This document shows positions 1 through 64,000 of a stretch of 64,000 nt of DNA, piece by piece. Position 1 is the stretch's first letter, and every line of letters starts with the position of its first letter. Source of the DNA: Atopobiaceae bacterium (lineage in GTDB: Bacteria; Actinomycetota; Coriobacteriia; Coriobacteriales; Atopobiaceae); assembly GCA_017545665.1 (NCBI GenBank), contig JAFWKQ010000050.1, forward strand, positions 1-64,000, in the 5' to 3' direction. The position numbers were made by a program, and so were the translations under genes. The notes beneath the pieces were generated by a model, which was not told where the DNA came from, ran no database searches, and was given only the letters and a program-made list of their open reading frames with translations.

Positions 1-33
1 AGCGAGCGAAGCGAGCGCGGAGCCGCGCGCGGG
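1..33. repeat. Dispersed intergenic repeat, copy 1 (cut by window start)
   Basis: The window opens inside a motif with core AGCGAGCGAAGCGAGC followed by GCGGAGCCGC. The same core recurs at 34778-34823 and 55614-55662. In those two copies the core is enclosed by long inverted arms of unrelated sequence; here only the right half can be seen. Confidence 0.7.
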
Positions 34-155
34 CCGGGCGCAGGGGCGCTGGCGGGGACCCCAAACGTCTTGCGCCAAAAATGCCACTCTTCGATGGGTT
101 TGTCTTCAAGTGCTGATAGAATCGTGGAGTAAACAACGAGGCACGTGGAGAAGAA

Positions 156-677
156 ATGGCGCTTGCAGGTATTGGTGTGGATATGTTGGAAATCGCGCGC
201 ATGGAGCAGGTTTTGGCGCGAAGGCCCAACTTTGCCACACGCGTGTTCACTCGAGAGGAGAGGGCGTACTGCGATCGGATGGCGCGTCCGGCTCAGCACT
301 ACGCCGCACGGTTTGCCGCGCGCGAGGCAGTGCTCAAAGCGCTTGGCACGGGCTTCTCACGAGGAATTGGCCTGGCAGACGTAAGCGTGCTCAATAACGA
401 GGCTGGGCGTCCCGAGGTCGTGCTTGCGGGGAGGGCCAAACAGATTGCCGACGAACAGGGAGTGCGCGAAGTGGCGCTCTCGCTTTCGTATACGCACGAC
501 GTGGCAGTGGCCAATGCCGTGGCAATGACTGATGACGTGCGCCCGCAGAAAGAGGAACGATCCGACCCCAAGGAGGATCTGCGCGCGTCCTTTAGGGCCG
601 CGCGTTCCGTGCTCGACGAGCTGGAACGCGTACAGAGCAACGTCGAGCCGCAGGACGCCAACGCAACGGAGGAGTAA
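156..677 (+). CDS. acpS: Holo-[acyl-carrier-protein] synthase AcpS
   Basis: Transfers 4'-phosphopantetheine from CoA to the serine of acyl carrier proteins in the cytoplasm. The N-terminal GIGVDMLEIARM and the FAAREAVLKALGTG segment are the two Mg/CoA-binding signatures of the AcpS family. The ATG follows a GGAGAAG ribosome site. The product is 173 aa against a usual length near 120: about 45 charged C-terminal residues after the AVAMTD end form an extension of unknown role. It is first in a forward run leading into nnrED and alr. The carrier protein encoded at 22150-22392 is a plausible local substrate. Confidence 0.95.
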   Translation: MALAGIGVDMLEIARMEQVLARRPNFATRVFTREERAYCDRMARPAQHYAARFAAREAVLKALGTGFSRGIGLADVSVLNNEAGRPEVVLAGRAKQIADEQGVREVALSLSYTHDVAVANAVAMTDDVRPQKEERSDPKEDLRASFRAARSVLDELERVQSNVEPQDANATEE

Positions 678-731
678 GGCAAGCGATACCATTGTTTTGG
701 CCGCAAACGTAGCAGGGAAAGGAAGCATGCG

Positions 732-2339
732 ATGCAAGCTGTGCTTAACGTGGAAGACGTTCGGAACGTGGAACAGGAGCTCACCAAGGCGGGAGTGAGC
801 CTCTCGGAGCTCATGCGTCGCGCGGGGGCTGCGGCAGCTCAAGAGGTTGCTAGCTTTGAGGGCGCGCACACCGTCGCGATCTTTGCGGGATTTGGAAACA
901 ACGGCGGCGACGGTTGGGTTGCTGCCGAGCGTCTGCAGAGCCAGGGATACGCGGTAACGGTGGTGACGCCAATAGAGCCGTCCCAGGTGAAGAGCAATCT
1001 GGCGCACGTGGTTGCTGTAAACGCCGAGCGGGCCAACGTTCCCATTCTTGTTTCGCCGCCTCGCGAGAAGATCGAGGAGCTCTTGTCCTCGGCCGACATC
1101 GTGCTCGATGCCATACTGGGAACCGGCTTTCATGGGGACCCCAAGGCACCGTTTGACATTTGGATTGACTGCATCAACCTTTCGGGTGTGCGTGTGGTGG
1201 CCGTGGACGTCCCCAGCGGCCTTTCGGCCCAAACAGGCAAGGCGTCCAAGAGTACCGTGGTGGCAGACGCCACCGTAACCATGATCAGCCTCAAACCAGG
1301 CCTGCTTACCGACGACGGGCGCGACGTGTGCGGTGCCTTGGTGTTGGCGCCGCTTGCCGAGCAAACCGAGCGTTTGGTAATCGAGGCCGACCCAGTTGCG
1401 TGGCGCAACGAGCCGGAGGACTACGCCGACATCGTGTTTCCGCCCTCGTCGGCCGTAGACAAGTTCTCGCGCGGCTCGGTGTTGGTGGTAGGCGGGTCTA
1501 CCCGTTACGTGGGCGCTGCAGTGCTTGCCGCGCGCGCTGCCGCGCGTGGGGGCGCGGGCTACGTAACGCTGGCGGTACCGGAGCCCGTGGTTTCGGTGGT
1601 GCAGGCGCACGTTGCCGAAATACCGGTGGTGGGCATGCCCTACGATCCAAGCTGTGGGTCGTTTGCGGCTGACGCCCGAGAGACTATTGCCAGCTTTGCA
1701 AAGAACAGCACGGCAGTTGTCGCGGGGCCCGGCATGCTGGTGAACGCATCCACGATGTCGGTAGTGGCAGGCCTGCTTCAATGCGAGGTTCCGCTGGTTT
1801 TGGATGCCGATGCGCTCAATTGCCTGGCCCGCCTAACCTCCGGACGTCTGGATAGCTTCCCCGAACTCATACGGCGCTCTGCCCCCTTGGTGCTTACGCC
1901 GCATCGTCGCGAGCTCGGCAGGCTCGTGGGTTTGGCCGACACGCCGCCGGAGACGCTGAGCGCGGCGTTGGATGCGTCTCGTCGCATCGTGTGGGCCGAA
2001 GGTGGCAGCGAGGTGTGTGTGGTTGCAAAGGGAACGGCTACGGCTTGCGTAGGCGTAGACATCGCGCTTTTGCCCAAGCCCGGCCCTTCTGCGTTGGCCA
2101 CGGCGGGGTCGGGGGACGTGCTCGCGGGAATTATGGGTGCCACCTTGGCAAAGACCGCAGGATTGGTGGAAAACGAGAGTCTTCCGCTGCTGTGCTCGCT
2201 CGCATGCGAAATCCATGGCCAAGCCGCGACAATAGCGTCCGAGCGCTTTGGCTCGCATGGCGTTATGGCGGGCGACGTTGCCGATGCGGTGGGCCTTGCG
2301 GTTGATGAGTTGGAACGGCAAGTGGTTCTTGGCGCATAA
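732..2339 (+). CDS. nnrED: Bifunctional NAD(P)H-hydrate epimerase / ADP-dependent dehydratase
   Basis: Repairs hydrated NADH and NADPH: the N-terminal YjeF-N domain (about residues 1-210) epimerises the hydrate and the C-terminal ribokinase-like YjeF-C domain (about 235-535) dehydrates it using ADP. Visible signatures are GFGNNGGDGWV in the epimerase, and VLTPHRRELGRL and TAGSGDVLAGIMG in the dehydratase. The fusion of both halves is normal in bacteria. A purine-rich GGAAAGGAAG precedes the ATG. It lies 54 bases after acpS and 31 bases before alr, probably in one transcription unit. Confidence 0.95.
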   Translation: MQAVLNVEDVRNVEQELTKAGVSLSELMRRAGAAAAQEVASFEGAHTVAIFAGFGNNGGDGWVAAERLQSQGYAVTVVTPIEPSQVKSNLAHVVAVNAERANVPILVSPPREKIEELLSSADIVLDAILGTGFHGDPKAPFDIWIDCINLSGVRVVAVDVPSGLSAQTGKASKSTVVADATVTMISLKPGLLTDDGRDVCGALVLAPLAEQTERLVIEADPVAWRNEPEDYADIVFPPSSAVDKFSRGSVLVVGGSTRYVGAAVLAARAAARGGAGYVTLAVPEPVVSVVQAHVAEIPVVGMPYDPSCGSFAADARETIASFAKNSTAVVAGPGMLVNASTMSVVAGLLQCEVPLVLDADALNCLARLTSGRLDSFPELIRRSAPLVLTPHRRELGRLVGLADTPPETLSAALDASRRIVWAEGGSEVCVVAKGTATACVGVDIALLPKPGPSALATAGSGDVLAGIMGATLAKTAGLVENESLPLLCSLACEIHGQAATIASERFGSHGVMAGDVADAVGLAVDELERQVVLGA

Positions 2340-2370
2340 TCAAGTGCGGAACGGGCGTGAGGAGGTAACT

Positions 2371-3534
2371 ATGGTTCGCGGAATCAGGTGTCCCGAAGAC
2401 CGATGGGCGTGGGTAGAAATCGACCTGGAGGCATTGCGACAGAACACGGCAGCACTCAAGAGGCTGCTGGACAGAGACACGCAGATGATGTGCGTGGTGA
2501 AGGCGGATGCCTATGGCCATGGGGCCGTCAAGTGCGCCAAGGCGATGCTCCGTGCGGGCGCCAACCAGTTTGCCGTGGCAACGGTAACCGAAGGCGTAGA
2601 GCTGCGCGAGTCGGGCATTCGCGAGCCCATTGCCATTCTTTCGGAGCCACCGCTCGAGACCATCCAAACGATCGTAGACTACGATCTGAGCCCGGCTGTT
2701 TTCAACCAGGACTTCGCGCTTGCGCTTGGCGAGTGCGCCGCGGCCGCAGGCAAGGTGGCAACCTACCACCTTGCCATCGACACGGGCATGACGCGCATAG
2801 GCGTAAGCTGGCGCGATGCGCTTGAGCTGAGGCACAGCATCGACTTCCATCGCGGGATTGAGTGTGCTGGAACCTTTACCCACTTCGCAACGGCGGACGT
2901 ATCCGGTGACTGGGACTTCCACATGCAGACGAGACGCTTCGCTTCGGCGGTGCGTGCCATTCAGGACGCGGGGCTCGACACAGGTCTTGTCCACTGCGCC
3001 AACACGCCGGCTACCATATTGCGTCCCGAAGTGCACTTGGACATGTGCCGTGTGGGCGTTGGCTTGTATGGGTTGCATCCAGCGTTGGAAACTCGTAAGG
3101 TCGTGCACCTTACGCCCGTTATGAGCGTACGCGGTCGCATTACGCGCGTGGAACATCCCGAGGTGGGAACCGGCGTGAGCTATGGCCTTACCTATCGCGT
3201 GCCCAAGCCAAACGTGCAGATCTGCACGGTGCCCATGGGCTACGCCGACGGACTCTCGCGCAATCTGTCGGGGAACATGGATGTGCTCGTAAACGGCGAG
3301 CGCTGTCCGCAGGTAGGACGCATCTGCATGGACCAATTCATGTTTGCCGTAACCGTAAACAACATACGGGCTTATCGTCCCACGCGTGCCGTGGAGTACG
3401 GTGACGTGGTTACCGTACTGGGACGCGACGGCAACGAGATCATATCGGCAGACGATATGGCGAACCGCCGAAATACCATTAACTACGAGGTCGTATGTGA
3501 TTTTGGCCTACGACTCCAAAAGATCTATGTGTAG
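2371..3534 (+). CDS. alr: Alanine racemase
   Basis: PLP enzyme interconverting L- and D-alanine for peptidoglycan, and possibly for D-alanylation by the Dlt-like cluster at 22150-27049. The PLP lysine lies in VVKADAYGHG near the N-terminus and the catalytic tyrosine in GVSYGLTYR; the C-terminal beta domain has VGRICMDQF. The frame is open upstream to 2248, but the ATG at 2371 has a perfect GGAGGT eight bases earlier and begins right after nnrED, so I use it. The product is 387 aa, the usual size. Confidence 0.95.
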   Translation: MVRGIRCPEDRWAWVEIDLEALRQNTAALKRLLDRDTQMMCVVKADAYGHGAVKCAKAMLRAGANQFAVATVTEGVELRESGIREPIAILSEPPLETIQTIVDYDLSPAVFNQDFALALGECAAAAGKVATYHLAIDTGMTRIGVSWRDALELRHSIDFHRGIECAGTFTHFATADVSGDWDFHMQTRRFASAVRAIQDAGLDTGLVHCANTPATILRPEVHLDMCRVGVGLYGLHPALETRKVVHLTPVMSVRGRITRVEHPEVGTGVSYGLTYRVPKPNVQICTVPMGYADGLSRNLSGNMDVLVNGERCPQVGRICMDQFMFAVTVNNIRAYRPTRAVEYGDVVTVLGRDGNEIISADDMANRRNTINYEVVCDFGLRLQKIYV

Positions 3535-3598
3535 CGCCGTGCAGAGGCGCGGACGTCGTCGGGTGCCACGCGCCTACTTGGTCGAGGAGGATGGCTCA

Positions 3599-4222
3599 AT
3601 GCCCATTATGCATATACCTGGACACGACCACCAAAAGCCGCAAGAGGTGCGGCTCGAAGAGATTCGTGACGTTATGGGCAACTGTCAGCTCTGCCCCTTG
3701 GGACAAACGCGCACCAACCTCGTGTTTGGCGTGGGCAATCCCAACGCCCGCGTGATGATTGTGGGCGAGGGTCCCGGACGCAACGAGGACCTGCAGGGCG
3801 AGCCCTTCGTAGGTGCGGCAGGGAAGAACCTCGACGGGCTCTTGTCACTTGCCGGCCTTCGGCGTGATGACGTGTACATCGGCAACGTGGTAAAGTGCCG
3901 CCCTCCCAACAACCGAAATCCCAAGCCAGAAGAAATCGCAGCTTGCACGCCCTTCCTGCGCGAGCAGATTCGCTCCATATGGCCGGACGTAATCGTATGC
4001 TTGGGCAATTTTGCCGCGCACTTTGTGCTTCGCACCGAGGTTGGCATTACGAGCCTGCGTGGGCGCTTTCACCAGACGGGGCACTTTGCAGTGCTTCCCA
4101 CCTTCCATCCCGCTGCGGCAATATATCACCGAGAGTGGCAGCCCGTACTTGAGGATGACTTTCGCATGCTGGGCGCTTGGCTTGCGGAACATCCTGCCGG
4201 GCCAAACAAGGGAGGGGCATGA
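3599..4222 (+). CDS. Family 4 uracil-DNA glycosylase (Fe-S)
   Basis: Removes uracil from DNA to start base-excision repair. The 207-aa protein has the family 4 motifs GEGPGRNEDLQGEPFVG and PTFHPAA, and cysteines (CQLC near the N-terminus, VVKCRPPNNRNP and AACTPF later) placed as for the 4Fe-4S cluster. The frame is open much further upstream, but GAGGAGG at 3584-3590 sits eight bases before this ATG. The stop overlaps the tsaE start in an ATGA arrangement at 4219-4222, so the two are probably translationally coupled. Confidence 0.92.
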   Translation: MPIMHIPGHDHQKPQEVRLEEIRDVMGNCQLCPLGQTRTNLVFGVGNPNARVMIVGEGPGRNEDLQGEPFVGAAGKNLDGLLSLAGLRRDDVYIGNVVKCRPPNNRNPKPEEIAACTPFLREQIRSIWPDVIVCLGNFAAHFVLRTEVGITSLRGRFHQTGHFAVLPTFHPAAAIYHREWQPVLEDDFRMLGAWLAEHPAGPNKGGA

Positions 4223-4707
4223 TGGCCAAGGCCAAGGAGTTCGTAACGCATGCCACCTCACAGACCATAGCATTGGGCAGGCGGCTGGGGAAGCTGTTGC
4301 GCGCGGGCGACGTGGTGGTGCTCACCGGAGATTTGGGAGCCGGAAAGACGCAGTTCACCAAAGGCATCGCGGCAGGAATGGGTGTGACCGACGATGTGAC
4401 CAGTCCCACGTTTACCATTCAGATGGTTTACGAAGGCACCGACCTTCCGCTGTATCACTTCGACTTGTATAGGCTGGAGGATGCCTCGCAGCTGGACGAT
4501 ACCGGGCTGTTTGACGTGCTAGGCGATGACGGACCATGCGTCATCGAGTGGGGCGAGCAGTTCGCGGACCAAATCGGACAAGAGCGCCTTGACGTATACC
4601 TTACACGCTTGGACGAGCAGGCCGAGGCGGGCGAGGAGCCGGCGCGTTGCGTGCGCTTCGAGCCGCATGGCGAGCGAGCGTGCCAGGTCGTCTCCGCCCT
4701 CGCATAG
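4219..4707 (+). CDS. tsaE: tRNA t6A37 biosynthesis ATPase TsaE
   Basis: ATPase partner of TsaB and TsaD in making N6-threonylcarbamoyladenosine at tRNA position 37. The P-loop LTGDLGAGKTQF and the following DDVTSPTFTI motif are characteristic of the family; IEWGEQF lies near the C-terminus. The start is the first of two adjacent ATGs after GGGAGGGG and overlaps the glycosylase stop. The product is 162 aa. Its partners TsaB and TsaD are encoded as one fused protein at 7486-9924, separated from it by nagB and a beta-helix gene. Confidence 0.93.
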   Translation: MMAKAKEFVTHATSQTIALGRRLGKLLRAGDVVVLTGDLGAGKTQFTKGIAAGMGVTDDVTSPTFTIQMVYEGTDLPLYHFDLYRLEDASQLDDTGLFDVLGDDGPCVIEWGEQFADQIGQERLDVYLTRLDEQAEAGEEPARCVRFEPHGERACQVVSALA

Positions 4708-4710
4708 CCA

Positions 4711-4789
4711 AAAGTGGGCCAAAGGGGACTGTCCCCTTTGGCCCACTTTCGGCTTTGGGTACAAAGGGGACTGTCCCCTTTGTACCCAA
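4711..4789 (+). terminator. Two tandem perfect hairpins after tsaE
   Basis: Two inverted repeats in series: 4711-4728 pairs with 4732-4749 (18 bp, no mismatch), and 4755-4770 with 4774-4789 (16 bp). Both have the same AAAGGGGA stem top and CTG loop. There is no clear T run, so they may end transcription in either direction or act as processing or insulating structures. They belong to a set of similar hairpins in this window (9916, 33758). Confidence 0.6.
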
Positions 4790-4943
4790 GCGTGGCTCGA
4801 TGCTCGTAGTAAATATTGAGGAACCGCTGCCGTTCGCGGGACGGTCCGTGTAATCGCTGTGACAATTCCAACGTTTCAATGCTTCCGTGTTTTAATACTC
4901 TGGAAAACGGAATCCCCCGGAGGGAGGATTTAGGGAGCCCGTT

Positions 4944-5077
4944 AGCGCCTGGGCCAGAAATGGTTGACGAGGATGGCAGTTATCGAAAGATTCGGCGGGT
5001 GCTGCCACGGCCACATGAGGCGGTCGTCAGGGGAGAGAATAAAAAGCGGAATCAACACCGTAACAGAGGCTCTTTCC
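4944..5077 (+). ncRNA. glmS-type self-cleaving ribozyme in the nagB leader
   Basis: The leader carries the conserved core of the glmS ribozyme in order: the cleavage site A|GCGCC at 4944/4945; a short P1 closed by a GAAA loop (GGCCA/TGGTT); the invariant GTTGACGAGG at 4963-4972; the P2 stem GGCAG/CTGCC; TATCGA and TCGGCGGGTG between its strands; then P3 (CGGCC/GGTCG) and a P4 made of GGGGAGAG (5030-5037) and CTCTTTCC (5070-5077). The known class cleaves itself when it binds glucosamine-6-phosphate, and the downstream mRNA is then degraded. Here the next gene is nagB, 36 bases further on, not glmS. The joining stretch TTATCG is one T shorter than the TTTATCG I recall from characterised members. 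Confidence 0.92.
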
Positions 5078-5112
5078 GTGCCAAAAGCAAACCAAATGAA
5101 GGAGTGCATATC

Positions 5113-5904
5113 ATGCGCGTTGTTATTCAGGACAATTACGAGAAGATGAGCAAGTGGGCGGCGGACTACATCGCCAACAAGATCCGCAACCACAAGGAGG
5201 ACCGTCCGTTCGTGCTGGGGCTTCCCACCGGATCCTCTCCCCTTGGCGTGTACAAGGAGCTCGTGCGCCAGAACCAGGCCGGCGAGCTGAGCTTTGCCAA
5301 CGTGGTTACCTTCAACATGGACGAGTACGTGGGGCTCGACCACGACCACGACCAGAGCTACTGGTACTTCATGCACGACAATTTCTTTGATCACCTTACG
5401 GACATGAAGCCCGAGAACATCAACATTCTCAACGGTATGGCCGACGACCCGGAGGCCGAGTGCGCTGCCTATGAGGAGAAGATCGCCTCCTTTGGTGGCA
5501 TCGACCTGTTTATGGGTGGCATCGGTGTGGATGGCCACATTGCCTTTAACGAGCCTTACACCAGCCTCGCCTCCCGCACCGGCGTGCGTAAGCTCACCAC
5601 CGACACGCGCATCGTGAACTCCCGCTTCTTTGGTAACGATCCCGAGAAGGTTCCCGCGCTGGCGCTTTCGGTGGGCGTGGGCACCGTGTGCGACTCCAAG
5701 GAAGTCCTGGTCCTCATTAACGGCCACAGCAAGGCCCGTGCATTGGCCAAGACCGTTGAGGGCAACGTGTCGCATAAGTGGACCTGCTCCGCGCTGCAGC
5801 TGCACAACGGTGCCATTATTGCCTGCGACGAGGAGGCTTGCGGCGAGCTGACCGTAGACACCTACAAGTACTTCCTCGACATCGAGAAGGACGAGAGGCT
5901 CTAG
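5113..5904 (+). CDS. nagB: Glucosamine-6-phosphate deaminase NagB
   Basis: Interconverts glucosamine-6-P with fructose-6-P plus ammonia. The 263-aa protein has the family motifs GLPTGSSPLGVYKEL, FNMDEYVGL and GIGVDGHIAFNEP, including the catalytic Asp/His/Glu set. The frame is open upstream to 4816, but that part is the ribozyme; the ATG at 5113 follows GAAGGAG. Placement behind a GlcN6P-responsive ribozyme suggests that its product, not its substrate, shuts it off, so it may work as an ammonia-dependent GlcN6P synthase. That direction is inference; the family is reversible. A hairpin follows the stop. Confidence 0.95.
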   Translation: MRVVIQDNYEKMSKWAADYIANKIRNHKEDRPFVLGLPTGSSPLGVYKELVRQNQAGELSFANVVTFNMDEYVGLDHDHDQSYWYFMHDNFFDHLTDMKPENINILNGMADDPEAECAAYEEKIASFGGIDLFMGGIGVDGHIAFNEPYTSLASRTGVRKLTTDTRIVNSRFFGNDPEKVPALALSVGVGTVCDSKEVLVLINGHSKARALAKTVEGNVSHKWTCSALQLHNGAIIACDEEACGELTVDTYKYFLDIEKDERL

Positions 5905-5905
5905 C

Positions 5906-5935
5906 GCGTCAAAGGGACGCTCCCTTTTGATACGC
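5906..5935 (+). terminator. Hairpin terminator after nagB
   Basis: GCGTCAAAGGGA and its complement around a CGC loop begin two bases after the nagB stop, and the right arm contains a CCCTTTT stretch. It separates nagB from the beta-helix gene. Confidence 0.55.
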
Positions 5936-5957
5936 CAATTATTTCCTGTCCTAAACC

Positions 5958-6094
5958 ATGCGGCACCATCTTGTCGGGAGGCTGACGAGGAGGTGCCGCA
6001 TTGTGAGGTACGGGGTTGAGCTGACGGCAGGCGAACGCGGGGAGCTGTTTGCAAGAAATCGCGGCGGTCTCAAAAAATACCGACGGAGTGTAAT
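5958..6094 (+). other. Intergenic hairpin and possible transposase remnant
   Basis: A 44-base inverted repeat (ATGCGGCACC to GGTGCCGCAT) is followed by an open stretch from about 6003. Its translation, VELTAGERGELFARNRGG then KKYRR, resembles the first residues of IS630-type transposases (YxVxLTxEERxEL then RKxRRA). Nothing else of such an element remains. This is a resemblance by eye only. Confidence 0.25.
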
Positions 6095-7225
6095 ATGAAT
6101 TACAGCATTGAGCAATCTATAGACGCCCTTGAGAAAAAGGGTGTAAAAATAATCGACCCAAGACAGGTCTATCTGTCTCCCGATGTTGACATCGAAAGAA
6201 TTTATCCAGGCAGTGTCCTATATCCCGGCGCACGGCTCACGGGAAGTCGCACGCTCATAGGCAGCGGCGCTAAAATCGGAACCGAGGGTCCCGCCACGGT
6301 AAACGACTCCGTGATCGGCGCGGGAGCATCCATTGCCAGCGGCTATGTTACCGAGTCCACGCTTCTTCCCCGTGCCAAGGCGGGTGGCAACTGCCATTTT
6401 CGCAACGGCACGCTGCTTGAGGAGGAAGCGAACACCGCCCACGCCGTGGGACTAAAGCAGACGATTATGATGCACGGCGTTACCATGGGCTCCCTCATCA
6501 ACTTCTGCGATGCCTTGCTTTCGGGTGGCCTTTCCCGCAAGGTTCACACCGAGGTTGGCAGCGGCTTTGTCCACTTCAACTTTACCCCTTGGGGCGAAAC
6601 CGGCGACAAGGCGACGCCTTCCCTGATCGGAACCGCTACCGAGGGCGTGTTTATCGATAAGCCACCAATCTTTTTGGGCGGCATGAGCGGTATCGTTGGG
6701 CCCAAGGAAATCGGGTTCGGCGCCATGACCATTGCCGGCCAGGTTATCCGCAGGTCGGTTCCAGACGACACCATGTATTCCGGCGATAGCCCCAGCTTTG
6801 AGAGGCCCTTCTCCTATGACAGCAGCCAGCCGTCGGAAAAGCACATCAGCCATATTCGCCAGAGCAACATCGAATACCTTGCTCAGCTGTACGCGCTCAA
6901 AGCATGGTACACGCAGGTCAGAATGAAGCGCGCCGAAATTTGCGAAGACGAGGAGCTTTTGCTGGTTTATACCGGGGCACTGGAAACGCTTGACGATTGC
7001 GTGAAGGAACGGGTTAAGAGATACGGGAGCTTTGCCTCGTCGTGGGACGCGAAGCCCTTCCACGACGCCTGCCTTGGTGAGGCTGCCCCGGTGCTCGAAG
7101 CTTCCATCGACTGGAAGCCGGAACTTGCATATGGCGAGTGGATCTGGTCCCTCTCCGAAGACGAAAAAGCCCTCCTTCACGAGTGGATCGTCTCCTGTGC
7201 AAACAAAATCAGGAACGGCCTGTAA
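6095..7225 (+). CDS. Left-handed beta-helix (hexapeptide repeat) protein, GlmU-C-like
   Basis: 376-aa protein with isoleucine/valine-patterned hexapeptide turns across about residues 30-240 (for example SVLYPGARLTGSRTLIGSG, then VIGAGASIASG and ESTLLPRAKAGGN). This is like the acyltransferase half of UDP-GlcNAc pyrophosphorylase, but there is no nucleotidyltransferase domain. The C-terminal third is helical. Proteins of this type are often annotated as UDP-N-acetylglucosamine pyrophosphorylase-related. Its position after nagB suggests an amino-sugar or UDP-sugar role, though hairpins separate them. The ATG follows GGAGTG. Exact substrate unknown. Confidence 0.7.
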   Translation: MNYSIEQSIDALEKKGVKIIDPRQVYLSPDVDIERIYPGSVLYPGARLTGSRTLIGSGAKIGTEGPATVNDSVIGAGASIASGYVTESTLLPRAKAGGNCHFRNGTLLEEEANTAHAVGLKQTIMMHGVTMGSLINFCDALLSGGLSRKVHTEVGSGFVHFNFTPWGETGDKATPSLIGTATEGVFIDKPPIFLGGMSGIVGPKEIGFGAMTIAGQVIRRSVPDDTMYSGDSPSFERPFSYDSSQPSEKHISHIRQSNIEYLAQLYALKAWYTQVRMKRAEICEDEELLLVYTGALETLDDCVKERVKRYGSFASSWDAKPFHDACLGEAAPVLEASIDWKPELAYGEWIWSLSEDEKALLHEWIVSCANKIRNGL

Positions 7226-7234
7226 GTCAAACGG

Positions 7235-7269
7235 GGCGCATCAAAAGGGAGTTTTCCTTATGATGCGCC
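7235..7269 (+). terminator. Hairpin after the beta-helix gene
   Basis: GGCGCATCA pairs with TGATGCGCC and an inner AAAGG/CCTT extends the stem; it lies ten bases after the stop. No strong T run follows, so termination efficiency is uncertain. Confidence 0.5.
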
Positions 7270-7485
7270 GTCAAAACGCAAGCAAGCCGTTGCCCGTCAC
7301 GACGCGCGCCACGTCCCATGAGCGCGCGTTCGTGACATGACTTTCTGCCAAATAGCGAGGCGAGAATGGAGAAGAGAGGCGGGGCGTGTGGCAGGTTGCT
7401 CGACCGGATGCGTGGTCTTATTATTGGTTGACTTGTGATTGTTGGGGAAAGGCTTCCCGGCAGTTGCCAACAAAGGAGAAAAACG

Positions 7486-9924
7486 ATGCCCGAAACAAAA
7501 GCCAAAGTCCGGACCATCCTTGCCCTCGACACTTCTTCCGACATGCTGTGCTGTGCGGTGGCGCGAGTTGGCGGTGAGGTGGAGCTGCTGGCAAGCCGCG
7601 ATTGCGTGTGCCGCCGGCATGCCAACGAGGAGCTGGTGAGCACGTCGCTCGCGGCGCTTGCCGACGCCGGTCTTTCCATGGACAACGTGGATGCCGTGCT
7701 GGTGGGGCGTGGGCCGGGATCGTTTACGGGCGTACGCATTGGCATCGCCACCGCCAAGGGGCTCTCGTGCGGGTTGGGAAAGCCGCTCTTTGGCGTCTCT
7801 ACGCTCGATGCGACGGCATGGACGGCATGGCTTGCCGGCGTAAGAGGAACGCTCGCCGTGGCCATGGATGCCATGCGCGGCGAGGTGTATCCCGGCATCT
7901 ACGAGCTGGACGAAGACGGCGCGCATCGCACTTTTGCCACCGAGACCGTGCAAAAGGCAGATGCCTGCATAGAGCAATGGGCTTCGCGAGCGGACGCGGC
8001 TCAACTGCAAATTACGGGCAACGGTCTCTTTAAGTACGCCGATCGCTTTGAAGCGGCTGGGCTGACGAACACGATCGACAAGGGCTTGTGGTATCCCACG
8101 GGTGAGGCCCTGCTCCTTTCGTGGGATGTGGCCGAGGCACAATTGGGTGATCCTGCGCTTGTGCTGCCCGTGTATACGAGGCTTTCGGATGCGGAGGAGA
8201 ACGAGCGCAAGCGCCTGGGGCTTGCCCAGCCTGCAAGCGTCGAGGTTACCGGCGTCGCCGACGAGCTCGCGAATCTGCATCTGCAGCTTCGCCCCATGTC
8301 TATCAACGACGTAAGCCAGGTTGCGGAGCTTGAGGCACGGGCCTTCGTGGGCGGCGTGCACGAGGCTTGGTCGCGGGAGATGTTTGAGGAGGAGCTCTCG
8401 CTTCCTGGTCGGACGTGGTGGGTTGCCCATGACATGGGCACGATCGTGGGCTTTGCTGGTGGCGTGCTGGCAGGCGATGTACTGGACGTGCTCGACGTGG
8501 CCGTTGATTCCGCGCGTCGTCGCGAGGGGATTGCGAGGCGTCTCTTGCAGCGCCTGGCCTACGACGGCCATGTGCTGGGTGCGCGAGCTATGACGTTGGA
8601 GGTCGCCCAAAGCAACGACTCGGCGCTGTCCCTCTACGAGTCGATGGGCTTTGCTGAGGCCGGCGTGCGCAAAAACTATTATGGACCCAATAGCCATGCG
8701 GCAATTATGACCGTGGCGTTGCCGTTGGTTGGTGCCGCGGATGCCACGCGCCCTGATCCGCAGGCGTCCATTCGCCCATGGCCGATCGTGCCAGAACGTC
8801 GCGACGCGGCTGCGTGCGAGCGCATTGCCGCTGCTTCACCGCTCATTCTCTCCATCGAGTCGTCTTGCGATGAGACTGCCATGGCGGTAATAGACGGACA
8901 GGGACGCATCCTGTCCAACGTGGTTGCCACCCAGATCGACTTCCATGCGCGCTTTGGTGGCGTGGTGCCCGAAATCGCAAGTCGCAAGCATACCGAAGCC
9001 ATTGTCGGCGTGTTTGAGGAAGCCCTCGCGCGGGCGGGCGAGCAACTGGGTGTGGACACGTTGTCGCCGTCCGACCTCGCGGCCATAGGCGTCACGGCGG
9101 GTCCCGGCTTGGTGGGCGCCCTTGTGGTGGGCGTGGCCTTTGCCAAGGGACTATGCGGTGCCGCCAACCTGCCGCTCATTGCCGCAAACCATCTGGAAGG
9201 GCACCTCTTTGCCAATCTGTTCCAGACGCCCGACCTGGAGCCGCCCTTTGTGGCGAGCCTGGTGAGTGGCGGAAACACCATGCTGGTGCATGTGCACGCG
9301 TGGGGCGACTACGAGCTGTTGGGCGCTACCATCGACGATGCCGTTGGCGAAGCGTTTGACAAGGTCGCAAAGGCCCTTGGCCTGGGATATCCCGGGGGTC
9401 CCGTTATTAGCAAGCTCTCGGCAAAGGGTAACCCGCGCGCCATCGCCTTCCCTCGCGCCATGATGCACAGCGGGGACTATCGCTTTTCCCTTAGCGGGCT
9501 CAAGACAGCGGTTATCACCTACATCCAGGGCGAGAACAAGGCTGGGCGTGCCATAAATCTGCCGGATTTGGCGGCAAGCTTTGAGGCGGCGGTCGTGGAC
9601 GTGCAGGTGTCCAAGGCGGTTCGTGCCATAGAGGAAACCGGGGCGTCGGACTTCTGCGTGGGTGGGGGCGTGGCGGCCAACCCCAAGCTTCGGGAAGCGT
9701 ATCGCGAGGCGTTTGATCGTATGGGCGTGCGCGTAACGGTTCCTCCCCTGGCCGCATGCGGAGACAATGGCGCGATGATTGGCCTGGTGGCTTTGCGCAG
9801 CTACAATGCGGGGCAATTTGCCGGCCTTTCGCTTGATGCCGCACCCAACGCAAAGCTGGGCACATGGACCTGCGAGCTTCCTCCCACCGTCTGGTTGGGC
9901 GAACAGGATTGGCTCAAAAGCTGA
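7486..9924 (+). CDS. TsaB-RimI-TsaD triple fusion
   Basis: One 812-aa protein combines three tRNA/ribosome modification units. Residues 1 to about 240 are TsaB (ILALDTSSDMLCCAVA, GRGPGSFTGVRIG). About 265-425 is a GNAT acetyltransferase like RimI (LDVAVDSARRREGIARRLL, the acetyl-CoA loop). About 452-812 is TsaD (SIESSCDETAMAV, metal-binding histidines in HLEGHLF, SGGNTM). TsaB and TsaD normally dimerise to make t6A37 with TsaE, encoded at 4219-4707; RimI acetylates ribosomal protein S18. The fusion enforces 1:1:1 stoichiometry. The start ATG follows AAAGGAG; the frame is open slightly further upstream but without a better ribosome site. The stop codon lies inside the hairpin at 9916-9994. Confidence 0.95.
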   Translation: MPETKAKVRTILALDTSSDMLCCAVARVGGEVELLASRDCVCRRHANEELVSTSLAALADAGLSMDNVDAVLVGRGPGSFTGVRIGIATAKGLSCGLGKPLFGVSTLDATAWTAWLAGVRGTLAVAMDAMRGEVYPGIYELDEDGAHRTFATETVQKADACIEQWASRADAAQLQITGNGLFKYADRFEAAGLTNTIDKGLWYPTGEALLLSWDVAEAQLGDPALVLPVYTRLSDAEENERKRLGLAQPASVEVTGVADELANLHLQLRPMSINDVSQVAELEARAFVGGVHEAWSREMFEEELSLPGRTWWVAHDMGTIVGFAGGVLAGDVLDVLDVAVDSARRREGIARRLLQRLAYDGHVLGARAMTLEVAQSNDSALSLYESMGFAEAGVRKNYYGPNSHAAIMTVALPLVGAADATRPDPQASIRPWPIVPERRDAAACERIAAASPLILSIESSCDETAMAVIDGQGRILSNVVATQIDFHARFGGVVPEIASRKHTEAIVGVFEEALARAGEQLGVDTLSPSDLAAIGVTAGPGLVGALVVGVAFAKGLCGAANLPLIAANHLEGHLFANLFQTPDLEPPFVASLVSGGNTMLVHVHAWGDYELLGATIDDAVGEAFDKVAKALGLGYPGGPVISKLSAKGNPRAIAFPRAMMHSGDYRFSLSGLKTAVITYIQGENKAGRAINLPDLAASFEAAVVDVQVSKAVRAIEETGASDFCVGGGVAANPKLREAYREAFDRMGVRVTVPPLAACGDNGAMIGLVALRSYNAGQFAGLSLDAAPNAKLGTWTCELPPTVWLGEQDWLKS

Positions 9925-9994
9925 CAAGTGACCTGTCCCCCTGTCAGCCTTTTGGCAAAAGGCTGACAGGGGGACAGGTCACTTGTCAGCTTTT
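9916..9994 (+). terminator. 38-bp perfect hairpin terminator overlapping the tsaBD stop
   Basis: Positions 9916-9953 are the exact reverse complement of 9957-9994 with only GGC as a loop, and the right arm ends in CTTTT. The stop codon of the fusion gene is inside the left arm. The stem contains a GACCTGTCCCCCTG block related to the other long hairpins of the window. The equal A and T flanks would let it end transcription both ways. Confidence 0.8.
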
Positions 9995-10097
9995 CCGAAA
10001 GCCGGCCGTGTAAAAGAAGCGTTTCGGATGCGTCGGGGTATGCATGCTCAGGCGCATGTTGAGCTATCGTTTTTTAACCGTCAGGATGGAGGGAATT

Positions 10098-11003
10098 ATG
10101 TCAAAACTCAGCAACAGCTATTCTCGTCGCTCTTTTATTAAGCTCTCAGCCGCCACGGCAGCCGCGCTTGGCCTCGCCGCGTGCGGACCTGCCAAAGAGG
10201 GCACGACAGCAGCCAGCTCCTCGAGCGCGAGCTCTTCTGCCCAAGCAGGGTCAACGAGCTTTGCCGCCGAGGGAATCCTGCGCGTTGGCATGGAGGCAGC
10301 GTACGCGCCGTTTAACTGGCAGGTGTCACAGGAGACCGAGAACACGATTCCCATCGAGAACGTCTCGGGCGCCTATGCCGATGGCTATGACGTGCAGTTT
10401 GCAAAGATCATTGCCAAGGCGCTTGGCCTTAAGCCCGTTGCGGTGAAGATGAGCTTCGACGGTCTTGTTGACGCCTGTAAGAGCGGTCAGATCGACATCA
10501 TTTGCGCCGGTATGACGGCCACCGAGGAGCGTGCGAAGTCCATTGACTTCTCCAAGCCCTACCTTGCGGACAGGGTTGCCGTCATTACCAAGAAGGACTC
10601 CAAGTACGCCTCCGCAAAGACGCTGGACGACCTCAAGGGCGTAACGATCATGGGCCAAAAGTCCACGTTTTACGACGAGGCCATAGCGCAGATTCCTGAG
10701 GCCGTTCACAAGGAGGCGCTCGAGTACGTGCCCGATGTGGTTGCCGCACTGAAGAACGACCAGGTTGAGGCCATTACCTATTCCGAGATGAGTGCCAAGA
10801 AGCTGCTCGATTCGTATCCCGATTTTGTGTTGTGCGACCTCACGAGTGGATTTACGGGCGACTATGCCACCAACGACGACAATGCGGGCATCGCAAAGGG
10901 CAACGATGAGATCCTGAAGAAGATCGATGACGCCATTGCCGCCGTTCCGGATGCCGAGCGCGTGGAGATGTGGACCGCATGCAACGAGCGCATGCCGGCG
11001 TAG
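10098..11003 (+). CDS. Polar amino acid ABC transporter, substrate-binding lipoprotein
   Basis: 301-aa type 2 periplasmic-binding-like protein that should capture an amino acid outside the membrane and deliver it to the permease encoded next. The N-terminus has a twin-arginine motif (SRRSFIKL) followed by a hydrophobic stretch and the lipobox LAAC, so it looks like a Tat-exported lipoprotein; a Ser/Ala-rich linker follows. Family motifs include VGMEAAYAPFNW, GYDVQFAKIIAKALG and DIICAGMTATEERA. The start at 10098 follows GGAGGG; an earlier in-frame ATG at 10086 overlaps that site. The exact amino acid cannot be read from the sequence. Confidence 0.9.
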   Translation: MSKLSNSYSRRSFIKLSAATAAALGLAACGPAKEGTTAASSSSASSSAQAGSTSFAAEGILRVGMEAAYAPFNWQVSQETENTIPIENVSGAYADGYDVQFAKIIAKALGLKPVAVKMSFDGLVDACKSGQIDIICAGMTATEERAKSIDFSKPYLADRVAVITKKDSKYASAKTLDDLKGVTIMGQKSTFYDEAIAQIPEAVHKEALEYVPDVVAALKNDQVEAITYSEMSAKKLLDSYPDFVLCDLTSGFTGDYATNDDNAGIAKGNDEILKKIDDAIAAVPDAERVEMWTACNERMPA

Positions 11004-11016
11004 GGGCGATATCCAT

Positions 11017-12249
11017 ATGAGTAGCGAAAATGAAGAGGCGACTGCCGCGGATGCGGTAGCCGCCGCAAAGCAGGCGTCCTCGCGAGGAGGGCGCCTGAGG
11101 CGGCTAGGGAAGTTCGTAGGTGGCGACCACCGCTACGTGTTGCTTAGCACGAGCGTCATCGCGCTCATTGGCATATGGCTCTCTATGCAAAAGCGCACCG
11201 ACATGAGCTTCTTGGCGCCGGTGTACTTCGTTGAGGTGGCAATGTACTACTCGCTTGTGGCCTGGCTCATTCTTTCGGCCGCAGCTCTTGTCACCAAGCT
11301 CATGCATTGGCGCGACTATGCCGAGCGCAGTCCCTTCGCGCGAAACCCCCTGCGCACGATTGAGCGCATCGGCTCCTACATCGTGGTAATTATTACCTGC
11401 GTGCTGTTTGTGGACCGCGTGGTTATGGGATTCGCAAGCGTAACGGTGCACGCCATAGAGGCGGACTCCATACCGCAAGGTGGCCTTGCGGCAGCGATAT
11501 ACATGGTCTACGAGTGTCGCGATTTGTTTGTGACCGGCATCCTTACCACCGTTGAGCTGGCCGTATTTGGCACCATAATCGCGTTCTTCCTTGCGCTTCT
11601 TTTGGCTACGTTGCGCATTCTTACCATCGATAAGCCCGATAACGACCTTGTGCGCTTCTTTAAGGTGGTTGGCGCGAACTTTGCCAAGCTCTATTCCACC
11701 GTAATACGTGGCACGCCCATGATGGTGCAGGCGTTGATCATCTACAATGCGGGCTTTGCCTTTTTGCGTGGGATGGGCCTTTCTGTAACCGAGATCAACG
11801 GCCTGTGGTCTACGTTCATTGCTGGCCTGGTAACCGTGTCGATCAACTCCACCGCCTATATGATGGAAGTGCTGCGCGGAGGCCTCGAATCGGTGGATCC
11901 TGGACAGATGGAAGCCGCCCGTTCGTTGGGCCTCTCTCAGTGGCAGGCCATGGTTAAGGTGGTGTTCCCTCAGGGAATAAAGTACGCGGTTCCCGGTCTC
12001 TCCAACGAGCTTGTCATCAACATTAAGGACTCGTCGGTGCTCTCGATTATCGGCGTGGTCGAGCTCATGTTTGAGGCGCGCTCGGTTGCGGGAATTTACT
12101 ATCGTAACCTCGAGGTATACCTGGTCGCTGCGGTTTGCTACCTCATCCTTACCATGGTGGCAACGTGGTTGCTCAACCGCCTGTCTCGCAGGCTCGATGC
12201 GCCACGCTTCTCCAACACGTCCGAATCTGCGAGCGCCGTAGGCGAGTAA
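11017..12249 (+). CDS. Amino acid ABC transporter permease with extended N-terminus
   Basis: 410-aa membrane protein. The C-terminal 220 residues are a normal HisM/GlnP-type permease (RGTPMMVQALIIY; EAARSLGLSQWQAM is the EAA loop that docks the ATPase). The N-terminal part of about 180 residues adds a charged cytoplasmic start and about three further membrane segments (for example VLLSTSVIALIGIWLS), which standard members lack. It lies 13 bases after the binding protein and 12 bases before the ATPase, clearly one operon. A GGGGCGAT stretch precedes the ATG. Confidence 0.9.
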   Translation: MSSENEEATAADAVAAAKQASSRGGRLRRLGKFVGGDHRYVLLSTSVIALIGIWLSMQKRTDMSFLAPVYFVEVAMYYSLVAWLILSAAALVTKLMHWRDYAERSPFARNPLRTIERIGSYIVVIITCVLFVDRVVMGFASVTVHAIEADSIPQGGLAAAIYMVYECRDLFVTGILTTVELAVFGTIIAFFLALLLATLRILTIDKPDNDLVRFFKVVGANFAKLYSTVIRGTPMMVQALIIYNAGFAFLRGMGLSVTEINGLWSTFIAGLVTVSINSTAYMMEVLRGGLESVDPGQMEAARSLGLSQWQAMVKVVFPQGIKYAVPGLSNELVINIKDSSVLSIIGVVELMFEARSVAGIYYRNLEVYLVAAVCYLILTMVATWLLNRLSRRLDAPRFSNTSESASAVGE

Positions 12250-12261
12250 GGAGGACGTCCC

Positions 12262-13041
12262 ATGCCTTTAGCAAACAAAACGGAAAAGAGCGAAGGGCAC
12301 GTCGGTGAGCCGCTTGTGCGCGTTGAGGCGTTGCGCAAATCGTTCGGCTCGCTTGAGGTGCTCAAGAACATCAACCTGGACGTCATGCCCAAGGAAGTCG
12401 TTACCATTATTGGCGCGTCGGGCTCGGGCAAATCCACGTTGCTGCGCTGCATAAACCTGCTGGAGACGCCCGATGCGGGGCACGTATGGTTCCATGGCTC
12501 CGACCTGGCTGCCGAGCACGTGAACGTAAATCGTCTGCGCGAGAAGATCGGCATGGTTTTCCAGAGCTTCAACCTGTTCAACAACATGAACGTGCTGGGC
12601 AACTGCACGTTGGCACCCGTTACCCTCAAAAAGGCAAGCAAGGCCGAGGCGGAGGAGACGGCGATGAGGCGCCTTGAGGAGGTGGGACTCGCCGACTTTG
12701 CGCATGCGGACGTGAACACGCTCTCGGGCGGACAAAAGCAGCGCGTAGCCATCGCCCGTGCCCTGTGCATGAATCCCGAGCTCATGCTCTTCGACGAACC
12801 CACCAGCGCCTTGGATCCCGAGATTGTGGGCGAGGTACTCGGCGTTATGCACGACCTCGCGCAACAGGGAATGACCATGGTGGTCGTTACACACGAGATG
12901 GAGTTTGCCAAGAGCGTGAGCGACCGCGTCGTGTTTATGGACAATGGCGTAATAGCCGAAGAGGGGACGCCAAAGCAGATATTTGGCAACCCCAAGCAGG
13001 CGCGTACGCGCGAGTTCCTTGCGCGCTATTTGGACGATTAG
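12262..13041 (+). CDS. Amino acid ABC transporter ATP-binding protein
   Basis: 259-aa GlnQ/HisP-type ATPase powering the permease encoded just upstream. Walker A is GASGSGKST, the Q loop FQSFNLF, the signature [15 protein letters not shown], Walker [15 protein letters not shown] and the H loop VTHEM. AAGGAGG precedes the ATG. It ends the transporter operon, with a hairpin after it. Confidence 0.95.
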
Positions 13042-13058
13042 CCTTTTGGGCCTTAGCC

Positions 13059-13098
13059 GAGGCTCTGGGCTTGGGCGTGCCTTAAAGCCCAGGGCCTC
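13059..13098 (+). terminator. Terminator hairpin after the amino acid transporter
   Basis: GAGGCTCTGGGCTT at 13059-13072 pairs with AAGCCCAGGGCCTC at 13085-13098 with one G-T pair. It lies between the ATPase gene and nadE. Confidence 0.6.
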
Positions 13099-13128
13099 GT
13101 CTAGCTCCATTTGAAAAAGGAGGATGGA

Positions 13129-15042
13129 ATGCGGGATGGGTTTGTAAAGGTTGCGGCATGTGCACCGCGTATACGCGTGGCTGATGTTGGCCACAACGTG
13201 GGAGCATGCGTAGATGCTATTTTTGACGCGGCGCAGGCGGGCGCTAAGGTGGTTGTGCTGCCAGAGCTGTGCCTTACAGGTGCCACCTGTGGTGACCTCT
13301 TTTATTCGGATGTGCTTATCGATGCGGCGCTTGAGGGCGTCTTTGCCATAGCTCAAGCGACGATTGACTTGGACGTACTTGCCTTCGTGGGCGCTCCCAT
13401 ATGCGTGGATGGCAAGCTCTACGACTGTGCGGTGGCACTTGGCGAAGGTGAGATTCTGGCCATCGTGCCTAAGCGGGCCATAACCGCGGCGCAGGCGCGC
13501 CAGTTCAGCGTTGGACCCCAAGAGGTCTCATACGTATACATGGATGACGAGACGGTGCCCTTTGGCTCACACGTCCTGCTGAGCTGCGCTACCCTGCCTG
13601 ATTTGGTGGTCGCTGCCGAGGTGGGAGAGGATGCGCGCGCGCTTTTGTCTCCAGCGGCAGAGCATGTTTGCGCGGGCGCCACGCTGGTGGTGAGTCTTGC
13701 GGCGAGTCCGTCTTTGGTGCAGGCCGCTCAATCCACACGCGACCTAATTCGCATGCAGAGCGATCGCCTCGCCTGCGCCTACGTCCTTGCCAATGTGGGG
13801 GCCGGAGAGTCCACGACCGACGCGGTATATGGCGGGCAGTGCCTGGTTGCCGAGAAGGGCGCCATCCTGAGCGAGGCAGAGCCGTTTGGCAAGGGACGGG
13901 CCATAAGCGAGATTGACGTGCTGCGCCTTGCCGCGGAGCGTCGTGGTTCGTCAGCGTTCCGGACGGCGGCAACTCCCTCAGACGAAGACTATGCCGTCGA
14001 GGAGTTTGTGCTTGACGTGCAGGACACAACGCTCACGCGTGCGATTGACGCCTTCCCCTTCATTCCCGACGACGATTCCGAACGTGCGGGACGTTGCGAG
14101 GAGATCCTAAACATCCAGGCGCACGCCCTTGCGGAGCGCATGCGCTCCATTGGCTGCAGGCAGGCCGTCGTGGGCATTTCGGGTGGCTTGGACTCGACGC
14201 TTGCCTTGCTGGTGACCGCGCGTGCATTTGACGTGCTTGGCTTGGACCATGCGGGAATCGTGGCCATTACCATGCCTGGCTTTGGCACGACCGACCGCAC
14301 GCACAACAACGCATGGCAGCTTACGGAGGCGCTCGGCGCAACTCCGCGTGAGATACCAATTGGGGAGGCGGTGCGGCAGCACTTCCAAGACATTGGCCAC
14401 GATGAAAGCGTTCGCAACGCGGCATACGAGAACGCGCAGGCCCGCGAGCGTACGCAGATCCTCATGGATGTGGCAAACGACAATGGCGGCATTGTGGTGG
14501 GCACTGGCGACCTTTCGGAGCTTGCGTTGGGTTGGGCAACCTACAATGGCGATCACATGTCGATGTATGCCGTAAACGGCGCCATTCCCAAGACGCTCAT
14601 TCGTTACATCGTGAGGCATGTGGCCGATACGTGCGAAAACGAGCGTGAGGCAGAGGTATTGCTGGACGTGTTGGATACACCCGTATCGCCTGAGCTTCTG
14701 CCGGCCAACGAGGACGGAACCATAGCTCAGCAGACCGAAGACCTGGTTGGCCCCTACGAGCTGCACGACTTCTTCCTGTATCAGCTGCTTCGCTACAGCT
14801 TCTCACCGCGCAAGATCTATCGCTTGGCGCAGGTTGCCTTTGCGGGAGAGTATGGCGACGAAACCATTCTTAAGTGGCTCAGGGTGTTCTGCAGGCGCTT
14901 CTTCAGCCAACAGTTCAAGCGCTCGTGCAGCCCCGACGGTCCTGCCGTGGGTAGCGTGGGACTCTCTCCACGCGGGGGCTTGGCTATGCCCAGTGATGCG
15001 GCGAGCACCCTCTGGCTTGCGGAGCTCGACAAGATCGACTAA
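13129..15042 (+). CDS. nadE: NAD+ synthase with inactivated glutaminase domain
   Basis: Last step of NAD+ synthesis, amidating nicotinate adenine dinucleotide. The 637-aa protein has an N-terminal nitrilase-like glutaminase domain and a C-terminal ATP-pyrophosphatase synthetase domain (GISGGLDSTLALLV, TGDLSELALGW). In this family the glutaminase uses a Glu-Lys-Cys triad. Glu46 (LPELCLTG) and Lys115 (VPKRA) are present, but the cysteine of the E-I/V-C-E-D motif is Gly166 (AEVGEDA, codon GGA at 13624). The flanks align without gaps to what I recall of the M. tuberculosis enzyme. It should therefore be unable to use glutamine in the ordinary way and probably uses free ammonia. The ATG at 13129 follows AAAGGAGGA; a TTG at 13111 is less likely. 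Confidence 0.92.
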   Translation: MRDGFVKVAACAPRIRVADVGHNVGACVDAIFDAAQAGAKVVVLPELCLTGATCGDLFYSDVLIDAALEGVFAIAQATIDLDVLAFVGAPICVDGKLYDCAVALGEGEILAIVPKRAITAAQARQFSVGPQEVSYVYMDDETVPFGSHVLLSCATLPDLVVAAEVGEDARALLSPAAEHVCAGATLVVSLAASPSLVQAAQSTRDLIRMQSDRLACAYVLANVGAGESTTDAVYGGQCLVAEKGAILSEAEPFGKGRAISEIDVLRLAAERRGSSAFRTAATPSDEDYAVEEFVLDVQDTTLTRAIDAFPFIPDDDSERAGRCEEILNIQAHALAERMRSIGCRQAVVGISGGLDSTLALLVTARAFDVLGLDHAGIVAITMPGFGTTDRTHNNAWQLTEALGATPREIPIGEAVRQHFQDIGHDESVRNAAYENAQARERTQILMDVANDNGGIVVGTGDLSELALGWATYNGDHMSMYAVNGAIPKTLIRYIVRHVADTCENEREAEVLLDVLDTPVSPELLPANEDGTIAQQTEDLVGPYELHDFFLYQLLRYSFSPRKIYRLAQVAFAGEYGDETILKWLRVFCRRFFSQQFKRSCSPDGPAVGSVGLSPRGGLAMPSDAASTLWLAELDKID

Positions 15043-15085
15043 CTCTGGCAAGCGTGACGACACGTGTGAAGGGGCATGGTTCAAG

Positions 15086-15853
15086 ATGGATGTACGAGGT
15101 ACGGCGTTTGCAAGTGACTTTGACGGTACGCTGTGCATCAGCGATTGGGAAACGGGGGAGGAGCACTTTGACCCCGTCGTGTTGGCGGCCGTAGCGCGCT
15201 ATCAACGGGCGGGAGGTTTCTTTGGCGTAAGCACGGGGCGTCCCATGCATCCCATGAGCGAGCGCGTGCAGGACATCGTGGACCTGGACTTCTTCATTGT
15301 TACCACGGGTGCGCAGGTGCTTGATCGCAGCCACAACGTGCTGTTTGAGCGGGCTATAGACCTCGATGTGGCACAGCGGCTTTACGAGCGATACACTTCG
15401 GACAACATGGTCTTTTTGGCTGTGACGGATCGTGATTTCTTTAGCGTGGGTCGAGCATACTCTCGGCGCATGCGGGCGATTGGCTCGCTGGATGAGGCCG
15501 AAGGCACGCTCCTCGGCGTTTCGCTGGAATACCACGGAGACCAAGGGGCTGCCCGTGCCGCACGCGACGACATGAATCGACGTTTTGCCAACTACATCGA
15601 GGGCTTCCAAAATCTGGGAAGCGTGGATGTGGTGGCCAAGGGATGTTCCAAAGGTGCGGGCGTTGGTGTGATTCGGGATGCGCTTGGGCTGAGCTGTGTG
15701 GTAGGGATTGGCGATTCATACAACGACCTGTCGCTGTTGCGTGCGGCTGACGTGTCATATACCTTCCACGCGTCGCCAGCGGAGGTGCAAGACGCTGCCA
15801 CGTACGTGGTGGCCGACCTTGCCGAGGCGCTCGATCACTTTATGAGCCTTTAG
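15086..15853 (+). CDS. HAD-superfamily phosphatase, Cof type
   Basis: 255-aa HAD hydrolase with motif I DFDGTLCISD, motif II VSTGR, a lysine (VAKGCSKG) and motif IV GDSYNDLSLL. Cof-type members dephosphorylate sugar phosphates or cofactors such as FMN or PLP; the substrate here is unknown. It lies 43 bases after nadE with GAAGGGG before the ATG, so it may be cotranscribed. A second, different HAD protein is encoded at 60276-61112. Confidence 0.85.
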   Translation: MDVRGTAFASDFDGTLCISDWETGEEHFDPVVLAAVARYQRAGGFFGVSTGRPMHPMSERVQDIVDLDFFIVTTGAQVLDRSHNVLFERAIDLDVAQRLYERYTSDNMVFLAVTDRDFFSVGRAYSRRMRAIGSLDEAEGTLLGVSLEYHGDQGAARAARDDMNRRFANYIEGFQNLGSVDVVAKGCSKGAGVGVIRDALGLSCVVGIGDSYNDLSLLRAADVSYTFHASPAEVQDAATYVVADLAEALDHFMSL

Positions 15854-15908
15854 GGTGGTATTGTCGCTCGGCGAAAATGTCACCCTAGGTCGCATGAGAG
15901 GGGGACGG

Positions 15909-16138
15909 GTCCACTTTTCCGCCCGCAAACGTCCCCACCAGGTCCACTTTTCCGAGGTCCCAGGATGGCCGGACACACTTTTCGGTCCGCAAGCTTCCCT
16001 GCCGTGCGCACAAATCGATCATTTGTGCGCACGGCAGGGAAGCTTGCGGACCGATTTGTGGACACGGTCCCTCAGTCGTGCGTCGGCATCGTAAAAGGTG
16101 TGCACGGTAGGGAAGCCTACGATGCAGTTTGTGGACAC
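15909..16138. repeat. Palindromic mosaic repeat array 1
   Basis: A non-coding array of about 33-base modules beginning GTCCAC, then TTTTC or AAATC, then GGTCCGC, then an A/G-C-C run ending in CCGTGCGCAC. Modules on the left read forward and those on the right read as reverse complements. They meet in a perfect 33-bp inverted repeat (15983-16015 with 16021-16053, loop CGATC). The same modules and layout recur at 41424-41759. Short open frames in it follow from the repeat and are not genes. Confidence 0.85.
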
Positions 16139-16208
16139 CGCCCCATGGACGCGTGTCAAAACAATAAATGATTCATGCTACGATGTTGCAGTGGTAAGGG
16201 GGTTGCGC

Positions 16209-17120
16209 ATGGAAATGGTGCTCATACTCGTTAAGCAGATCCTCGTCATGCTCGCCATGATGACTATTGGCATTGCGCTCATCAAGACAAAGATGCTGAA
16301 CAGAAATGGCGTGGGCCAGCTTTCCAACATTGCCATGTATGTGGCGACTCCCGCCGTCATCATTCAGGCGTTTGCCATCGACTACGACCGCGAGCAGCTG
16401 GTCAACGGCCTTTGGGTGGCGGCGTTCTTTGCGTTGGCCCTGCTTATATCGGCAGTACTTGCCTATGTGGTATGTGGCCGTGCGGACAAAGTCGGCCAGT
16501 ACGCCGTGATTTTCTCTAATACGGGCTTTGTGGGCATCCCCATAATCCAGAGCCTGTTGGGCCCAGAGTACGTGTTCTACGTGACAATGACCATGGCGGT
16601 GGGAACCTTCGTCATGTGGACCTACGGCATCTACCTCATGAGCGGAGATATGTCGCAGATATCGGCACGCAAGATCCTTACCAATCCCGCGGTCATCGCG
16701 CTTGCCATTGGCCTCATCCTATTCTTTGCGCCCATACATCTGCCCGCTGTCGTCGATCAGGTTCTTACGGGTATGGCCAACCTCAACACTGGCCTCGCGA
16801 TGCTGGTACTGGGCGCCAATCTGGGGATGTCCAATATCGGACTTATGATCACAGACGTGCGCCTCTACAAAGCGAGTGCGCTGCGACTTGTGGCGGTGCC
16901 ATTGCTCGTGCTGATTACACTCTTTTTCATGCCCGTCTCGTTTGAGGTCAAGATGGTTATGCTCATTGCCGAGGCGACTCCTTGCGGCGCGGCGACGTCC
17001 ATGCTCGCCCAGATGTTTGGCGCCGACTATCAGTATGGAACGGGTCTTGTAATAATGACCACGCTCGTATCTATGATAACCATGCCATTGTTGCTTACCC
17101 TTGCGTTGCAGATTTTGTAG
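16209..17120 (+). CDS. AEC-family membrane transporter (auxin efflux carrier type)
   Basis: 303-aa, about ten-segment membrane protein of the AEC family, which includes bacterial malate and other organic acid permeases. Typical features are the YVATPAVIIQAFA helix near the start, the broken middle helices NTGFVGIPIIQSLLG and the matching EATPCGAATSMLAQ near the end. The chosen ATG follows TAAGGGGG; the frame is open into the upstream repeat array but with no better start. It lies 12 bases before the HPS-like gene, so the two are probably cotranscribed. Substrate unknown. Confidence 0.85.
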   Translation: MEMVLILVKQILVMLAMMTIGIALIKTKMLNRNGVGQLSNIAMYVATPAVIIQAFAIDYDREQLVNGLWVAAFFALALLISAVLAYVVCGRADKVGQYAVIFSNTGFVGIPIIQSLLGPEYVFYVTMTMAVGTFVMWTYGIYLMSGDMSQISARKILTNPAVIALAIGLILFFAPIHLPAVVDQVLTGMANLNTGLAMLVLGANLGMSNIGLMITDVRLYKASALRLVAVPLLVLITLFFMPVSFEVKMVMLIAEATPCGAATSMLAQMFGADYQYGTGLVIMTTLVSMITMPLLLTLALQIL

Positions 17121-17132
17121 GAAGGACGCGCC

Positions 17133-17819
17133 ATGAAGTTGCAACTTGCCATCGACCACGGAAAAGAGCACCAGATTCTTGAGGTTGCCCAGAAGGTGGG
17201 GCCAGAGGTAGACATCATTGAAATCGGCTTTCCCATGGTCGTGACGTATGGCCTGGGGCTCGTTCAGAAGATTCGGGAACTTCTGCCCGCAAAGCCACTC
17301 TGCGTGGACGTAAAGGTGTTCCACGGCGGTACGGGCGTCGCGTCGCGCTGCTTTGACGCAGGAGCAAACATCGTGTCGGTGCTCAGCGCTGCGCCAGATC
17401 CAGTGATTGAGAAGCTGGTAAAAAAGGCAAAGACCTACGACGGCGAGATCCTGTGCGACATGAGTGCCCCTGCCCGCATGGTGGGACAGCGCACGGCAGA
17501 GGTGGACCAGATTGGCGTGGACTACATTATGGTGCCCACGGGATTCAAGCCAGACTACGACTACGATATCGACGCGCCTCGACGTTGGTCCTTCCGCCCC
17601 AAGGTAAGGCCCCTGGATTTGGCGGGTGTCGTTAAGAGAAACGCACACCATGCCAGGCTTGCGCTCAGTACGGGCATAGACGAGAGCAACATCAGGCAGG
17701 TCGTTGAGGCGGGCCCCGAGATCGTTGTGGTGGGGCGCTCCATCCTGGATGCGGCAGACAACGACGCGCGTGCCGCCGCAGCCGTGCGTCTGCATCGCTA
17801 CCTACCCTTTGAGGGCTAG
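17133..17819 (+). CDS. HPS/OMPDC-superfamily protein, atypical active site
   Basis: 228-aa (beta/alpha)8 protein resembling 3-hexulose-6-phosphate synthase and KGPDC: MKLQLAIDHG at the start, DIIEIGFPMV on strand 2, GPEIVVVGRSIL with the phosphate-binding end. The superfamily catalytic motif D-x-K-x-x-D reads Asp59-Val-Lys61-Val-Phe-His64 here, so the last aspartate is histidine, and the usual histidine after strand 5 is replaced by PTG. It may not carry out the hexulose-phosphate aldol reaction. GGAAGGA precedes the ATG. It follows the AEC carrier in one likely operon. Function unproven. Confidence 0.75.
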   Translation: MKLQLAIDHGKEHQILEVAQKVGPEVDIIEIGFPMVVTYGLGLVQKIRELLPAKPLCVDVKVFHGGTGVASRCFDAGANIVSVLSAAPDPVIEKLVKKAKTYDGEILCDMSAPARMVGQRTAEVDQIGVDYIMVPTGFKPDYDYDIDAPRRWSFRPKVRPLDLAGVVKRNAHHARLALSTGIDESNIRQVVEAGPEIVVVGRSILDAADNDARAAAAVRLHRYLPFEG

Positions 17820-17856
17820 CGACAAAGGCTCCGATTGCGTCGGACGAGACCTCTCG

Positions 17857-18366
17857 TCACTCAACCAGCGTTAGTCCCCACGAGAGCCACTCCCACAGCG
17901 TGCGTGCGCCGTTGCGATCAACGAGCTCGATGCATTTGTCTACGGCGCGTATCCCTTGCACTTCCATGCCCAGCTGAGATGTCATCCACACAGGCTCGAG
18001 CTCGGTGGGGCCAGGGTGCATTATAAAAAGATGCTGGGTCCAGGTGGTGGTGTCGTTTTGCTTCCAAAAGGGCGTGGAGCTGCCAAAGTTGCTCTGCCGC
18101 CAAGCGATGAGCACGAGCTCACAGGTACCGTCGCCATCCACATCGGTAGCGATGGCATCCTGTATACGCCACTCTTCCGGGCTCAAGTAAGACGCTCCCT
18201 CAAGGGGCCGAACCTCAGCGCGCCAGTTCCTTAGCGCGATTTCGCAATCGTCGCACACCAGCTCATGCTCGTTACACGTAGGCCAGCTTGGAAACGGCGC
18301 CTGCAGACCACATCCTGCAAGCGCCGCCGTAAGGGCAACCGTAAGGACAAACGTGAGCGTAAGCAC
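17857..18366 (-). CDS. Small secreted lipoprotein with one FG-GAP-like segment
   Basis: 169-aa protein with a signal peptide (TFVLTVALTAALAGC, lipobox LAGC) and a calcium-loop-like DVDGDGTCELVLIAW segment, as in FG-GAP/VCBS repeats. Cysteines in CNEHELVCDDC may form disulfides. The start is GTG, one base after the TAG stop of the DUF3160 gene, so its translation is likely coupled to that gene. It ends convergently 37 bases from the HPS-like gene. Function unknown; probably a surface partner of the DUF3160 protein. Confidence 0.7.
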   Translation of the reverse strand: MLTLTFVLTVALTAALAGCGLQAPFPSWPTCNEHELVCDDCEIALRNWRAEVRPLEGASYLSPEEWRIQDAIATDVDGDGTCELVLIAWRQSNFGSSTPFWKQNDTTTWTQHLFIMHPGPTELEPVWMTSQLGMEVQGIRAVDKCIELVDRNGARTLWEWLSWGLTLVE

Positions 18367-18367
18367 A

Positions 18368-20815
18368 CTATTTCACGCTTACCGTAAAGTCGTTCGTCCA
18401 GTCCTCAAGCTTTTTGCTGGGCTTGTTGACGGTGCGTCCGTCCTCAGCGGGCTCAATGCCCATCATCTGACGCCATTTGGTGTCGGTAAGGCGATCGCTT
18501 ATGGGCTGCTCAAATTGATAGAAGCTGAATACCGAGCCAGAGGCAACGCGAAGCGATCCCTCCACGTCCACAATCGCGTACATGGTTTTGGCCTTGCCGG
18601 TGCCGACCTCCAGTGTGGTGCCAGCCTCGCCATTGGTGGCAATGTCGGCAACGATGGCACAGGGGAACTCGCGGCTGGTGAACTTTTCCTTTCCGGCCTC
18701 TTCCTTGTACACTTCCTGCCAGAAGTGCTCGAGTTGCACACCGTAGCTGCGAATGAGTTCAAACTCTTCGTCGCTCACCTTCTCGCCCGTTAGCTCCTTG
18801 CCCGCAATGGTGGAAAGCTGGCTGGCCAGCTGGTTGAGAAGGTCGAGGTTCTGCGCGTCTTCGCTGCCCAGGAGACCGAAGCCCAAAAGGCCCTCTTTGG
18901 TTGCGGCGGTAAGAGTTGCCAGTCGACTGAATACGGTGGGTTCTGGCTCGACGTAACCGCGATCGTCCACCTCGTCGTTGGGACCGCCGCCGCCTTCGGC
19001 CATTATTTGCTTGGCATAAAGAACGGTATCGTGCTTGAGCTCGGTGTAGCTGCCCATATACGACTGCAGACTCTTGCGCGCCCATTGGGACGATTGCATG
19101 AAGGTCGGATAGCCCTCGCCTTTTTTGGCCAATAGCGGGTTTATGGTGTAGAGCCACTGGCTATAGAGGCTTGCCTGCCAGCGCGGGTCGTCCTCATTGC
19201 TTAGGCTGGCGCGCAGCCCCTGCATGTTTTGGTCGTATTTTGCATAGGCGCTGGCCCCGCGGGATTGGGTGATTTGCAAGGCCTCGTCGGAGCCAAGTGC
19301 CGCAGGAACGTCCAAGGCGTCGGGCAAGTTTCGGTATTGTCCGCTGCCGTTGGGTCCCACCTGCGGATTTACGAGTTCGTTGAAGACCATCTCGTCCAAC
19401 GTGAAGCGTTGCCCCATCAATCGGAATCCCTTTTCGGCCTCCGTGCGACTTTCTGTGGAGTCGCCGCCTTCGCCAAGGGGCACCGAGTTGATTTGCGGAG
19501 CGGGCATGGCAGCCGATAGCTCATGGAAGTGCCGCCAGGCTTCGTTGTTGCCAGCGAGCTTGTCTGCCGCAGCGCCATCGCCGTATGCGGCCACCACAAG
19601 AGGCTGGTATTCGTAGTAGCCGCAGTCGTCGCTTGCGCCGGCAAAGAAGCTCGTAACGGCATATACGGCCTCCCACCGCTTGAGCGCATCGCCCCGCAAG
19701 GCCAAAGTCATCAGCAAGGCGCTGCGATCCAAGTCCTCGTCCTTCTGCTTGAAGTTAAGGCGTCCGTACCACATCATGGTGCGGAAATAGCGTTCCAGGG
19801 TGTCGTTGCCCTCGTAGTAGCCACGAACCTGATACTGCGAATAGTCTTCTTCGGAATTCGTTATGGCACTCTTGGTAATACCTGACGCCTTTTGTATGTT
19901 GGCAAGTTCGGCTTTTACGACGTCGGCAACCTCGGAGGGTACCTTGGTGGCGTCGTCTTGCAGAGAGGCCCCAACGGCGAAGAAGGCAACGTTGCGCTTT
20001 GCCGCATTTTCCCATTCGGTGCCTTTGAGCGTCTTGAGCTGCTCCTCGCTGGCCTGCAAAAGCTGTTGGCTCATCCCTTGAATCACCGTTGCCAGATGTT
20101 CGCGCTCGGTGTTCTTTTGTAGGTGCTGAAAGTACAGATGGTAGGTGTGCATAAGCGAGTCCACTGTTACGAAGTTGGGAACCTTTTGGTAGCGGTTGCT
20201 TTCGTATACCTCAAAGAACTCGTCATTTCCCATGCGGTCGTCCACCACAAAGCCGTTTTGTTGGAGCAATGCCTTGACGTCGTCGGAGAGGTAGAGTTTG
20301 TCTGCGTTAATAACGTTTGAGAGCCCCGAACTCACCGCAACGGTTGCCGCCTTGGGCTGAGCTACTGCACTATTTGCCGCAGTGGAAACTGAGGACGTTG
20401 TGCCTTCCTTTGCGGAGGCCATAAGCATGGGACGCTCGAGGGCTCGTACCTCCTTCCCGGTTATGGGATCCACCACGGAAGGAACGTAGCCTCCGGCCGC
20501 GGATACCTGCGTGCTCGCAGCCCCTTTGCCGTTGCCTTCCGCGTTGGGCGGTTGTGCGGGCTTGAGAACAACTGCGAGCATCGCCACAACTACAACGGCG
20601 AGGACCGCCGCAACTGCGGCAAGCGCGAAAACGACTCTTTTGTTCGGTGGCTTTTGCGGCATCTGCTGCGGAGCCTGAGCTGCAGTGCCTCCAGGCGCTT
20701 TGGTTTGGGGATGCGCGGATTCGAGCGGGCGCGTGTCGTCGGGCACGGCATGCCCGCATTTGTCGCAATATCTCGCGTTGGCGGGCAGTTCGTTGCCACA
20801 ATGTGGACAAAACAT
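18368..20815 (-). CDS. DUF3160 membrane-anchored surface protein with zinc ribbon
   Basis: 815-aa protein. The first 25 residues form a zinc ribbon (CPHCGN then CDKCG), followed by a Pro/Gln-rich linker, one membrane segment (FALAAVAAVLAVVVVAMLAVVL, split here by position about 63-85) and a large outside domain of the DUF3160 type (NFVTVDSLMHTYHLYF, MLMTLALRG-like helices). The ribbon would lie inside the cell and the domain outside. DUF3160 has no established function. GAGGAGTG precedes the ATG. It is cotranscribed with the small lipoprotein that starts one base after its stop. Confidence 0.8.
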   Translation of the reverse strand: MFCPHCGNELPANARYCDKCGHAVPDDTRPLESAHPQTKAPGGTAAQAPQQMPQKPPNKRVVFALAAVAAVLAVVVVAMLAVVLKPAQPPNAEGNGKGAASTQVSAAGGYVPSVVDPITGKEVRALERPMLMASAKEGTTSSVSTAANSAVAQPKAATVAVSSGLSNVINADKLYLSDDVKALLQQNGFVVDDRMGNDEFFEVYESNRYQKVPNFVTVDSLMHTYHLYFQHLQKNTEREHLATVIQGMSQQLLQASEEQLKTLKGTEWENAAKRNVAFFAVGASLQDDATKVPSEVADVVKAELANIQKASGITKSAITNSEEDYSQYQVRGYYEGNDTLERYFRTMMWYGRLNFKQKDEDLDRSALLMTLALRGDALKRWEAVYAVTSFFAGASDDCGYYEYQPLVVAAYGDGAAADKLAGNNEAWRHFHELSAAMPAPQINSVPLGEGGDSTESRTEAEKGFRLMGQRFTLDEMVFNELVNPQVGPNGSGQYRNLPDALDVPAALGSDEALQITQSRGASAYAKYDQNMQGLRASLSNEDDPRWQASLYSQWLYTINPLLAKKGEGYPTFMQSSQWARKSLQSYMGSYTELKHDTVLYAKQIMAEGGGGPNDEVDDRGYVEPEPTVFSRLATLTAATKEGLLGFGLLGSEDAQNLDLLNQLASQLSTIAGKELTGEKVSDEEFELIRSYGVQLEHFWQEVYKEEAGKEKFTSREFPCAIVADIATNGEAGTTLEVGTGKAKTMYAIVDVEGSLRVASGSVFSFYQFEQPISDRLTDTKWRQMMGIEPAEDGRTVNKPSKKLEDWTNDFTVSVK

Positions 20816-20830
20816 GTGGTCACTCCTCTT

Positions 20831-21883
20831 TTACCAGGAAAATCGGAATGTGGTACGACTGTGGAACGGCTCCTCGGGCGAAAAAACCGGTTGTTGGAAC
20901 GTCTTGTGGTGAATGGCGTCGGGAGCATACTGCGTCTCGAGCGCAACGCCTGCAAATGCTCCGTAACGAGCGCCTTCCTTGGCATCGTGCACATCGAGGA
21001 GCTGGCCGGTGTAAACCTGCAGGGCAGGCAAGTCGGTGCTCACATCCATGCGAATGCCGGTCTTGTTGCCAACGAGCGTTGCCACCAACTTGAGCCTGCC
21101 GCCGGTATCGAGCACATAGTTATGGTCGTATCCAACAAAGCGGTCCGAAAGGTCTTGTCCTAGGCGCTTTTGGGCGCGGAAGTCAAAGGGAGTACCCGCG
21201 ACCTTAACCTTTCGACCGTCGGGAATGTTGCCGGGGCCAGTGGGCGTGTAGTGCTCGGCGGCAACGTGCAACGAGTGGTCCAGCACGTCTCCGCTCGCAT
21301 GACCGTTGAGGTTCCAGTACGAGTGGTTCGTCAGGTTGACGATTGTGCTGAGCCCCGGTTGGGCATCGTAGGTTATCACAAGCTCGTTGTCGTCGGTAAG
21401 CCTATAGGTTACGCGAACGTCCAGCTCGCCAGGGAATCCCTGGTCGCCATCGGGTGACAGGAGCCCAAAGATGGCGGTGTCGGCGTTTGCGCCTTTACGG
21501 CGATCGCCCTTCTTGCCAATGGTGGCACCATCCCATAGGCGTGCGTACCACATGTCCCTACCGCCGTGCAGGGTATTTTGCCCCTCGTTTGCCGTGAGCT
21601 CGTATGTTCGCCCGTCCAACTCAAAGCTGGCGCCGGCGATTCGGTTGGCGCAGCGCCCCACCACCGTACCCAAGAAGGGATCGTTTTGCTCGTAGCGACT
21701 GGGCTCGTCGTAGCCGAGCGCTACGTCGAGCAGCGTGCCGTCCTCCCGGGGAAGGCGAACGGCAACCACCGAGGCGCCAATGTCTGTGATATCTACCTCC
21801 ATGCCTGCTGCGTTTTTGAGACGGTAGAGATGGGTGGGCATACCGGTGCTCGTGGTACCAAAGTCAAGCGCGTAAACAGACAT
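20831..21883 (-). CDS. galM: Aldose 1-epimerase (galactose mutarotase)
   Basis: 350-aa enzyme interconverting alpha and beta anomers of aldohexoses. The family motifs VVGRCANRIAGASF, TNHSYWNLNGH with the catalytic histidine, and FVGYDHNYVLD are present. The ATG at 21883 follows GAGGAGCTGACT; the open frame further upstream to 21988 has no ribosome site. It is 15 bases upstream of the DUF3160 gene on the same strand and may be cotranscribed. No other galactose gene is near. Confidence 0.93.
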   Translation of the reverse strand: MSVYALDFGTTSTGMPTHLYRLKNAAGMEVDITDIGASVVAVRLPREDGTLLDVALGYDEPSRYEQNDPFLGTVVGRCANRIAGASFELDGRTYELTANEGQNTLHGGRDMWYARLWDGATIGKKGDRRKGANADTAIFGLLSPDGDQGFPGELDVRVTYRLTDDNELVITYDAQPGLSTIVNLTNHSYWNLNGHASGDVLDHSLHVAAEHYTPTGPGNIPDGRKVKVAGTPFDFRAQKRLGQDLSDRFVGYDHNYVLDTGGRLKLVATLVGNKTGIRMDVSTDLPALQVYTGQLLDVHDAKEGARYGAFAGVALETQYAPDAIHHKTFQQPVFSPEEPFHSRTTFRFSW

Positions 21884-22149
21884 AGTCAGCTCCTCAGAAC
21901 GCAAATGATGTAGAGCTCTTCCTCCTTCTAGTGTAGCGCCAATGGTAATGCCTGTGCAGCACCTTCCCCGTGAGTGCGTTAAGCGCAACCATTCCTACAA
22001 CCGCTTGCGCTCTGACGCGTCCGAGAGCGGGCGGTGCATGCAGTATTCGCATGTGTGTCCACGCAGCCAACGGCCGCCAAGACATGGATCGTCGAATCCA
22101 GGCAATAACATTAGACAATGGGAGTATCCCCTTTGCCTGGAAAGGCACA

Positions 22150-22392
22150 TTAGTCCTCGTCGGCCAAACGGTTGAGGAGGGCACACAATGCCTTGGCACT
22201 GTTGAAGTTGTCGGGAATAATGTCTTTTGCGGGGATGGCGATGTCAAACTCGTCGTCAGCGGCGCTTACGATTGCAAGAATGTCAAACGAGTCGAGTAGG
22301 TGGTCGTCGATGAGTGTGGTGCAGCTTTCGTAATCGATGTCCTCCTGGATGTCCTCCAGCATCTCAATAACGTCTTCGAGCGCGATGTCCAT
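22150..22392 (-). CDS. Acyl/D-alanyl carrier protein (DltC-like)
   Basis: 80-aa acidic four-helix carrier. The phosphopantetheine serine is in HLLDSFDIL, matching the DSx motif. It is last in the cluster MBOAT, SGNH protein, adenylation enzyme, carrier (27049 to 22150, minus strand). It should carry the activated D-alanine or other amino acid as a thioester; AcpS (156-677) could activate it. The ATG follows AGGGAGG. Confident as a carrier protein; the cargo is inferred from its neighbours. Confidence 0.85.
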   Translation of the reverse strand: MDIALEDVIEMLEDIQEDIDYESCTTLIDDHLLDSFDILAIVSAADDEFDIAIPAKDIIPDNFNSAKALCALLNRLADED

Positions 22393-22435
22393 GTGAGCCT
22401 CCCTGCTTGTTGAGCGCAATTCCGTCTAGTACATG

Positions 22436-23965
22436 CTAGCGCTTTATGCGCGCAAGCGTTGCCAGGACATTGCGATCGACCTTTCCGTTTTTGGTAAGGG
22501 GCATCTTGTCGAGCTGTTTCGTCTTGTTGGGGACCATATAAGAGGGCAGCAGCACGCGCAGCCGCGACTTGAGATCCTTGCGCTCGGTTGTGCCCACATA
22601 GCACAAAACGAGCCTCTTGCGTTGTCTGTCATAAAGGCAACACGCTTGCTCTACGCCATTGACGCCTTGTGCCGCCGCCTCTATATCGCCCAGCTCAATG
22701 CGTTGTCCCAGGTGCTTGATTTGGTTGTCCTTGCGCGAAACGAACACAAGGTCTCCGTGCTCGTTATATCGAGCGAGGTCTCCCGTGCGATAGACGGTTT
22801 GTCGCCATCGCTCGTTGAGGGGGTTTTGGACAAAGGCCTTTGCCGTGCGCTCGGGCTCTCCCAGGTAGCCAAGCGCGAGGCACGTACCCGCCACGCACAC
22901 CTCGCCGGTTTCGTCGGTATTCGCGTCATCGACGAGCTCATCCTTCTCGTTGAGCAAAAACACGGTTTCATTAGCAAATGGTTTGCCCATGGGAATGGTC
23001 TCACCTGGTTCGTAGGCGCGGTCGATAACAAAGTACGTGCAGTTACAGGTAATCTCGGTAGGGCCGTACAGATTGACGAACGTTGCCCCAGGCAGATTGC
23101 GGCTCCACACGGCAAGCTGCTTGGGTGGCATAACCTCTCCGCTAAAGAGCACGCGCTTAATGCTGGTAGGCGTGCGGTAGTCGAAGCCGCCCATTATGGA
23201 CACAAAGCATAGGGCGCTTACGGCCCAGGTTAGCGTGGTTGCCTCGCATGCGCAGAGGTAGTCCATGAGCTCGGTTGGATTCGAGAAGTACGCGCGTGGG
23301 ACCAAGTGCATCGTAGCGCCCGTGAGCAGGCAGGAATAGATGTCCTTTACCGACACGTCAAAGTCAAATGGTGCCTGGTTTGCAATGCGGTCTTGCTCGG
23401 AGATGCCAAACGTGCGAACAAACACGCCAATGAAGTCGAGCACGCTCCGATGGCACACCACGACGCCCTTGGGAGTTCCCGTACTGCCGCTGGTAAAGTT
23501 CACATACAGGGGATCGCAGTCGGTGGCACCCTCACGAATGCGAGCGAGAGTCGCGTCGTCCACGTCGGTTTGTGCCAAGTCCTCGATCTGCGCTACGCGA
23601 AGGGATGTGCCGTCAAAGAGCTCGTGGGCCCGTGCTGCATTGGCGGAATCGGTTAGCACGATGTCTGCTTGCAGCGTGTTGCAGATGTGACGTATGCGAC
23701 CGTCGGGCTGTCGCACGTCAATAACGGAGTAGAACGCGCCCGCATACACGACTCCCAGCATGGCGGCAAGCGCCAACGGGCTCTTTTCCAAATACAGCGG
23801 CACCGCACGGCGGGGTTGCGTGCCGTTGGCAACGAGCCATGCGCCCACGCTTTGTGCTGCGCGCCTTAGATCCGCAAAGGTGAGCGACGAGTTCGGGTCT
23901 GCGACGGCAGTCTTGTTTGGCAGGCGCCTGGCGGTCGTCTCTAGAAGTTCAAGTACGTTGTCCAT
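22436..23965 (-). CDS. dltA: D-alanine--carrier protein ligase-like adenylation enzyme (DltA-like)
   Basis: 509-aa ANL-superfamily enzyme that should adenylate an amino acid and load the carrier protein encoded 43 bases downstream. Core motifs: VNFTSGSTGTPKGVV, LYGPTEITCNC, YRTGDLARY and NGKVDRNVL with the C-terminal lysine. The segment ALCFVS keeps a cysteine near where DltA has its D-alanine-selecting cysteine, which favours D-alanine. It is a stand-alone enzyme without condensation domains, arguing against a peptide synthetase. The ATG follows GTGAGGAAG. Confidence 0.85.
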   Translation of the reverse strand: MDNVLELLETTARRLPNKTAVADPNSSLTFADLRRAAQSVGAWLVANGTQPRRAVPLYLEKSPLALAAMLGVVYAGAFYSVIDVRQPDGRIRHICNTLQADIVLTDSANAARAHELFDGTSLRVAQIEDLAQTDVDDATLARIREGATDCDPLYVNFTSGSTGTPKGVVVCHRSVLDFIGVFVRTFGISEQDRIANQAPFDFDVSVKDIYSCLLTGATMHLVPRAYFSNPTELMDYLCACEATTLTWAVSALCFVSIMGGFDYRTPTSIKRVLFSGEVMPPKQLAVWSRNLPGATFVNLYGPTEITCNCTYFVIDRAYEPGETIPMGKPFANETVFLLNEKDELVDDANTDETGEVCVAGTCLALGYLGEPERTAKAFVQNPLNERWRQTVYRTGDLARYNEHGDLVFVSRKDNQIKHLGQRIELGDIEAAAQGVNGVEQACCLYDRQRKRLVLCYVGTTERKDLKSRLRVLLPSYMVPNKTKQLDKMPLTKNGKVDRNVLATLARIKR

Positions 23966-24081
23966 TGGTAGGCTTCCTCACGTTGCTTCTGTGCGTCGTG
24001 ACGCAAAATGGGCATCTCTCACGTGCTGAAAGAGTTTAGCACTCCCATCCAGGCCAAGGGAAAGTACCCAAGTTAGTTCCG

Positions 24082-25470
24082 TTAATAGCGAACCTCAAGG
24101 GTGCAGTTGTGCTCGGGCTCGCCTTGTCCCTGCTGGCGCGCTTCCACATAGAACTTTACGCTGCCACTTCCCTCAGTGGGATAAACAAATGCGGGATTGG
24201 TGTCGTAAGGGCGCACGACACGCTTCTTATCGCCGTCTATGACGCTAAATTGGAATTCTGGGATGACGTCGCTTCCCGCAAGCGCCCAAGCCTCAAGGTG
24301 CACCCCATCGCTCTCTATCGCGCTGTTGCATCCACAGAGCGAAATGTAGTCCAAGGAGGCAAGCCACTGGTCCCACTGGTCGTAGGAATAGAAGAGGCTG
24401 TTTACGTCGGCTCCCTGCTCCGATGCCTGGATAACAGACGCGAGCGCTGGGCAGAACTTACGCGCGCCGGTAGTGTCGAGATGTTCGTTGTCGGAAAAGT
24501 CGATTTGGTCGGACTTGTAGGTAGGGGGGAGCGCAAGATTAAAATCCATAAAAGTGGCTCCTCCTGCCTCCACTTGCTGTTGCAGCGCCTTCATATTGCG
24601 GGGATACTCGGCTCCAAAGCGCAGCACGTTAAAGGCTGGCTGAGGCATAACGATAACGTACAGCTGAACGTTGTTCCGTTTGCAAAGGTCCAGAATGCGC
24701 TGCATCTGCTCGATGCGGTCTTCTAAGAAAGGTTGGCTGCCCTCCTCGTACGGCGGATAGTCATTGGCGTGTTCGTCAAAGTCCATGGGGCCGTACAGCT
24801 CGAAATATCCTTGTCCCTCGTACACCCAGCCAGGCATGTAGCGCTTGCCCGCCTCTATGGGATTCGGACATTCTATGCGGCTGCGTACGTTTTTCGCAAT
24901 GGCCTCGGGAGTAAAGTCCACATGGCTGAACGTCCAGGGGAACAGGCATTCAAATGAGGCTTTGGTGTCAAAGTAGTACGGCCTTGTCATTACCTTTGCA
25001 TAGTTAAGAATCACTTGGTGCAGAGGCTGATCTTGGCTTTGCGCCTGCACTATGGTGGAGGCCGTCTGGATGGCTGGCGTTTTGGTAAACGAGCCATATT
25101 CGATGCCTAGGAGTGCGCGAGTAACGTGATGGTCCTCTATGGCCGTCTGAATGGTGTCGAAGTTGTCTTCGAGCGCCTGTGAAGGCGAGCTGAGCGAGAA
25201 AGACGAAGACCCCAGATGCTTGTCTATGACGGATGCCTCAAAGCCCGACATGGTATATGACGATCCCGTGAGGATGGTGTCTATATCCTTGTCGGCAGAA
25301 TGACGGTAGTCCCACCAAATGATTTGCGTGTTTGTGCCGTAGGGTTCCAAAGCCCAACATAGAAGGGCGTTCGCAGCAAAGATCGCAACGATGGCACCCA
25401 AAAACATGGCAACGGCGCGTGCCCATGTGCTGACGTGTTTGCCCTGCGCCCTTTTGCTAGAAGTTGGCAT
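24082..25470 (-). CDS. SGNH/DltD-like membrane-anchored acyltransferase
   Basis: 462-aa protein with one N-terminal membrane segment (AVAMFLGAIVAIFAANAL) and an outside SGNH-like domain: the serine block ILTGSSYTMSGF and the distal DNEHLDTTGARKF with the catalytic Asp/His pair. A beta-rich C-terminal domain follows. It holds the place of DltD, which moves D-alanine to teichoic acid together with the MBOAT protein, but looks more like AlgX-type SGNH proteins. The ATG overlaps the end of the MBOAT gene and follows GGAGGCGAG. Confidence 0.75.
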   Translation of the reverse strand: MPTSSKRAQGKHVSTWARAVAMFLGAIVAIFAANALLCWALEPYGTNTQIIWWDYRHSADKDIDTILTGSSYTMSGFEASVIDKHLGSSSFSLSSPSQALEDNFDTIQTAIEDHHVTRALLGIEYGSFTKTPAIQTASTIVQAQSQDQPLHQVILNYAKVMTRPYYFDTKASFECLFPWTFSHVDFTPEAIAKNVRSRIECPNPIEAGKRYMPGWVYEGQGYFELYGPMDFDEHANDYPPYEEGSQPFLEDRIEQMQRILDLCKRNNVQLYVIVMPQPAFNVLRFGAEYPRNMKALQQQVEAGGATFMDFNLALPPTYKSDQIDFSDNEHLDTTGARKFCPALASVIQASEQGADVNSLFYSYDQWDQWLASLDYISLCGCNSAIESDGVHLEAWALAGSDVIPEFQFSVIDGDKKRVVRPYDTNPAFVYPTEGSGSVKFYVEARQQGQGEPEHNCTLEVRY

Positions 25471-27049
25471 AGAGGAACTCGCCTCCGTCTCCGGTTGTAT
25501 CGAAGTTAAAGGCAAGCATTATAATTGCCGCGACGATTGCATACACGAGCAGACGCGCGGCGTAAGGACTCGCCAACAGGCGCTCGCGTACGTCCGTGCC
25601 TCGCTCGTACATAAGGTCCACTACAAACACCACCACACATGCCGCTGCAGCAGGCGGTACGAATCCCAGGTATTCCGGCGAGAAGACCCCGGCGTTGGCT
25701 ATGGCCTCGGGAAGCGAGACGGGGGCAAAGTTCAAAAACGTGTTGCGCAAACATACCAAACCGTCGTGCAGGTTTCCCAGGTAGTCGAAGTAGCGACCAA
25801 GGAGCACCACGAAGAACGTGCGCGCTATGGCAAACACGCGCCAGCCAATGGCCTCGCGGTTAAGATGCAGCCGGGCGGATATACGGTCGTAGGTGGGACC
25901 CAACACGTCCGAGCAGGCAATCACCAATCCGTTGTATAAGCCCCAAGCAACAAAGTGCGGTTCCGCACCGTGCCAAACGCCAACCAGCACAAACACCACT
26001 ATGTTGGATACGCCGGCGGGAAGCGTGCGCCCAATCTCCTTGCCCAAATGCGTTTTGCACCATTTGCCAAAGGAGCGCATGGGTTTGGTTATGGCCAGCG
26101 GATAGAATACGAAGTCGCGCATGAATGCGCCCAGCGACATATGCCATCTGCGCCAGAACTCTGCCAGGGAGGTGGAGAAGTACGGCTGTTTGAAATTCTG
26201 CATCATTTGGATGCCAAGCAGTTCCGATACGCCCTCAACGATGTCTATGCCGCCCGAAAAGTCACCGTAGATTTGCAGCGAGTAGAGGAGCACGCCCCAT
26301 AGGGCAAGGATGCCCGGGAAGTTCGGACTCACATTGGCAAACACGCTTGCCACTACGCCGGCAAGCGTGTTTGCGATGGCAATCTTCTTCAAGAGGCCGA
26401 GTCCCAGGCGCAGCAAGCCGCGTCGCATGCCGTCCGCGTTTGGTTGCCTGGGCTGCATTAGCTGGTCGTTCATCTCGTCAAAGCGATTTATGGGGCCCTG
26501 TAGAATCTGCGGGAAGTACGTGACGAACAAAAGGTAGCGTAGGAAGTCCCGTTGCGGGGGATACTTTCCGTTGTATACCTGAATCACGTAGCCTAACGAC
26601 TGGAACGTGTAAAACGATATGCCAAGCGGAAGTATGATGCCCAGGCTATCGGGAGCGGGCTGTAGCTTGACGTAGCAGAGCAGCTGGTTCCAGTATTTGA
26701 AATACCCCAAGATTCCCAGGCATAGCACCAGTGCCGCAACCAGTACTACGCGCCGCCGCTTGGTGTATGCTGCGCGAATGGCCTTCTTCTCGGGCCTGGA
26801 GGTGGCCTGCTTGCGCTCTTCGGCGCACTGTTTGTCCAGCCGCTCCATCTGTAGGGCGCCTACCCAGGTAATCAATGACATGCCCACCATGAGCAGCAAC
26901 GTCTGCCAGCTACCCATAATGAGGTAGAAGCCAAGGCTTGCCACGAGCAGGATAACCCACTGGCGCTTTGGCGCGATGCGACCGATGCCGTAGTAAGCAA
27001 CAAGGAGGACGAGAACAAACAGCAAGAATTTCAGTGAGAAGAGCTCCAC
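25457..27049 (-). CDS. MBOAT-family O-acyltransferase (DltB-like)
   Basis: About 530-aa polytopic membrane protein. The active-site histidine is in LVGVWHGAEPHF, and SLAEFWRRWHMSL is the usual MBOAT signature; ISFYTFQSLGYVIQVY is also conserved. It should pass the activated acyl or D-alanyl group across the membrane to the SGNH protein. I start it at GTG 27049 (VELFSLKFLLF), preceded by AAGGGG, because family members begin with this segment; the frame is open to 27154 without a better start. First gene of the cluster. Confidence 0.85.
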   Translation of the reverse strand: MELFSLKFLLFVLVLLVAYYGIGRIAPKRQWVILLVASLGFYLIMGSWQTLLLMVGMSLITWVGALQMERLDKQCAEERKQATSRPEKKAIRAAYTKRRRVVLVAALVLCLGILGYFKYWNQLLCYVKLQPAPDSLGIILPLGISFYTFQSLGYVIQVYNGKYPPQRDFLRYLLFVTYFPQILQGPINRFDEMNDQLMQPRQPNADGMRRGLLRLGLGLLKKIAIANTLAGVVASVFANVSPNFPGILALWGVLLYSLQIYGDFSGGIDIVEGVSELLGIQMMQNFKQPYFSTSLAEFWRRWHMSLGAFMRDFVFYPLAITKPMRSFGKWCKTHLGKEIGRTLPAGVSNIVVFVLVGVWHGAEPHFVAWGLYNGLVIACSDVLGPTYDRISARLHLNREAIGWRVFAIARTFFVVLLGRYFDYLGNLHDGLVCLRNTFLNFAPVSLPEAIANAGVFSPEYLGFVPPAAAACVVVFVVDLMYERGTDVRERLLASPYAARLLVYAIVAAIIMLAFNFDTTGDGGEFLYANF

Positions 27050-27263
27050 GGAACCCCTTAGTCCAAAGAGTCGTTTGCGTCCTGCATGGTACCATAGCGC
27101 GGCTACATGGCAGCCGAAGCATATAAGAACCACGTTCGTTCCCCATAGCTGCAAAGCTTGCTTCTTACCGCTCGATTCGTTCGTTTGCGGGTCTGATGGC
27201 CACAGGGTGGTGGTGTAGGGCTATGTTTATAAGTGTGTGCAAATCTATGCGTAAGGAGCAGCT

Positions 27264-28934
27264 ATGCCCAATTCTGTTCGCAAGGTCAACGTAATTGGCC
27301 ACCTCAATCCCGATACCGACAGCATCTGCGCTGCCATTAGCTACGCGTACCTCAAAAACCAGCTGGACCACAGCACGGTGTATGAGGCCCGTCGTGCCGG
27401 CGCCGTAAACCGCGAGACAGGCTATGCCCTTAAGCACTTTGGCTTCGAGGAGCCGCGCCTCATTACGAGCGTACGTCCGCAGCTCAAAGACCTTAGCCTT
27501 AGCGAAACCGCAGGCATCGATGCCGAGACAAGCCTCTTTGTGGCCTGGAACCTCATGCGGGAAGAGGGTGTGGGCACCCTGCCCATTACCGACGGCAAGC
27601 GCATGCTCCAGGGCGTCATTGCCGTTCAGGACGTGGCAAACGCGAACATGGACATCTTGGATCGCGAATCGTTGGGCGCAGCACGCACGCCGTACGTCAA
27701 TCTCCTCGACACGCTGCAGGGAACCATGATCGTAGGAGATCCCGCGGGTTACGTCGAAGGCGGCCAGGTATGCGTGGGAACTACTCCCAAGGCCATGGCC
27801 GGTGTGGTAAAGCCGGGCGACACCGTTCTCGTTACCAACCGCTTCAAGGCGCAGGCCTTTGCTCTGGAGCAGGGCGCGGGGTGCCTCATCGTGTGCTGCG
27901 AGGCCGATGTAACAGATCCTATAAAGAAGCTTGCCGAAGATCGCGGTGCCGTGATCATTGGCACGCCATACGATACGTATGCAGCGGCTCGACTCGTTAC
28001 TATGGCGCTTCCCGTACGTGCCAAGATGCTTCCTGCCGACAAGACCGAGTCCTTCTCTATGAATACCGCTGTGGAAGAGGCACAAAAGGTGATGGCGTCC
28101 ACCGGTCATCGCTTCTTCCCCGTGTCGGATGAGGACGGCCGCTACTTTACCCTCATCGCGTCGGGCGACTTGGTTAATCCGCAGAAGAAGAACGTGATTC
28201 TGGTTGACCACGCCGAGGTTTCTCAGATGGTGGATGGCATGGACGAGGCGGAGATTCTGGAGGTCATAGATCACCACCGCGTAGGCACGCTCGAGACCCC
28301 TGGCCCCATCTTCTATCGCCTGCAGCCCGTAGGCTGCACCTGCACCATCATCTACGAGATGTTCCAGGAGAATGGCATTGAGATTCCCGCCAACATCGCC
28401 GGCCTTATGATGAGCGCCATCCTTTCCGACACGCTGTGCTTCCGTTCGCCCACCTGCACGCCACGCGACGAGTATGTGGGCAAGGAGCTCGCCAAGATAT
28501 GTGGCGAGGATCCCGATACCTATAGCGATGCCATGTTCGACGCCGGTGCCGACTTGGAGGGACGCACTGCGGAAGAGGTGTTCAACTCCGACTTCAAGAT
28601 CTTCAGCCGTGGTAACGTGAGCTTTGGCGTGGGACAGGGTTCCTACATGACCGAGAATAGCCGCAAGGCGGGCGAGGAGCTGCTCGCTCCGTACTTCGAG
28701 ACGGCGGCCAAGGTCAAGGACGTGCCTATGATCTTCTATATGTTCACGGATATCAAGAGCCAGACAACCGAGATGCTGTATTGGGGCGAGGGTGCCGAGC
28801 ATCTATGCGCCCGTGCATTTGACGTCGAGGCGACAGACGGCATGGCCGTGCTTCCTGGCGTGGTAAGCCGCAAGAAGCAGGTAATCCCTGCCATGATGAA
28901 CACCCTTGCGAAGCTTGAGGTGGAAGAGCAGTAG
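27264..28934 (+). CDS. ppaC: Manganese-dependent inorganic pyrophosphatase with CBS-DRTGG insert (1)
   Basis: 556-aa family II pyrophosphatase hydrolysing PPi in the cytoplasm. The N-terminal DHH domain has GHLNPDTDSICAA; a CBS pair with a DRTGG domain (about residues 75-300) gives adenine-nucleotide control in this subfamily; then VDHAEVSQ, EVIDHHRVG and the DHHA2 domain with the C-terminal SRKKQVIP. AAGGAGC precedes the ATG. A clear paralogue lies at 30774-32450, convergent to it, with a GH13 gene between them. Confidence 0.95.
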   Translation: MPNSVRKVNVIGHLNPDTDSICAAISYAYLKNQLDHSTVYEARRAGAVNRETGYALKHFGFEEPRLITSVRPQLKDLSLSETAGIDAETSLFVAWNLMREEGVGTLPITDGKRMLQGVIAVQDVANANMDILDRESLGAARTPYVNLLDTLQGTMIVGDPAGYVEGGQVCVGTTPKAMAGVVKPGDTVLVTNRFKAQAFALEQGAGCLIVCCEADVTDPIKKLAEDRGAVIIGTPYDTYAAARLVTMALPVRAKMLPADKTESFSMNTAVEEAQKVMASTGHRFFPVSDEDGRYFTLIASGDLVNPQKKNVILVDHAEVSQMVDGMDEAEILEVIDHHRVGTLETPGPIFYRLQPVGCTCTIIYEMFQENGIEIPANIAGLMMSAILSDTLCFRSPTCTPRDEYVGKELAKICGEDPDTYSDAMFDAGADLEGRTAEEVFNSDFKIFSRGNVSFGVGQGSYMTENSRKAGEELLAPYFETAAKVKDVPMIFYMFTDIKSQTTEMLYWGEGAEHLCARAFDVEATDGMAVLPGVVSRKKQVIPAMMNTLAKLEVEEQ

Positions 28935-28940
28935 CATGCA

Positions 28941-28991
28941 GGTGATGCCTGTTCCCAAGGATTTGTTAGCCCCGTGGGAACAGGCATCACC
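28941..28991 (+). terminator. 17-bp inverted repeat between ppaC and GH13
   Basis: GGTGATGCCTGTTCCCA at 28941-28957 is the exact reverse complement of 28975-28991, with a 17-base loop, followed by ATTTTTA. It lies seven bases after the ppaC stop and ends 22 bases before the next start. Confidence 0.7.
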
Positions 28992-29013
28992 ATTTTTAGG
29001 ATTGGAGTCCAGC

Positions 29014-30678
29014 ATGACGAGTCCAAACGACCTTGCTTGGTGGCAGAAGACAATTGCCTACGAGGTGTATCCCAAAAGCTTCTATGACACCGCCGCGCAG
29101 GGAACCGGCACCATTGCGGGCATTACCGCCAAGCTCGACTACCTTCAGGCGTTGGGCGTGGGTGCCGTTTGGATTACCCCATGCTACAAGAGCCCCATGG
29201 TGGACAACGGTTATGACGTAGCCGACTACTATGCCATCGACCCATCGTTTGGAACGATGGAGCAAATGGACGAGCTCATTGAAAAGGGGCGTGAGCGTGG
29301 CGTACGCATGGTAATGGACCTTGTGTTCAACCACACGTCCGAGCAATGCGCGTGGTTCAAAGAGTCCAGAAAGTCCCGCAACAACGAGTATGCCGACTGG
29401 TACATATGGCGCGATGCCAAGGAGGATGGCTCTGCTCCTACCAACTGGCGGTCCATCTTTGGTGGCAGCGCATGGGAGTGGTGCGAGGAACGCGGGCAGT
29501 ACTATCTGCACACCTTTGCCAAGCAGCAGCCCGACCTCAACTGGGAGAACCCAGAAGTGCGCAAGGCGCTCTTCGATATTGCGAACTTTTGGGCCAACAA
29601 GGGCGTGGGCGGCTTTCGCATAGACGCCATAACCTACATCAAGAAGCCGCCCGTCTTTGAGGATGGTCCCGCGGACGGCGAGGATGGGCTCTATCCCGTA
29701 CATGCCGCCACCGCCAACCAGCCTGGGATATTGGAATACCTCCACGAGTTCAAGGCGAAGGTGCGCGACGGTCGCGACATCTTTATGGTTGGCGAGGCAA
29801 ATGGCGTTGCTGCCACCGAGCTGGACCAATGGGTGGGAGCCGACGGTGTGTTTGACTTGCTCTTTGAGTTTAGCCACATGCACGTTCCCATGGGGGAGGC
29901 CGAGATTTGGTGTCGTCCCGTAACGTGGGAGCTCACCGATCTAAAGCGTGCCCTCGCAGCAAGCCAGAAGGCCACAGCCGCGAATGGCTGGTATCCGGCG
30001 TTCTTCGAGAACCACGACCAGCCACGCTCAACGGTGAATTTCTTCCAATGCGATGGGCCGCTCGCCGCAAAGGCCAAGGTACTTGGTGCGGTGTTGCTTA
30101 CCATGCGCGGCACCCCCTTCCTCTATCAGGGAGAAGAGCTTGGCTATGGCAATGCCACGTGGAAGGGCATAGGCGAGTTCGACGACGTGCAAACGCATGC
30201 GCAGTATGACTTTGCAAAGTCCGAGGGCCTCTCCGATGAGGCCGCATTGGCCGCGTGCACGCGCTTTAGCCGCGACAACGCGCGTACGCCCCTGCAATGG
30301 GACGCGAGTGAGAACGCGGGCTTCTCGGCTGCTCGGCCATGGCTGCCTGTGCATGACGACTATGCAACATGCAACGTTGCGGCTCAGGAAGCAGACGATG
30401 GCTCGCCGCTGTTGTGGTATCGTCGCCTTGCGAGCCTGCGTCTTGCCACGCCCGCTCTGCTTGCGGGCACCTGGCGCGAGCTCATGGAAGACAGCGAGCA
30501 GGTGCTGGCATTCGAGCGTGTTCTTGGCAATGAGCGCGTGGTAACGTTGGCGAACTTCTCCAATGAGCCGGTGGCATACGATTCTGAGCTTGTGGCGGGA
30601 CTCTCGCTTTTGGCCGCCTCGGAGGGCATCGCGGCGCCCGGAAGGCTGGGTCCGCTCGAGGCTGTGGTTTGGGGCTAG
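29014..30678 (+). CDS. GH13 alpha-glucosidase (oligo-1,6-glucosidase / trehalose-6-P hydrolase type)
   Basis: 554-aa cytoplasmic GH13 enzyme cleaving alpha-glucosidic bonds of short oligosaccharides. The conserved regions are MDLVFNHTS, GGFRIDAITY with the nucleophile aspartate, FMVGEANG with the acid glutamate and FFENHDQPR. VDNGYDVADYYAIDP is typical of the oligo-1,6-glucosidase/TreC/MalL group. No PTS or regulator gene is adjacent, so isomaltose-like and trehalose-6-P substrates cannot be told apart. The ATG follows GATTGGAG. Confidence 0.9.
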   Translation: MTSPNDLAWWQKTIAYEVYPKSFYDTAAQGTGTIAGITAKLDYLQALGVGAVWITPCYKSPMVDNGYDVADYYAIDPSFGTMEQMDELIEKGRERGVRMVMDLVFNHTSEQCAWFKESRKSRNNEYADWYIWRDAKEDGSAPTNWRSIFGGSAWEWCEERGQYYLHTFAKQQPDLNWENPEVRKALFDIANFWANKGVGGFRIDAITYIKKPPVFEDGPADGEDGLYPVHAATANQPGILEYLHEFKAKVRDGRDIFMVGEANGVAATELDQWVGADGVFDLLFEFSHMHVPMGEAEIWCRPVTWELTDLKRALAASQKATAANGWYPAFFENHDQPRSTVNFFQCDGPLAAKAKVLGAVLLTMRGTPFLYQGEELGYGNATWKGIGEFDDVQTHAQYDFAKSEGLSDEAALAACTRFSRDNARTPLQWDASENAGFSAARPWLPVHDDYATCNVAAQEADDGSPLLWYRRLASLRLATPALLAGTWRELMEDSEQVLAFERVLGNERVVTLANFSNEPVAYDSELVAGLSLLAASEGIAAPGRLGPLEAVVWG

Positions 30679-30686
30679 GATAAGTG

Positions 30687-30742
30687 AGGCACTCCCGAAC
30701 CCCAGCTAGGGAAAGGTCTCTGGCTGGGGTTCGGGAGTGCCT
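30687..30742. terminator. 20-bp perfect bidirectional terminator hairpin
   Basis: AGGCACTCCCGAACCCCAGC at 30687-30706 pairs exactly with 30723-30742. It lies between the convergent GH13 gene and the second ppaC, so it can serve both. Confidence 0.75.
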
Positions 30743-30773
30743 TGCGCGGATTACAGATGCCTTGCGGGATACG

Positions 30774-32450
30774 CTAGCCCTCTTCCTCCTCAAAGCGCTG
30801 GATAGTGGTCATGAGTGCGGGAATAACCTGCTTCTTTCGACTTACGACACCGGGAAGTACGGCGCGGCCGTCCTTTGTCTTAACGTTAAAGGCACGGGCG
30901 AGCAGTTGGTCTGCATAGGGTCCGTAGTAGAGCATCTCGGTGGTTTGGCTGCGGATGTCGGTAAACATGTAGTAGATAACCGGTATGTGCTTGGCTTTGG
31001 AAGCCGTCTCGAAATACGGCTCGAGCAGTTCCTCTGCGGCGAGGCGGCTGTTCTTGGTCATGAAGCTTGCCTGACCCACACCAAAGCTTGCGTCGCCACG
31101 GCTGAAGATCTTGAAGTCGGAATTGAAAACGTCGTCTGCGGTACGACCCTCTAGGTTGGCACCGGCATCAAACATGGCGTCGCTATAGGCCTCGGGATCC
31201 TCATTGCAAATTCGCGCAAGCGCATGGCCGGCCTCGATGTCGAGCGGCGTGCAGGTGGGGGAGCGGAAGCACAGCGTGTCGGAGAGGATGGCACTCATCA
31301 TAAGACCGGCGATGTCGGCGGGAATCTCCACGTCGTACTCTTGGAACATCTCGTAGATTATGGTGCAGGTGCATCCCACCGGTTCGCAGCGATAGAAAAT
31401 GGGACCAGGCGTTTCGATGGTGCCAACGCGATGGTGGTCGATTATCTCCATAATCTCGGCTTGCGCTATGCCCTCTACCGTTTGTGAGAGTTCGGCGTGG
31501 TCCACAAGAATCACGTGCTTCTTGTCTACGTTTAGCATGTTGGGAGAGCTTACGATGCCAGCATACGTGCCGTCCTCGCGCAGTACGGGGAACACGCGGT
31601 GTTGCGTGCGCGCCATTACGCGCTGCGCGTCTTCCACGGAGGTGTTTACCGAGAAGAACTCGATCTTCTCCTCGGGCAGCATCTTCGCGCGAACTGGGAT
31701 GGCCATGGTTATGAGCCGCGCTGCCGCGAAGGTGTCGTACGGCGTGGTAATAATGGTGCAGCCTCGCTCTTCTGCCAGGTTGTGAATGACGCTGGTAACG
31801 TTTGCCCCGCAGCACACAATGAGGCATCCCGCCCCGCTTTCCAGGGCAAAGCGCTGAGACTCGTAGCGATTCGTAACCAGAATCATGTCGCCGGGAGAAA
31901 CCATGCCATCCATCATCTCGGGCGTGGTGCCAATGGAAAGCTTGCCCATGCGAATGACGTCGTGGGGATTGCCAACAACCATGGCGCCCTGAAGGGTGTC
32001 GAGTACGTTTTGGTAGGGTGTACGTGCTCGACTGAGGGCGAAGTTGTCGAGAATGTCCATGTTTGCGTTGGCGATGTCCTTTACGGCAATGAGTCCTTCA
32101 AGGTCACCTTGGCTGTCAACTACGCAGAGCGTGCCGGTGGCGGTGTCGCGCATAAGGTCCCACGCCACCTCCAGGCTCGTTTCTAGGCCGATGCCCTGCA
32201 GTGGGGTTATGTCGATGTCCTTGATTTGAGGGGCCACGCTGGTAATGAGACGCGGTTCCTCAAAGCCAAAGTGATTGAGCGCAAAGGTGGTCTCGCGATT
32301 TACGGCTCCGGCTCGTCGAGGCTCATAGCCGGTGTTGGTGTTGTCAATGTGATTCTTAAGATATGCGTAGGCAATGGCGGAGCAGATACTGTCGGTATCG
32401 GGATTGAGGTGGCCAATTACATTTACTTTGCGAACGGCTTCGGGCGACAT
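30774..32450 (-). CDS. ppaC: Manganese-dependent inorganic pyrophosphatase with CBS-DRTGG insert (2)
   Basis: 558-aa paralogue of the protein at 27264-28934 with the same layout: GHLNPDTDSICSA, a CBS/DRTGG regulatory insert, LVDHAELSQ, EIIDHHRVG and SRKKQVIPA. Long stretches are identical between the two, but the CBS region differs more (for example DITPLQGIGLETSLEVAW), which suggests different nucleotide responses. The ATG follows AAAGGAAAGGAGC. It is transcribed alone, towards the GH13 gene. Confidence 0.94.
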   Translation of the reverse strand: MSPEAVRKVNVIGHLNPDTDSICSAIAYAYLKNHIDNTNTGYEPRRAGAVNRETTFALNHFGFEEPRLITSVAPQIKDIDITPLQGIGLETSLEVAWDLMRDTATGTLCVVDSQGDLEGLIAVKDIANANMDILDNFALSRARTPYQNVLDTLQGAMVVGNPHDVIRMGKLSIGTTPEMMDGMVSPGDMILVTNRYESQRFALESGAGCLIVCCGANVTSVIHNLAEERGCTIITTPYDTFAAARLITMAIPVRAKMLPEEKIEFFSVNTSVEDAQRVMARTQHRVFPVLREDGTYAGIVSSPNMLNVDKKHVILVDHAELSQTVEGIAQAEIMEIIDHHRVGTIETPGPIFYRCEPVGCTCTIIYEMFQEYDVEIPADIAGLMMSAILSDTLCFRSPTCTPLDIEAGHALARICNEDPEAYSDAMFDAGANLEGRTADDVFNSDFKIFSRGDASFGVGQASFMTKNSRLAAEELLEPYFETASKAKHIPVIYYMFTDIRSQTTEMLYYGPYADQLLARAFNVKTKDGRAVLPGVVSRKKQVIPALMTTIQRFEEEEG

Positions 32451-32638
32451 AAGATGCTCCTTTCCTTTGATGCGCTTTGGTGCGAAGCGAATGGGATGGC
32501 TGACAGAAGATACCTAACCATAAGCTATAACAACAAAGGTGTGTATAGTTGCTCGGTGGGCAGTGGGTATTGTTCGGCGGATGGGTATATGGCCTCGTGA
32601 AGCGTCGCATAACAAGGGTTTAGGCCCCACCGCGATGG

Positions 32639-33018
32639 TTAGTCAGCCAAGATGGCGTCAATTTGGTCGCGTTTGAGCTTGTTGGCCACGTCGAGCTTCC
32701 ATCGCGGAAAGCCAAAGCCAGGGTCTTCGTACTCAAAGTCCTTGAGGGCGATGAGCTTTGCTCGAATGCTGGAGGTAAGAAGGGCTTTGGCCAAGCCTAT
32801 GAAGCTGCGACCAATTTTGGGCCCTTGATGCGCAAGGTAATCCGTGAGGTCATCGTGCTCCATAAGGTAGGGAAGCAAGGCCATGTTTTGGTCGAAGAGC
32901 GGGGCCATGCGCAGGACCTCACCGGTTTCGTTGCTAACCAAAAAACCGTAGTTGTCAGCATGGCGATCCACGTTTACGCACACGGCATCCATGACTACCA
33001 TCCCGCGAAAGAGTTCGC
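32639..33018 (-). pseudogene. C-terminal fragment of a HipA-like kinase
   Basis: About 125 codons match the end of HipA-family kinases: MDAVCVNVDRHADNYGFL holds the catalytic N-x-D-R-H-x-x-N loop and MAPLFDQN the metal-binding D. The N-terminal two thirds are missing: upstream sequence has no HipA-like residues and soon runs into the yfbR gene on the other strand. No HipB-like antitoxin is adjacent. Probably a decayed gene; a short product from an internal ATG cannot be excluded. Confidence 0.65.
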
Positions 33019-33151
33019 TACCTCCATGGGTGGTGACTACGTTGCGTTGTCGTGTTGGTGGCACGCGTTGACTTGCGCCCACCCACATGCCGCCGACCTC
33101 TTTTGTTGTCCCGCGCACGGCGTAGAATGGGCCCAACAGAAAGGAGTTCCT

Positions 33152-33742
33152 ATGGCATCCGAATCGCATTTCTTCGCGCTTCTCTCCAGGCTCAAATACA
33201 TTGAGCGCTGGGCCCTTATGCGCAGTTCCTCGCCAGAAAATTTGGCTGAGCATTCGTTGGAAGTCGCCATGATTGCCCATGCCCTGTGCGTTATCGGCAA
33301 CCAACGCTATGGGCGCAATCTAAACGCCGAGCGTGCGGCGTTGTTGGGCATGTATCACGATGCGTCCGAGATTATTACCGGTGACATGCCCACGCCGGTA
33401 AAGTATTTCAATCCCCAAATACGCCTGGCATATGCCGAGGTGGAGCAGGCCGCGGAGGAGCGTCTGCTGGCCACGCTGCCAGCTGACTTGCGACCAACGT
33501 ACACCGCGATCTTTCGCGGCGAACAGGACGACTACCTCCATCGCTTGGTTAAGGCTGCCGACAAGATCAGCGCGTTCATAAAGTGCGTGGATGAGGCACA
33601 TGCTGGCAACGCGGAGTTTGCGACGGCGGCGCAGAGCACGCAACAGACGCTGGACAAGATGGCGAGCGAGCTTCCCGAAGTGGCGGACTTCATGGATGAG
33701 TTCTTGCCTTCGTATGGCCGTACGTTGGATCAGCTGCTGTAG
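33152..33742 (+). CDS. yfbR: HD-domain 5'-deoxynucleotidase, YfbR type
   Basis: 196-aa HD-domain phosphohydrolase that in E. coli dephosphorylates deoxyribonucleoside 5'-monophosphates. Metal-binding residues are in AEHSLEVAMIAHAL and MYHDASEIITGD; TPVKYF is also typical of YfbR. The ATG follows AAAGGAG. The open frame far upstream is antisense to the HipA-like fragment and is not coding. Transcribed alone, with a hairpin after it. Confidence 0.9.
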   Translation: MASESHFFALLSRLKYIERWALMRSSSPENLAEHSLEVAMIAHALCVIGNQRYGRNLNAERAALLGMYHDASEIITGDMPTPVKYFNPQIRLAYAEVEQAAEERLLATLPADLRPTYTAIFRGEQDDYLHRLVKAADKISAFIKCVDEAHAGNAEFATAAQSTQQTLDKMASELPEVADFMDEFLPSYGRTLDQLL

Positions 33743-33757
33743 GCTCAGTCGGAGATG

Positions 33758-33842
33758 CCCCAAGTTAGGGACAGGCCCCAAGTTTGGGTTTGCGTGCGGT
33801 TGCGTCGCAAGTCCAAACTTGGGGCCTGTCCCCTACTTGAGG
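33758..33842. terminator. Long hairpin between convergent genes
   Basis: About 29 bp with three mismatches: left arm around GGGACAGGCCCCAAGTTT (33769-33786), right arm AAACTTGGGGCCTGTCCC. It separates yfbR from the minus-strand gene ending at 33855. The GGGACAGG block links it to the hairpin at 9916-9994. Confidence 0.65.
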
Positions 33843-33854
33843 TGGTAGCTTGAT

Positions 33855-34613
33855 TTACTCGCCGTCAAACCCGAGATTCTTCTTCATGGAATCGGGGAGT
33901 TTGCTTGCGGCGGAGTCGATGGCATCGACCGTCGAGTCCAGGGCACTGGCTGCGTGCTTCTTGTGTGCCGCAGACTTGGCGCGCATGCTGGTGAGCGCGT
34001 CGCTTCCCTTGGCCTTTACCGCGTCGATGCGTGCTTGATGCTCGGCCTTGCGCTCGTCGCGCTTGTCTGCGCGCTCTTGCTTGTACTCTTTGCGCAGCTG
34101 CTCCTTTACGAGTACAGCGGCCTCGGCCTCCAGCTCGTAGGCACGGCTCACCTCGTCAGCCACGTCTGAGGCATAGCGACGAATGATGGTGACCTCGTAC
34201 TTGTCAAACGCTGCGTCAAACGCGGGCTCGTCCTCATCAACAAGTGCCACGATGGCAACGTCGCCCGCGTACAGCTTAAGGGCAGTGACTTCGAGCATGG
34301 ACGTAAGGTCCATAGCATCGGAGGAGTCAAGAGCATCGCCAACAAGAGCGCCGGTTCCGGCTCCCAGGAGCACGCCAAGCGATCCTCCAAGAATGCCAAC
34401 GAGCGATCCCACAATGACGCCAGTGGATGTGTCGTCCTGCGTAATGACGCCGGTGTCAAAGCCGTCGACGAGGGTAATTGAATCGTCGTCGCACTTCACG
34501 AGTGCGGCTTCGGGCACTACATAGCCTTCCCCAACGGGTGTATTGCGAATCTCGGTGAGTGCCTGATACGCTTCGCTCTCTTGGGCAAAAATGACGGTTA
34601 CTACGTTTTCCAT
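33855..34613 (-). CDS. Hypothetical protein with glycine-rich membrane segment and charged tail
   Basis: 252-aa protein. The N-terminal part (ENVVTVIFAQESEAYQALTEI) resembles DUF1269-like proteins, followed by a glycine-zipper hydrophobic stretch (GVIVGSLVGILGGSLGVLLG) that may insert in the membrane. A long Lys/Arg/Glu/Ala-rich helix (about residues 160-215) and an Ala/Lys-rich tail follow. AAGGAAAAG precedes the ATG at 34613; the open frame above it to 34883 runs through the repeat element and is not coding. Function unknown, perhaps a stress-related membrane protein. Confidence 0.7.
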   Translation of the reverse strand: MENVVTVIFAQESEAYQALTEIRNTPVGEGYVVPEAALVKCDDDSITLVDGFDTGVITQDDTSTGVIVGSLVGILGGSLGVLLGAGTGALVGDALDSSDAMDLTSMLEVTALKLYAGDVAIVALVDEDEPAFDAAFDKYEVTIIRRYASDVADEVSRAYELEAEAAVLVKEQLRKEYKQERADKRDERKAEHQARIDAVKAKGSDALTSMRAKSAAHKKHAASALDSTVDAIDSAASKLPDSMKKNLGFDGE

Positions 34614-34746
34614 TTGCTTTTCCTTACGGCAGTGCTTTCTAGTCAATGCTTGTGGATATGGCATCTGCGGAGCAATGGTATACCAAATAGAAAATAGGCA
34701 AGGCGCTGAAGGGTGTCTCCCCAATCCCTCCCCCATGTCTTGATAC

Positions 34747-34846
34747 TGTCCACACCCCCGCGTCCGGCATACGAGCGGCGACTCCCGTAGTGAGCGAGCG
34801 AAGCGAGCGCGGAGCCGCATGCGTGCCGGGCGTGGGGGTGTGGACA
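34747..34846. repeat. Dispersed intergenic repeat, copy 2: conserved core on a 24-bp stem
   Basis: The arms 34747-34770 and 34823-34846 are complementary over 24 bases; the only three deviations are G-T pairs. The 52-base apex contains the conserved core (GACTCCCGTAGTGAGCGAGC, then GAAGCGAGCGCGGAGCCGC) shared with positions 1-33 and 55614-55662. It lies upstream of the minus-strand gene at 33855 and downstream of fruA. Confidence 0.75.
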
Positions 34847-34863
34847 ACAGCCATGCCTTAACG

Positions 34864-34900
34864 CAAAAAACGCCCGGAGGCAACGAGGGCCTCCGGGCGC
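34864..34900 (-). terminator. Rho-independent terminator of the fru operon
   Basis: Read on the minus strand, CGCCCGGAGGC and GCCTCCGGGCG form a stem followed by TTTTTT (34865-34870). It lies 34 bases after the fruA stop. Confidence 0.85.
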
Positions 34901-34933
34901 GGGTAAAGCGGTGCGCGTTTGCGCGACTAGGAT

Positions 34934-36970
34934 TTACTCCTCAATGGGCTTCTTCCAGAAGGAGAGGAGCAGGGCGCCTACGACGGAGCCAGCCACAAGC
35001 GCGATGAACCACATGAGGGGGTTGCCAATAACGGCGATAACCCATGCGCCACCGTGAGGTGCGGGGCTGTAGCAGCCAAAGGCGGCAGACAGAGCGCCGG
35101 CGACGGCGGAGCCAATAACGCAGGTGGGGATTACGTGACCGGGGTCAGCAGCTGCAAAGGGAATGGCGCCCTCGGAGATGAAGGACAGACCCATGATGTA
35201 GTTGACCAAACCAGCGTCGCGGTCGGCCTTGCTCCACTTGTTCTTGAAGAAGGTGGTGGAGAGGGCGATGACGATGGGAGGCACCATGCCGCCAACCATG
35301 CAGGAGGCCATGACGATCTGGCCGGTGCCGCCAGTGGCAGCGTCGGCAAGAAGGCCAGTGGAGAAGACGTAAGCAGCCTTGTTGAAGGGGCCGCCAAAGT
35401 CGATGGACATCATGCCGCCTACGACTGCGCCAAGCAGAATGATGTTTGCGCCGCCCATGCCATTGAGGAAGTTGTTCATGGCGGTGTTGATCATACCGAA
35501 GATCGGGTTGAGGGCGAACATCACAACGCCGATGGCCAGGATGCCCAGCAGCGGGTACAGCAGGATCGGCTTGATGCCCTCGAGGGCCTCAGGCAGCTTG
35601 TCGCATGCCTTCTCGATAAACAGGGTCATGTAGCCAGCGAGGAAGCCAGCGGCAAGGGCTGCAAGGAAGCCACCGGAAATGGTGGTGGCCGCAACGGTAG
35701 CAGCATTTGCATCGGCAGTCTCGAACAGCTTGACAACGGCGTCGAGGCTCGTGACGTCATTGAGGTCGGCGGAGGTTACCGCGGTGGTGAGGCCTGCAAC
35801 GCCCAGCGTGGCAAAGCTGATGCCCGACTTGGCAAGAAGGCCGCCTACGATACCAGGGGCCAGACCAGGACGGTCGGCGATGGACATGGCGATGTAGCCG
35901 GCCAGGATGGGAAGCATCATGTCGAAGGCCACACCACCGATGTTCTTGAAGAACGCGGCAACGGGGGTGGAGGAGCCGTAGGCTGCGGTGCCCGCTGCGC
36001 CCATGTCCACGAGGAATGCAATAGCGGTAAGAATGCCGCCGCCAATGACGAACGGGAGCATGTGGCTTACGCCGTTCATGAGGTGCTTGTAGATCTGGGA
36101 GCCAATGCCCTCGGTCTCGGCAGCTGCACCTGCGGCAACAACGGTGCCCTCCTGCACGGGAGCCTCGTTGTTCATGATGATGTTGATGAGCTTCTCAGGC
36201 TCGTTGATGCCGGCGGAGACGTTGGTGACGTACACCTGCTTGCCCGCAAAACGCGCGCGATCGACGTTCTTGTCAGCGGCGATGATGATGCCCTTGCAGT
36301 TGGCAATCTCCTCGGCGGTGAGGACGTTCTTGGCGCCAGCGGAACCCTGCGTCTCGGCCTTGAGGGTAAGGCCCATCTCAGCGGCCTTCTTCTCGAGGTT
36401 CTCGGCTGCCATGTAGGTGTGGGCGATGCCGGTGGGGCAGGCGGTGATGGCCAAGATGTCGGGGCCGTTGCCACCGGCAACAGGAGCGGCCTTGGCAGCC
36501 TGCTCGGCGTTGCGAGCGGCCTCGGCGTCATCGATGACCTTGAGGAACTCAGCGGGAGTCTTGGCAGCGCGCAGGGCGTTGGCAAAATCCTCGTGCATGA
36601 GCATCGCAGAGAGGTTGGCCAGAATCTCTAGGTGGGTGTTTGCCTCGCCCTCGGGGGCGGCGATCATAAACATAAGATCGGAGTTGCCGCCGTCGGGAGC
36701 TTTCCAGTCAACGCCGCCGGGAACCGTCATGGCAGCCAGACCAGGCTGCTTTACGGCAGAGGTCTTGGCATGGGGGATGGCGATGCCGTCGCCCACTGCG
36801 GTGGAGAACTCGGACTCGCGCTTAAGGATGGCCTCCTTATATGCGGCCTTGTCCGAAATGTTGCCGCTTGCGTCCTGTAAGGCGACAAGCTGGTCGATGG
36901 CATCCATTTGGTCGGACGCAGATGCGCCGACCTTAATGCCCTCAGCCTTAAGCAAATCGGTAATCTTCAC
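34934..36970 (-). CDS. fruA: PTS fructose transporter, fused EIIA-EIIB-EIIC
   Basis: 678-aa membrane permease that takes up fructose and phosphorylates it to fructose-1-phosphate. Residues 1-150 are EIIA (GIAIPHAKTSAV with the phospho-histidine), about 170-270 EIIB (ITACPTGIAHTYMAAE with the phospho-cysteine), and about 300-678 EIIC with membrane segments including FVIGGGILTAIAFL. The three-in-one order A-B-C is usual in Gram-positive bacteria. It is last in the operon fruR-fruK-fruA. GGAAGGAAG precedes the ATG. Confidence 0.95.
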   Translation of the reverse strand: MKITDLLKAEGIKVGASASDQMDAIDQLVALQDASGNISDKAAYKEAILKRESEFSTAVGDGIAIPHAKTSAVKQPGLAAMTVPGGVDWKAPDGGNSDLMFMIAAPEGEANTHLEILANLSAMLMHEDFANALRAAKTPAEFLKVIDDAEAARNAEQAAKAAPVAGGNGPDILAITACPTGIAHTYMAAENLEKKAAEMGLTLKAETQGSAGAKNVLTAEEIANCKGIIIAADKNVDRARFAGKQVYVTNVSAGINEPEKLINIIMNNEAPVQEGTVVAAGAAAETEGIGSQIYKHLMNGVSHMLPFVIGGGILTAIAFLVDMGAAGTAAYGSSTPVAAFFKNIGGVAFDMMLPILAGYIAMSIADRPGLAPGIVGGLLAKSGISFATLGVAGLTTAVTSADLNDVTSLDAVVKLFETADANAATVAATTISGGFLAALAAGFLAGYMTLFIEKACDKLPEALEGIKPILLYPLLGILAIGVVMFALNPIFGMINTAMNNFLNGMGGANIILLGAVVGGMMSIDFGGPFNKAAYVFSTGLLADAATGGTGQIVMASCMVGGMVPPIVIALSTTFFKNKWSKADRDAGLVNYIMGLSFISEGAIPFAAADPGHVIPTCVIGSAVAGALSAAFGCYSPAPHGGAWVIAVIGNPLMWFIALVAGSVVGALLLSFWKKPIEE

Positions 36971-37087
36971 TTGGCTTCCTTCCTTTCACTTAGTACGCTG
37001 TATCTTGCTATGTCCAGACCGACACGTCGGCCGTGGATCCGTTTGGGTGCCAGGCGAAAAGGATTCCCTTTGGCCCGGCTCGATGGC

Positions 37088-37990
37088 CTAAAGCGTGGCG
37101 AGAAGCGCTTCGACTTCGGGACGCGTGGCCAAGTCGGGCGAAAACGCGCTGGCGGAACCCGTGCAAAGGCCCATGCGGAAGGCCTGTGCGTAGTCGCCCG
37201 TCTCTATGGTACCAGCAACAAAGCCTGCGACCATGGAGTCGCCCGCGCCAACGGAGTTGACTACCTTGCCCTTGGGCGCCTCGCTCTTAACGACTTCGCC
37301 CTCTTCGGACACGAATACGGCGCCCTCGCCAGCCATGGAAATGAGCACGTTGCGAGCGCCCTGCTCTTGGAGCTTCTTGGCGTAGGGAACAACCTCGTCC
37401 TTGGTTGTGAGCTTAACGCCAAAGATGTCACCGAGCTCGTGGTTGTTCGGCTTGATTACGAAGGGATGGTACTTAAGCACGCGCGTAAGAAGGTCGCGCT
37501 CGGCGTCCACGGCGATGTTGATGCCGCGACCGTCAAGACGGCTCATAATGCGCTCGTACATGTCGCCAGGGAGTGTGGAAGGCACGCTACCAGCGATTAC
37601 GAGGTAGTCGCCAGCCTGGAGCTTGTCGAGCTGAGCATAGAGTGCCTCGATGTCGGCATCGGTGATCTTGGGCCCAAGGCCGTTGATCTCGGACTCCTCG
37701 TTGGACTTGATCTTTACGTTAATGCGGCTCATGCCTTCGGCAACGTCGATGAAGTCACAGTTGACGCCGTACTTCTCCATGCTTGCGGCAATCTCGCGCC
37801 CGGTAAAGCCTGCCATAAAGCCAAGGGCGGTGTTGTCGTGCCCAAGGTTCTTGAGGACAATGGACACGTTGATGCCCTTGCCTCCGGGAAGGATGTTCTC
37901 GTAATAGACGCGATTCACCTCTCCCAGCTTGAGGTCCTCCACCCGGACGATATAGTCCAGCGAGGGATTGAACGTGACGGTGTAAATCAT
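37088..37990 (-). CDS. fruK: 1-phosphofructokinase
   Basis: 300-aa PfkB-family kinase converting fructose-1-P, the product of FruA, to fructose-1,6-bisphosphate. It begins MIYTVTFNPSLDYIV; GGKGINVSIVLKNLG binds substrate and VNSVGAGDSMVAGF holds the catalytic aspartate. Its ATG overlaps the fruR stop (ATGA), so the two are translationally coupled. A gap of 117 bases separates it from fruA. Confidence 0.95.
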   Translation of the reverse strand: MIYTVTFNPSLDYIVRVEDLKLGEVNRVYYENILPGGKGINVSIVLKNLGHDNTALGFMAGFTGREIAASMEKYGVNCDFIDVAEGMSRINVKIKSNEESEINGLGPKITDADIEALYAQLDKLQAGDYLVIAGSVPSTLPGDMYERIMSRLDGRGINIAVDAERDLLTRVLKYHPFVIKPNNHELGDIFGVKLTTKDEVVPYAKKLQEQGARNVLISMAGEGAVFVSEEGEVVKSEAPKGKVVNSVGAGDSMVAGFVAGTIETGDYAQAFRMGLCTGSASAFSPDLATRPEVEALLATL

Positions 37991-38745
37991 TGCTCCTCCA
38001 CTTCAACGACATTTCCTGCAGAACGGTATGCACTCTCGCCCTCGGGCAGGCGATCAGTGATGACCACGACACTATTATAATCCGCAAAGGTGATTAGTGA
38101 TACCTGAGAGAACTTACTTGAGTCGGCCAAAATATACGGATGAACGGTATGTTCCAAAGAAATCTGCTTAACGGCAGCCTCGCTAAACTCGGGAGTGGTA
38201 AAACCCGTCTCCAACCCAATGCCGTTGGTGCCCCAAAAACCAAGGGTAAAGTGGTAGCGGCGGATGGCGTTTACCGTTTCGGCGCCTACGAGCACCTCCG
38301 TCACGGGCTTGATCTCTCCGCCTGGAAGCAGCGTGCGGCAGCCCTTCGCCAATAGGCGTTGCGCGTGGGGAAGCGAGTTCGTGAGGTAAATCGCGTGCTT
38401 TTCGGTAATTGCCTCTACCAAGCATTCGGTTGTTGTGCCACCGTCAATGAACACGAAGTCATCTGCAGAAATGAGGCTTGCGGCATATTGCGCAATCGTG
38501 CGCTTCTCATCCATGCGCAGAGCGTGTCGTCCAGCCAGCGATTGGTCGGTGGTAACGTAGTGCTCTTGGATGCGTGTGGCGCCACCGTGCACCTTGTTCA
38601 GGCGGCCCTGTGCGTCGAGCTTAATAAGGTCGCGACGCACCGTTGATTCCGATGCGTTGAGCGCATTCATAAGATCGGGAACCGACACTACCCCGCGTTC
38701 GTTAACCATCGAAACAATGCGGGTTAGCCGCTCTTCTGCAATCAT
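37987..38745 (-). CDS. fruR: DeoR-family regulator of the fru operon
   Basis: 252-aa DeoR-type repressor. The N-terminal winged helix is ERLTRIVSMVNERG then SVPDLMNALNASESTVRRDL; the C-terminal sensor domain has FIDGGTTTECL and LTNSLPHA, for binding a sugar phosphate, by analogy fructose-1-P. The ATG at 38745 follows GGAGGGG; the open frame above it has no such site. First gene of fruR-fruK-fruA, so it probably controls its own operon. Confidence 0.92.
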   Translation of the reverse strand: MIAEERLTRIVSMVNERGVVSVPDLMNALNASESTVRRDLIKLDAQGRLNKVHGGATRIQEHYVTTDQSLAGRHALRMDEKRTIAQYAASLISADDFVFIDGGTTTECLVEAITEKHAIYLTNSLPHAQRLLAKGCRTLLPGGEIKPVTEVLVGAETVNAIRRYHFTLGFWGTNGIGLETGFTTPEFSEAAVKQISLEHTVHPYILADSSKFSQVSLITFADYNSVVVITDRLPEGESAYRSAGNVVEVEEQ

Positions 38746-38830
38746 GCAATCCCCTCCTGCTTGGTTATTTTTCAGTTTACCAGCTGGGAGATTCAAAATC
38801 AACCAAAAACAATCAAATTCATTCATATAG
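38746..38830 (-). promoter_or_regulatory. fruR promoter/operator region with repeated TTGATT half-sites
   Basis: The A/T-rich stretch before fruR holds, on the minus strand, two TTGATT elements spaced about one helical turn apart (TTGATTGTTTTTGGTTGATT). Direct repeats of this kind are typical DeoR-family operators. The assignment is inference; no clean -35/-10 pair is evident. Confidence 0.4.
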
Positions 38831-38966
38831 GATGAATGGCTGCCAGACCGACATGAACGGTATAAGTCGCTTTGGGCGGAGCGGCTTCACACCTCCCACA
38901 CCCTCGCAAAATCGGCAATTCTTCGGGTGGGGTCAGTTTGAGCGTAAGCCTTCGTCAGGTAGGTTG

Positions 38967-41306
38967 CTATTCGGTGGGATGGCGCTTGGTTTTCCAACAG
39001 ACAAGCGCAAATATGGCCCATGCCACGACTGAAGCCATCAATCCCAGCTTGGCCCCTGGCGTCTCGTAGCTAAAGCGTACCGTGTGATCGCCTGCTTCCA
39101 ATGGCAGCAGCGTCATTCCTGCCGATTCGATCGTTTGGACGACAACGCCATCCACCGAGGCGGCCCAGCCGCCATCATGGGGCACGGACAGGTAAACGAG
39201 GCCTCGCGAAGGCGTGCTGGCGGCAAAGCCAAAGCCATGGTCATCTCGCCAAAAATCACGCACTGCACGAGACTGCGCTTGGGCGGCGAGTTGCGATACG
39301 TTGGCGGAGCGGTCGACGTCGCTCGCGTTGATCTTTTGGGCAAATGCGCTGACCTGTGCTTCGTCTGCGGGCGAAACCACAGGCGCTTGCAGGAGTGCGA
39401 GGGCGCGATTCTCGGCTGGCAGCTCATAGATTTCGTCTGTAAGAGCATATTGGTTACACAGGAAGCCTATGGGGCAAGCGTCCTTTTCTACCACATATAC
39501 CGTGGAGCTGCCACTAGTGTATTGGGCAACCACTGGAGCGCTTCCCGGATCGGTTGTTACCACGTAGCGACCGCCGAGCAACTCGGAAAGACCGGGAACT
39601 GATTCCTTGTTCAGATTCCATACGTTCCAGGCGCCGTATCCAAAGAACTCCTCAAAGCGACCAATGGCGTTGCCGATGGTTGAGCTGAAGGAACTCGTGC
39701 CAATGGCTTCTCCAGTAAGCGTAAGTCGATTGTCGCAGGTGGCGTAGCGATATTGCGGATCCTGCGTACGAAGCTGCGTTCCGAGGTTTATTTGGGTTAG
39801 CGTATCGCGCCATTGGTCGGGCTCTATATGCTCGAGCATCTCTCCCGTATAGGGATTTTGTCGGTAGTAGAACGTCGTGAGGCAGGTGGTTGCCGCGCAT
39901 GTGAGCGCGATTGTTACCAGCAGGGCGGTTTTGCGTTTTGCGGGGAGCTGCGCTTGGGCGTCGTCCCGACCTCCCTTGCTGTTCGCAAGAAAATACGTTG
40001 CCGCGCAACCTGCCAGGGCGATGCCAACATAGAGCGCGAAGCGGTCTGCGTGTAGCAAGTAGGCGGGGTCCAGGAGGTTTGCGCATATTAGAACTATGCC
40101 GACAAACGCCAAGAGGAGGATCGCGTAGGTAAGAGCGCCAAATCGGATGCTAAAGCTTCGCGGGTCATCCAGTACGCGGGCGCTCGCAAGTGCCCCCATG
40201 AGCACGAGCAAATACCACCATCGTTGGTATATGCCCGTGAACAGAATGAATGCCGAGCTAAGCAGTGGAGAGGCGCAAATTACGAGCAGCACGACCAACA
40301 ACCTCGCGAGCCAGTCCCCCTTGCCAAGGCGCCCCCTCAAATAGGCAAAGCACAGTGAGGGGCCTACGAACGGGAGCCAGCAGCACGTCGAGGTCCATTG
40401 TTGGGCGACGATTGCGTTGTGGTCGAACATGGCGTCGGCGGGAAGCAGGATGCCCTGCAGCTGGAACAGCGCCTGCTGTGGGTCCCACAGCAGGTTTTCG
40501 ATGCTGAGTGTGGATGACCCTGTGCGGGGGTTCCCCACCATGTAGATGGCCGAAGGCGCAAGGAGCACGGCTGCCATGGCGGCGCCAAGGACTCCCAAAA
40601 CCAGGCAGCGCAATGTGCAGCGAGCTAACGTGGTCAATCCTTTGCGTGCGAGGGAAGGGGCAAATCGTATGCCAAAGTACAGCAGGAGGAATATGACGTC
40701 TTGCACAAAGAAGAAGTAGTTCACGAGTGCGTTTAAGCATACTGCCACAATAAAGCATGCAATATCGCGCTTGTCTTCCATCAATCGTTCTAGCCCTATG
40801 AGCAAAAGCGGAAAGAGTGCCACGACATCGTGAAAATGGTAGAAAAGCAAGTTGGCAGTCTGAAACCCTGAAAAGGCGTAGAGCAGGGCACCTATGGTTG
40901 CCACGCGTTCGCTGTGTACGAAGCGCCGGATGAAAAGGCGCGAAGTTATGCCTGCCACCACGTACTTAAGGATATAGATCCAGCCAACCACAAAGGGAAA
41001 TGCGTCGGCGGGGAAGAGCATGCTCGTCCAAAAGAAAGGACTGCCGAGCTCATAGAAGCTAAAGCCCTGTATGGCCGAGGTTCCTAAGTCCAGATTCCAG
41101 CACCAGCCCAAAAGGCCACCGCGCGCAATTTGGTTGTGAAGCGCCATGGTAAAGGGAATCTGCTGAAAGTCAAAGTCCTCGCGTAGGGTAAATGCTCCGC
41201 CGTCTTGCAGCATAAAGATACCAAGTGAGATGAGGGCGGTTACGAAACACAGGAGCCCGCATATGACTGTTTCTCTGCGAGGGGAACGTATGTTTAAAAG
41301 GCGCAC
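38967..41306 (-). CDS. YfhO-family multi-pass membrane protein
   Basis: 779-aa protein with about twelve membrane segments in the first 520 residues, then an outside domain and a final membrane segment (LGLMASVVAWAIFALVCW). The acidic loop REDFDFQQIPFTMALHNQ and the C-terminal SVPHDGGWAASVDG are hallmarks of the YfhO family, GT-C-like proteins which in Bacillus and Listeria take part in glycosylating lipoteichoic or wall teichoic acid. No glycosyltransferase or flippase gene is adjacent. It starts at 41306, divergent from ettA across repeat array 2. Confidence 0.85.
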   Translation of the reverse strand: MRLLNIRSPRRETVICGLLCFVTALISLGIFMLQDGGAFTLREDFDFQQIPFTMALHNQIARGGLLGWCWNLDLGTSAIQGFSFYELGSPFFWTSMLFPADAFPFVVGWIYILKYVVAGITSRLFIRRFVHSERVATIGALLYAFSGFQTANLLFYHFHDVVALFPLLLIGLERLMEDKRDIACFIVAVCLNALVNYFFFVQDVIFLLLYFGIRFAPSLARKGLTTLARCTLRCLVLGVLGAAMAAVLLAPSAIYMVGNPRTGSSTLSIENLLWDPQQALFQLQGILLPADAMFDHNAIVAQQWTSTCCWLPFVGPSLCFAYLRGRLGKGDWLARLLVVLLVICASPLLSSAFILFTGIYQRWWYLLVLMGALASARVLDDPRSFSIRFGALTYAILLLAFVGIVLICANLLDPAYLLHADRFALYVGIALAGCAATYFLANSKGGRDDAQAQLPAKRKTALLVTIALTCAATTCLTTFYYRQNPYTGEMLEHIEPDQWRDTLTQINLGTQLRTQDPQYRYATCDNRLTLTGEAIGTSSFSSTIGNAIGRFEEFFGYGAWNVWNLNKESVPGLSELLGGRYVVTTDPGSAPVVAQYTSGSSTVYVVEKDACPIGFLCNQYALTDEIYELPAENRALALLQAPVVSPADEAQVSAFAQKINASDVDRSANVSQLAAQAQSRAVRDFWRDDHGFGFAASTPSRGLVYLSVPHDGGWAASVDGVVVQTIESAGMTLLPLEAGDHTVRFSYETPGAKLGLMASVVAWAIFALVCWKTKRHPTE

Positions 41307-41423
41307 GGTAACCCCATCCTTTGCATCGTTTTTGGCCGCATTGCGTCATGCGAATGCTCATGACTATGGTAACCCTAAATGCGTGTGATAGGAGCTTGTC
41401 CTCGACGTCGCGCCTGACGATGG

Positions 41424-41759
41424 GTCCACTCTTCCGCCCGCGGGTCTCCCTGCCGTGCGCACTTCTCGGTGCCATGCCTCCTGCCGGGTCCACAAATCGG
41501 TCCGCGAACGTCCCCACCAGGCGCACTTTTCGGTGCCAGGTCCACTCTTCCGCCCGCGGGTCTCCCTGCCGTGCGCACTTCTCGGCGACGCGCCTGGCGC
41601 CGGGTTCACTTTTCGGTCCGCGAACGTCCCCGCCGGGCGCACAAAACGGCCGTTTGTGCGCCCGGCAGGGACGTCCGCGGACCGATTTGTGGACCCGGCC
41701 CCTCCGGCCCCCAGCAGAGTGCGCCCGGTGGAGACGCTTGCGAGCGCAAAAGTGGACCT
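41424..41759. repeat. Palindromic mosaic repeat array 2
   Basis: Same modules as array 1. Forward modules begin at 41424 in alternating 33- and 31-base units, the first type opening GTCCAC and the second GCGCAC; the 33-base unit at 41424 is repeated exactly near 41540. Reverse-complement modules follow. The centre is a 32-bp inverted repeat (41614-41645 with 41653-41684, two mismatches). It fills most of the divergent region between yfhO and ettA. No coding signal or CRISPR-like constant spacing. Confidence 0.85.
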
Positions 41760-41962
41760 GGCCCCGTCCAAATCCGAACATTCGGCAATTTGGAGCAATT
41801 TTCTTGCAAAAATACCGTTTGTTCGGGCTCTAGCAGGTGATGCAGGGTTTCGGCTGCGTGGCGCGACGCTCCTTTTCTCCGCCATCCACCTCAAAGAAAC
41901 GGAAAAGGAACTTTGGGCTACTATAAAAGCATGTGTGGAAGAAATCGATAAGGAGCGACCCT

Positions 41963-43642
41963 ATGGCCGAATTTATCTACCAGATGTACAAGGTGCGCAA
42001 GGCACACGGCGACAAGGTCATTTTGGATGACGTGACCATGGGCTTCTACCCTGGTGCAAAGATTGGCGTAGTGGGTCCCAATGGTATGGGCAAGTCTACG
42101 TTGCTCAAAATAATGGCTGGCATGGAGGACATCTCCAACGGCGAGGCAATGCTGAGCCCTGGCTATACGGTGGGGCTGCTGCAGCAGGAGCCGCCTTTGG
42201 AGGAAGACAAGACCGTGCGCGAGAACATCGAGCTCGCATTTGGCGACATCCTGGCAAAGATCGCTCGCTTCAATGCCATTGGCGAGGAGATGGGCGATCC
42301 AGACGCGGACTTCGATGCGCTTATGGCAGAGATGGGCGAACTGCAGGACGCGATTGACGCCGCTAACGGCTGGGATTTGGACTCTCAGCTGAGCCAGGCC
42401 ATGGATGCGCTGCAGTGTCCGGATCCCGATGCGCCGGTTAACGTGCTGTCGGGCGGCGAACGTCGTCGTGTGGCGCTGTGCCGTCTGTTGCTCGAGGCTC
42501 CCGATCTGCTGCTTCTGGACGAGCCGACCAACCACCTGGATGCTGAGTCCGTGCTGTGGTTGGAGCAGTTCCTGCATCGCTATCCCGGCGCCGTGCTGGC
42601 TGTAACGCACGATCGCTACTTCCTGGACAACGTGGCGGAATGGATTTGCGAGGTTGATCGCGGGACGCTGTATCCCTACAAGGGCAATTACTCCACGTAT
42701 TTGGAAACCAAGGCAACGCGCATGGAGAAGGAGAGCCAGCAGAACGCAAAGCGCGCCAAAAAGCTCAAGGCAGAGCTGGAGTGGGTGCGCAGCGGTGCCA
42801 AGGCGCGTCAGGCTAAGGGTAAGGCACGTCTTGCTCGCTATGAGCAGATGGCCTCGGAAGCCGCAGCCAACAAGAAGCTGGACTTCTCCGAAATCCAGAT
42901 TCCCATGGGGCCGCGCCTGGGCAATAAGGTGCTTGAGGCCGAGCACCTGCACAAGGCGTTTGGCGATCGCGTTCTTATTGACGACCTTTCCTTTAGCCTT
43001 CCACGTAATGGCATCGTGGGCGTGATTGGTCCCAACGGCGTGGGCAAAACGACGCTGTTCAAAACCATCGTGGGACTTGAGGAACCCACCAGCGGAACAT
43101 TGGAGCTGGGCGATACGGTAAAGATCAGCTATGTGGATCAGACGCGCGAAGGCCTTGATGCCAATAAGACCATATGGGAAGTCGTAAGCGATGGGAACGA
43201 CTACATCATGGTGGGGGAGACCGAGGTGCCGAGCCGCGCGTATGTGGCAAGCTTTGGGTTTAAGGGCTCCGACCAGCAAAAGAAGGCGGGCGTGCTTTCC
43301 GGTGGAGAGCGCAACCGTCTTAATCTTGCGCTCACGTTACGACAGGGCGGCAACCTGCTGCTCCTCGATGAGCCAACCAACGACCTCGACACCGAAACGC
43401 TCGAGTCCCTCGAAGAGGCGCTAGAGCGTTTCCCTGGCTGTTCGGTAGTCGTGAGCCACGACCGTTGGTTCCTCGACCGCGTAGCCACGCATATTCTTGC
43501 GTGGGAGGGCACCGACGAAGAGCCTGGGCGCTGGTATTGGTTTGAAGGCAATTTTGAGGCCTACCAGGCCAATCGAGAGGATCGTCTGGGACCTGAGGCC
43601 AGTAAGCCCCATCGCCTGCATCGCAAGCTTACGCGCGATTAA
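41963..43642 (+). CDS. ettA: ABC-F translation factor EttA
   Basis: 559-aa soluble protein with two ABC ATPase domains and no membrane part. Walker A motifs are GPNGMGKST and GPNGVGKTT, signatures LSGGERRRVALC and LSGGERNRLN, and both Walker B motifs end DEPTN. Length and the short linker match EttA, which binds the ribosomal E site and gates the first peptide bond according to energy state. The ATG at 41963 follows AAGGAG. A TATAAA box at 41922-41927 is the likely -10 of its promoter. Confidence 0.92.
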   Translation: MAEFIYQMYKVRKAHGDKVILDDVTMGFYPGAKIGVVGPNGMGKSTLLKIMAGMEDISNGEAMLSPGYTVGLLQQEPPLEEDKTVRENIELAFGDILAKIARFNAIGEEMGDPDADFDALMAEMGELQDAIDAANGWDLDSQLSQAMDALQCPDPDAPVNVLSGGERRRVALCRLLLEAPDLLLLDEPTNHLDAESVLWLEQFLHRYPGAVLAVTHDRYFLDNVAEWICEVDRGTLYPYKGNYSTYLETKATRMEKESQQNAKRAKKLKAELEWVRSGAKARQAKGKARLARYEQMASEAAANKKLDFSEIQIPMGPRLGNKVLEAEHLHKAFGDRVLIDDLSFSLPRNGIVGVIGPNGVGKTTLFKTIVGLEEPTSGTLELGDTVKISYVDQTREGLDANKTIWEVVSDGNDYIMVGETEVPSRAYVASFGFKGSDQQKKAGVLSGGERNRLNLALTLRQGGNLLLLDEPTNDLDTETLESLEEALERFPGCSVVVSHDRWFLDRVATHILAWEGTDEEPGRWYWFEGNFEAYQANREDRLGPEASKPHRLHRKLTRD

Positions 43643-43899
43643 TGCGGAGCCGGGTCGCTTGGCTTCTTTCCCCACAGGCAGCGTCTTGCATCCGCAAACA
43701 TGATGTCGGGATTGAGGCCAAGCGCTTCGGCATAGGCGAAGAGCTCGTAAAAGCGCAGGCTACGTACGCCAATCTCCAGCTTGCTTACGGTGGACTGAGG
43801 GACGCCGAGTTTCTCTGCCACGTCCTTTTGCGTGAAGCCCGCATTTATGCGGAGCTGCCTAAGATAATTGCCAATGCATTCGTTCGTTTTGGTATTCAT
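43639..43899 (-). CDS. XRE-family helix-turn-helix regulator
   Basis: 86-aa protein that is little more than a Cro/C1-type HTH: LRQLRINAGFTQKDVAEKLG then VPQSTVSKLEIG, plus a short tail. Its stop overlaps the ettA stop by four bases in convergent orientation. It lies left of the attL repeat, so it is chromosomal and not part of the integrated element. Target unknown; no toxin gene is adjacent. Confidence 0.8.
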   Translation of the reverse strand: MNTKTNECIGNYLRQLRINAGFTQKDVAEKLGVPQSTVSKLEIGVRSLRFYELFAYAEALGLNPDIMFADARRCLWGKKPSDPAPH

Positions 43900-44003
43900 G
43901 CATACAGACGATAGCGGATTTTTGGAAATATCTCAAATAATAGGTAGACGATATATGCGCTGGCTTGTGCTTAGGGCAATGCGATGCGTAGTGCGTTGGT
44001 CGA

Positions 44004-44032
44004 AAAAAGAAAAACGCCCCAAAACGGGGCGT
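44004..44032 (-). terminator. Original terminator of the tRNA-Phe gene, now displaced
   Basis: On the minus strand ACGCCCC/GGGGCGT around a short loop is followed by TTTTTC. It lies just beyond the duplicated tRNA 3' segment at 44044, where the tRNA terminator would have stood before the element entered. Confidence 0.6.
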
Positions 44033-44043
44033 AGAGAAATTCG

Positions 44044-44094
44044 CTGGTGGCTGGGAAGGGAGTCGAACCCCTGACACAGGGATTTTCAGTCCCC
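44044..44094 (-). repeat. attL: 51-bp copy of the tRNA-Phe 3' segment
   Basis: Positions 44044-44094 are identical to 55099-55149, the 3' two thirds of tRNA-Phe including CCA. Beyond 44094 the match stops at once. It is a duplicated attachment site, not a working tRNA gene. Confidence 0.93.
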
Positions 44095-44208
44095 ATATAT
44101 CGTGTTTCTCACATTTCAACATGTATCATATACTTTGCAAATGCCGAGATAAACGCTATTATGACACACAGGGGAACAGATGGAATGTGAACAAAGTCAA
44201 CAAACAAC

Positions 44209-44246
44209 GTGACCAAAAAGTGACCACAGTAAAAGAAAGGTGACCA
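44209..44246 (+). promoter_or_regulatory. Integrase arm-type sites, left (three GTGACCA repeats)
   Basis: GTGACCA occurs at 44209, 44220 and 44240. The right end of the element has the same heptamer at 55009, 55020 and 55032. Such repeats at both ends are the usual arm-binding sites of lambda-type integrases. The third copy lies at the ribosome site of int, hinting at autoregulation. Confidence 0.6.
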
Positions 44247-44248
44247 GC

Positions 44249-45514
44249 ATGGGGACAGTCACATTCTCGCAAGGCACACTACGTAAACGCAAAATGTCAG
44301 ATGGTACATGGCAATGGCAAGCATGCATCAACGCAACAGAAGACGGCAAACGCAGACAGTTGCGTAAGAATACAGACATACCCTGCGAACCTCAGAAAAC
44401 CTCTGAAAGAGGCTCAGGGCGGCGCATACAAGCAACTGGAAAAGGAGTACGACAGGCACAAGCATTTCTCAACGAATGGCGTGCCACGCTAATAGCCGAC
44501 GAAGAAGCAAAAACAGCGACAGCGGCACAAAATGCACAGTCAGTGTTGGAATTCTGCGAAGCCTACTGGGCAACAAAAACAGACGTAGCAGACAATACAA
44601 GGAAAGAATTCCGAAAAGCAAAGAACCACATCCAACACCAACGACTCAACATAAACATCAACGATCTCAAAGCTGAGGACGTACAGGATTGGCTCGATAT
44701 CAAGACTAGCGACGGGTGCGGCAAAACAGCACTCAAAAAAGCATTCATACAGCTCAAAGCAGCATGTGCATGGGGTGTACGCATGGGTTACATCAACCGC
44801 AATCCATGCGACCCCATCACTGCGCCACGACCCGATACGAGGCCAAAGAACCCACTAGACGATGAAGCTATCGCACAACTCAATACAGCACTCAACAACC
44901 TCAGAGCAGCAAACGGCAGTATGCGCAGGTGTGTTGCAGATGCGGCAAGTCTTGCAATGCTCACAGGAATGCGCGAGGGTGAAGTCTGCGGACTATCATG
45001 GAATGACATTGATGGTGGAACAGATGGAACCATGACAGAAAACGGATACATCCACGTGCGCAACGTTATCGTAGACGCAAGTGGTGGCGCACAGCTCAAA
45101 CCATATCCGAAATCGAGGAAACACAGAGATATACCAATGAACAAGGATATTCTCAAGCTGCTCAAAGATAGGCGAGAGCTGTTCGTAGCAATAGAAGGCA
45201 ACGACCTAACAGGCTGCTATATCATCGCAAGACCCGAAACAGCCCACAAGTTCATGTCCAATGGATATCTGTGCCATCGCTGGTCAGACTTCATAGCCAT
45301 GACTGGAATCAAGGGTATGGAAGACCTAACACCTGTGTTTCACGACTTAAGGCATACTTTTGCAACTCAAGCCATAGCCCATGACGTGGATATAGTAAGC
45401 GTATCGGCAATAATGGGACATGCGTCACCGACAATTACCCTCAACATCTACGCCCGATGGACTAAAAGAGCCAAAGCAAACGCAATGGCAAAACTAGACG
45501 GTGTATTCTCATAG
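44249..45514 (+). CDS. int: Tyrosine recombinase (integrase) of the element
   Basis: 421-aa phage-type integrase that should recombine the tRNA-Phe att sites. The N-terminal arm-binding domain (TFSQGTLRKRKMSDGTWQW) is followed by a SAM-like core-binding domain (about residues 90-180) and the catalytic domain with Arg in GMREGEVCGL, HDLRHTFATQ, GHASPTITLN and the nucleophile Tyr in IYARW. The ATG at 44249 is eight bases after AAAGG. It points inward, away from attL, and converges on the R-M gene. Confidence 0.95.
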   Translation: MGTVTFSQGTLRKRKMSDGTWQWQACINATEDGKRRQLRKNTDIPCEPQKTSERGSGRRIQATGKGVRQAQAFLNEWRATLIADEEAKTATAAQNAQSVLEFCEAYWATKTDVADNTRKEFRKAKNHIQHQRLNININDLKAEDVQDWLDIKTSDGCGKTALKKAFIQLKAACAWGVRMGYINRNPCDPITAPRPDTRPKNPLDDEAIAQLNTALNNLRAANGSMRRCVADAASLAMLTGMREGEVCGLSWNDIDGGTDGTMTENGYIHVRNVIVDASGGAQLKPYPKSRKHRDIPMNKDILKLLKDRRELFVAIEGNDLTGCYIIARPETAHKFMSNGYLCHRWSDFIAMTGIKGMEDLTPVFHDLRHTFATQAIAHDVDIVSVSAIMGHASPTITLNIYARWTKRAKANAMAKLDGVFS

Positions 45515-45517
45515 CAA

Positions 45518-45543
45518 AAGACCCTGCCAGCCAGCGGGGTCTT
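45518..45543. terminator. Bidirectional hairpin between int and the R-M gene
   Basis: AAGACCC and GGGTCTT form the stem; the minus-strand side is followed by TTTTGC. It lies three bases after the int stop and 19 before the R-M stop. Confidence 0.6.
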
Positions 45544-45562
45544 ATCCCTCAACAAACAGCCG

Positions 45563-48364
45563 CTACTTACCTATCTTTTCTGCATACAACTTAAACAGAT
45601 GAGCAACGATCTTCTCCTCGTCACCATTGAACTTTACCCGATACACCCATTCAACCGCGCTATCCAACTGAGCGTGAGCTTCACGCAAATCTTGTGGCAT
45701 CAACTTCGGATCGTAGAGCTTTGCTAGTGACATATCAGGATGAGCGGCACGAGCATCAAGAACATCTTGTGCTTTACGTGCAACAACATCCTTCTGAGCG
45801 TCAGTTAGATTCTCCGGCCAAACAAAACAGTTATAGACGATGCTGTTTGTGTACTGGTAATCGTCCTTTAGTCTACCTGTAGTTCGTCTCATCCAAGCAT
45901 TATGAAATCGAGATTGCAGTACTCCGTACTGATATAAATCGGCATCAGCAATTACCCTTAGTTTATCGCTACAGAATACTTCTGGCCCAATAAAACCAAT
46001 TGGTATGTATTGCCTACGCTGTGAAGAGACTTGAGGAATTACAACTGAGCTAGTATGAGGAATAATCTCCGTTCCAAAATGCTCTGGTCTGCTCGCAGCA
46101 TCATATGTTTGTTTGCGCTTGCTGGCTAGTCTAAACTTCCTCACGTTCTCAATTCGTTCTCTACATAAAGGCAAATCAGCTAAAGATTTATCGTCAGCCT
46201 CACCAAGCCACAAACACCATCTGGTATATCCATTAATGAATTCACGCGATCCAATAAAAGGGTGAAAATACTTTTCAGCAAGAGGTTCTTTTGCTAAAAA
46301 CTCCTCTTTTTGCGCTGTAGAAAACAGGAAGTTGCCATCATCAATTGGCTGAGAGCCAATACCAATAAGAGGCACATTACAAATTGGCTTACTGCGACCG
46401 TATATAAAAACATCAGGGCCATCAGCTAAATACGCATTAATATTCTGCGCCTCTTGCATTATGCAGTCAGCATCGGGATTGGCATGATGGAAAAGCACCT
46501 TTCTGCCACCGATTTTCGAAAAGCCTACGATAACTACAAACACATGTGCTTGCTCCGTTGCCTCATTCACCCAACGAAATGTGTCATACGCAAAGTCAAT
46601 TCTCACGCCTAATTCGAAGATAGGTTTCCAAACACTAGCAACTTGCTCACCTTGACAGATTGAATTTGTAGAAACAAAGGCACACTTAATACAATAATCC
46701 TCAATATACTCCGATGCCTTTATATACCAACCAGCAACGTAATCAACATTGCCACAATTCTTCGCGCCATGAAACGCATCTATTATTTCCAACTTCTGTT
46801 CTTTAGACTGCCAACGTGCGCCATAAAACGGTGGATTACCCATAATATAATTACACTCATCAGCAGGTAATACATCATTCCAATCCATGCGCAAAGCGTT
46901 CCCATGCACGATGTTTGCAGCCTCGGTCAACGGAAAATCCTCTTTACCACTGTCATAGAACATGCTGCCCTTATCACCATTCGCCTTAAGTCTCGCGATC
47001 CAAAGCGAAGTCTCAGCCACGGTGACTGCAAAGTCATTGATCTCGATGCCATAGAACTGGTTCAGGCTCACGCGCTTGCCCTGCTCTTCATCGTCAACCA
47101 ACGCAAAGCTTACCTGCCCAGCATGCAGCTCACGCAAGATGCCATCCTCAAGCTTACGCAGCTCAAGGTACGTCTCAGTCAGAAAGTTGCCCGAACCACA
47201 AGCAGGATCGAAGAACCTCAGCGAACAGATATGCTCATGCAACTTCATCAAGGCAAACTTGCGCTTACGAGGAGTCATATCCTCATCGTTATGAATAGCA
47301 GCGTAACGGGCCTTGAGATCGTTCAGGAACAACGGATCTATGACCTTATGAATGTTCTCAGGGCTGGTGTAATGCATGCCACCAGAGCGTCTAGTCTCCG
47401 GGTTCAACGTAGACTCAAAGATGCCACCGAAAATGGTAGGACTAATATTCGACCAGTTAACACCCTGCGACATGTCCTTAAGCAAGAACGACTTCAAGTC
47501 CTCATCGAAGTTGGGGATAACCACCCTCTCACGGAACAGGCCACCATTCACGTACGGGAACGCCTTAATCTCCTCATCATACGGATCCCGCTCTGCTTTT
47601 GGTGTATCCAACGCTCTAAACAAATCAGCCAAGGCATTACGAATACGTGAAGGTGGCTCATCCTTCAAGTACTCATAGAATGCGTCGTGTTCAAACAAGT
47701 CTGCATCCTCGCAGAACAAGCAGAACACGATACGCACGCACAAGACGTTGAGGGCATGCATGGACTCAGCAGACTCAGGATCTATGTACTTGGCAGACAG
47801 ACGCTTGTACAGCTCAGCAACGAGTTTACCCGCCTCGATGGAGATCTCCTTCTCCATCTCAAGACGTGGGTTCTCAGGGTTCGTAATGAACGACAAAAGC
47901 TCAGGATGGTAATAAAGATCGTCAAGCGTAAACTCAACAGCATTATCTTTAAGCGCTACGTCCGAGAACTTCGAACGGTCATACACGCGGAACGTTACAA
48001 AGTTACATGTAATGAGATAACGTGGCTGGTCAATCTGCGTCAAGCCATATGTATAATCTAGCACCTGTTCAAGCGGAGTCTTCATCTTGCCTTGACGTGG
48101 CTCTGGCTTATCGAGATCGATGTAAGAAGACTTCTGCTCAACCATGGTCGAACAGTCACGCAGCCAAACATCACTGAACCCGCCACCATCTGGCGTATCC
48201 TCATACGTTGTGGTGTGAAGGTGGTCATAACCAAGTGCAGCCTGCAGATCCTGCCAGAACTTAGCAGTATTGCCCTTCTCACCAATTACACCACCGTTGG
48301 CCGCACGAATATCTCGCCAACGCTTCACGAACTCCTTAACCTGCCAATACTTGACCTGTGCCAT
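45563..48364 (-). CDS. Type IIG restriction-modification enzyme, MmeI-like
   Basis: 933-aa single-chain enzyme expected to cut DNA beside its target and protect it by adenine methylation. The N-terminal nuclease has the D...ExK set (FSDVWL then MVEQKSSYIDLD). A helical spacer leads to a gamma-class N6-adenine methyltransferase with motif I FFDPACGSGNFL and motif IV NYIMGNPPF. The last 300 residues form the target recognition and C-terminal helical parts. Order and length match MmeI (about 920 aa). The ATG at 48364 follows GGAG eight bases earlier. It is the only evident cargo gene and a probable phage defence. The recognition sequence cannot be read from the protein. Confidence 0.9.
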   Translation of the reverse strand: MAQVKYWQVKEFVKRWRDIRAANGGVIGEKGNTAKFWQDLQAALGYDHLHTTTYEDTPDGGGFSDVWLRDCSTMVEQKSSYIDLDKPEPRQGKMKTPLEQVLDYTYGLTQIDQPRYLITCNFVTFRVYDRSKFSDVALKDNAVEFTLDDLYYHPELLSFITNPENPRLEMEKEISIEAGKLVAELYKRLSAKYIDPESAESMHALNVLCVRIVFCLFCEDADLFEHDAFYEYLKDEPPSRIRNALADLFRALDTPKAERDPYDEEIKAFPYVNGGLFRERVVIPNFDEDLKSFLLKDMSQGVNWSNISPTIFGGIFESTLNPETRRSGGMHYTSPENIHKVIDPLFLNDLKARYAAIHNDEDMTPRKRKFALMKLHEHICSLRFFDPACGSGNFLTETYLELRKLEDGILRELHAGQVSFALVDDEEQGKRVSLNQFYGIEINDFAVTVAETSLWIARLKANGDKGSMFYDSGKEDFPLTEAANIVHGNALRMDWNDVLPADECNYIMGNPPFYGARWQSKEQKLEIIDAFHGAKNCGNVDYVAGWYIKASEYIEDYCIKCAFVSTNSICQGEQVASVWKPIFELGVRIDFAYDTFRWVNEATEQAHVFVVIVGFSKIGGRKVLFHHANPDADCIMQEAQNINAYLADGPDVFIYGRSKPICNVPLIGIGSQPIDDGNFLFSTAQKEEFLAKEPLAEKYFHPFIGSREFINGYTRWCLWLGEADDKSLADLPLCRERIENVRKFRLASKRKQTYDAASRPEHFGTEIIPHTSSVVIPQVSSQRRQYIPIGFIGPEVFCSDKLRVIADADLYQYGVLQSRFHNAWMRRTTGRLKDDYQYTNSIVYNCFVWPENLTDAQKDVVARKAQDVLDARAAHPDMSLAKLYDPKLMPQDLREAHAQLDSAVEWVYRVKFNGDEEKIVAHLFKLYAEKIGK

Positions 48365-48441
48365 CCTCAATGCTCCTATACACCCAACGCAACCCTGCTA
48401 ACTATATTCTGACAACATAAGACGCAACGTCAAATACCTGT

Positions 48442-49911
48442 CTAGCCCCTATCGCCATAAGCAGCACCATGCTGCTTATCACGGCTATGAGCCGCAGTAT
48501 ATTCCGCAGCCATCTTACTCAAGTTATACGGATCACTATCAACCACATTGAAGCTCTTAAACCAATCCTCAGCCCAACCAGAAATGACACCACGCAAAGC
48601 AGCAAACACAGACCGAGAAACACCAGGCAATTTCTTCTGTGCATGAGACAGAAAGTCACTCACGATAGCCGCAGGATCCAAACGTTCGTACATTTCTTCC
48701 AACTCAGCCTCACGCTCATCAGACCTGCTCTGTTGCTCAAAAACCTCAGCAGCAACACGAGAAGCCGCCTCATCAGCCTCAGACTTACGAGCCTCAGCAG
48801 CATCAGCCTCAGCATTAGCCACATCACGACGCTTCTCAGCAGACTTCGCCTCACTCTTACGCATACGGACATGAGCTAAAGCACGCTCCATATCCTTATT
48901 AGCCAACTCCAACCTACGTGCCATCTCATATAGCTCAGACTCATAAGCATGACGCTGAACCTCAAAATCAGCAGACATACCCTCATAGAGAGCATCCAGA
49001 AGAGCTTCCTTATCCGCTTGTATCGCATCTAACTCAGCCTCATGCCGAACACGCTCAGCCTCCTGTTCCTCCAACAGCAAATCAGTCTCAACCTCAGCAC
49101 GCAGCTGCTCACGCAACGCGACAACAGTCTCGTCCTGAGCGACAGACAACGCCTCAACAGCCTTCTCAGCACGTTCGAGAGCCTTAGACTCGGCATAGTC
49201 ATTAACAGTCTTACCGTAGTTACGGCGCACCTCGCGACGGTACTCGCGGTACTCAGGATCCACCCGCGCACGCTCAGGATCATAAAGCTCCAAATCGTCC
49301 ATGTCCCAACCGCGATCCCGCATGTGCTTAGCAAAGTTCTTGTTGAAGTTCCTACGCATATGGTTCAGCATATCGCTACCGTTATAACGACCATCAAAGG
49401 TGAGGGGAACGCCGACAGCATGCTCATGATCCTCACCGCCAAACCGCACCTCATCCTTATGACGCGCACGCATGCGTATGTTGGACGGCTGGAACAGCTC
49501 AGGCTCAAGCTCCTCAGCGACCGCATAGCAATCAGCGAAGAAGCGCTCACGAGTCTCAGGATCCCAACGACGTATAACGTCAGCAGGAGGCTTCCAGATC
49601 ACTGCAAACCCGACAATCGCATCCTTACGCAAAGGACGCTCATGCACGACAGGATTACCATCCTTATCCTTACGAGTCACCTTGACCCGGTACGAGTCAG
49701 CAGCCTCAACCAAGTCATCCCACAGCTCAGCACCAGACGTGTAGCCAACGTAAGAATTACGGTCAGACAGCGTCCTATCCAACGTCTTAGACCGAGACGC
49801 ACGCTCATAACCAGCCTCCTTACAGATCGCTTCACCGTAAGCCTTATGAGCGCCAGACTCACCAACCTTACGTGTCAGCCCCAAATAAGGGACGCTCATT
49901 TTGAAACCCAT
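48442..49911 (-). CDS. MobV-like relaxase (plasmid mobilisation protein)
   Basis: 489-aa protein. Residues 1 to about 215 look like the MobV/Pre relaxase domain: SDRNSYVGY resembles motif 2, and RHKDEVRFGGEDHEHAVGVP resembles the metal-binding HxDExxPHxH motif with about four inserted residues. From about 215 to 415 it is a long charged coiled coil, as in MobV proteins. It would nick oriT and lead the strand during transfer by a helper system. The ATG at 49911 has GGAG ten bases before it. The match is by motif pattern, so the family call is less certain than for rep. Confidence 0.65.
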   Translation of the reverse strand: MGFKMSVPYLGLTRKVGESGAHKAYGEAICKEAGYERASRSKTLDRTLSDRNSYVGYTSGAELWDDLVEAADSYRVKVTRKDKDGNPVVHERPLRKDAIVGFAVIWKPPADVIRRWDPETRERFFADCYAVAEELEPELFQPSNIRMRARHKDEVRFGGEDHEHAVGVPLTFDGRYNGSDMLNHMRRNFNKNFAKHMRDRGWDMDDLELYDPERARVDPEYREYRREVRRNYGKTVNDYAESKALERAEKAVEALSVAQDETVVALREQLRAEVETDLLLEEQEAERVRHEAELDAIQADKEALLDALYEGMSADFEVQRHAYESELYEMARRLELANKDMERALAHVRMRKSEAKSAEKRRDVANAEADAAEARKSEADEAASRVAAEVFEQQSRSDEREAELEEMYERLDPAAIVSDFLSHAQKKLPGVSRSVFAALRGVISGWAEDWFKSFNVVDSDPYNLSKMAAEYTAAHSRDKQHGAAYGDRG

Positions 49912-49959
49912 AATCACATCACTCCAACAACATCAACGATTGCACTTGATAGCACAATC

Positions 49960-50275
49960 TTACCAATGCGAAAAACCACACCCACACCCTGCAATAGCAG
50001 GGAAAATACAAAATGGTGGGTGATGACCTACCCAGAGGTTTAGGCCTATTTACTTGTTAAAACCCGAGTATTGACCTCAGGGTTAGTAAACTAACCCCCC
50101 GGTCGTCTCAGACGGCGACGCCTTCCAGACGCTGCAAGCAGCGAAAAGAAAACCCAGCAAGCCAATAAAAGGCTTGCAAAGGACCATGACCGTAACAAGA
50201 CGGCCACGGTCTACAAGGGGATAACACCAAGACAGATAACGACCACACCAAATAGAAGTTGGTACGGTCGCTATC
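49960..50275. other. Structured intergenic region, candidate oriT
   Basis: The 369-base gap upstream of the relaxase gene has no credible ORF but several inverted repeats: GGTTAG/CTAACC at 50081-50096, GCAAGCC/GGCTTGC at 50157-50177, GACCGT/ACGGTC near 50190-50213, and a 17-bp stem with three mismatches at 50235-50251 with 50259-50275. Position and structure suit a transfer origin; a structured RNA is the alternative. No nick site can be assigned. Confidence 0.4.
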
Positions 50276-50280
50276 GGTGC

Positions 50281-50589
50281 TCAGTTATCCCCAAAATAAT
50301 CCAGTAGTTCAACATCAACACCAGCGACAGTATCGCGAACGCCATCCATCCGATTACGGATGTAATCGTAGGCGTTAACCGTGGTGTTGACAGGACCGAT
50401 GGTGTTGGCCTCAAGCCATTCAAGAACATCCAAAGCGTGAGCCTGACGCTCCAACCGAGCGCGATGCTCAGCCTCACGCTTCTCCTGACGCTTCTTCTCA
50501 CGTATCTGCTTACGTAGCTCAGATGCCAAATCCTGAGCTTCCTTCTTCTTACGCTCAGCAGCCTCTAGTCTCTGCTCCAACGACGGCAT
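50281..50589 (-). CDS. Small coiled-coil protein, possible relaxosome accessory
   Basis: 102-aa protein. Residues 1-55 form a strongly charged helix (LEQRLEAAERKKKEAQDL then REKKRQEKREAEHRARLE); the acidic C-terminal half (YDYIRNRMDGVRD) may be a small folded domain. The ATG at 50589 has GGAG ten bases upstream. It lies between the rep and mob blocks, next to the candidate oriT, so a role in nicking-complex assembly or replication control is plausible. No family recognised. Confidence 0.6.
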   Translation of the reverse strand: MPSLEQRLEAAERKKKEAQDLASELRKQIREKKRQEKREAEHRARLERQAHALDVLEWLEANTIGPVNTTVNAYDYIRNRMDGVRDTVAGVDVELLDYFGDN

Positions 50590-51026
50590 AGAAATCACGC
50601 TCCAATCAACTGTCAGCAGCACTTACTGCTGCCAGAACAACGGTAGATTGCAGAGCGGATTAGAAGTATTTATACAGCGCCCTCTCCACCCACACCGCGC
50701 TGGTGGTCTAGCGCAAAAAAACAGCAACAGGAAACCGATACCAGTATAATCACTGATACAAAAATAGTAAAGATTGTAATAACATCAGAATCACCAACGC
50801 CAAATCACTTTCATAACAATCAGAATCATTAGTAAAAGCATCAGAAACATCAATGGGGGTACTAATACCAACATCACCACAATCAGAAACACTACTGGTG
50901 TTATTGACACCTAAATAAACTACACCAGAAAACGTAGATGTGGAACCAATGAAAGAGACTAAGACAAAAGCAGCCCCACCATAACGGCGAGGCTGCTTAA
51001 CTATTCAAACTTAGTGCCGAACAGAA
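50590..51026 (-). other. Intergenic region with A/T-rich TCAGAA repeats
   Basis: 437 bases between the SF3-like ATPase gene and the coiled-coil gene. About 50785-50895 carries four imperfect copies of ATCAGAA followed by TCA or ACA. On the minus strand a frame is open from about 51010 to a TGA at 50750 and would end in a hydrophobic stretch, but it has no usual start codon or ribosome site, so I do not call a gene. Confidence 0.4.
50961..50998 (-). terminator. Rho-independent terminator after the rep operon
   Basis: On the minus strand AGCAGCC and GGCTGCT form a stem followed by TTTTGTCTT. It lies about 30 bases after the stop of the SF3-like ATPase gene and would end the xis-rep transcript. 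Confidence 0.75.
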
Positions 51027-51464
51027 TTAGTCTACTACCAAACCCTTAAGTTCAACCGATAAGCAATGGCAAAGACGAGACAACCGAGACATTGCCTCAG
51101 TGAAATCAGTGTCATCGAGATCGCATTGCGTCGTAATAATCACTAGCTTCGGGAGCGTAACAGACGGCTCAACAAAACGATTGACAATACGACCATTAAT
51201 CGCACCAGCGTCAAGCAACTGTGCCAAATCAGACACACAGCTCAAAGGCTCATCATCGAGGACCAATACCTCCGCACTGCCGAAACCTTCCAAGCCTACG
51301 TGCGTATCCCAACCGCACTGCGCATCTGCAAAACGCATAATCTCTGACGCAAGACGAGTCTTGCCACAACCCGAGTCACCATGGATAACCAAAACTGTAG
51401 GTTCAACATTACACATACCAATACCTCCAACTACATCAAACATTTCTTTCGTCTTACAACGCAT
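51027..51464 (-). CDS. Stand-alone SF3-helicase-like P-loop ATPase
   Basis: 145-aa protein that is nearly all ATPase: Walker A HGDSGCGKT, Walker B EVLVLDDE, then NGRIVNRF and LPKLVIITTQ in the order seen in superfamily 3 helicases. The pattern parallels the helicase half of the Rep encoded just upstream (ASGAGKS, EVLLIDDAD, LDERFRG, PRVIMISSE), but the two differ in most residues. It has no nuclease domain. AAAGGAGG precedes the ATG, 19 bases after the rep stop, so it is cotranscribed. It may help or modulate Rep. Confidence 0.75.
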   Translation of the reverse strand: MRCKTKEMFDVVGGIGMCNVEPTVLVIHGDSGCGKTRLASEIMRFADAQCGWDTHVGLEGFGSAEVLVLDDEPLSCVSDLAQLLDAGAINGRIVNRFVEPSVTLPKLVIITTQCDLDDTDFTEAMSRLSRLCHCLSVELKGLVVD

Positions 51465-51483
51465 ATCTATCCTCCTTTCAACG

Positions 51484-54081
51484 TCATTTGTACAAATCGC
51501 TTGGATCGAAGTCATCGTCAACAACAGACTCATTGGGACCCGTGTACGGTTCTACAATCGGATCCGTAATGTAGTCACCATCCATCGGTTCCTCGTCATA
51601 GCACCAATGCAAGTAGTAAGAGTCGCCATGGAATAAGTAGTCATAGATCCTAAAATCACGAACGCCATACTGCTTGTAATTAAACTTCTCAGGTTCGGCG
51701 ATGCATTCGATCGTTTGCGGGTCCAGAGCCGCCTTCAACATCTTCTCTGGCAACTCGTTGAGCCAATCAATACGGTTGGCATAATCATCTTCACAAGGCT
51801 CAACAGGCTCACCGATAGCGTCAAGCAAAGACGTGTCCGCACCATCCCCCAAGGCGTCCTTAACCAACTCACAAGCCCTACGCTTGTCCTCATACGCCTT
51901 CTGCGCGGCCTTGAAAACATCAGAACGACGAACGACGCCTCGGACAATGCCAGGACCAATAGCATCCAGAACGTCAATAATCAGCTCATTACGCTCAGCA
52001 ACAGGCAACGCCGATAGTCGCTTACGTTCCTTCTCTATGCGACCCTCACGACTAGCAGCATACTCCTCAGCCTTACGACGGTTCTCCTCCTCGCGACGCG
52101 CATCTTCAAGCCTTTTGTTCTTAGTCTCAAGCTCACGCTTCTCCTGAGCAAGACGCTCAGCCTCAGCCGCCATCAAGACGGGACGTGTTTTAGACGCAGG
52201 GATGGCAGGCGGCAGCTCCTCGTAGTTGGCAGGTATCTCGACCGGCATATTGTCCATGGCATCGGCAACGTGCTTCCATACAGCATGGAAGGCTGCATCA
52301 GCATCCTCACGCGATCCTATAACGTTGCCATTTCGCTCATCGATCCGACGTACCGCTATCTCAGCAGCAGCCCACGGAGTCATGAAAGAATCTTCACCAT
52401 CGACCACAACATCAGGAGGACAGTCGAAACGGCGATTGACCCGCTCGAACGAGAACCGCTCATATCGCTGTTCGTGAACCTTGGTGCCATCCGGCGCGGT
52501 CTCTATGCGGTTGACCAGACGCTCCGTGGTCATTTTAAAAGGCTCAACCTCGACAGGCTCGGTGACATGGCAGTTATACCCATCGTATTCGTCATACATA
52601 TAAACCTCCGTGACCAGACCCGCCCTGCGCAGGAACTGGCTGATGTTCTGGTTTGCCTTCTTGGCGGCAACGACGAAAAAAGCGTTAGGGTGATACTCAC
52701 TGGAGATCATGATTACCCTCGGTTTGCACGCATCGCGCCCTCGGAAACGTTCATCCAACGGGTTAGCATGATAAGGATCCAGAATATGCTTCCAGCTGGT
52801 CGCATCCATAGCATCGGAGTCGGCATCGTCAATCAGAAGCACTTCCTCGCCCTTCCACCGCTCCGTCGTATGGTGCGCCGCACCCTTACCGACCGACCAA
52901 CCATAGGTATCCTTAAAGTAAGAAAGTAATCCGTCTTGAAGACATGACTTACCAGCACCGCTTGCGCCAGCTATAAAGAGCGTTGACATCGTGAACTCGT
53001 GATTGGCGAACGCCTCAGCCTCACGTACCCTATGAGCCTTCCAATAGAATGCAAGGGCGCGATCGCATGCTTCCTCATGCCGAGAGTAGATGCGGAAATA
53101 CTCGTCGTTAAGTATCAGCTCAGACTCACTCTTTACCTCGCCGCTACGGATCTGGTCAAGCAGCCAATCAAGGTCATCCTCACGTATTTCCCTCTTGGCC
53201 TTTTTCGCACGACCCTGTTCCCACGTCTTCTTCCGACGGGAATAGATTGCGAGATAGTCCTCGCCAGCAAGCGTCACCACGTCATGTGGATCGTACAAGC
53301 ACTTCTTTTCATCCTTAGCATGTATAAGATACGAGATTGCGTTGTCCCACGAGTCACCACCGCTTTTCGGATATAGCAAGAACTCTGGAGCCACACCAAT
53401 AATTTCCGCATACTCAGCCAGCAATTTGCCCCGGAAGGATTTACATCTACCTTTAACCTTTATCAGCACATGAACATGCTCAGGTTTAAGCTCAAACTTG
53501 TAGGCTCTAACGTCAAAATCCCAATATTCTCTCTTGTCCTCATTGTGATTGATGATATACGCAGCCTCGACAACGAGACCCGCACGCTCCAACCGCTTAA
53601 TGATGACAGCAAGGATGCCCCTAATCGACTTCGCCCTCAAGGCCCGCCTCTCGCGGCGGTTCCAACACCAGTAGTTTTCATCCAAAAACTGGGTTAGATT
53701 GATTATTTTCGTACGTCGGTCCTTCTTATCGCCCTTGGCGATTTTCTCACCATATCGCTTATCGACCTCGGCCTTTCGCATAATATCAGCCTCAAGTGGA
53801 CCACCCTCAACCAAGAGGACGAAATAATCATCGGCAATGTAACGGTGAAACTCCAACCAATGCTTAGCCCTCCAATCGGGATCTCCGCCATGTTCCTCCT
53901 CGACGCCAAGAACGGCAATAGAGGCATCATCAGGGATAGAAGACGGGTCATCGACATGCTGCCATTTGTAAACCAAGCCAGACAGTGAGTGGCGCTTCCC
54001 ACCGCTCGGATCCTTCTGCCAGAAACCACGCATGGATTTCTGATACTTTGCCTTACGGCCCTGTCCGGGACGATTACCCAA
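51484..54081 (-). CDS. rep: Rolling-circle replication initiator, HUH endonuclease fused to SF3 helicase
   Basis: 865-aa Rep. About residues 60-290 form an HUH endonuclease of the Rep_2 kind: metal motif PEHVHVLIKV and the nucleophile tyrosine in NAISYLIHAKDEKK. About 355-510 is an SF3 helicase (AGASGAGKS, EVLLIDDAD, PRVIMISSE). This pairing is that of pCRESS plasmids and CRESS-DNA virus Reps. The last 350 residues, including a charged coiled coil near 655-715, far exceed the usual Rep length. I choose TTG 54081, six bases after GGTGA and overlapping the upstream stop by eight bases exactly as at the xis junction; GTG 54090 is the alternative. Confidence 0.85.
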   Translation of the reverse strand: MGNRPGQGRKAKYQKSMRGFWQKDPSGGKRHSLSGLVYKWQHVDDPSSIPDDASIAVLGVEEEHGGDPDWRAKHWLEFHRYIADDYFVLLVEGGPLEADIMRKAEVDKRYGEKIAKGDKKDRRTKIINLTQFLDENYWCWNRRERRALRAKSIRGILAVIIKRLERAGLVVEAAYIINHNEDKREYWDFDVRAYKFELKPEHVHVLIKVKGRCKSFRGKLLAEYAEIIGVAPEFLLYPKSGGDSWDNAISYLIHAKDEKKCLYDPHDVVTLAGEDYLAIYSRRKKTWEQGRAKKAKREIREDDLDWLLDQIRSGEVKSESELILNDEYFRIYSRHEEACDRALAFYWKAHRVREAEAFANHEFTMSTLFIAGASGAGKSCLQDGLLSYFKDTYGWSVGKGAAHHTTERWKGEEVLLIDDADSDAMDATSWKHILDPYHANPLDERFRGRDACKPRVIMISSEYHPNAFFVVAAKKANQNISQFLRRAGLVTEVYMYDEYDGYNCHVTEPVEVEPFKMTTERLVNRIETAPDGTKVHEQRYERFSFERVNRRFDCPPDVVVDGEDSFMTPWAAAEIAVRRIDERNGNVIGSREDADAAFHAVWKHVADAMDNMPVEIPANYEELPPAIPASKTRPVLMAAEAERLAQEKRELETKNKRLEDARREEENRRKAEEYAASREGRIEKERKRLSALPVAERNELIIDVLDAIGPGIVRGVVRRSDVFKAAQKAYEDKRRACELVKDALGDGADTSLLDAIGEPVEPCEDDYANRIDWLNELPEKMLKAALDPQTIECIAEPEKFNYKQYGVRDFRIYDYLFHGDSYYLHWCYDEEPMDGDYITDPIVEPYTGPNESVVDDDFDPSDLYK

Positions 54082-54547
54082 GGAAATCACCCCCGATAAT
54101 TCTTGGCGTTTTGGTATCCAAAACCACCGTAATTTCTGGCGTTTTGAACGCTAATTCTTGGCGTTTTGAGCACCCAAGAAGAGCAAAACGCCAGAAATTA
54201 GCAACGCGCACAATAACAGGCTCGAAAACGGCAAAAGTGTCGTTTTGTGGTCTGACCTGCGGTAACTCCCTAAAAACGCCCCCTCTTGACAAGCCCTGGG
54301 GTCGCACGCGCGTTAGCGTTTTAACCAATAAGTCTGGCGTTTTAATATTCAAGGCCAATAACTTTTGGATCAAGTCCGAGGCCTCAAAAACAACCTGTTT
54401 TTTTAGCAATGCCAAGAGCGAAAGAACCATGCAAATTAGCAACAGATAGCTACTAAACAGAACCATACCCATGCTTCTTGGCACGTCCATAAGACACGTG
54501 CCCAGTAGCAATAGACCAGATCCTAACAAGGCAAAAGACTTAAGCAT
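54074..54547 (-). CDS. Small membrane protein of the rep operon
   Basis: 157-aa protein with two N-terminal membrane segments (FALLGSGLLLLGTCLM and VLFSSYLLLICMVLSLLALL) and a soluble tail. Its ATG overlaps the xis-like stop by eight bases and its stop overlaps the rep TTG by eight bases, a coupling that argues it is translated. The last third of the frame runs through the iteron repeats at 54098-54199, so its tail sequence is constrained by DNA function. No homologue recognised. Confidence 0.55.
   Translation of the reverse strand: MLKSFALLGSGLLLLGTCLMDVPRSMGMVLFSSYLLLICMVLSLLALLKKQVVFEASDLIQKLLALNIKTPDLLVKTLTRVRPQGLSRGGVFRELPQVRPQNDTFAVFEPVIVRVANFWRFALLGCSKRQELAFKTPEITVVLDTKTPRIIGGDFLG
54098..54199. 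repeat. Iterons and stem-loop, candidate replication origin
   Basis: AATTCTTGGCGTTTTG occurs at 54098 and 54153, a two-base variant at 54131, and its reverse complement (of the variant) at 54184-54199. Copies three and four can pair to a 16-bp stem with a 15-base loop. A degenerate fifth copy lies at 54331-54345, next to TAATATT. Repeats directly before a Rep gene, with a stem-loop, suit a Rep-binding double-strand origin. The nick position is not identified. Confidence 0.55.
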
Positions 54548-54770
54548 TAGTCTTCACCTTCGTCCCAAGCTTACGACCACGAGGATCACGATTAATCGTA
54601 TGCGCCTCGATGAAACGCTCAAGACCATCTACAGGAATACGCAGAGCACTACCAACCTGTAGTGCTTCCAAATTCCCAGCTTGGATCTGACGCCATATTG
54701 TCGAACGGGACATAACACCCATATCGACAACTTCTCCAACCGTGTAATACCGACGCTCAACTTTCGACAT
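54540..54770 (-). CDS. Excisionase-like helix-turn-helix protein
   Basis: 76-aa protein with an HTH_17/MerR-like winged helix (YYTVGEVVDMGVMSRSTIWR then QIQAGNLEALQVGSALRIP). Proteins of this size and type serve as Xis or as regulators in mobile elements. It is first in the operon leading to rep. The ATG at 54770 has GGGAG eight bases before it, and that site lies inside the strong hairpin at 54777-54824, so its translation may be gated. A basic C-terminal tail follows. Confidence 0.75.
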   Translation of the reverse strand: MSKVERRYYTVGEVVDMGVMSRSTIWRQIQAGNLEALQVGSALRIPVDGLERFIEAHTINRDPRGRKLGTKVKTNA

Positions 54771-54776
54771 AAAAAT

Positions 54777-54824
54777 AGCTCCCAAGAACATGGAGACATA
54801 TTTGTCCCCTTAGTTCTGGGAGCC
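54777..54824 (-). promoter_or_regulatory. Leader hairpin enclosing the xis-like ribosome site
   Basis: GCTCCC...GAAC (54778-54789) pairs with GTTCTGGGAGC (54813-54823), and an inner stem GGAGACA/TGTCCCC (54792-54798 with 54803-54809) continues it around a TATT loop. On the minus strand one outer arm contains the GGGAG that serves the ATG at 54770. Folded, the RNA would hide that site. Confidence 0.5.
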
Positions 54825-54853
54825 TTACGTTCGTCGTTTTTATGCCCAGCTAC

Positions 54854-54934
54854 TTAGGCGGTCTGCGTACGTCGTGGATTACGCTTCTTGCTGCACTTAC
54901 GTCTCGCGCCTGGCCACGCACCGCCCGGCTTCAC
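54854..54934 (-). CDS. Possible 26-codon basic leader peptide
   Basis: From GTG 54934 to TAA 54854 a frame encodes a very basic peptide ending KKRNPRRTQTA. A promoter-like pair just upstream would place the transcript start almost on the GTG, so it could be leaderless. It precedes the hairpin that encloses the xis-like ribosome site. No homology; chance cannot be excluded. Confidence 0.25.
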   Translation of the reverse strand: MKPGGAWPGARRKCSKKRNPRRTQTA

Positions 54935-54939
54935 AACAC

Positions 54940-54966
54940 AGTATACCCACAACTCCAACCTGTCAA
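54940..54966 (-). promoter_or_regulatory. Promoter of the xis-rep operon
   Basis: Minus strand TTGACA (54961-54966) and TATACT (54940-54945), 15 bases apart, slightly short of ideal. It points at the xis-like gene 170 bases further on. Confidence 0.5.
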
Positions 54967-55008
54967 ACCATTAATTTCAGCACGTCCCAAAATCTCAGGG
55001 CGAACAAT

Positions 55009-55038
55009 GTGACCAGAAAGTGACCAAAAAGGTGACCA
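55009..55038 (+). promoter_or_regulatory. Integrase arm-type sites, right (three GTGACCA repeats)
   Basis: GTGACCA at 55009, 55020 and 55032, in the same orientation as the three copies at 44209-44246. The first two copies are 11 bases apart at both ends. Probable arm-type binding sites for the integrase. Confidence 0.6.
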
Positions 55039-55049
55039 GAGCACTAGAA

Positions 55050-55088
55050 ACAAGAAAACAGGCCAACCAAAACACCATGGTTGACCTG
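55050..55088 (-). terminator. Element-borne replacement terminator for tRNA-Phe
   Basis: On the minus strand CAGGTCAACCA pairs with TGGTTGGCCTG (one G-U), followed by TTTTCTTG. It lies 12 bases after the tRNA 3' end, inside the element, in place of the original terminator now at 44004-44032. Confidence 0.6.
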
Positions 55089-55098
55089 CGGAAATTCA

Positions 55099-55149
55099 CT
55101 GGTGGCTGGGAAGGGAGTCGAACCCCTGACACAGGGATTTTCAGTCCCC
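55099..55149 (-). repeat. attR: 51-bp direct repeat within tRNA-Phe
   Basis: Identical to 44044-44094 and contained in the intact tRNA-Phe gene, from the anticodon stem to the CCA end and one base beyond. Confidence 0.93.
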
Positions 55150-55175
55150 TGCTCTACCAACTGAGCTACCCAGCC
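55100..55175 (-). tRNA. tRNA-Phe (GAA)
   Basis: On the minus strand a 76-base cloverleaf: acceptor GGCTGGG/CCCAGCC, D arm GCTCAGTTGGTAGAGC, anticodon loop CTGAAAA reading GAA, T arm with GGTTCGACTCC, discriminator A and an encoded CCA. The 3' part is shared with the element's left end, so the element uses this gene as its integration site and keeps it whole. Confidence 0.97.
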
Positions 55176-55192
55176 GCTCGATTAGCTTAATC

Positions 55193-55220
55193 ACTATACC
55201 AAACCTAATTGTTGTGTCAA
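55193..55220 (-). promoter_or_regulatory. Promoter of tRNA-Phe
   Basis: Minus strand TTGACA (55215-55220) and TATAGT (55193-55198) separated by 16 bases, 18 bases before the tRNA 5' end. Confidence 0.8.
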
Positions 55221-55236
55221 GCGAGAATTTTTAGAT

Positions 55237-55545
55237 TTAGAAGCGAACGCGAAAATATGCCTCGCCCGGCACTGTGGCGATCTCTTCCTTCTCGTCGATT
55301 ACGTATTGCGGCTGAAAACGCCCCCAAGCGCGAGGGAGCCTTCCAAAGAAGGCGGCAATCTGCGACTCGTTGCCCTGCAGCTCCATGCTCACGCTGCCGT
55401 CTGGCTCATTGCGAACCCAGCCCGTAAGATCAAGCTCGTTGGCAAGGCGCTTGGACGTCCAGCGAAAACCCACCCCCTGGACCTCACCTACAAAGCGTAA
55501 TGATAGGCGGCGTAGCCTCGACGGTTCGATAGGGCTATTTGTCAT
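55237..55545 (-). CDS. acyP: Acylphosphatase
   Basis: 102-aa enzyme hydrolysing acyl phosphates. The signature GEVQGVGFRWTSKRLANEL holds the catalytic arginine and the phosphate loop, and GWVRNEPDGSVSMELQG holds the catalytic asparagine. GGAGGAAG precedes the ATG. It lies directly upstream of the tRNA promoter on the same strand and belongs to the chromosome, not the element. Confidence 0.92.
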   Translation of the reverse strand: MTNSPIEPSRLRRLSLRFVGEVQGVGFRWTSKRLANELDLTGWVRNEPDGSVSMELQGNESQIAAFFGRLPRAWGRFQPQYVIDEKEEIATVPGEAYFRVRF

Positions 55546-55579
55546 GCTTCCTCCCTAAACCTGCGAATGGCTTTGCAAC

Positions 55580-55688
55580 CGTTCGTACCACCACGCCTGG
55601 GCCGGTCCGCGCGCGGTGACTCGCGTAGTGAGCGAGCGAAGTGAGCGCGGAGCCGCACGCGGCAGTCCCAGGCGAGGCGGTGCGAACG
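55580..55688. repeat. Dispersed intergenic repeat, copy 3
   Basis: The core (GACTCGCGTAGTGAGCGAGC, then GAAGTGAGCGCGGAGCCGC, 55617-55656) lies between arms starting CGTTCGTACC (55580) and ending GGTGCGAACG (55688), which pair over about 22 bases with a few mismatches. The arms are unrelated in sequence to those of copy 2. It lies in the divergent gap between acyP and the hydrolase gene. Confidence 0.7.
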
Positions 55689-55823
55689 TGGAGCCACATA
55701 CGGAGCGCGAACGGTTGTAACCATCCTCTCATATCCTTGCTTTTCGTGTTCTTGAAAGACAAAGAGCATTTGGCGCGTACAATATGCATGGTACAAACCA
55801 AACGTTGGCGTCGAGGAGAGGCC

Positions 55824-57716
55824 ATGGATTGCACACGAAGGAACTTTGTTGTAGCCGCGTCGGCGGCATTGCTGGGTCTGGCGTCCTGCGCGCGTACGGA
55901 AGAGCAGTCTTCGCAGGCAGCGCCTCCTCCACAGGAGAGTTCGGTTGAGGAGCCTAAGGTAGACCTCAAAGAGTTTGAGAAGCTCGAGCTCGACATGAAG
56001 GCATGGAAGCACGATGAGAAAAACGACGTGTATTATCAGCTGGGGGTGCCGTATTGCCTAAAGCCCGCTTCGAATACCTATGAGAGCCTGGCGATCTTTG
56101 TTCCAGGCGCTTACCTTAAGCCTGTTGACGACAGCAAAAAACCTTTGTACCAAATAAACGAGAGCGCCACGGTGGGAAAGTTCACTCCCAAAACTGCTCC
56201 GGTGGTTATGCCCATAAATTCGGGCAACTTTGGTCCTCAGGCAAGCCCCGCGGCATACAGCTATACGGGCCTTGGCGCCTATCTTAATGCTGGTTGCGTA
56301 TACGTGTATGCGGGAATGAGAGGGCGCAGTTCTGGATTCGAAAGCACTGGCAGCGAGGTGTACTCGGGCGGAGATCCATGGCCGGTAGTGGACCTTAAGG
56401 CTGCCGTCCGCTTCGTGCGCTATAACGCAGAGGTCCTGCCCTGTGACACCAACCGGATTTTTACTTTTGGCTTTAGCTTTGGCGGCGGCGTAAGCGCTCT
56501 TATGGGTTGCACGGGCGATTCCAAACTGTATACGCCATATATGGAGCAGATAGGCGCGGCCACTCATGACGCAAAGGGAACCACGCTCTCCGACGCCGTG
56601 TTTGGCTCGGCGTCTTGGTGTCCCATCACCTCGTTCGACACGGCAGACGCGTCATATGAGTGGATGATGGGGCAGTACTCCGAAGGCGCCACGCGAGCGA
56701 AAGACGTTTGGACCAAGCTCCTTTCCAACGACCTCGCTCAGGCCTATGCGCACTATGTTAACGAAATGGACCTGCGCGATAAGGAAGACCACGCGCTCGT
56801 GCTCGACGAGACTTCTGGCGATTTCTATGCCGACGGAAGCTATTACGCGTATATGCTCGACTGCATTCAGGAGTCAGCGAATACGTTCTTCTCGAGTACC
56901 CAATTCCCCTATACCTATACGCCTCAGCATCTGGTGAACGGCAATTTCCCTGGGGATCCCAATCTGCAGAGCATGGGTGCTGGCGCATCGGATGTGGAGG
57001 CAGTTACGGGAGATGCGTCCGCTCAGGCTGCGGGAGTGGCCGGCAAAGAGGAGAAGGTCGACGGAAAGACGAACGTTCAGTCGATCGTGTACAACACCGA
57101 CGAGGACTACATAAACGATTTGAACGGCGACGTTCAGTGGCTTACCTACAACCAGACGCGCTCGACGGTACGCATCTCGAGCATAGCGGACTTCGTGCGC
57201 CACGCTAAGCCTGCGGCAAAGGACGTGTGTGCCTTCGATGCGCCGGATCGTTCGACGGTGGTAAACCAGCTCTTTGGTACCAACGAGATAAGCTCGCTTC
57301 ACTTCAGCAAGGTGGTGAGCGACCAAGTTTCGGGCAACAGAGAGACCTATGCCAAGGCAAAGGGGTGGAACAGTTCGTATGTAAAAGACTGGCCCGAGGA
57401 TCTTGCCCAGGTAGATTCCTTAAAAACAGACATGGCCACGAGGATGAACATGTTCAATCCCCTCTATTTCCTGAGCGGCCGCTATGAGGGCTACGGCACC
57501 GCAACGGTGGCAAAGCACTGGCGTATTAACTCGGGGCTTTTCCAAACCGATACGTCCCTTTGCACCGAAATGAACCTTGCCTTGGCACTTGGCCATTACG
57601 ATGGCATATCGAGCGTGTCGTTTACTCCGGTTTGGGGACAAGGACATACGCTTGCGGAGGTGTCGGGTAGCGCCGAGGAAAACCTCCTGGCCTGGATAGC
57701 CGAGTGCTGTAAATAG
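55824..57716 (+). CDS. Secreted alpha/beta hydrolase lipoprotein, subtype B tannase-like
   Basis: 630-aa protein with a twin-arginine-type signal (MDCTRRNFVVAASAALLG) and the lipobox LASC, so probably a Tat-exported lipoprotein. The nucleophile elbow is GFSFGGGVS. The segments VPYCLKPASNTYESLAIFVP and YVYAGMRGRSS resemble subtype B tannases and related esterases that split gallate or other aryl esters. A large lid region separates the Ser motif from the C-terminal GQGHTLAEV, which supplies the histidine. GAGGAGAGG precedes the ATG. Substrate unproven. Confidence 0.7.
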   Translation: MDCTRRNFVVAASAALLGLASCARTEEQSSQAAPPPQESSVEEPKVDLKEFEKLELDMKAWKHDEKNDVYYQLGVPYCLKPASNTYESLAIFVPGAYLKPVDDSKKPLYQINESATVGKFTPKTAPVVMPINSGNFGPQASPAAYSYTGLGAYLNAGCVYVYAGMRGRSSGFESTGSEVYSGGDPWPVVDLKAAVRFVRYNAEVLPCDTNRIFTFGFSFGGGVSALMGCTGDSKLYTPYMEQIGAATHDAKGTTLSDAVFGSASWCPITSFDTADASYEWMMGQYSEGATRAKDVWTKLLSNDLAQAYAHYVNEMDLRDKEDHALVLDETSGDFYADGSYYAYMLDCIQESANTFFSSTQFPYTYTPQHLVNGNFPGDPNLQSMGAGASDVEAVTGDASAQAAGVAGKEEKVDGKTNVQSIVYNTDEDYINDLNGDVQWLTYNQTRSTVRISSIADFVRHAKPAAKDVCAFDAPDRSTVVNQLFGTNEISSLHFSKVVSDQVSGNRETYAKAKGWNSSYVKDWPEDLAQVDSLKTDMATRMNMFNPLYFLSGRYEGYGTATVAKHWRINSGLFQTDTSLCTEMNLALALGHYDGISSVSFTPVWGQGHTLAEVSGSAEENLLAWIAECCK

Positions 57717-57747
57717 CGAGTTCCGACCTCTTGAACGTACCCAAAGA

Positions 57748-57800
57748 GAGGGCTCCCGCCGCGCACGCTATACCTGTGCGCGCGGCGGGAGCCCTCTTTT
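57748..57800 (+). terminator. Strong terminator after the hydrolase
   Basis: GAGGGCTCCCGCCGCGC at 57748-57764 pairs exactly with 57780-57796, followed by TTTT. It lies 31 bases after the stop. Confidence 0.9.
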
Positions 57801-57926
57801 CGGGCGTCGAAATCCACAATGTCATTGATGCGGGGCGTGTCTCTAGCAAATAAAACGAAATAACTTATTGCCTTAAGCCGAAGCTATCAAGGGTAATTAT
57901 GAAAAAATCACATAATACTAGGTGTA

Positions 57927-57935
57927 TGGTATAAT
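57927..57935 (+). promoter_or_regulatory. Extended -10 promoter of the carD-like gene
   Basis: TGGTATAAT at 57927-57935 is an ideal extended -10 box, 25 bases before the start; no good -35 is present. The sequence from 57835 on is strongly A/T-rich. Confidence 0.65.
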
Positions 57936-57960
57936 AATTTCGGCTATCGGAGGGGGATTT

Positions 57961-58455
57961 ATGTATAAGGCAGGAGAGTATATCGTTCATCCAGGACAAG
58001 GTGTCTGTAGGGTCGAAGGAGTGGTGTCGGAGCCAATGGAGGCATACCGTCTTCTTCCCATTGGGCTACATCACCCGACGTTCATCCGTTTCCCTCTTGC
58101 CAACTCCGACAAGCTTCGTCCCGTTCTTTCGCGTGACGAAGCGGTAGAGCTTATTGAGGAATACCCCTCAATGCAGGTAGACAACTACACCGATCGGAGC
58201 AACGCTCTGGAAGAAGAGCATTTTAAGCAGAAGATTCGCCAAGGCACCTGTCGTGACTCCGTGCGAATCGTTAAGACGTTTAGGCTTCGGATTGCAGAGA
58301 CGCGTGCGCGCAACAAAAAGCCTCCAGTGGCGTATGAGCGCATTCTAAAGCAGGCGAGCCAGCGTTCCCTCGAGGAACTTTCCGTTGCCCTGGAGATGCC
58401 GGTGGATGATGTAAAAACCTTGTTCGAAAAGAAGCTCGACGAGAATCAGAACTAA
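57961..58455 (+). CDS. CarD/CdnL-like RNA polymerase-binding regulator
   Basis: 164-aa protein. The N-terminal 55 residues (YKAGEYIVHPGQGVCRVEGV) are a CarD/TRCF RNA-polymerase-interacting domain, which contacts the beta subunit; the rest is helical, as in CarD proteins that stabilise open promoter complexes. GGAGGGG precedes the ATG. In actinobacteria CarD-type proteins affect rRNA promoters, but this one is short and divergent, so it may be a specialised relative. It is followed by an ACT-domain gene 45 bases on. Confidence 0.8.
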   Translation: MYKAGEYIVHPGQGVCRVEGVVSEPMEAYRLLPIGLHHPTFIRFPLANSDKLRPVLSRDEAVELIEEYPSMQVDNYTDRSNALEEEHFKQKIRQGTCRDSVRIVKTFRLRIAETRARNKKPPVAYERILKQASQRSLEELSVALEMPVDDVKTLFEKKLDENQN

Positions 58456-58500
58456 CGCGTACAATACCCTTATTGTTTTCGATGAATAGGGGAGTGCCCC

Positions 58501-58797
58501 ATGACGAGTCCCGATTTAGACGCGAGCGATCGTGCCATAGTTACCGTGCTCGGAAGCGACCGCTCAGGCATTGTTGCGGCGGTTGCGAGCGCTTTGGCGG
58601 AGCACGATGTAAACATACTGGATATGTCGCAAACCATTTTGCAAGGCATTTTTACCATGACTATGCTGGTAGATCTATGTAATGCGCCAGTGACCTTCTC
58701 GGCACTCCAGGAGCAGCTCTCCGTCTTGTCCAAAGAGCTGGGCGTCCAGATTACCATGCAACGCGAAGGGGTCTTTAGATACATGTACCGACTCTAG
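58501..58797 (+). CDS. ACT-domain protein
   Basis: 98-aa protein consisting of one ACT-type fold (RAIVTVLGSDRSGIVAAVAS, NILDMSQTILQGIFTM), of the UPF0237/GcvR-like group. ACT domains bind amino acids and usually regulate. In many genomes this family precedes a UPF0210 protein, but here citrate synthase follows 24 bases later. GGGGAGTG precedes the ATG. Confidence 0.85.
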   Translation: MTSPDLDASDRAIVTVLGSDRSGIVAAVASALAEHDVNILDMSQTILQGIFTMTMLVDLCNAPVTFSALQEQLSVLSKELGVQITMQREGVFRYMYRL

Positions 58798-58821
58798 GGC
58801 CCGGCTCGCAAAGGAGACCAT

Positions 58822-60270
58822 ATGAGCAATCATAGCTATGACAAAAGGCCGACGCTCACAAGTACGCAGACGTCGGCTTTGGAAAAAATGCGCGACGTAT
58901 ATCCCATGCCAAGCGAGGCGCTTGGTCTTCCGGATGCGTCTAGGCAGCTTTACGAGGGCTTTAATTCTGTGGATTCAGTCCCCGATAAGTCCTATGTGAA
59001 GTACGACGTAAAGCGAGGCTTGCGAAATGCCGACGGATCGGGTGTGCTTGTAGGACTTACCACGGTTTCAAACGTGCATGGGTATATGAATACGAAGGCT
59101 GGGGTAATTCCGGACGACGGCAGCCTTGCTCTGCGCGGTTACGATATGGCAACCTTGGTTCGCGGTGCGCAGGAAGAGAAGCGCTTTGGCTATGAGGAAA
59201 TTGCCTACCTGTTGCTTTCGGGCAAACTTCCCAACAAGGAAGAGCTCGAGGACTTTGAGGCGCGTCTGAATTCAAGGCGTCAGCTGCCCGAAGGCTACCT
59301 TCACGTTTTTCCGCGCACAAATGCAACGCACTCCATCATGAACATTCTTCAGCGTTCCACGCTGCTTATGTATTCGTTTGACAAGACCCCAGACGATACG
59401 TCGCCCATACACGAAATAGACGTTGCCATAACGTTGCTTGCCCGTCTTCCGCGTATAGCGGCCATTGCTCAGGCTGCAATAACCGCCTCGATCAACGGGG
59501 AGCGCTTGGCAATACCGCCCGTGCGTGAAAGATGTTCCATGGCGGAGTCAGTGTTGGATGTGCTGCGTGGAAGCCAGGGATTTACACACGACGAAGCGCT
59601 GCTGCTTGATGTTATGCTCATGCTGCACGCCGAGCATGGCGGCGGCAATAACTCTACGTTTGCCTGCAGGGTTTTGTCTTCGTCGGGAACCGATGCGTAC
59701 TCCGCATATGCGGCGGCCATTGGGTCTCTTAAGGGGCCAAAGCATGGCGGCGCAAACTATAAAGTAGGCGAAATGTTTGCCGATATTGAGCATAACGTTC
59801 GCGATTGGAACGACGACGACGAAATCGCTGCTTACTTGAGCCGAATTCTTCGCAAGGAGGTCTTTGACAAGGCTGGGCTCATATATGGTATGGGACATGC
59901 GGTGTATACCAAGAGCGACCCAAGGGCTCAAATCGTAAAACGTTACGCCAGGTCGCTTGCGCAAAAGCGTGGAATAGCCGACGAGCTCGACCTCATCGAG
60001 AGTGTGGAACGCCTGGCGCCGCGCGTTATGCGCGACGTACGTGGAATAAAGAAAACCGTGAGTGCGAATATAGACATGTATACCGGCTTCGTCTACTCGA
60101 TGTTGGGGGTGCCACAGGAGATGTATACGCCCATTTTTGCCATTGCACGCATGGCTGGTTGGGCTGCGCATCGTATGGAAGAGCTGTATGGCGCAAATCG
60201 AATAATACGTCCGGCATACCGGAGCATCCTCACCTCGCAAGGGTATAAGCCCCTTGACGAACGCGAGTAA
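58822..60270 (+). CDS. Citrate synthase
   Basis: 482-aa enzyme condensing acetyl-CoA and oxaloacetate. The catalytic set is visible: His in HAEHGGGNNST, His in YGMGHAVYTKSDPRA and Asp in ANIDMYTGFVYSMLG, with KGPKHGGAN between. It is somewhat longer than most bacterial forms through an N-terminal extension of about 60 residues. A 2-methylcitrate synthase cannot be excluded. It follows the ACT gene and lies five bases before the HAD gene, so the three are probably one operon. No other TCA-cycle gene is in the window; it may serve glutamate synthesis. Confidence 0.9.
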   Translation: MSNHSYDKRPTLTSTQTSALEKMRDVYPMPSEALGLPDASRQLYEGFNSVDSVPDKSYVKYDVKRGLRNADGSGVLVGLTTVSNVHGYMNTKAGVIPDDGSLALRGYDMATLVRGAQEEKRFGYEEIAYLLLSGKLPNKEELEDFEARLNSRRQLPEGYLHVFPRTNATHSIMNILQRSTLLMYSFDKTPDDTSPIHEIDVAITLLARLPRIAAIAQAAITASINGERLAIPPVRERCSMAESVLDVLRGSQGFTHDEALLLDVMLMLHAEHGGGNNSTFACRVLSSSGTDAYSAYAAAIGSLKGPKHGGANYKVGEMFADIEHNVRDWNDDDEIAAYLSRILRKEVFDKAGLIYGMGHAVYTKSDPRAQIVKRYARSLAQKRGIADELDLIESVERLAPRVMRDVRGIKKTVSANIDMYTGFVYSMLGVPQEMYTPIFAIARMAGWAAHRMEELYGANRIIRPAYRSILTSQGYKPLDERE

Positions 60271-60275
60271 TAGCC

Positions 60276-61112
60276 ATGCGCGCGGGCAACGCTAAGCTCC
60301 CAAAGATGGTCTTTGCCGATATGGACGGCACGTTTGTAGCCACCGACAAGCGCGTCCCGCGCAAGAATCTGCGCATATTGGATGCCCTTGCAAGCCTTGG
60401 AATTCCCTTTGTGCCTTGTACGGGCAGGCCCGTGAGCGCGGTTCCCCATAAAATACTGATGCATCGCGCCACGCGCTATGCGGTTGGGGCAAACGGTGCC
60501 GTGATTCAGGACGTCAACACAGGCCAACGTCTTCATGTTGAGGGCATTCGCAAGAGTGCCGTCATGGAGCTTTATGAGCGAGTGAGGGAGCTCAACACTA
60601 CCTTCGATGTGTTTGCCGACGGAGAGGTGTTTGCCGAACGATGGCGCTACGAAGCCATGGGAAGCTACGGCATAGACGAGCCGACTTTGGATATGCTACG
60701 AAAGGTGCGCCAACCCGTGGATCTGAATGTGCCCGAATTGGTGCAGCGCGCACATGCCGTAGAGAAGATCACGTGCTTTTGGAAGAGCGAGAGCGATTGC
60801 GCGGGGCTGTCGAAAGCCATAGAGGGCATACCAGGGCTTTGTAGCTCCCATGGGCATCCCAGGAACTTCGAACTGCAGGCAAAGGGTGTTTCCAAGGGCT
60901 TTGCGCTCGAGTGGCTGTGCGAGCATACGGGCATCTCCACGAGCGCCGTTGTGGCGTTTGGTGACGAGTCTAATGACATACCGCTCCTCGAGGCGGCGGG
61001 AATGGGTGTGGCCATGCAAAACGCCATTCCTGAAGTGCAGGCCGTGGCAGACGCAACAACGACATCCAACGACGACGCGGGAGTCGCGCGCTTTCTTGAG
61101 CGCGTGCTTTAA
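60276..61112 (+). CDS. HAD-superfamily phosphatase, Cof type (2)
   Basis: 278-aa HAD hydrolase: motif I FADMDGTFVATDKRVP, motif II PCTGRPVS, the lysine in KGVSKGFALEWL and motif IV FGDESNDIPLLEAAG. Sugar phosphate or cofactor phosphatase; substrate unknown. It starts five bases after the citrate synthase stop with no strong ribosome site, suggesting coupled translation. It has the same family layout as the protein at 15086-15853 but is not a close copy. Confidence 0.85.
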   Translation: MRAGNAKLPKMVFADMDGTFVATDKRVPRKNLRILDALASLGIPFVPCTGRPVSAVPHKILMHRATRYAVGANGAVIQDVNTGQRLHVEGIRKSAVMELYERVRELNTTFDVFADGEVFAERWRYEAMGSYGIDEPTLDMLRKVRQPVDLNVPELVQRAHAVEKITCFWKSESDCAGLSKAIEGIPGLCSSHGHPRNFELQAKGVSKGFALEWLCEHTGISTSAVVAFGDESNDIPLLEAAGMGVAMQNAIPEVQAVADATTTSNDDAGVARFLERVL

Positions 61113-61148
61113 TGCGCCACAGCATAGTTCCCATCTGTGAAACAAAAA

Positions 61149-61205
61149 AGGAACGGTCCCCAGGTTACCCACCCTTGAGGGTGGTGTGACCCGGGGACCG
61201 TTCCT
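61149..61205. terminator. Bidirectional terminator hairpin
   Basis: AGGAACGGTCCCC at 61149-61161 pairs exactly with 61193-61205, and a second hairpin (CCACCCTT/AGGGTGG) nests inside. A runs on the left serve the minus-strand lysozyme gene; it lies between two convergent genes. Confidence 0.7.
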
Positions 61206-61249
61206 AAGGCGAAACAACCAGCGTCGTTGCCCCGCCTATTCGAATTACG

Positions 61250-64000
61250 CTATCCCTGCAGTCTTTTCCAGTCGCTCGCGGATCCGTAGAAGACGTTGCA
61301 GTCAAAGTATTCGCAGCCACCGTTGCGAGACAGGACGCCAGTGGAGGTGTATTGGTGAATGGTGGGATAGGTTCCCCACGCTCCCCATTTCCTGCTGGAT
61401 TGCCACGGGTTGCTCTGGTAGCCGTACACGTCGTCGTAGTCTGGATACTCTGCTCCCCACAGCGGATAACTGCTGGCTACGGTAGACCAGTTATAGGCAT
61501 TGGTATAGCTCTTGCTCGTATAGAGAAGAGGGGTGCCGCCAAAGCGTAGCTTGAGCCTGTCGAGGAACTTCTTGCACCAAGCAACGTCTTTTCCGGTGTC
61601 GAACAGCTTGTTGCCAGCTCCCTCCCAGTCCAGGCAGGCAATGGCACGGCCTTTGTAGTCCTTGATGGCGTTGTAGAAGGAGTCTGCCTCTGCTATGGCG
61701 TCGCCACCATTGGCATAGTGATAGAAGCCTATGAGACGCCCTGTGCTCAGCGCCTGTTCGGCCATGAGCTTATAACGCGTGTTATAGATAGTGCCTTGTA
61801 CGCCTTCGGTAGCCTTGATGATGAAGAAATCGCCTTCGACCTCGGAAAGACGTAGGGTCCTGGCGCTCGAGCCGTTGCCCCAGTCGTGTCCAGATACGTC
61901 TACGCCGTAGAGCTGGCGTGAGTAAAAGTAAGGAACGCTGACGGAACCGGGGGCACTCGAGCCCTTTGCCACGACCTTAACCTGATAGGCCTCAATGGGG
62001 TATGCTGCGGAGTCCGCTCCGGCGCTGGCGCCGTTCTTGGCCCAGCCCAGCCAGCCTTTGTTTGCGCAGTGAGCGCGATACCATACGTCATACAGGGAGG
62101 TGGCGCTACCGGTGAGCTCAAAGCGAATGGCAGTAATCTTTTTACCGCTCTGACCGGCATTATTACCATCGTATGCCCAGCTCTGCCACTTGCCTGCGTC
62201 GCTGGAAACCGCATAGCGAATGCCTGCGCCAGATGCACCAGAGAGCGTTGCGTTAATGAAATCGATTCGGCCTGACTTGCCGGTGGTGCCACCCGTATCG
62301 CCGTTGCTCCTGTTGCCGAGCCAGCCGCCGCCAACGGCGTGCGTGTTATAGGTGACCGACAGATTGCCCAAATACGGCATGGGATAAGAGCCGGAGCTGG
62401 AGGGCGCCGTTCCATTACGCGGCACAAGCATGATTTGGAGGGCTTCCATGCGCCAGCCACGTCCGCTTGAACCGCATAGGTCGCCATCTTTTGCCCAGGC
62501 CATCCAACCAATATTTTGCACGTGAGTACGATAGTAGACGCTGTACTGGTCTTTCGCTTTGCCAGTGAGCTCGATTTGCATTGCCTCTACGCGCAGGCCC
62601 TTGCCGCTTGTGCCCGCCATCGCACCGTTTGACACCCAATTCTGCCAGCCGATGTTTTGCACGTGCATGCGATATCGGACGCCGCCGTCGATGCCCATGG
62701 TGGCAATGTGGATTGCCTCTATGCGCAGGCCCTTACCGCTCGTACCTGCCAATGCGCCGTTGGTTACCTCGTTTTGCCAACCGATGTTTTGCACATGGGC
62801 CTGGTATCGTATTCCAGGACCACCAGATACGATGCTGTGATACGTGCTGCCGCTGGTGCCGTTAGACGGAGGCGCCTCGCCTTTGCGCACGAGTACGACC
62901 TCTACGGCTTCCACGCGCAATCCCTTGCCCGAAGTGCCGGCAATCTGGCCATTCTTCTTCCATGCCTGCCAGCCGATATTCTGCACGTGTCCACGGTAGT
63001 AGATGTCGTGAGTGTTTGCGATGTTTCCGGTAAGCCTCAGCTTAATGGCCTCAACGCGCAGGCCCTTGCCGCTCGTGCCCGCCATCGTGTCGCTTCCGAC
63101 CTCGTCTTGCCAACCGATGTTTTGTACGTGCGCCTGGCAGCGGATGTCGCCACTCGCATTCTTAAGGCGGAAGTAAAAGCCCTCAACGCGCAGTCCCTTG
63201 CCGGAAGTGCCGCCAAGCTCACCGTCCTTGACCCATCTCTGCCAACCGATGTTTTGCACGTGGGTGCGATACTCCACGGAGGGCGTTGCAGCCTCTGCCT
63301 GCAACGCATCGGAAGACTCGCTGCTGCTTGATGCGACTGGCTTTTTGTCTTCCGTGGCGTTTGAGGGCTGATCCGCGTCGTTGGATTGGGCTACGACTGC
63401 CACAGAAGGGTCTGCCTTCGTCTCTGCTGAGTCGGTTGCTTCGTCCTGCTTTGAGTCGGTTGCATCCTCGGCAATCGTGCCAACAGTAGGCTTGTCGCCC
63501 TTTTTGGTAAGGAGTACCTCAATATCGCATAGAGCTGCAAGCTCGCTCGATTGCAGCTCCTTACCGTTGTGAACCCAGCCAAGCCAAGTGCCATCCGCGT
63601 TCATCGCGCGATACCAAAGATCGTACTTGTCTATGGCTTCGTCGGGAAGATGCAGCTGTATGCCCGTAATCCCACCTTCGCTTGTGGCGGCATTTGGGGT
63701 AGCTGTCCACGTTTCCTGCCACGCGCCCAACAGGTTGCGCACGCGATAGGTGGTGTTGCCAAGCACCTCGTCGTCGCATTTAAGCTCGATTGCGTCAAAA
63801 GCGGTCGCGGGAGAGGGCTCACTCTTGGTCGCGTTGGCCTCTTTGTTCTTCCCGGCTCCTTCAAGAGCCTTTTGATGCGAGTCGAAAGAGGCCCAACCCT
63901 CATCGTTTGCCCACTGCTCGGCATCAAGCGCATGCGTTCTAAACCAAACTACGGGCAAAGATGCCTGCTGCGGCTCGCTTGCCTGACCATCTTGCTTCTC
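61250..64000 (-). CDS. GH25 lysozyme with ChW-type repeats (5' end outside window)
   Basis: At least 916 codons; the frame is still open at the window edge, so the signal peptide is not seen. The C-terminal 215 residues are a GH25 muramidase (YGVDVSGHDWG, and ACLDWEG with the D-x-E pair), which cuts peptidoglycan. Before it stand about nine to eleven repeats of the clostridial hydrophobic (ChW) type, each about 45 residues with G-W and a G-x-SGKG-x-R-x-E core. Five in a row share HVQNIGWQ almost unchanged and a sixth has HVQNIGWM. An Asp/Glu/Ser-rich segment lies further upstream. A secreted autolysin or surface lysin is likely. Confidence 0.9.
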   Translation of the reverse strand, partial: EKQDGQASEPQQASLPVVWFRTHALDAEQWANDEGWASFDSHQKALEGAGKNKEANATKSEPSPATAFDAIELKCDDEVLGNTTYRVRNLLGAWQETWTATPNAATSEGGITGIQLHLPDEAIDKYDLWYRAMNADGTWLGWVHNGKELQSSELAALCDIEVLLTKKGDKPTVGTIAEDATDSKQDEATDSAETKADPSVAVVAQSNDADQPSNATEDKKPVASSSSESSDALQAEAATPSVEYRTHVQNIGWQRWVKDGELGGTSGKGLRVEGFYFRLKNASGDIRCQAHVQNIGWQDEVGSDTMAGTSGKGLRVEAIKLRLTGNIANTHDIYYRGHVQNIGWQAWKKNGQIAGTSGKGLRVEAVEVVLVRKGEAPPSNGTSGSTYHSIVSGGPGIRYQAHVQNIGWQNEVTNGALAGTSGKGLRIEAIHIATMGIDGGVRYRMHVQNIGWQNWVSNGAMAGTSGKGLRVEAMQIELTGKAKDQYSVYYRTHVQNIGWMAWAKDGDLCGSSGRGWRMEALQIMLVPRNGTAPSSSGSYPMPYLGNLSVTYNTHAVGGGWLGNRSNGDTGGTTGKSGRIDFINATLSGASGAGIRYAVSSDAGKWQSWAYDGNNAGQSGKKITAIRFELTGSATSLYDVWYRAHCANKGWLGWAKNGASAGADSAAYPIEAYQVKVVAKGSSAPGSVSVPYFYSRQLYGVDVSGHDWGNGSSARTLRLSEVEGDFFIIKATEGVQGTIYNTRYKLMAEQALSTGRLIGFYHYANGGDAIAEADSFYNAIKDYKGRAIACLDWEGAGNKLFDTGKDVAWCKKFLDRLKLRFGGTPLLYTSKSYTNAYNWSTVASSYPLWGAEYPDYDDVYGYQSNPWQSSRKWGAWGTYPTIHQYTSTGVLSRNGGCEYFDCNVFYGSASDWKRLQG

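Follow-up and report, generated by a model that had tools for sequence, protein, structure and literature searches.

The 5′ leader of nagB in the window, the whole 64,000-nucleotide stretch of Atopobiaceae DNA that we analysed, contains a self-cleaving glmS ribozyme, and ribozymes of the same family head nagB in other Atopobiaceae and in rumen and gut Clostridia. We consider it likely that this leader gives product feedback on an anabolic, ammonia-aminating clade of NagB whose operon came from rumen clostridia. The glmS ribozyme has so far been described as a one-gene feedback switch. If our reading is true, a single metabolite-sensing ribozyme would control two distinct enzymes that make one product, the routine 'deaminase' annotation would be reversed across a whole NagB clade, ammonia would have an entry into rumen cell-wall synthesis, and drugs aimed at the glmS ribozyme would have a target list longer than glmS. 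The original prediction knew of no described pairing of this ribozyme with nagB, and the literature that we searched likewise makes no mention of one; the McCown surveys of 2011 and 2012 lie outside that search, and priority is not certain.

The glmS ribozyme in the nagB leader

A full-length match to the Rfam glmS model RF00234 (model positions 1–167) was located by cmscan at 4933–5086 on the forward strand, with a score of 68.5 bits against a GA of 37 (E = 1.2e-13), and it is the only RF00234 match in the whole 3.74-Mb genome. The match lies directly 5′ of nagB and forms the leader of this gene rather than of glmS, an association outside the definition of the RNA itself. Cleavage is predicted between A4944 and G4945 within GTTA/GCGCC, and the core blocks GTTGACGAGGA, TTATCGA, TTCGGCGG, AAAAAGC and AACAGAG are present as placed by the original prediction, whose claim of a glmS ribozyme at the head of nagB is confirmed by the Rfam search that it had called for. 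Its span of 4944–5112 was right in the cleavage site and the blocks, while the RF00234 element begins 11 nt earlier and stops 26 nt earlier. The ribozyme fills the nagB leader and leaves the ribosome binding site free: a Shine-Dalgarno-like AAGGAG, read from the sequence at 5099–5104 (forward strand), is outside the ribozyme and precedes the ATG at 5113. Between tsaE and the ribozyme, no sigma-70-like promoter was found above chance. The same interval holds an adjacent palindrome pair (4703–4789), each with CAAAGGGGACTGTCCCCTTTG, where none is expected by chance; a similar palindrome lies 3′ of nagB at about 5907–5930, and together these look like a repeated intergenic element.

The core and the cleavage site A/GCGCC are invariant across 34 nagB-linked ribozymes. 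In their P1–P4 helices, 93.9% of cells are paired and 22 of 34 pairs have changed on both sides (0 of 500 shuffles); double-changed cells number 158, where shuffles gave 43.7 and slid controls no more than 34. Additionally, the pseudoknot between loop and 3′ end covaries, with own partners more complementary than in all 5000 permutations. These patterns indicate that the nagB-linked ribozyme RNA is under selection. It is true that nagB-type ribozymes score 24–73 bits with the Rfam model, against 80–110 bits for most clostridial glmS ribozymes, which would suit an RNA that is dead or whose cleavage does not silence the gene, for instance by stabilising or freeing the message. The invariant core and the compensatory helix changes in the 34 sequences, together with a Shine-Dalgarno element outside the ribozyme, speak against this reading and make it highly improbable.

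The gene behind the leader (5113–5904, forward strand) encodes a 263-aa protein of the glucosamine-6-phosphate deaminase family, which TIGR00502, the tree and PDB 3hn6 place among the long enzymes of the E. coli/Vibrio branch. Specifically, it scores 383.8 bits with TIGR00502, above the equivalog cut-off of 236.9, and the closest PDB structure is Borrelia NagB (3hn6, 328 bits). The next gene (6095–7225, forward strand) encodes a 376-aa GlmU left-handed-beta-helix-like protein, which matches GlmU models over 239–434 (E from 3e-14 to 9e-17) and PDB GlmU at E = 4e-9. We did not accept this protein as the missing acetyltransferase of the operon, since the catalytic His of GlmU is not conserved in the alignment. 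Its best relatives, 77–78% identical, are in the Lachnospiraceae genomes G173 and G177, two Clostridia for which the search for glmS gave nothing. Farther along, the window contains a tyrosine recombinase adjoining an MmeI-type restriction-modification gene (44240–48370), possibly a defence or integrative element, a subtype A tannase (55641–57716, 773 bits), and a glycosyl hydrolase 25 that carries seven ChW repeats, of the secreted cell-wall hydrolase type (61250–63958).

Recurrence of the ribozyme and operon content

Within Atopobiaceae, 23 of 140 genomes, belonging to two genera, carry 24 RF00234 ribozymes, 13 before nagB and 11 before glmS; nagB is the first gene 3′ of the ribozyme in all 13 nagB loci. 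Both targets stand in tandem in G134, as ribozyme-glmS-ribozyme-nagB. Five genomes (G064, G075, G131, G132 and G133) have the order ribozyme-glmS-acpS-nnrD-alr-udg-tsaE without nagB, and the close relative G076 has glmS-acpS-nnrD-alr-udg-tsaE-ribozyme-nagB-ORF-tsaBD. The latter order is likely shared by the genome of the window (G000), in a comparison that crosses a contig gap, as the window begins just 5′ of acpS. By synteny, the old gene order was glmS-acpS-nnrD-alr-udg-tsaE-tsaBD, and the ribozyme, nagB and the 6095 gene were inserted between tsaE (4219–4707, forward strand; TIGR00150, with synteny to the same five genomes) and the tsaB-rimI-tsaD fusion (7483–9924, forward strand; TIGR03725, TIGR01575 and TIGR03723, with synteny). 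The product of this fusion combines TsaB, RimI and TsaD in a single 813-aa protein, which together with the gene order points to a coriobacterial host.

In the ribozyme tree, the nagB-linked and the coriobacterial glmS ribozymes form one set (support 99), separate from nearly all clostridial glmS ribozymes. The tree, whose root is not fixed, and the tandem of G134 suggest that an imported nagB leader was the template from which the glmS leader of the coriobacteria was copied, the direction of copying being our inference.

For Clostridia, the search model was built from the Atopobiaceae ribozymes. NagB relatives were sampled as the best 80 in named genomes, almost all of them MAGs of rumen or gut Clostridia and up to 91% identical, and 38 of the 80 have a ribozyme on the same strand upstream of nagB or the nagB operon. 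This ribozyme is the sole RF00234 match in 37 of the 38 genomes, while G163 has another in front of glmS. Two less biased draws of genomes by clostridial order gave nagB-type operons at 6 of 17 matches among 297 genomes (three of the six already known, with the order picked around one) and at about 7 of 80 matches among 392 genomes (three already known). The remaining matches in both draws were mostly before glmS, and in the first draw five had no assigned target: three weak matches, a match at the end of a contig and an orphan. A glmS ribozyme elsewhere (L208, on contig C53 of G389) lies 3′ of an acetyltransferase-glmM pair and has no recognisable target gene downstream. With more than 50 loci and the covariation described above, we reject a chance match or an assembly artefact.

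The typical clostridial operon is ribozyme-nagB-acetyltransferase-glmM. nagB comes first after the ribozyme in 30 of the 38 loci, and the neighbours of the 38 genes include glmM in 30, the acetyltransferase in 28, glmS in 4, glmR in 2 and nagA in none; glmS and glmM share the ribozyme-nagB operon in G162, G169 and G152. The acetyltransferase is a 220-aa left-handed helix protein that matches a C-terminal domain, both that of archaeal GlmU (E = 1.4e-40) and that of the solved enzymes 5z09 and 2ggo; its active-site His is kept in PH..YVGDS. The operon GlmM scores 537 bits with TIGR01455. With this gene content, the operon would therefore encode the enzymes from fructose-6-phosphate to GlcN6P, if NagB aminates, from GlcN6P to GlcN1P, and from GlcN1P to GlcNAc1P. 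Bifunctional GlmU is absent from most of these clostridial genomes, several of which have a 250-aa uridyltransferase-only form, and this scarcity fits a stand-alone acetyltransferase; it also makes GlmU unusable as a completeness control. In G000, GlmU (L273 2041–3054, contig C74) stops at 338 aa, short of the acetyltransferase active site, with prs directly after it.

A recognisable glmS was not found in 11 of 50 clostridial genomes, a figure that MAG incompleteness could explain and that we do not take as proof of replacement: among these 50, 7 have the completeness marker alaS scoring below its own threshold. Seven genomes combine the ribozyme-nagB arrangement with no detected glmS (G142, G147, G148, G167, G173, G174 and G177), with alaS above cut-off in six of them. 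A wider proposal, which we offer tentatively and would not yet favour, is that a NagB-family enzyme serves as a second, glutamine-independent bacterial GlcN6P synthase, wholly replacing GlmS in some rumen bacteria and marked by an operon that a glmS ribozyme controls and that also holds glmM and the gene of a stand-alone GlcN1P acetyltransferase.

In G000 itself, such replacement is not supported. The original prediction had NagB taking over the role of GlmS, yet the genome keeps glmS on contig C34, with at least 574 aligned residues running into the contig end. No ribozyme was detectable in the 8.5 kb 5′ of this glmS, so the idea of a ribozyme on both genes was rejected and the nagB copy is the only one. 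nagA is present only on contig C68, far from nagB, and a test of nagA adjacency found no nagA-nagB catabolic operon. Thus only half of the combination that the prediction had named as contrary, a normal glmS together with such an operon, exists here. Because G000 and most related genomes keep GlmS, the necessity of NagB is not proven.

NagB types, phylogeny and direction of the reaction

Two kinds of NagB occur in Atopobiaceae. Genomes with ribozyme-glmS have a 245-aa B. subtilis-type NagB, while those with ribozyme-nagB mostly have the 263-aa kind only; both occur together only in G070 and G071. The 245-aa nagB adjoins nagA in G131, G135, G137, G070, G071 and G072. In the 263-aa clade, the catalytic residues Asp72, Asp141, His143 and Glu148 are invariant. 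Arg158 and Lys160 of E. coli NagB, which we take to be residues of the site for its allosteric activator GlcNAc6P, give way to Gly and Arg, respectively, in all 90 sequences, and the clade thus departs from the E. coli-type allosteric site. Such a loss would be in keeping with an enzyme whose tuning to GlcNAc breakdown has gone, but the change is found in clade members without a ribozyme as well.

In the NagB tree, the coriobacterial 263-aa type forms one cluster, with one long-branch clostridial row inside, nested in clostridial NagBs. Since this cluster nests in clostridial ones and four coriobacterial relatives (G134, G128, G066 and G136) keep the full ribozyme-nagB-acetyltransferase-glmM operon, a single acquisition from rumen clostridia is probable, the module having passed by horizontal transfer to a coriobacterium-like lineage. 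The window operon has neither glmM nor the conserved acetyltransferase, and by this comparison it is one that, after the transfer, lost both and gained the 6095–7225 gene, so that another GlmU-like helix protein now follows nagB.

We propose the following mechanism. When GlcN6P is plentiful, the ribozyme would cut its own mRNA and nagB expression would be lowered; in Bacillus, RNase J finishes the cleaved mRNA. GlcN6P triggers the cut of the glmS ribozyme, and the message is then degraded (PMC11477304). The NagB clade would aminate fructose-6-phosphate with free ammonia to GlcN6P, which would feed GlmM and GlcN1P acetylation towards UDP-GlcNAc. A ribozyme before nagB then makes sense, because with an anabolic NagB it would give ordinary end-product feedback. 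This ammonia-dependent route would stand beside the glutamine-dependent GlmS, much as glutamate dehydrogenase stands beside GS/GOGAT, and would spare glutamine. The rumen is rich in ammonia, which such a route would suit. The original prediction held that its logic works only if NagB forms GlcN6P, and the linkage to glmM and a GlmU-type acetyltransferase, the lack of linkage to nagA and the separate B. subtilis-type nagB in relatives all point in this direction.

Against the aminating reading, the clade has the same catalytic residues as ordinary deaminases, and direction is not readable from sequence. The NagB reaction is reversible, and Giardia NagB 'efficiently catalyzes' GlcN6P synthesis with a KM for NH4Cl of about 20 mM (PMC4281351), whereas Akkermansia NagB shows no amination at physiological conditions (PMC5902328). 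As the one enzyme aminates and the other cannot, the direction of NagB is a matter for measurement. In one alternative, NagB still works as a normal deaminase of catabolism, and the ribozyme, a hitch-hiker, first regulated a glmM/glmS operon that later received nagB, its effect on nagB being tolerated or slightly harmful. The unchanged catalytic residues, the retention of GlmS, the nagA of G000 and the joint operons with glmS and glmM in G162, G169 and G152 all agree with this. Nevertheless, it would have the wrong sign for catabolism, because the off-switch would be triggered by the enzyme's own substrate; nagB comes first after the ribozyme in most clostridial and all Atopobiaceae loci, the arrangement has been retained across many genomes and past a horizontal transfer, and the nagA-linked nagB of Atopobiaceae is a separate type. 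We therefore regard hitch-hiking as unlikely.

The window NagB may serve GlcNAc breakdown too, because G000 has nagA and no second NagB. Here, reversibility would allow a two-way valve near the equilibrium of GlcN6P and fructose-6-phosphate, filling the pool at high ammonia and otherwise draining it, with one enzyme for both needs and the ribozyme only capping enzyme amount at full pool. A drain that is shut off when the pool is full would be a poor valve, and about 21 of the 38 clostridial ribozyme-nagB genomes have an absent or doubtful nagA; we find this version quite unlikely. Feedback on an aminating NagB thus remains our preferred reading.

Comparison with known systems

The nagB ribozyme shares with the B. 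subtilis glmS ribozyme (RF00234) the core, the cleavage site, the P1–P4 architecture, the position in the 5′ leader and the expected ligand GlcN6P. It differs from glmS ribozymes before glmS in its target, which is nagB and often a nagB-acetyltransferase-glmM operon, and in forming its own sequence cluster apart from the clostridial glmS ribozymes. The stand-alone acetyltransferase of this operon corresponds to one domain of GlmU and of the archaeal dual sugar-1-phosphate nucleotidylyltransferase (5z09, 2ggo), with the active-site His but without the uridyltransferase domain.

Among NagB enzymes, the window clade has the long form, the C-terminal Tyr254 region and the catalytic residues of the allosteric hexameric enzymes of E. 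coli, Vibrio and Borrelia, but differs from them in positions 158 and 160, in lying with glmM and the acetyltransferase gene rather than with nagA, and in the ribozyme leader. Type B of Atopobiaceae, the B. subtilis-type NagB of 245 aa, belongs to the same enzyme family and has the same reaction, but is shorter, about 40% identical or less to the 263-aa clade, adjacent to nagA in several genomes and free of a ribozyme. The anabolic NagB of Giardia lamblia has the NagB fold and makes GlcN6P from fructose-6-phosphate and ammonia, as we propose for the window clade; it is a eukaryotic enzyme that forms monomers, dimers and tetramers, has no ribozyme, and is likened to the window clade by function, not by tree.
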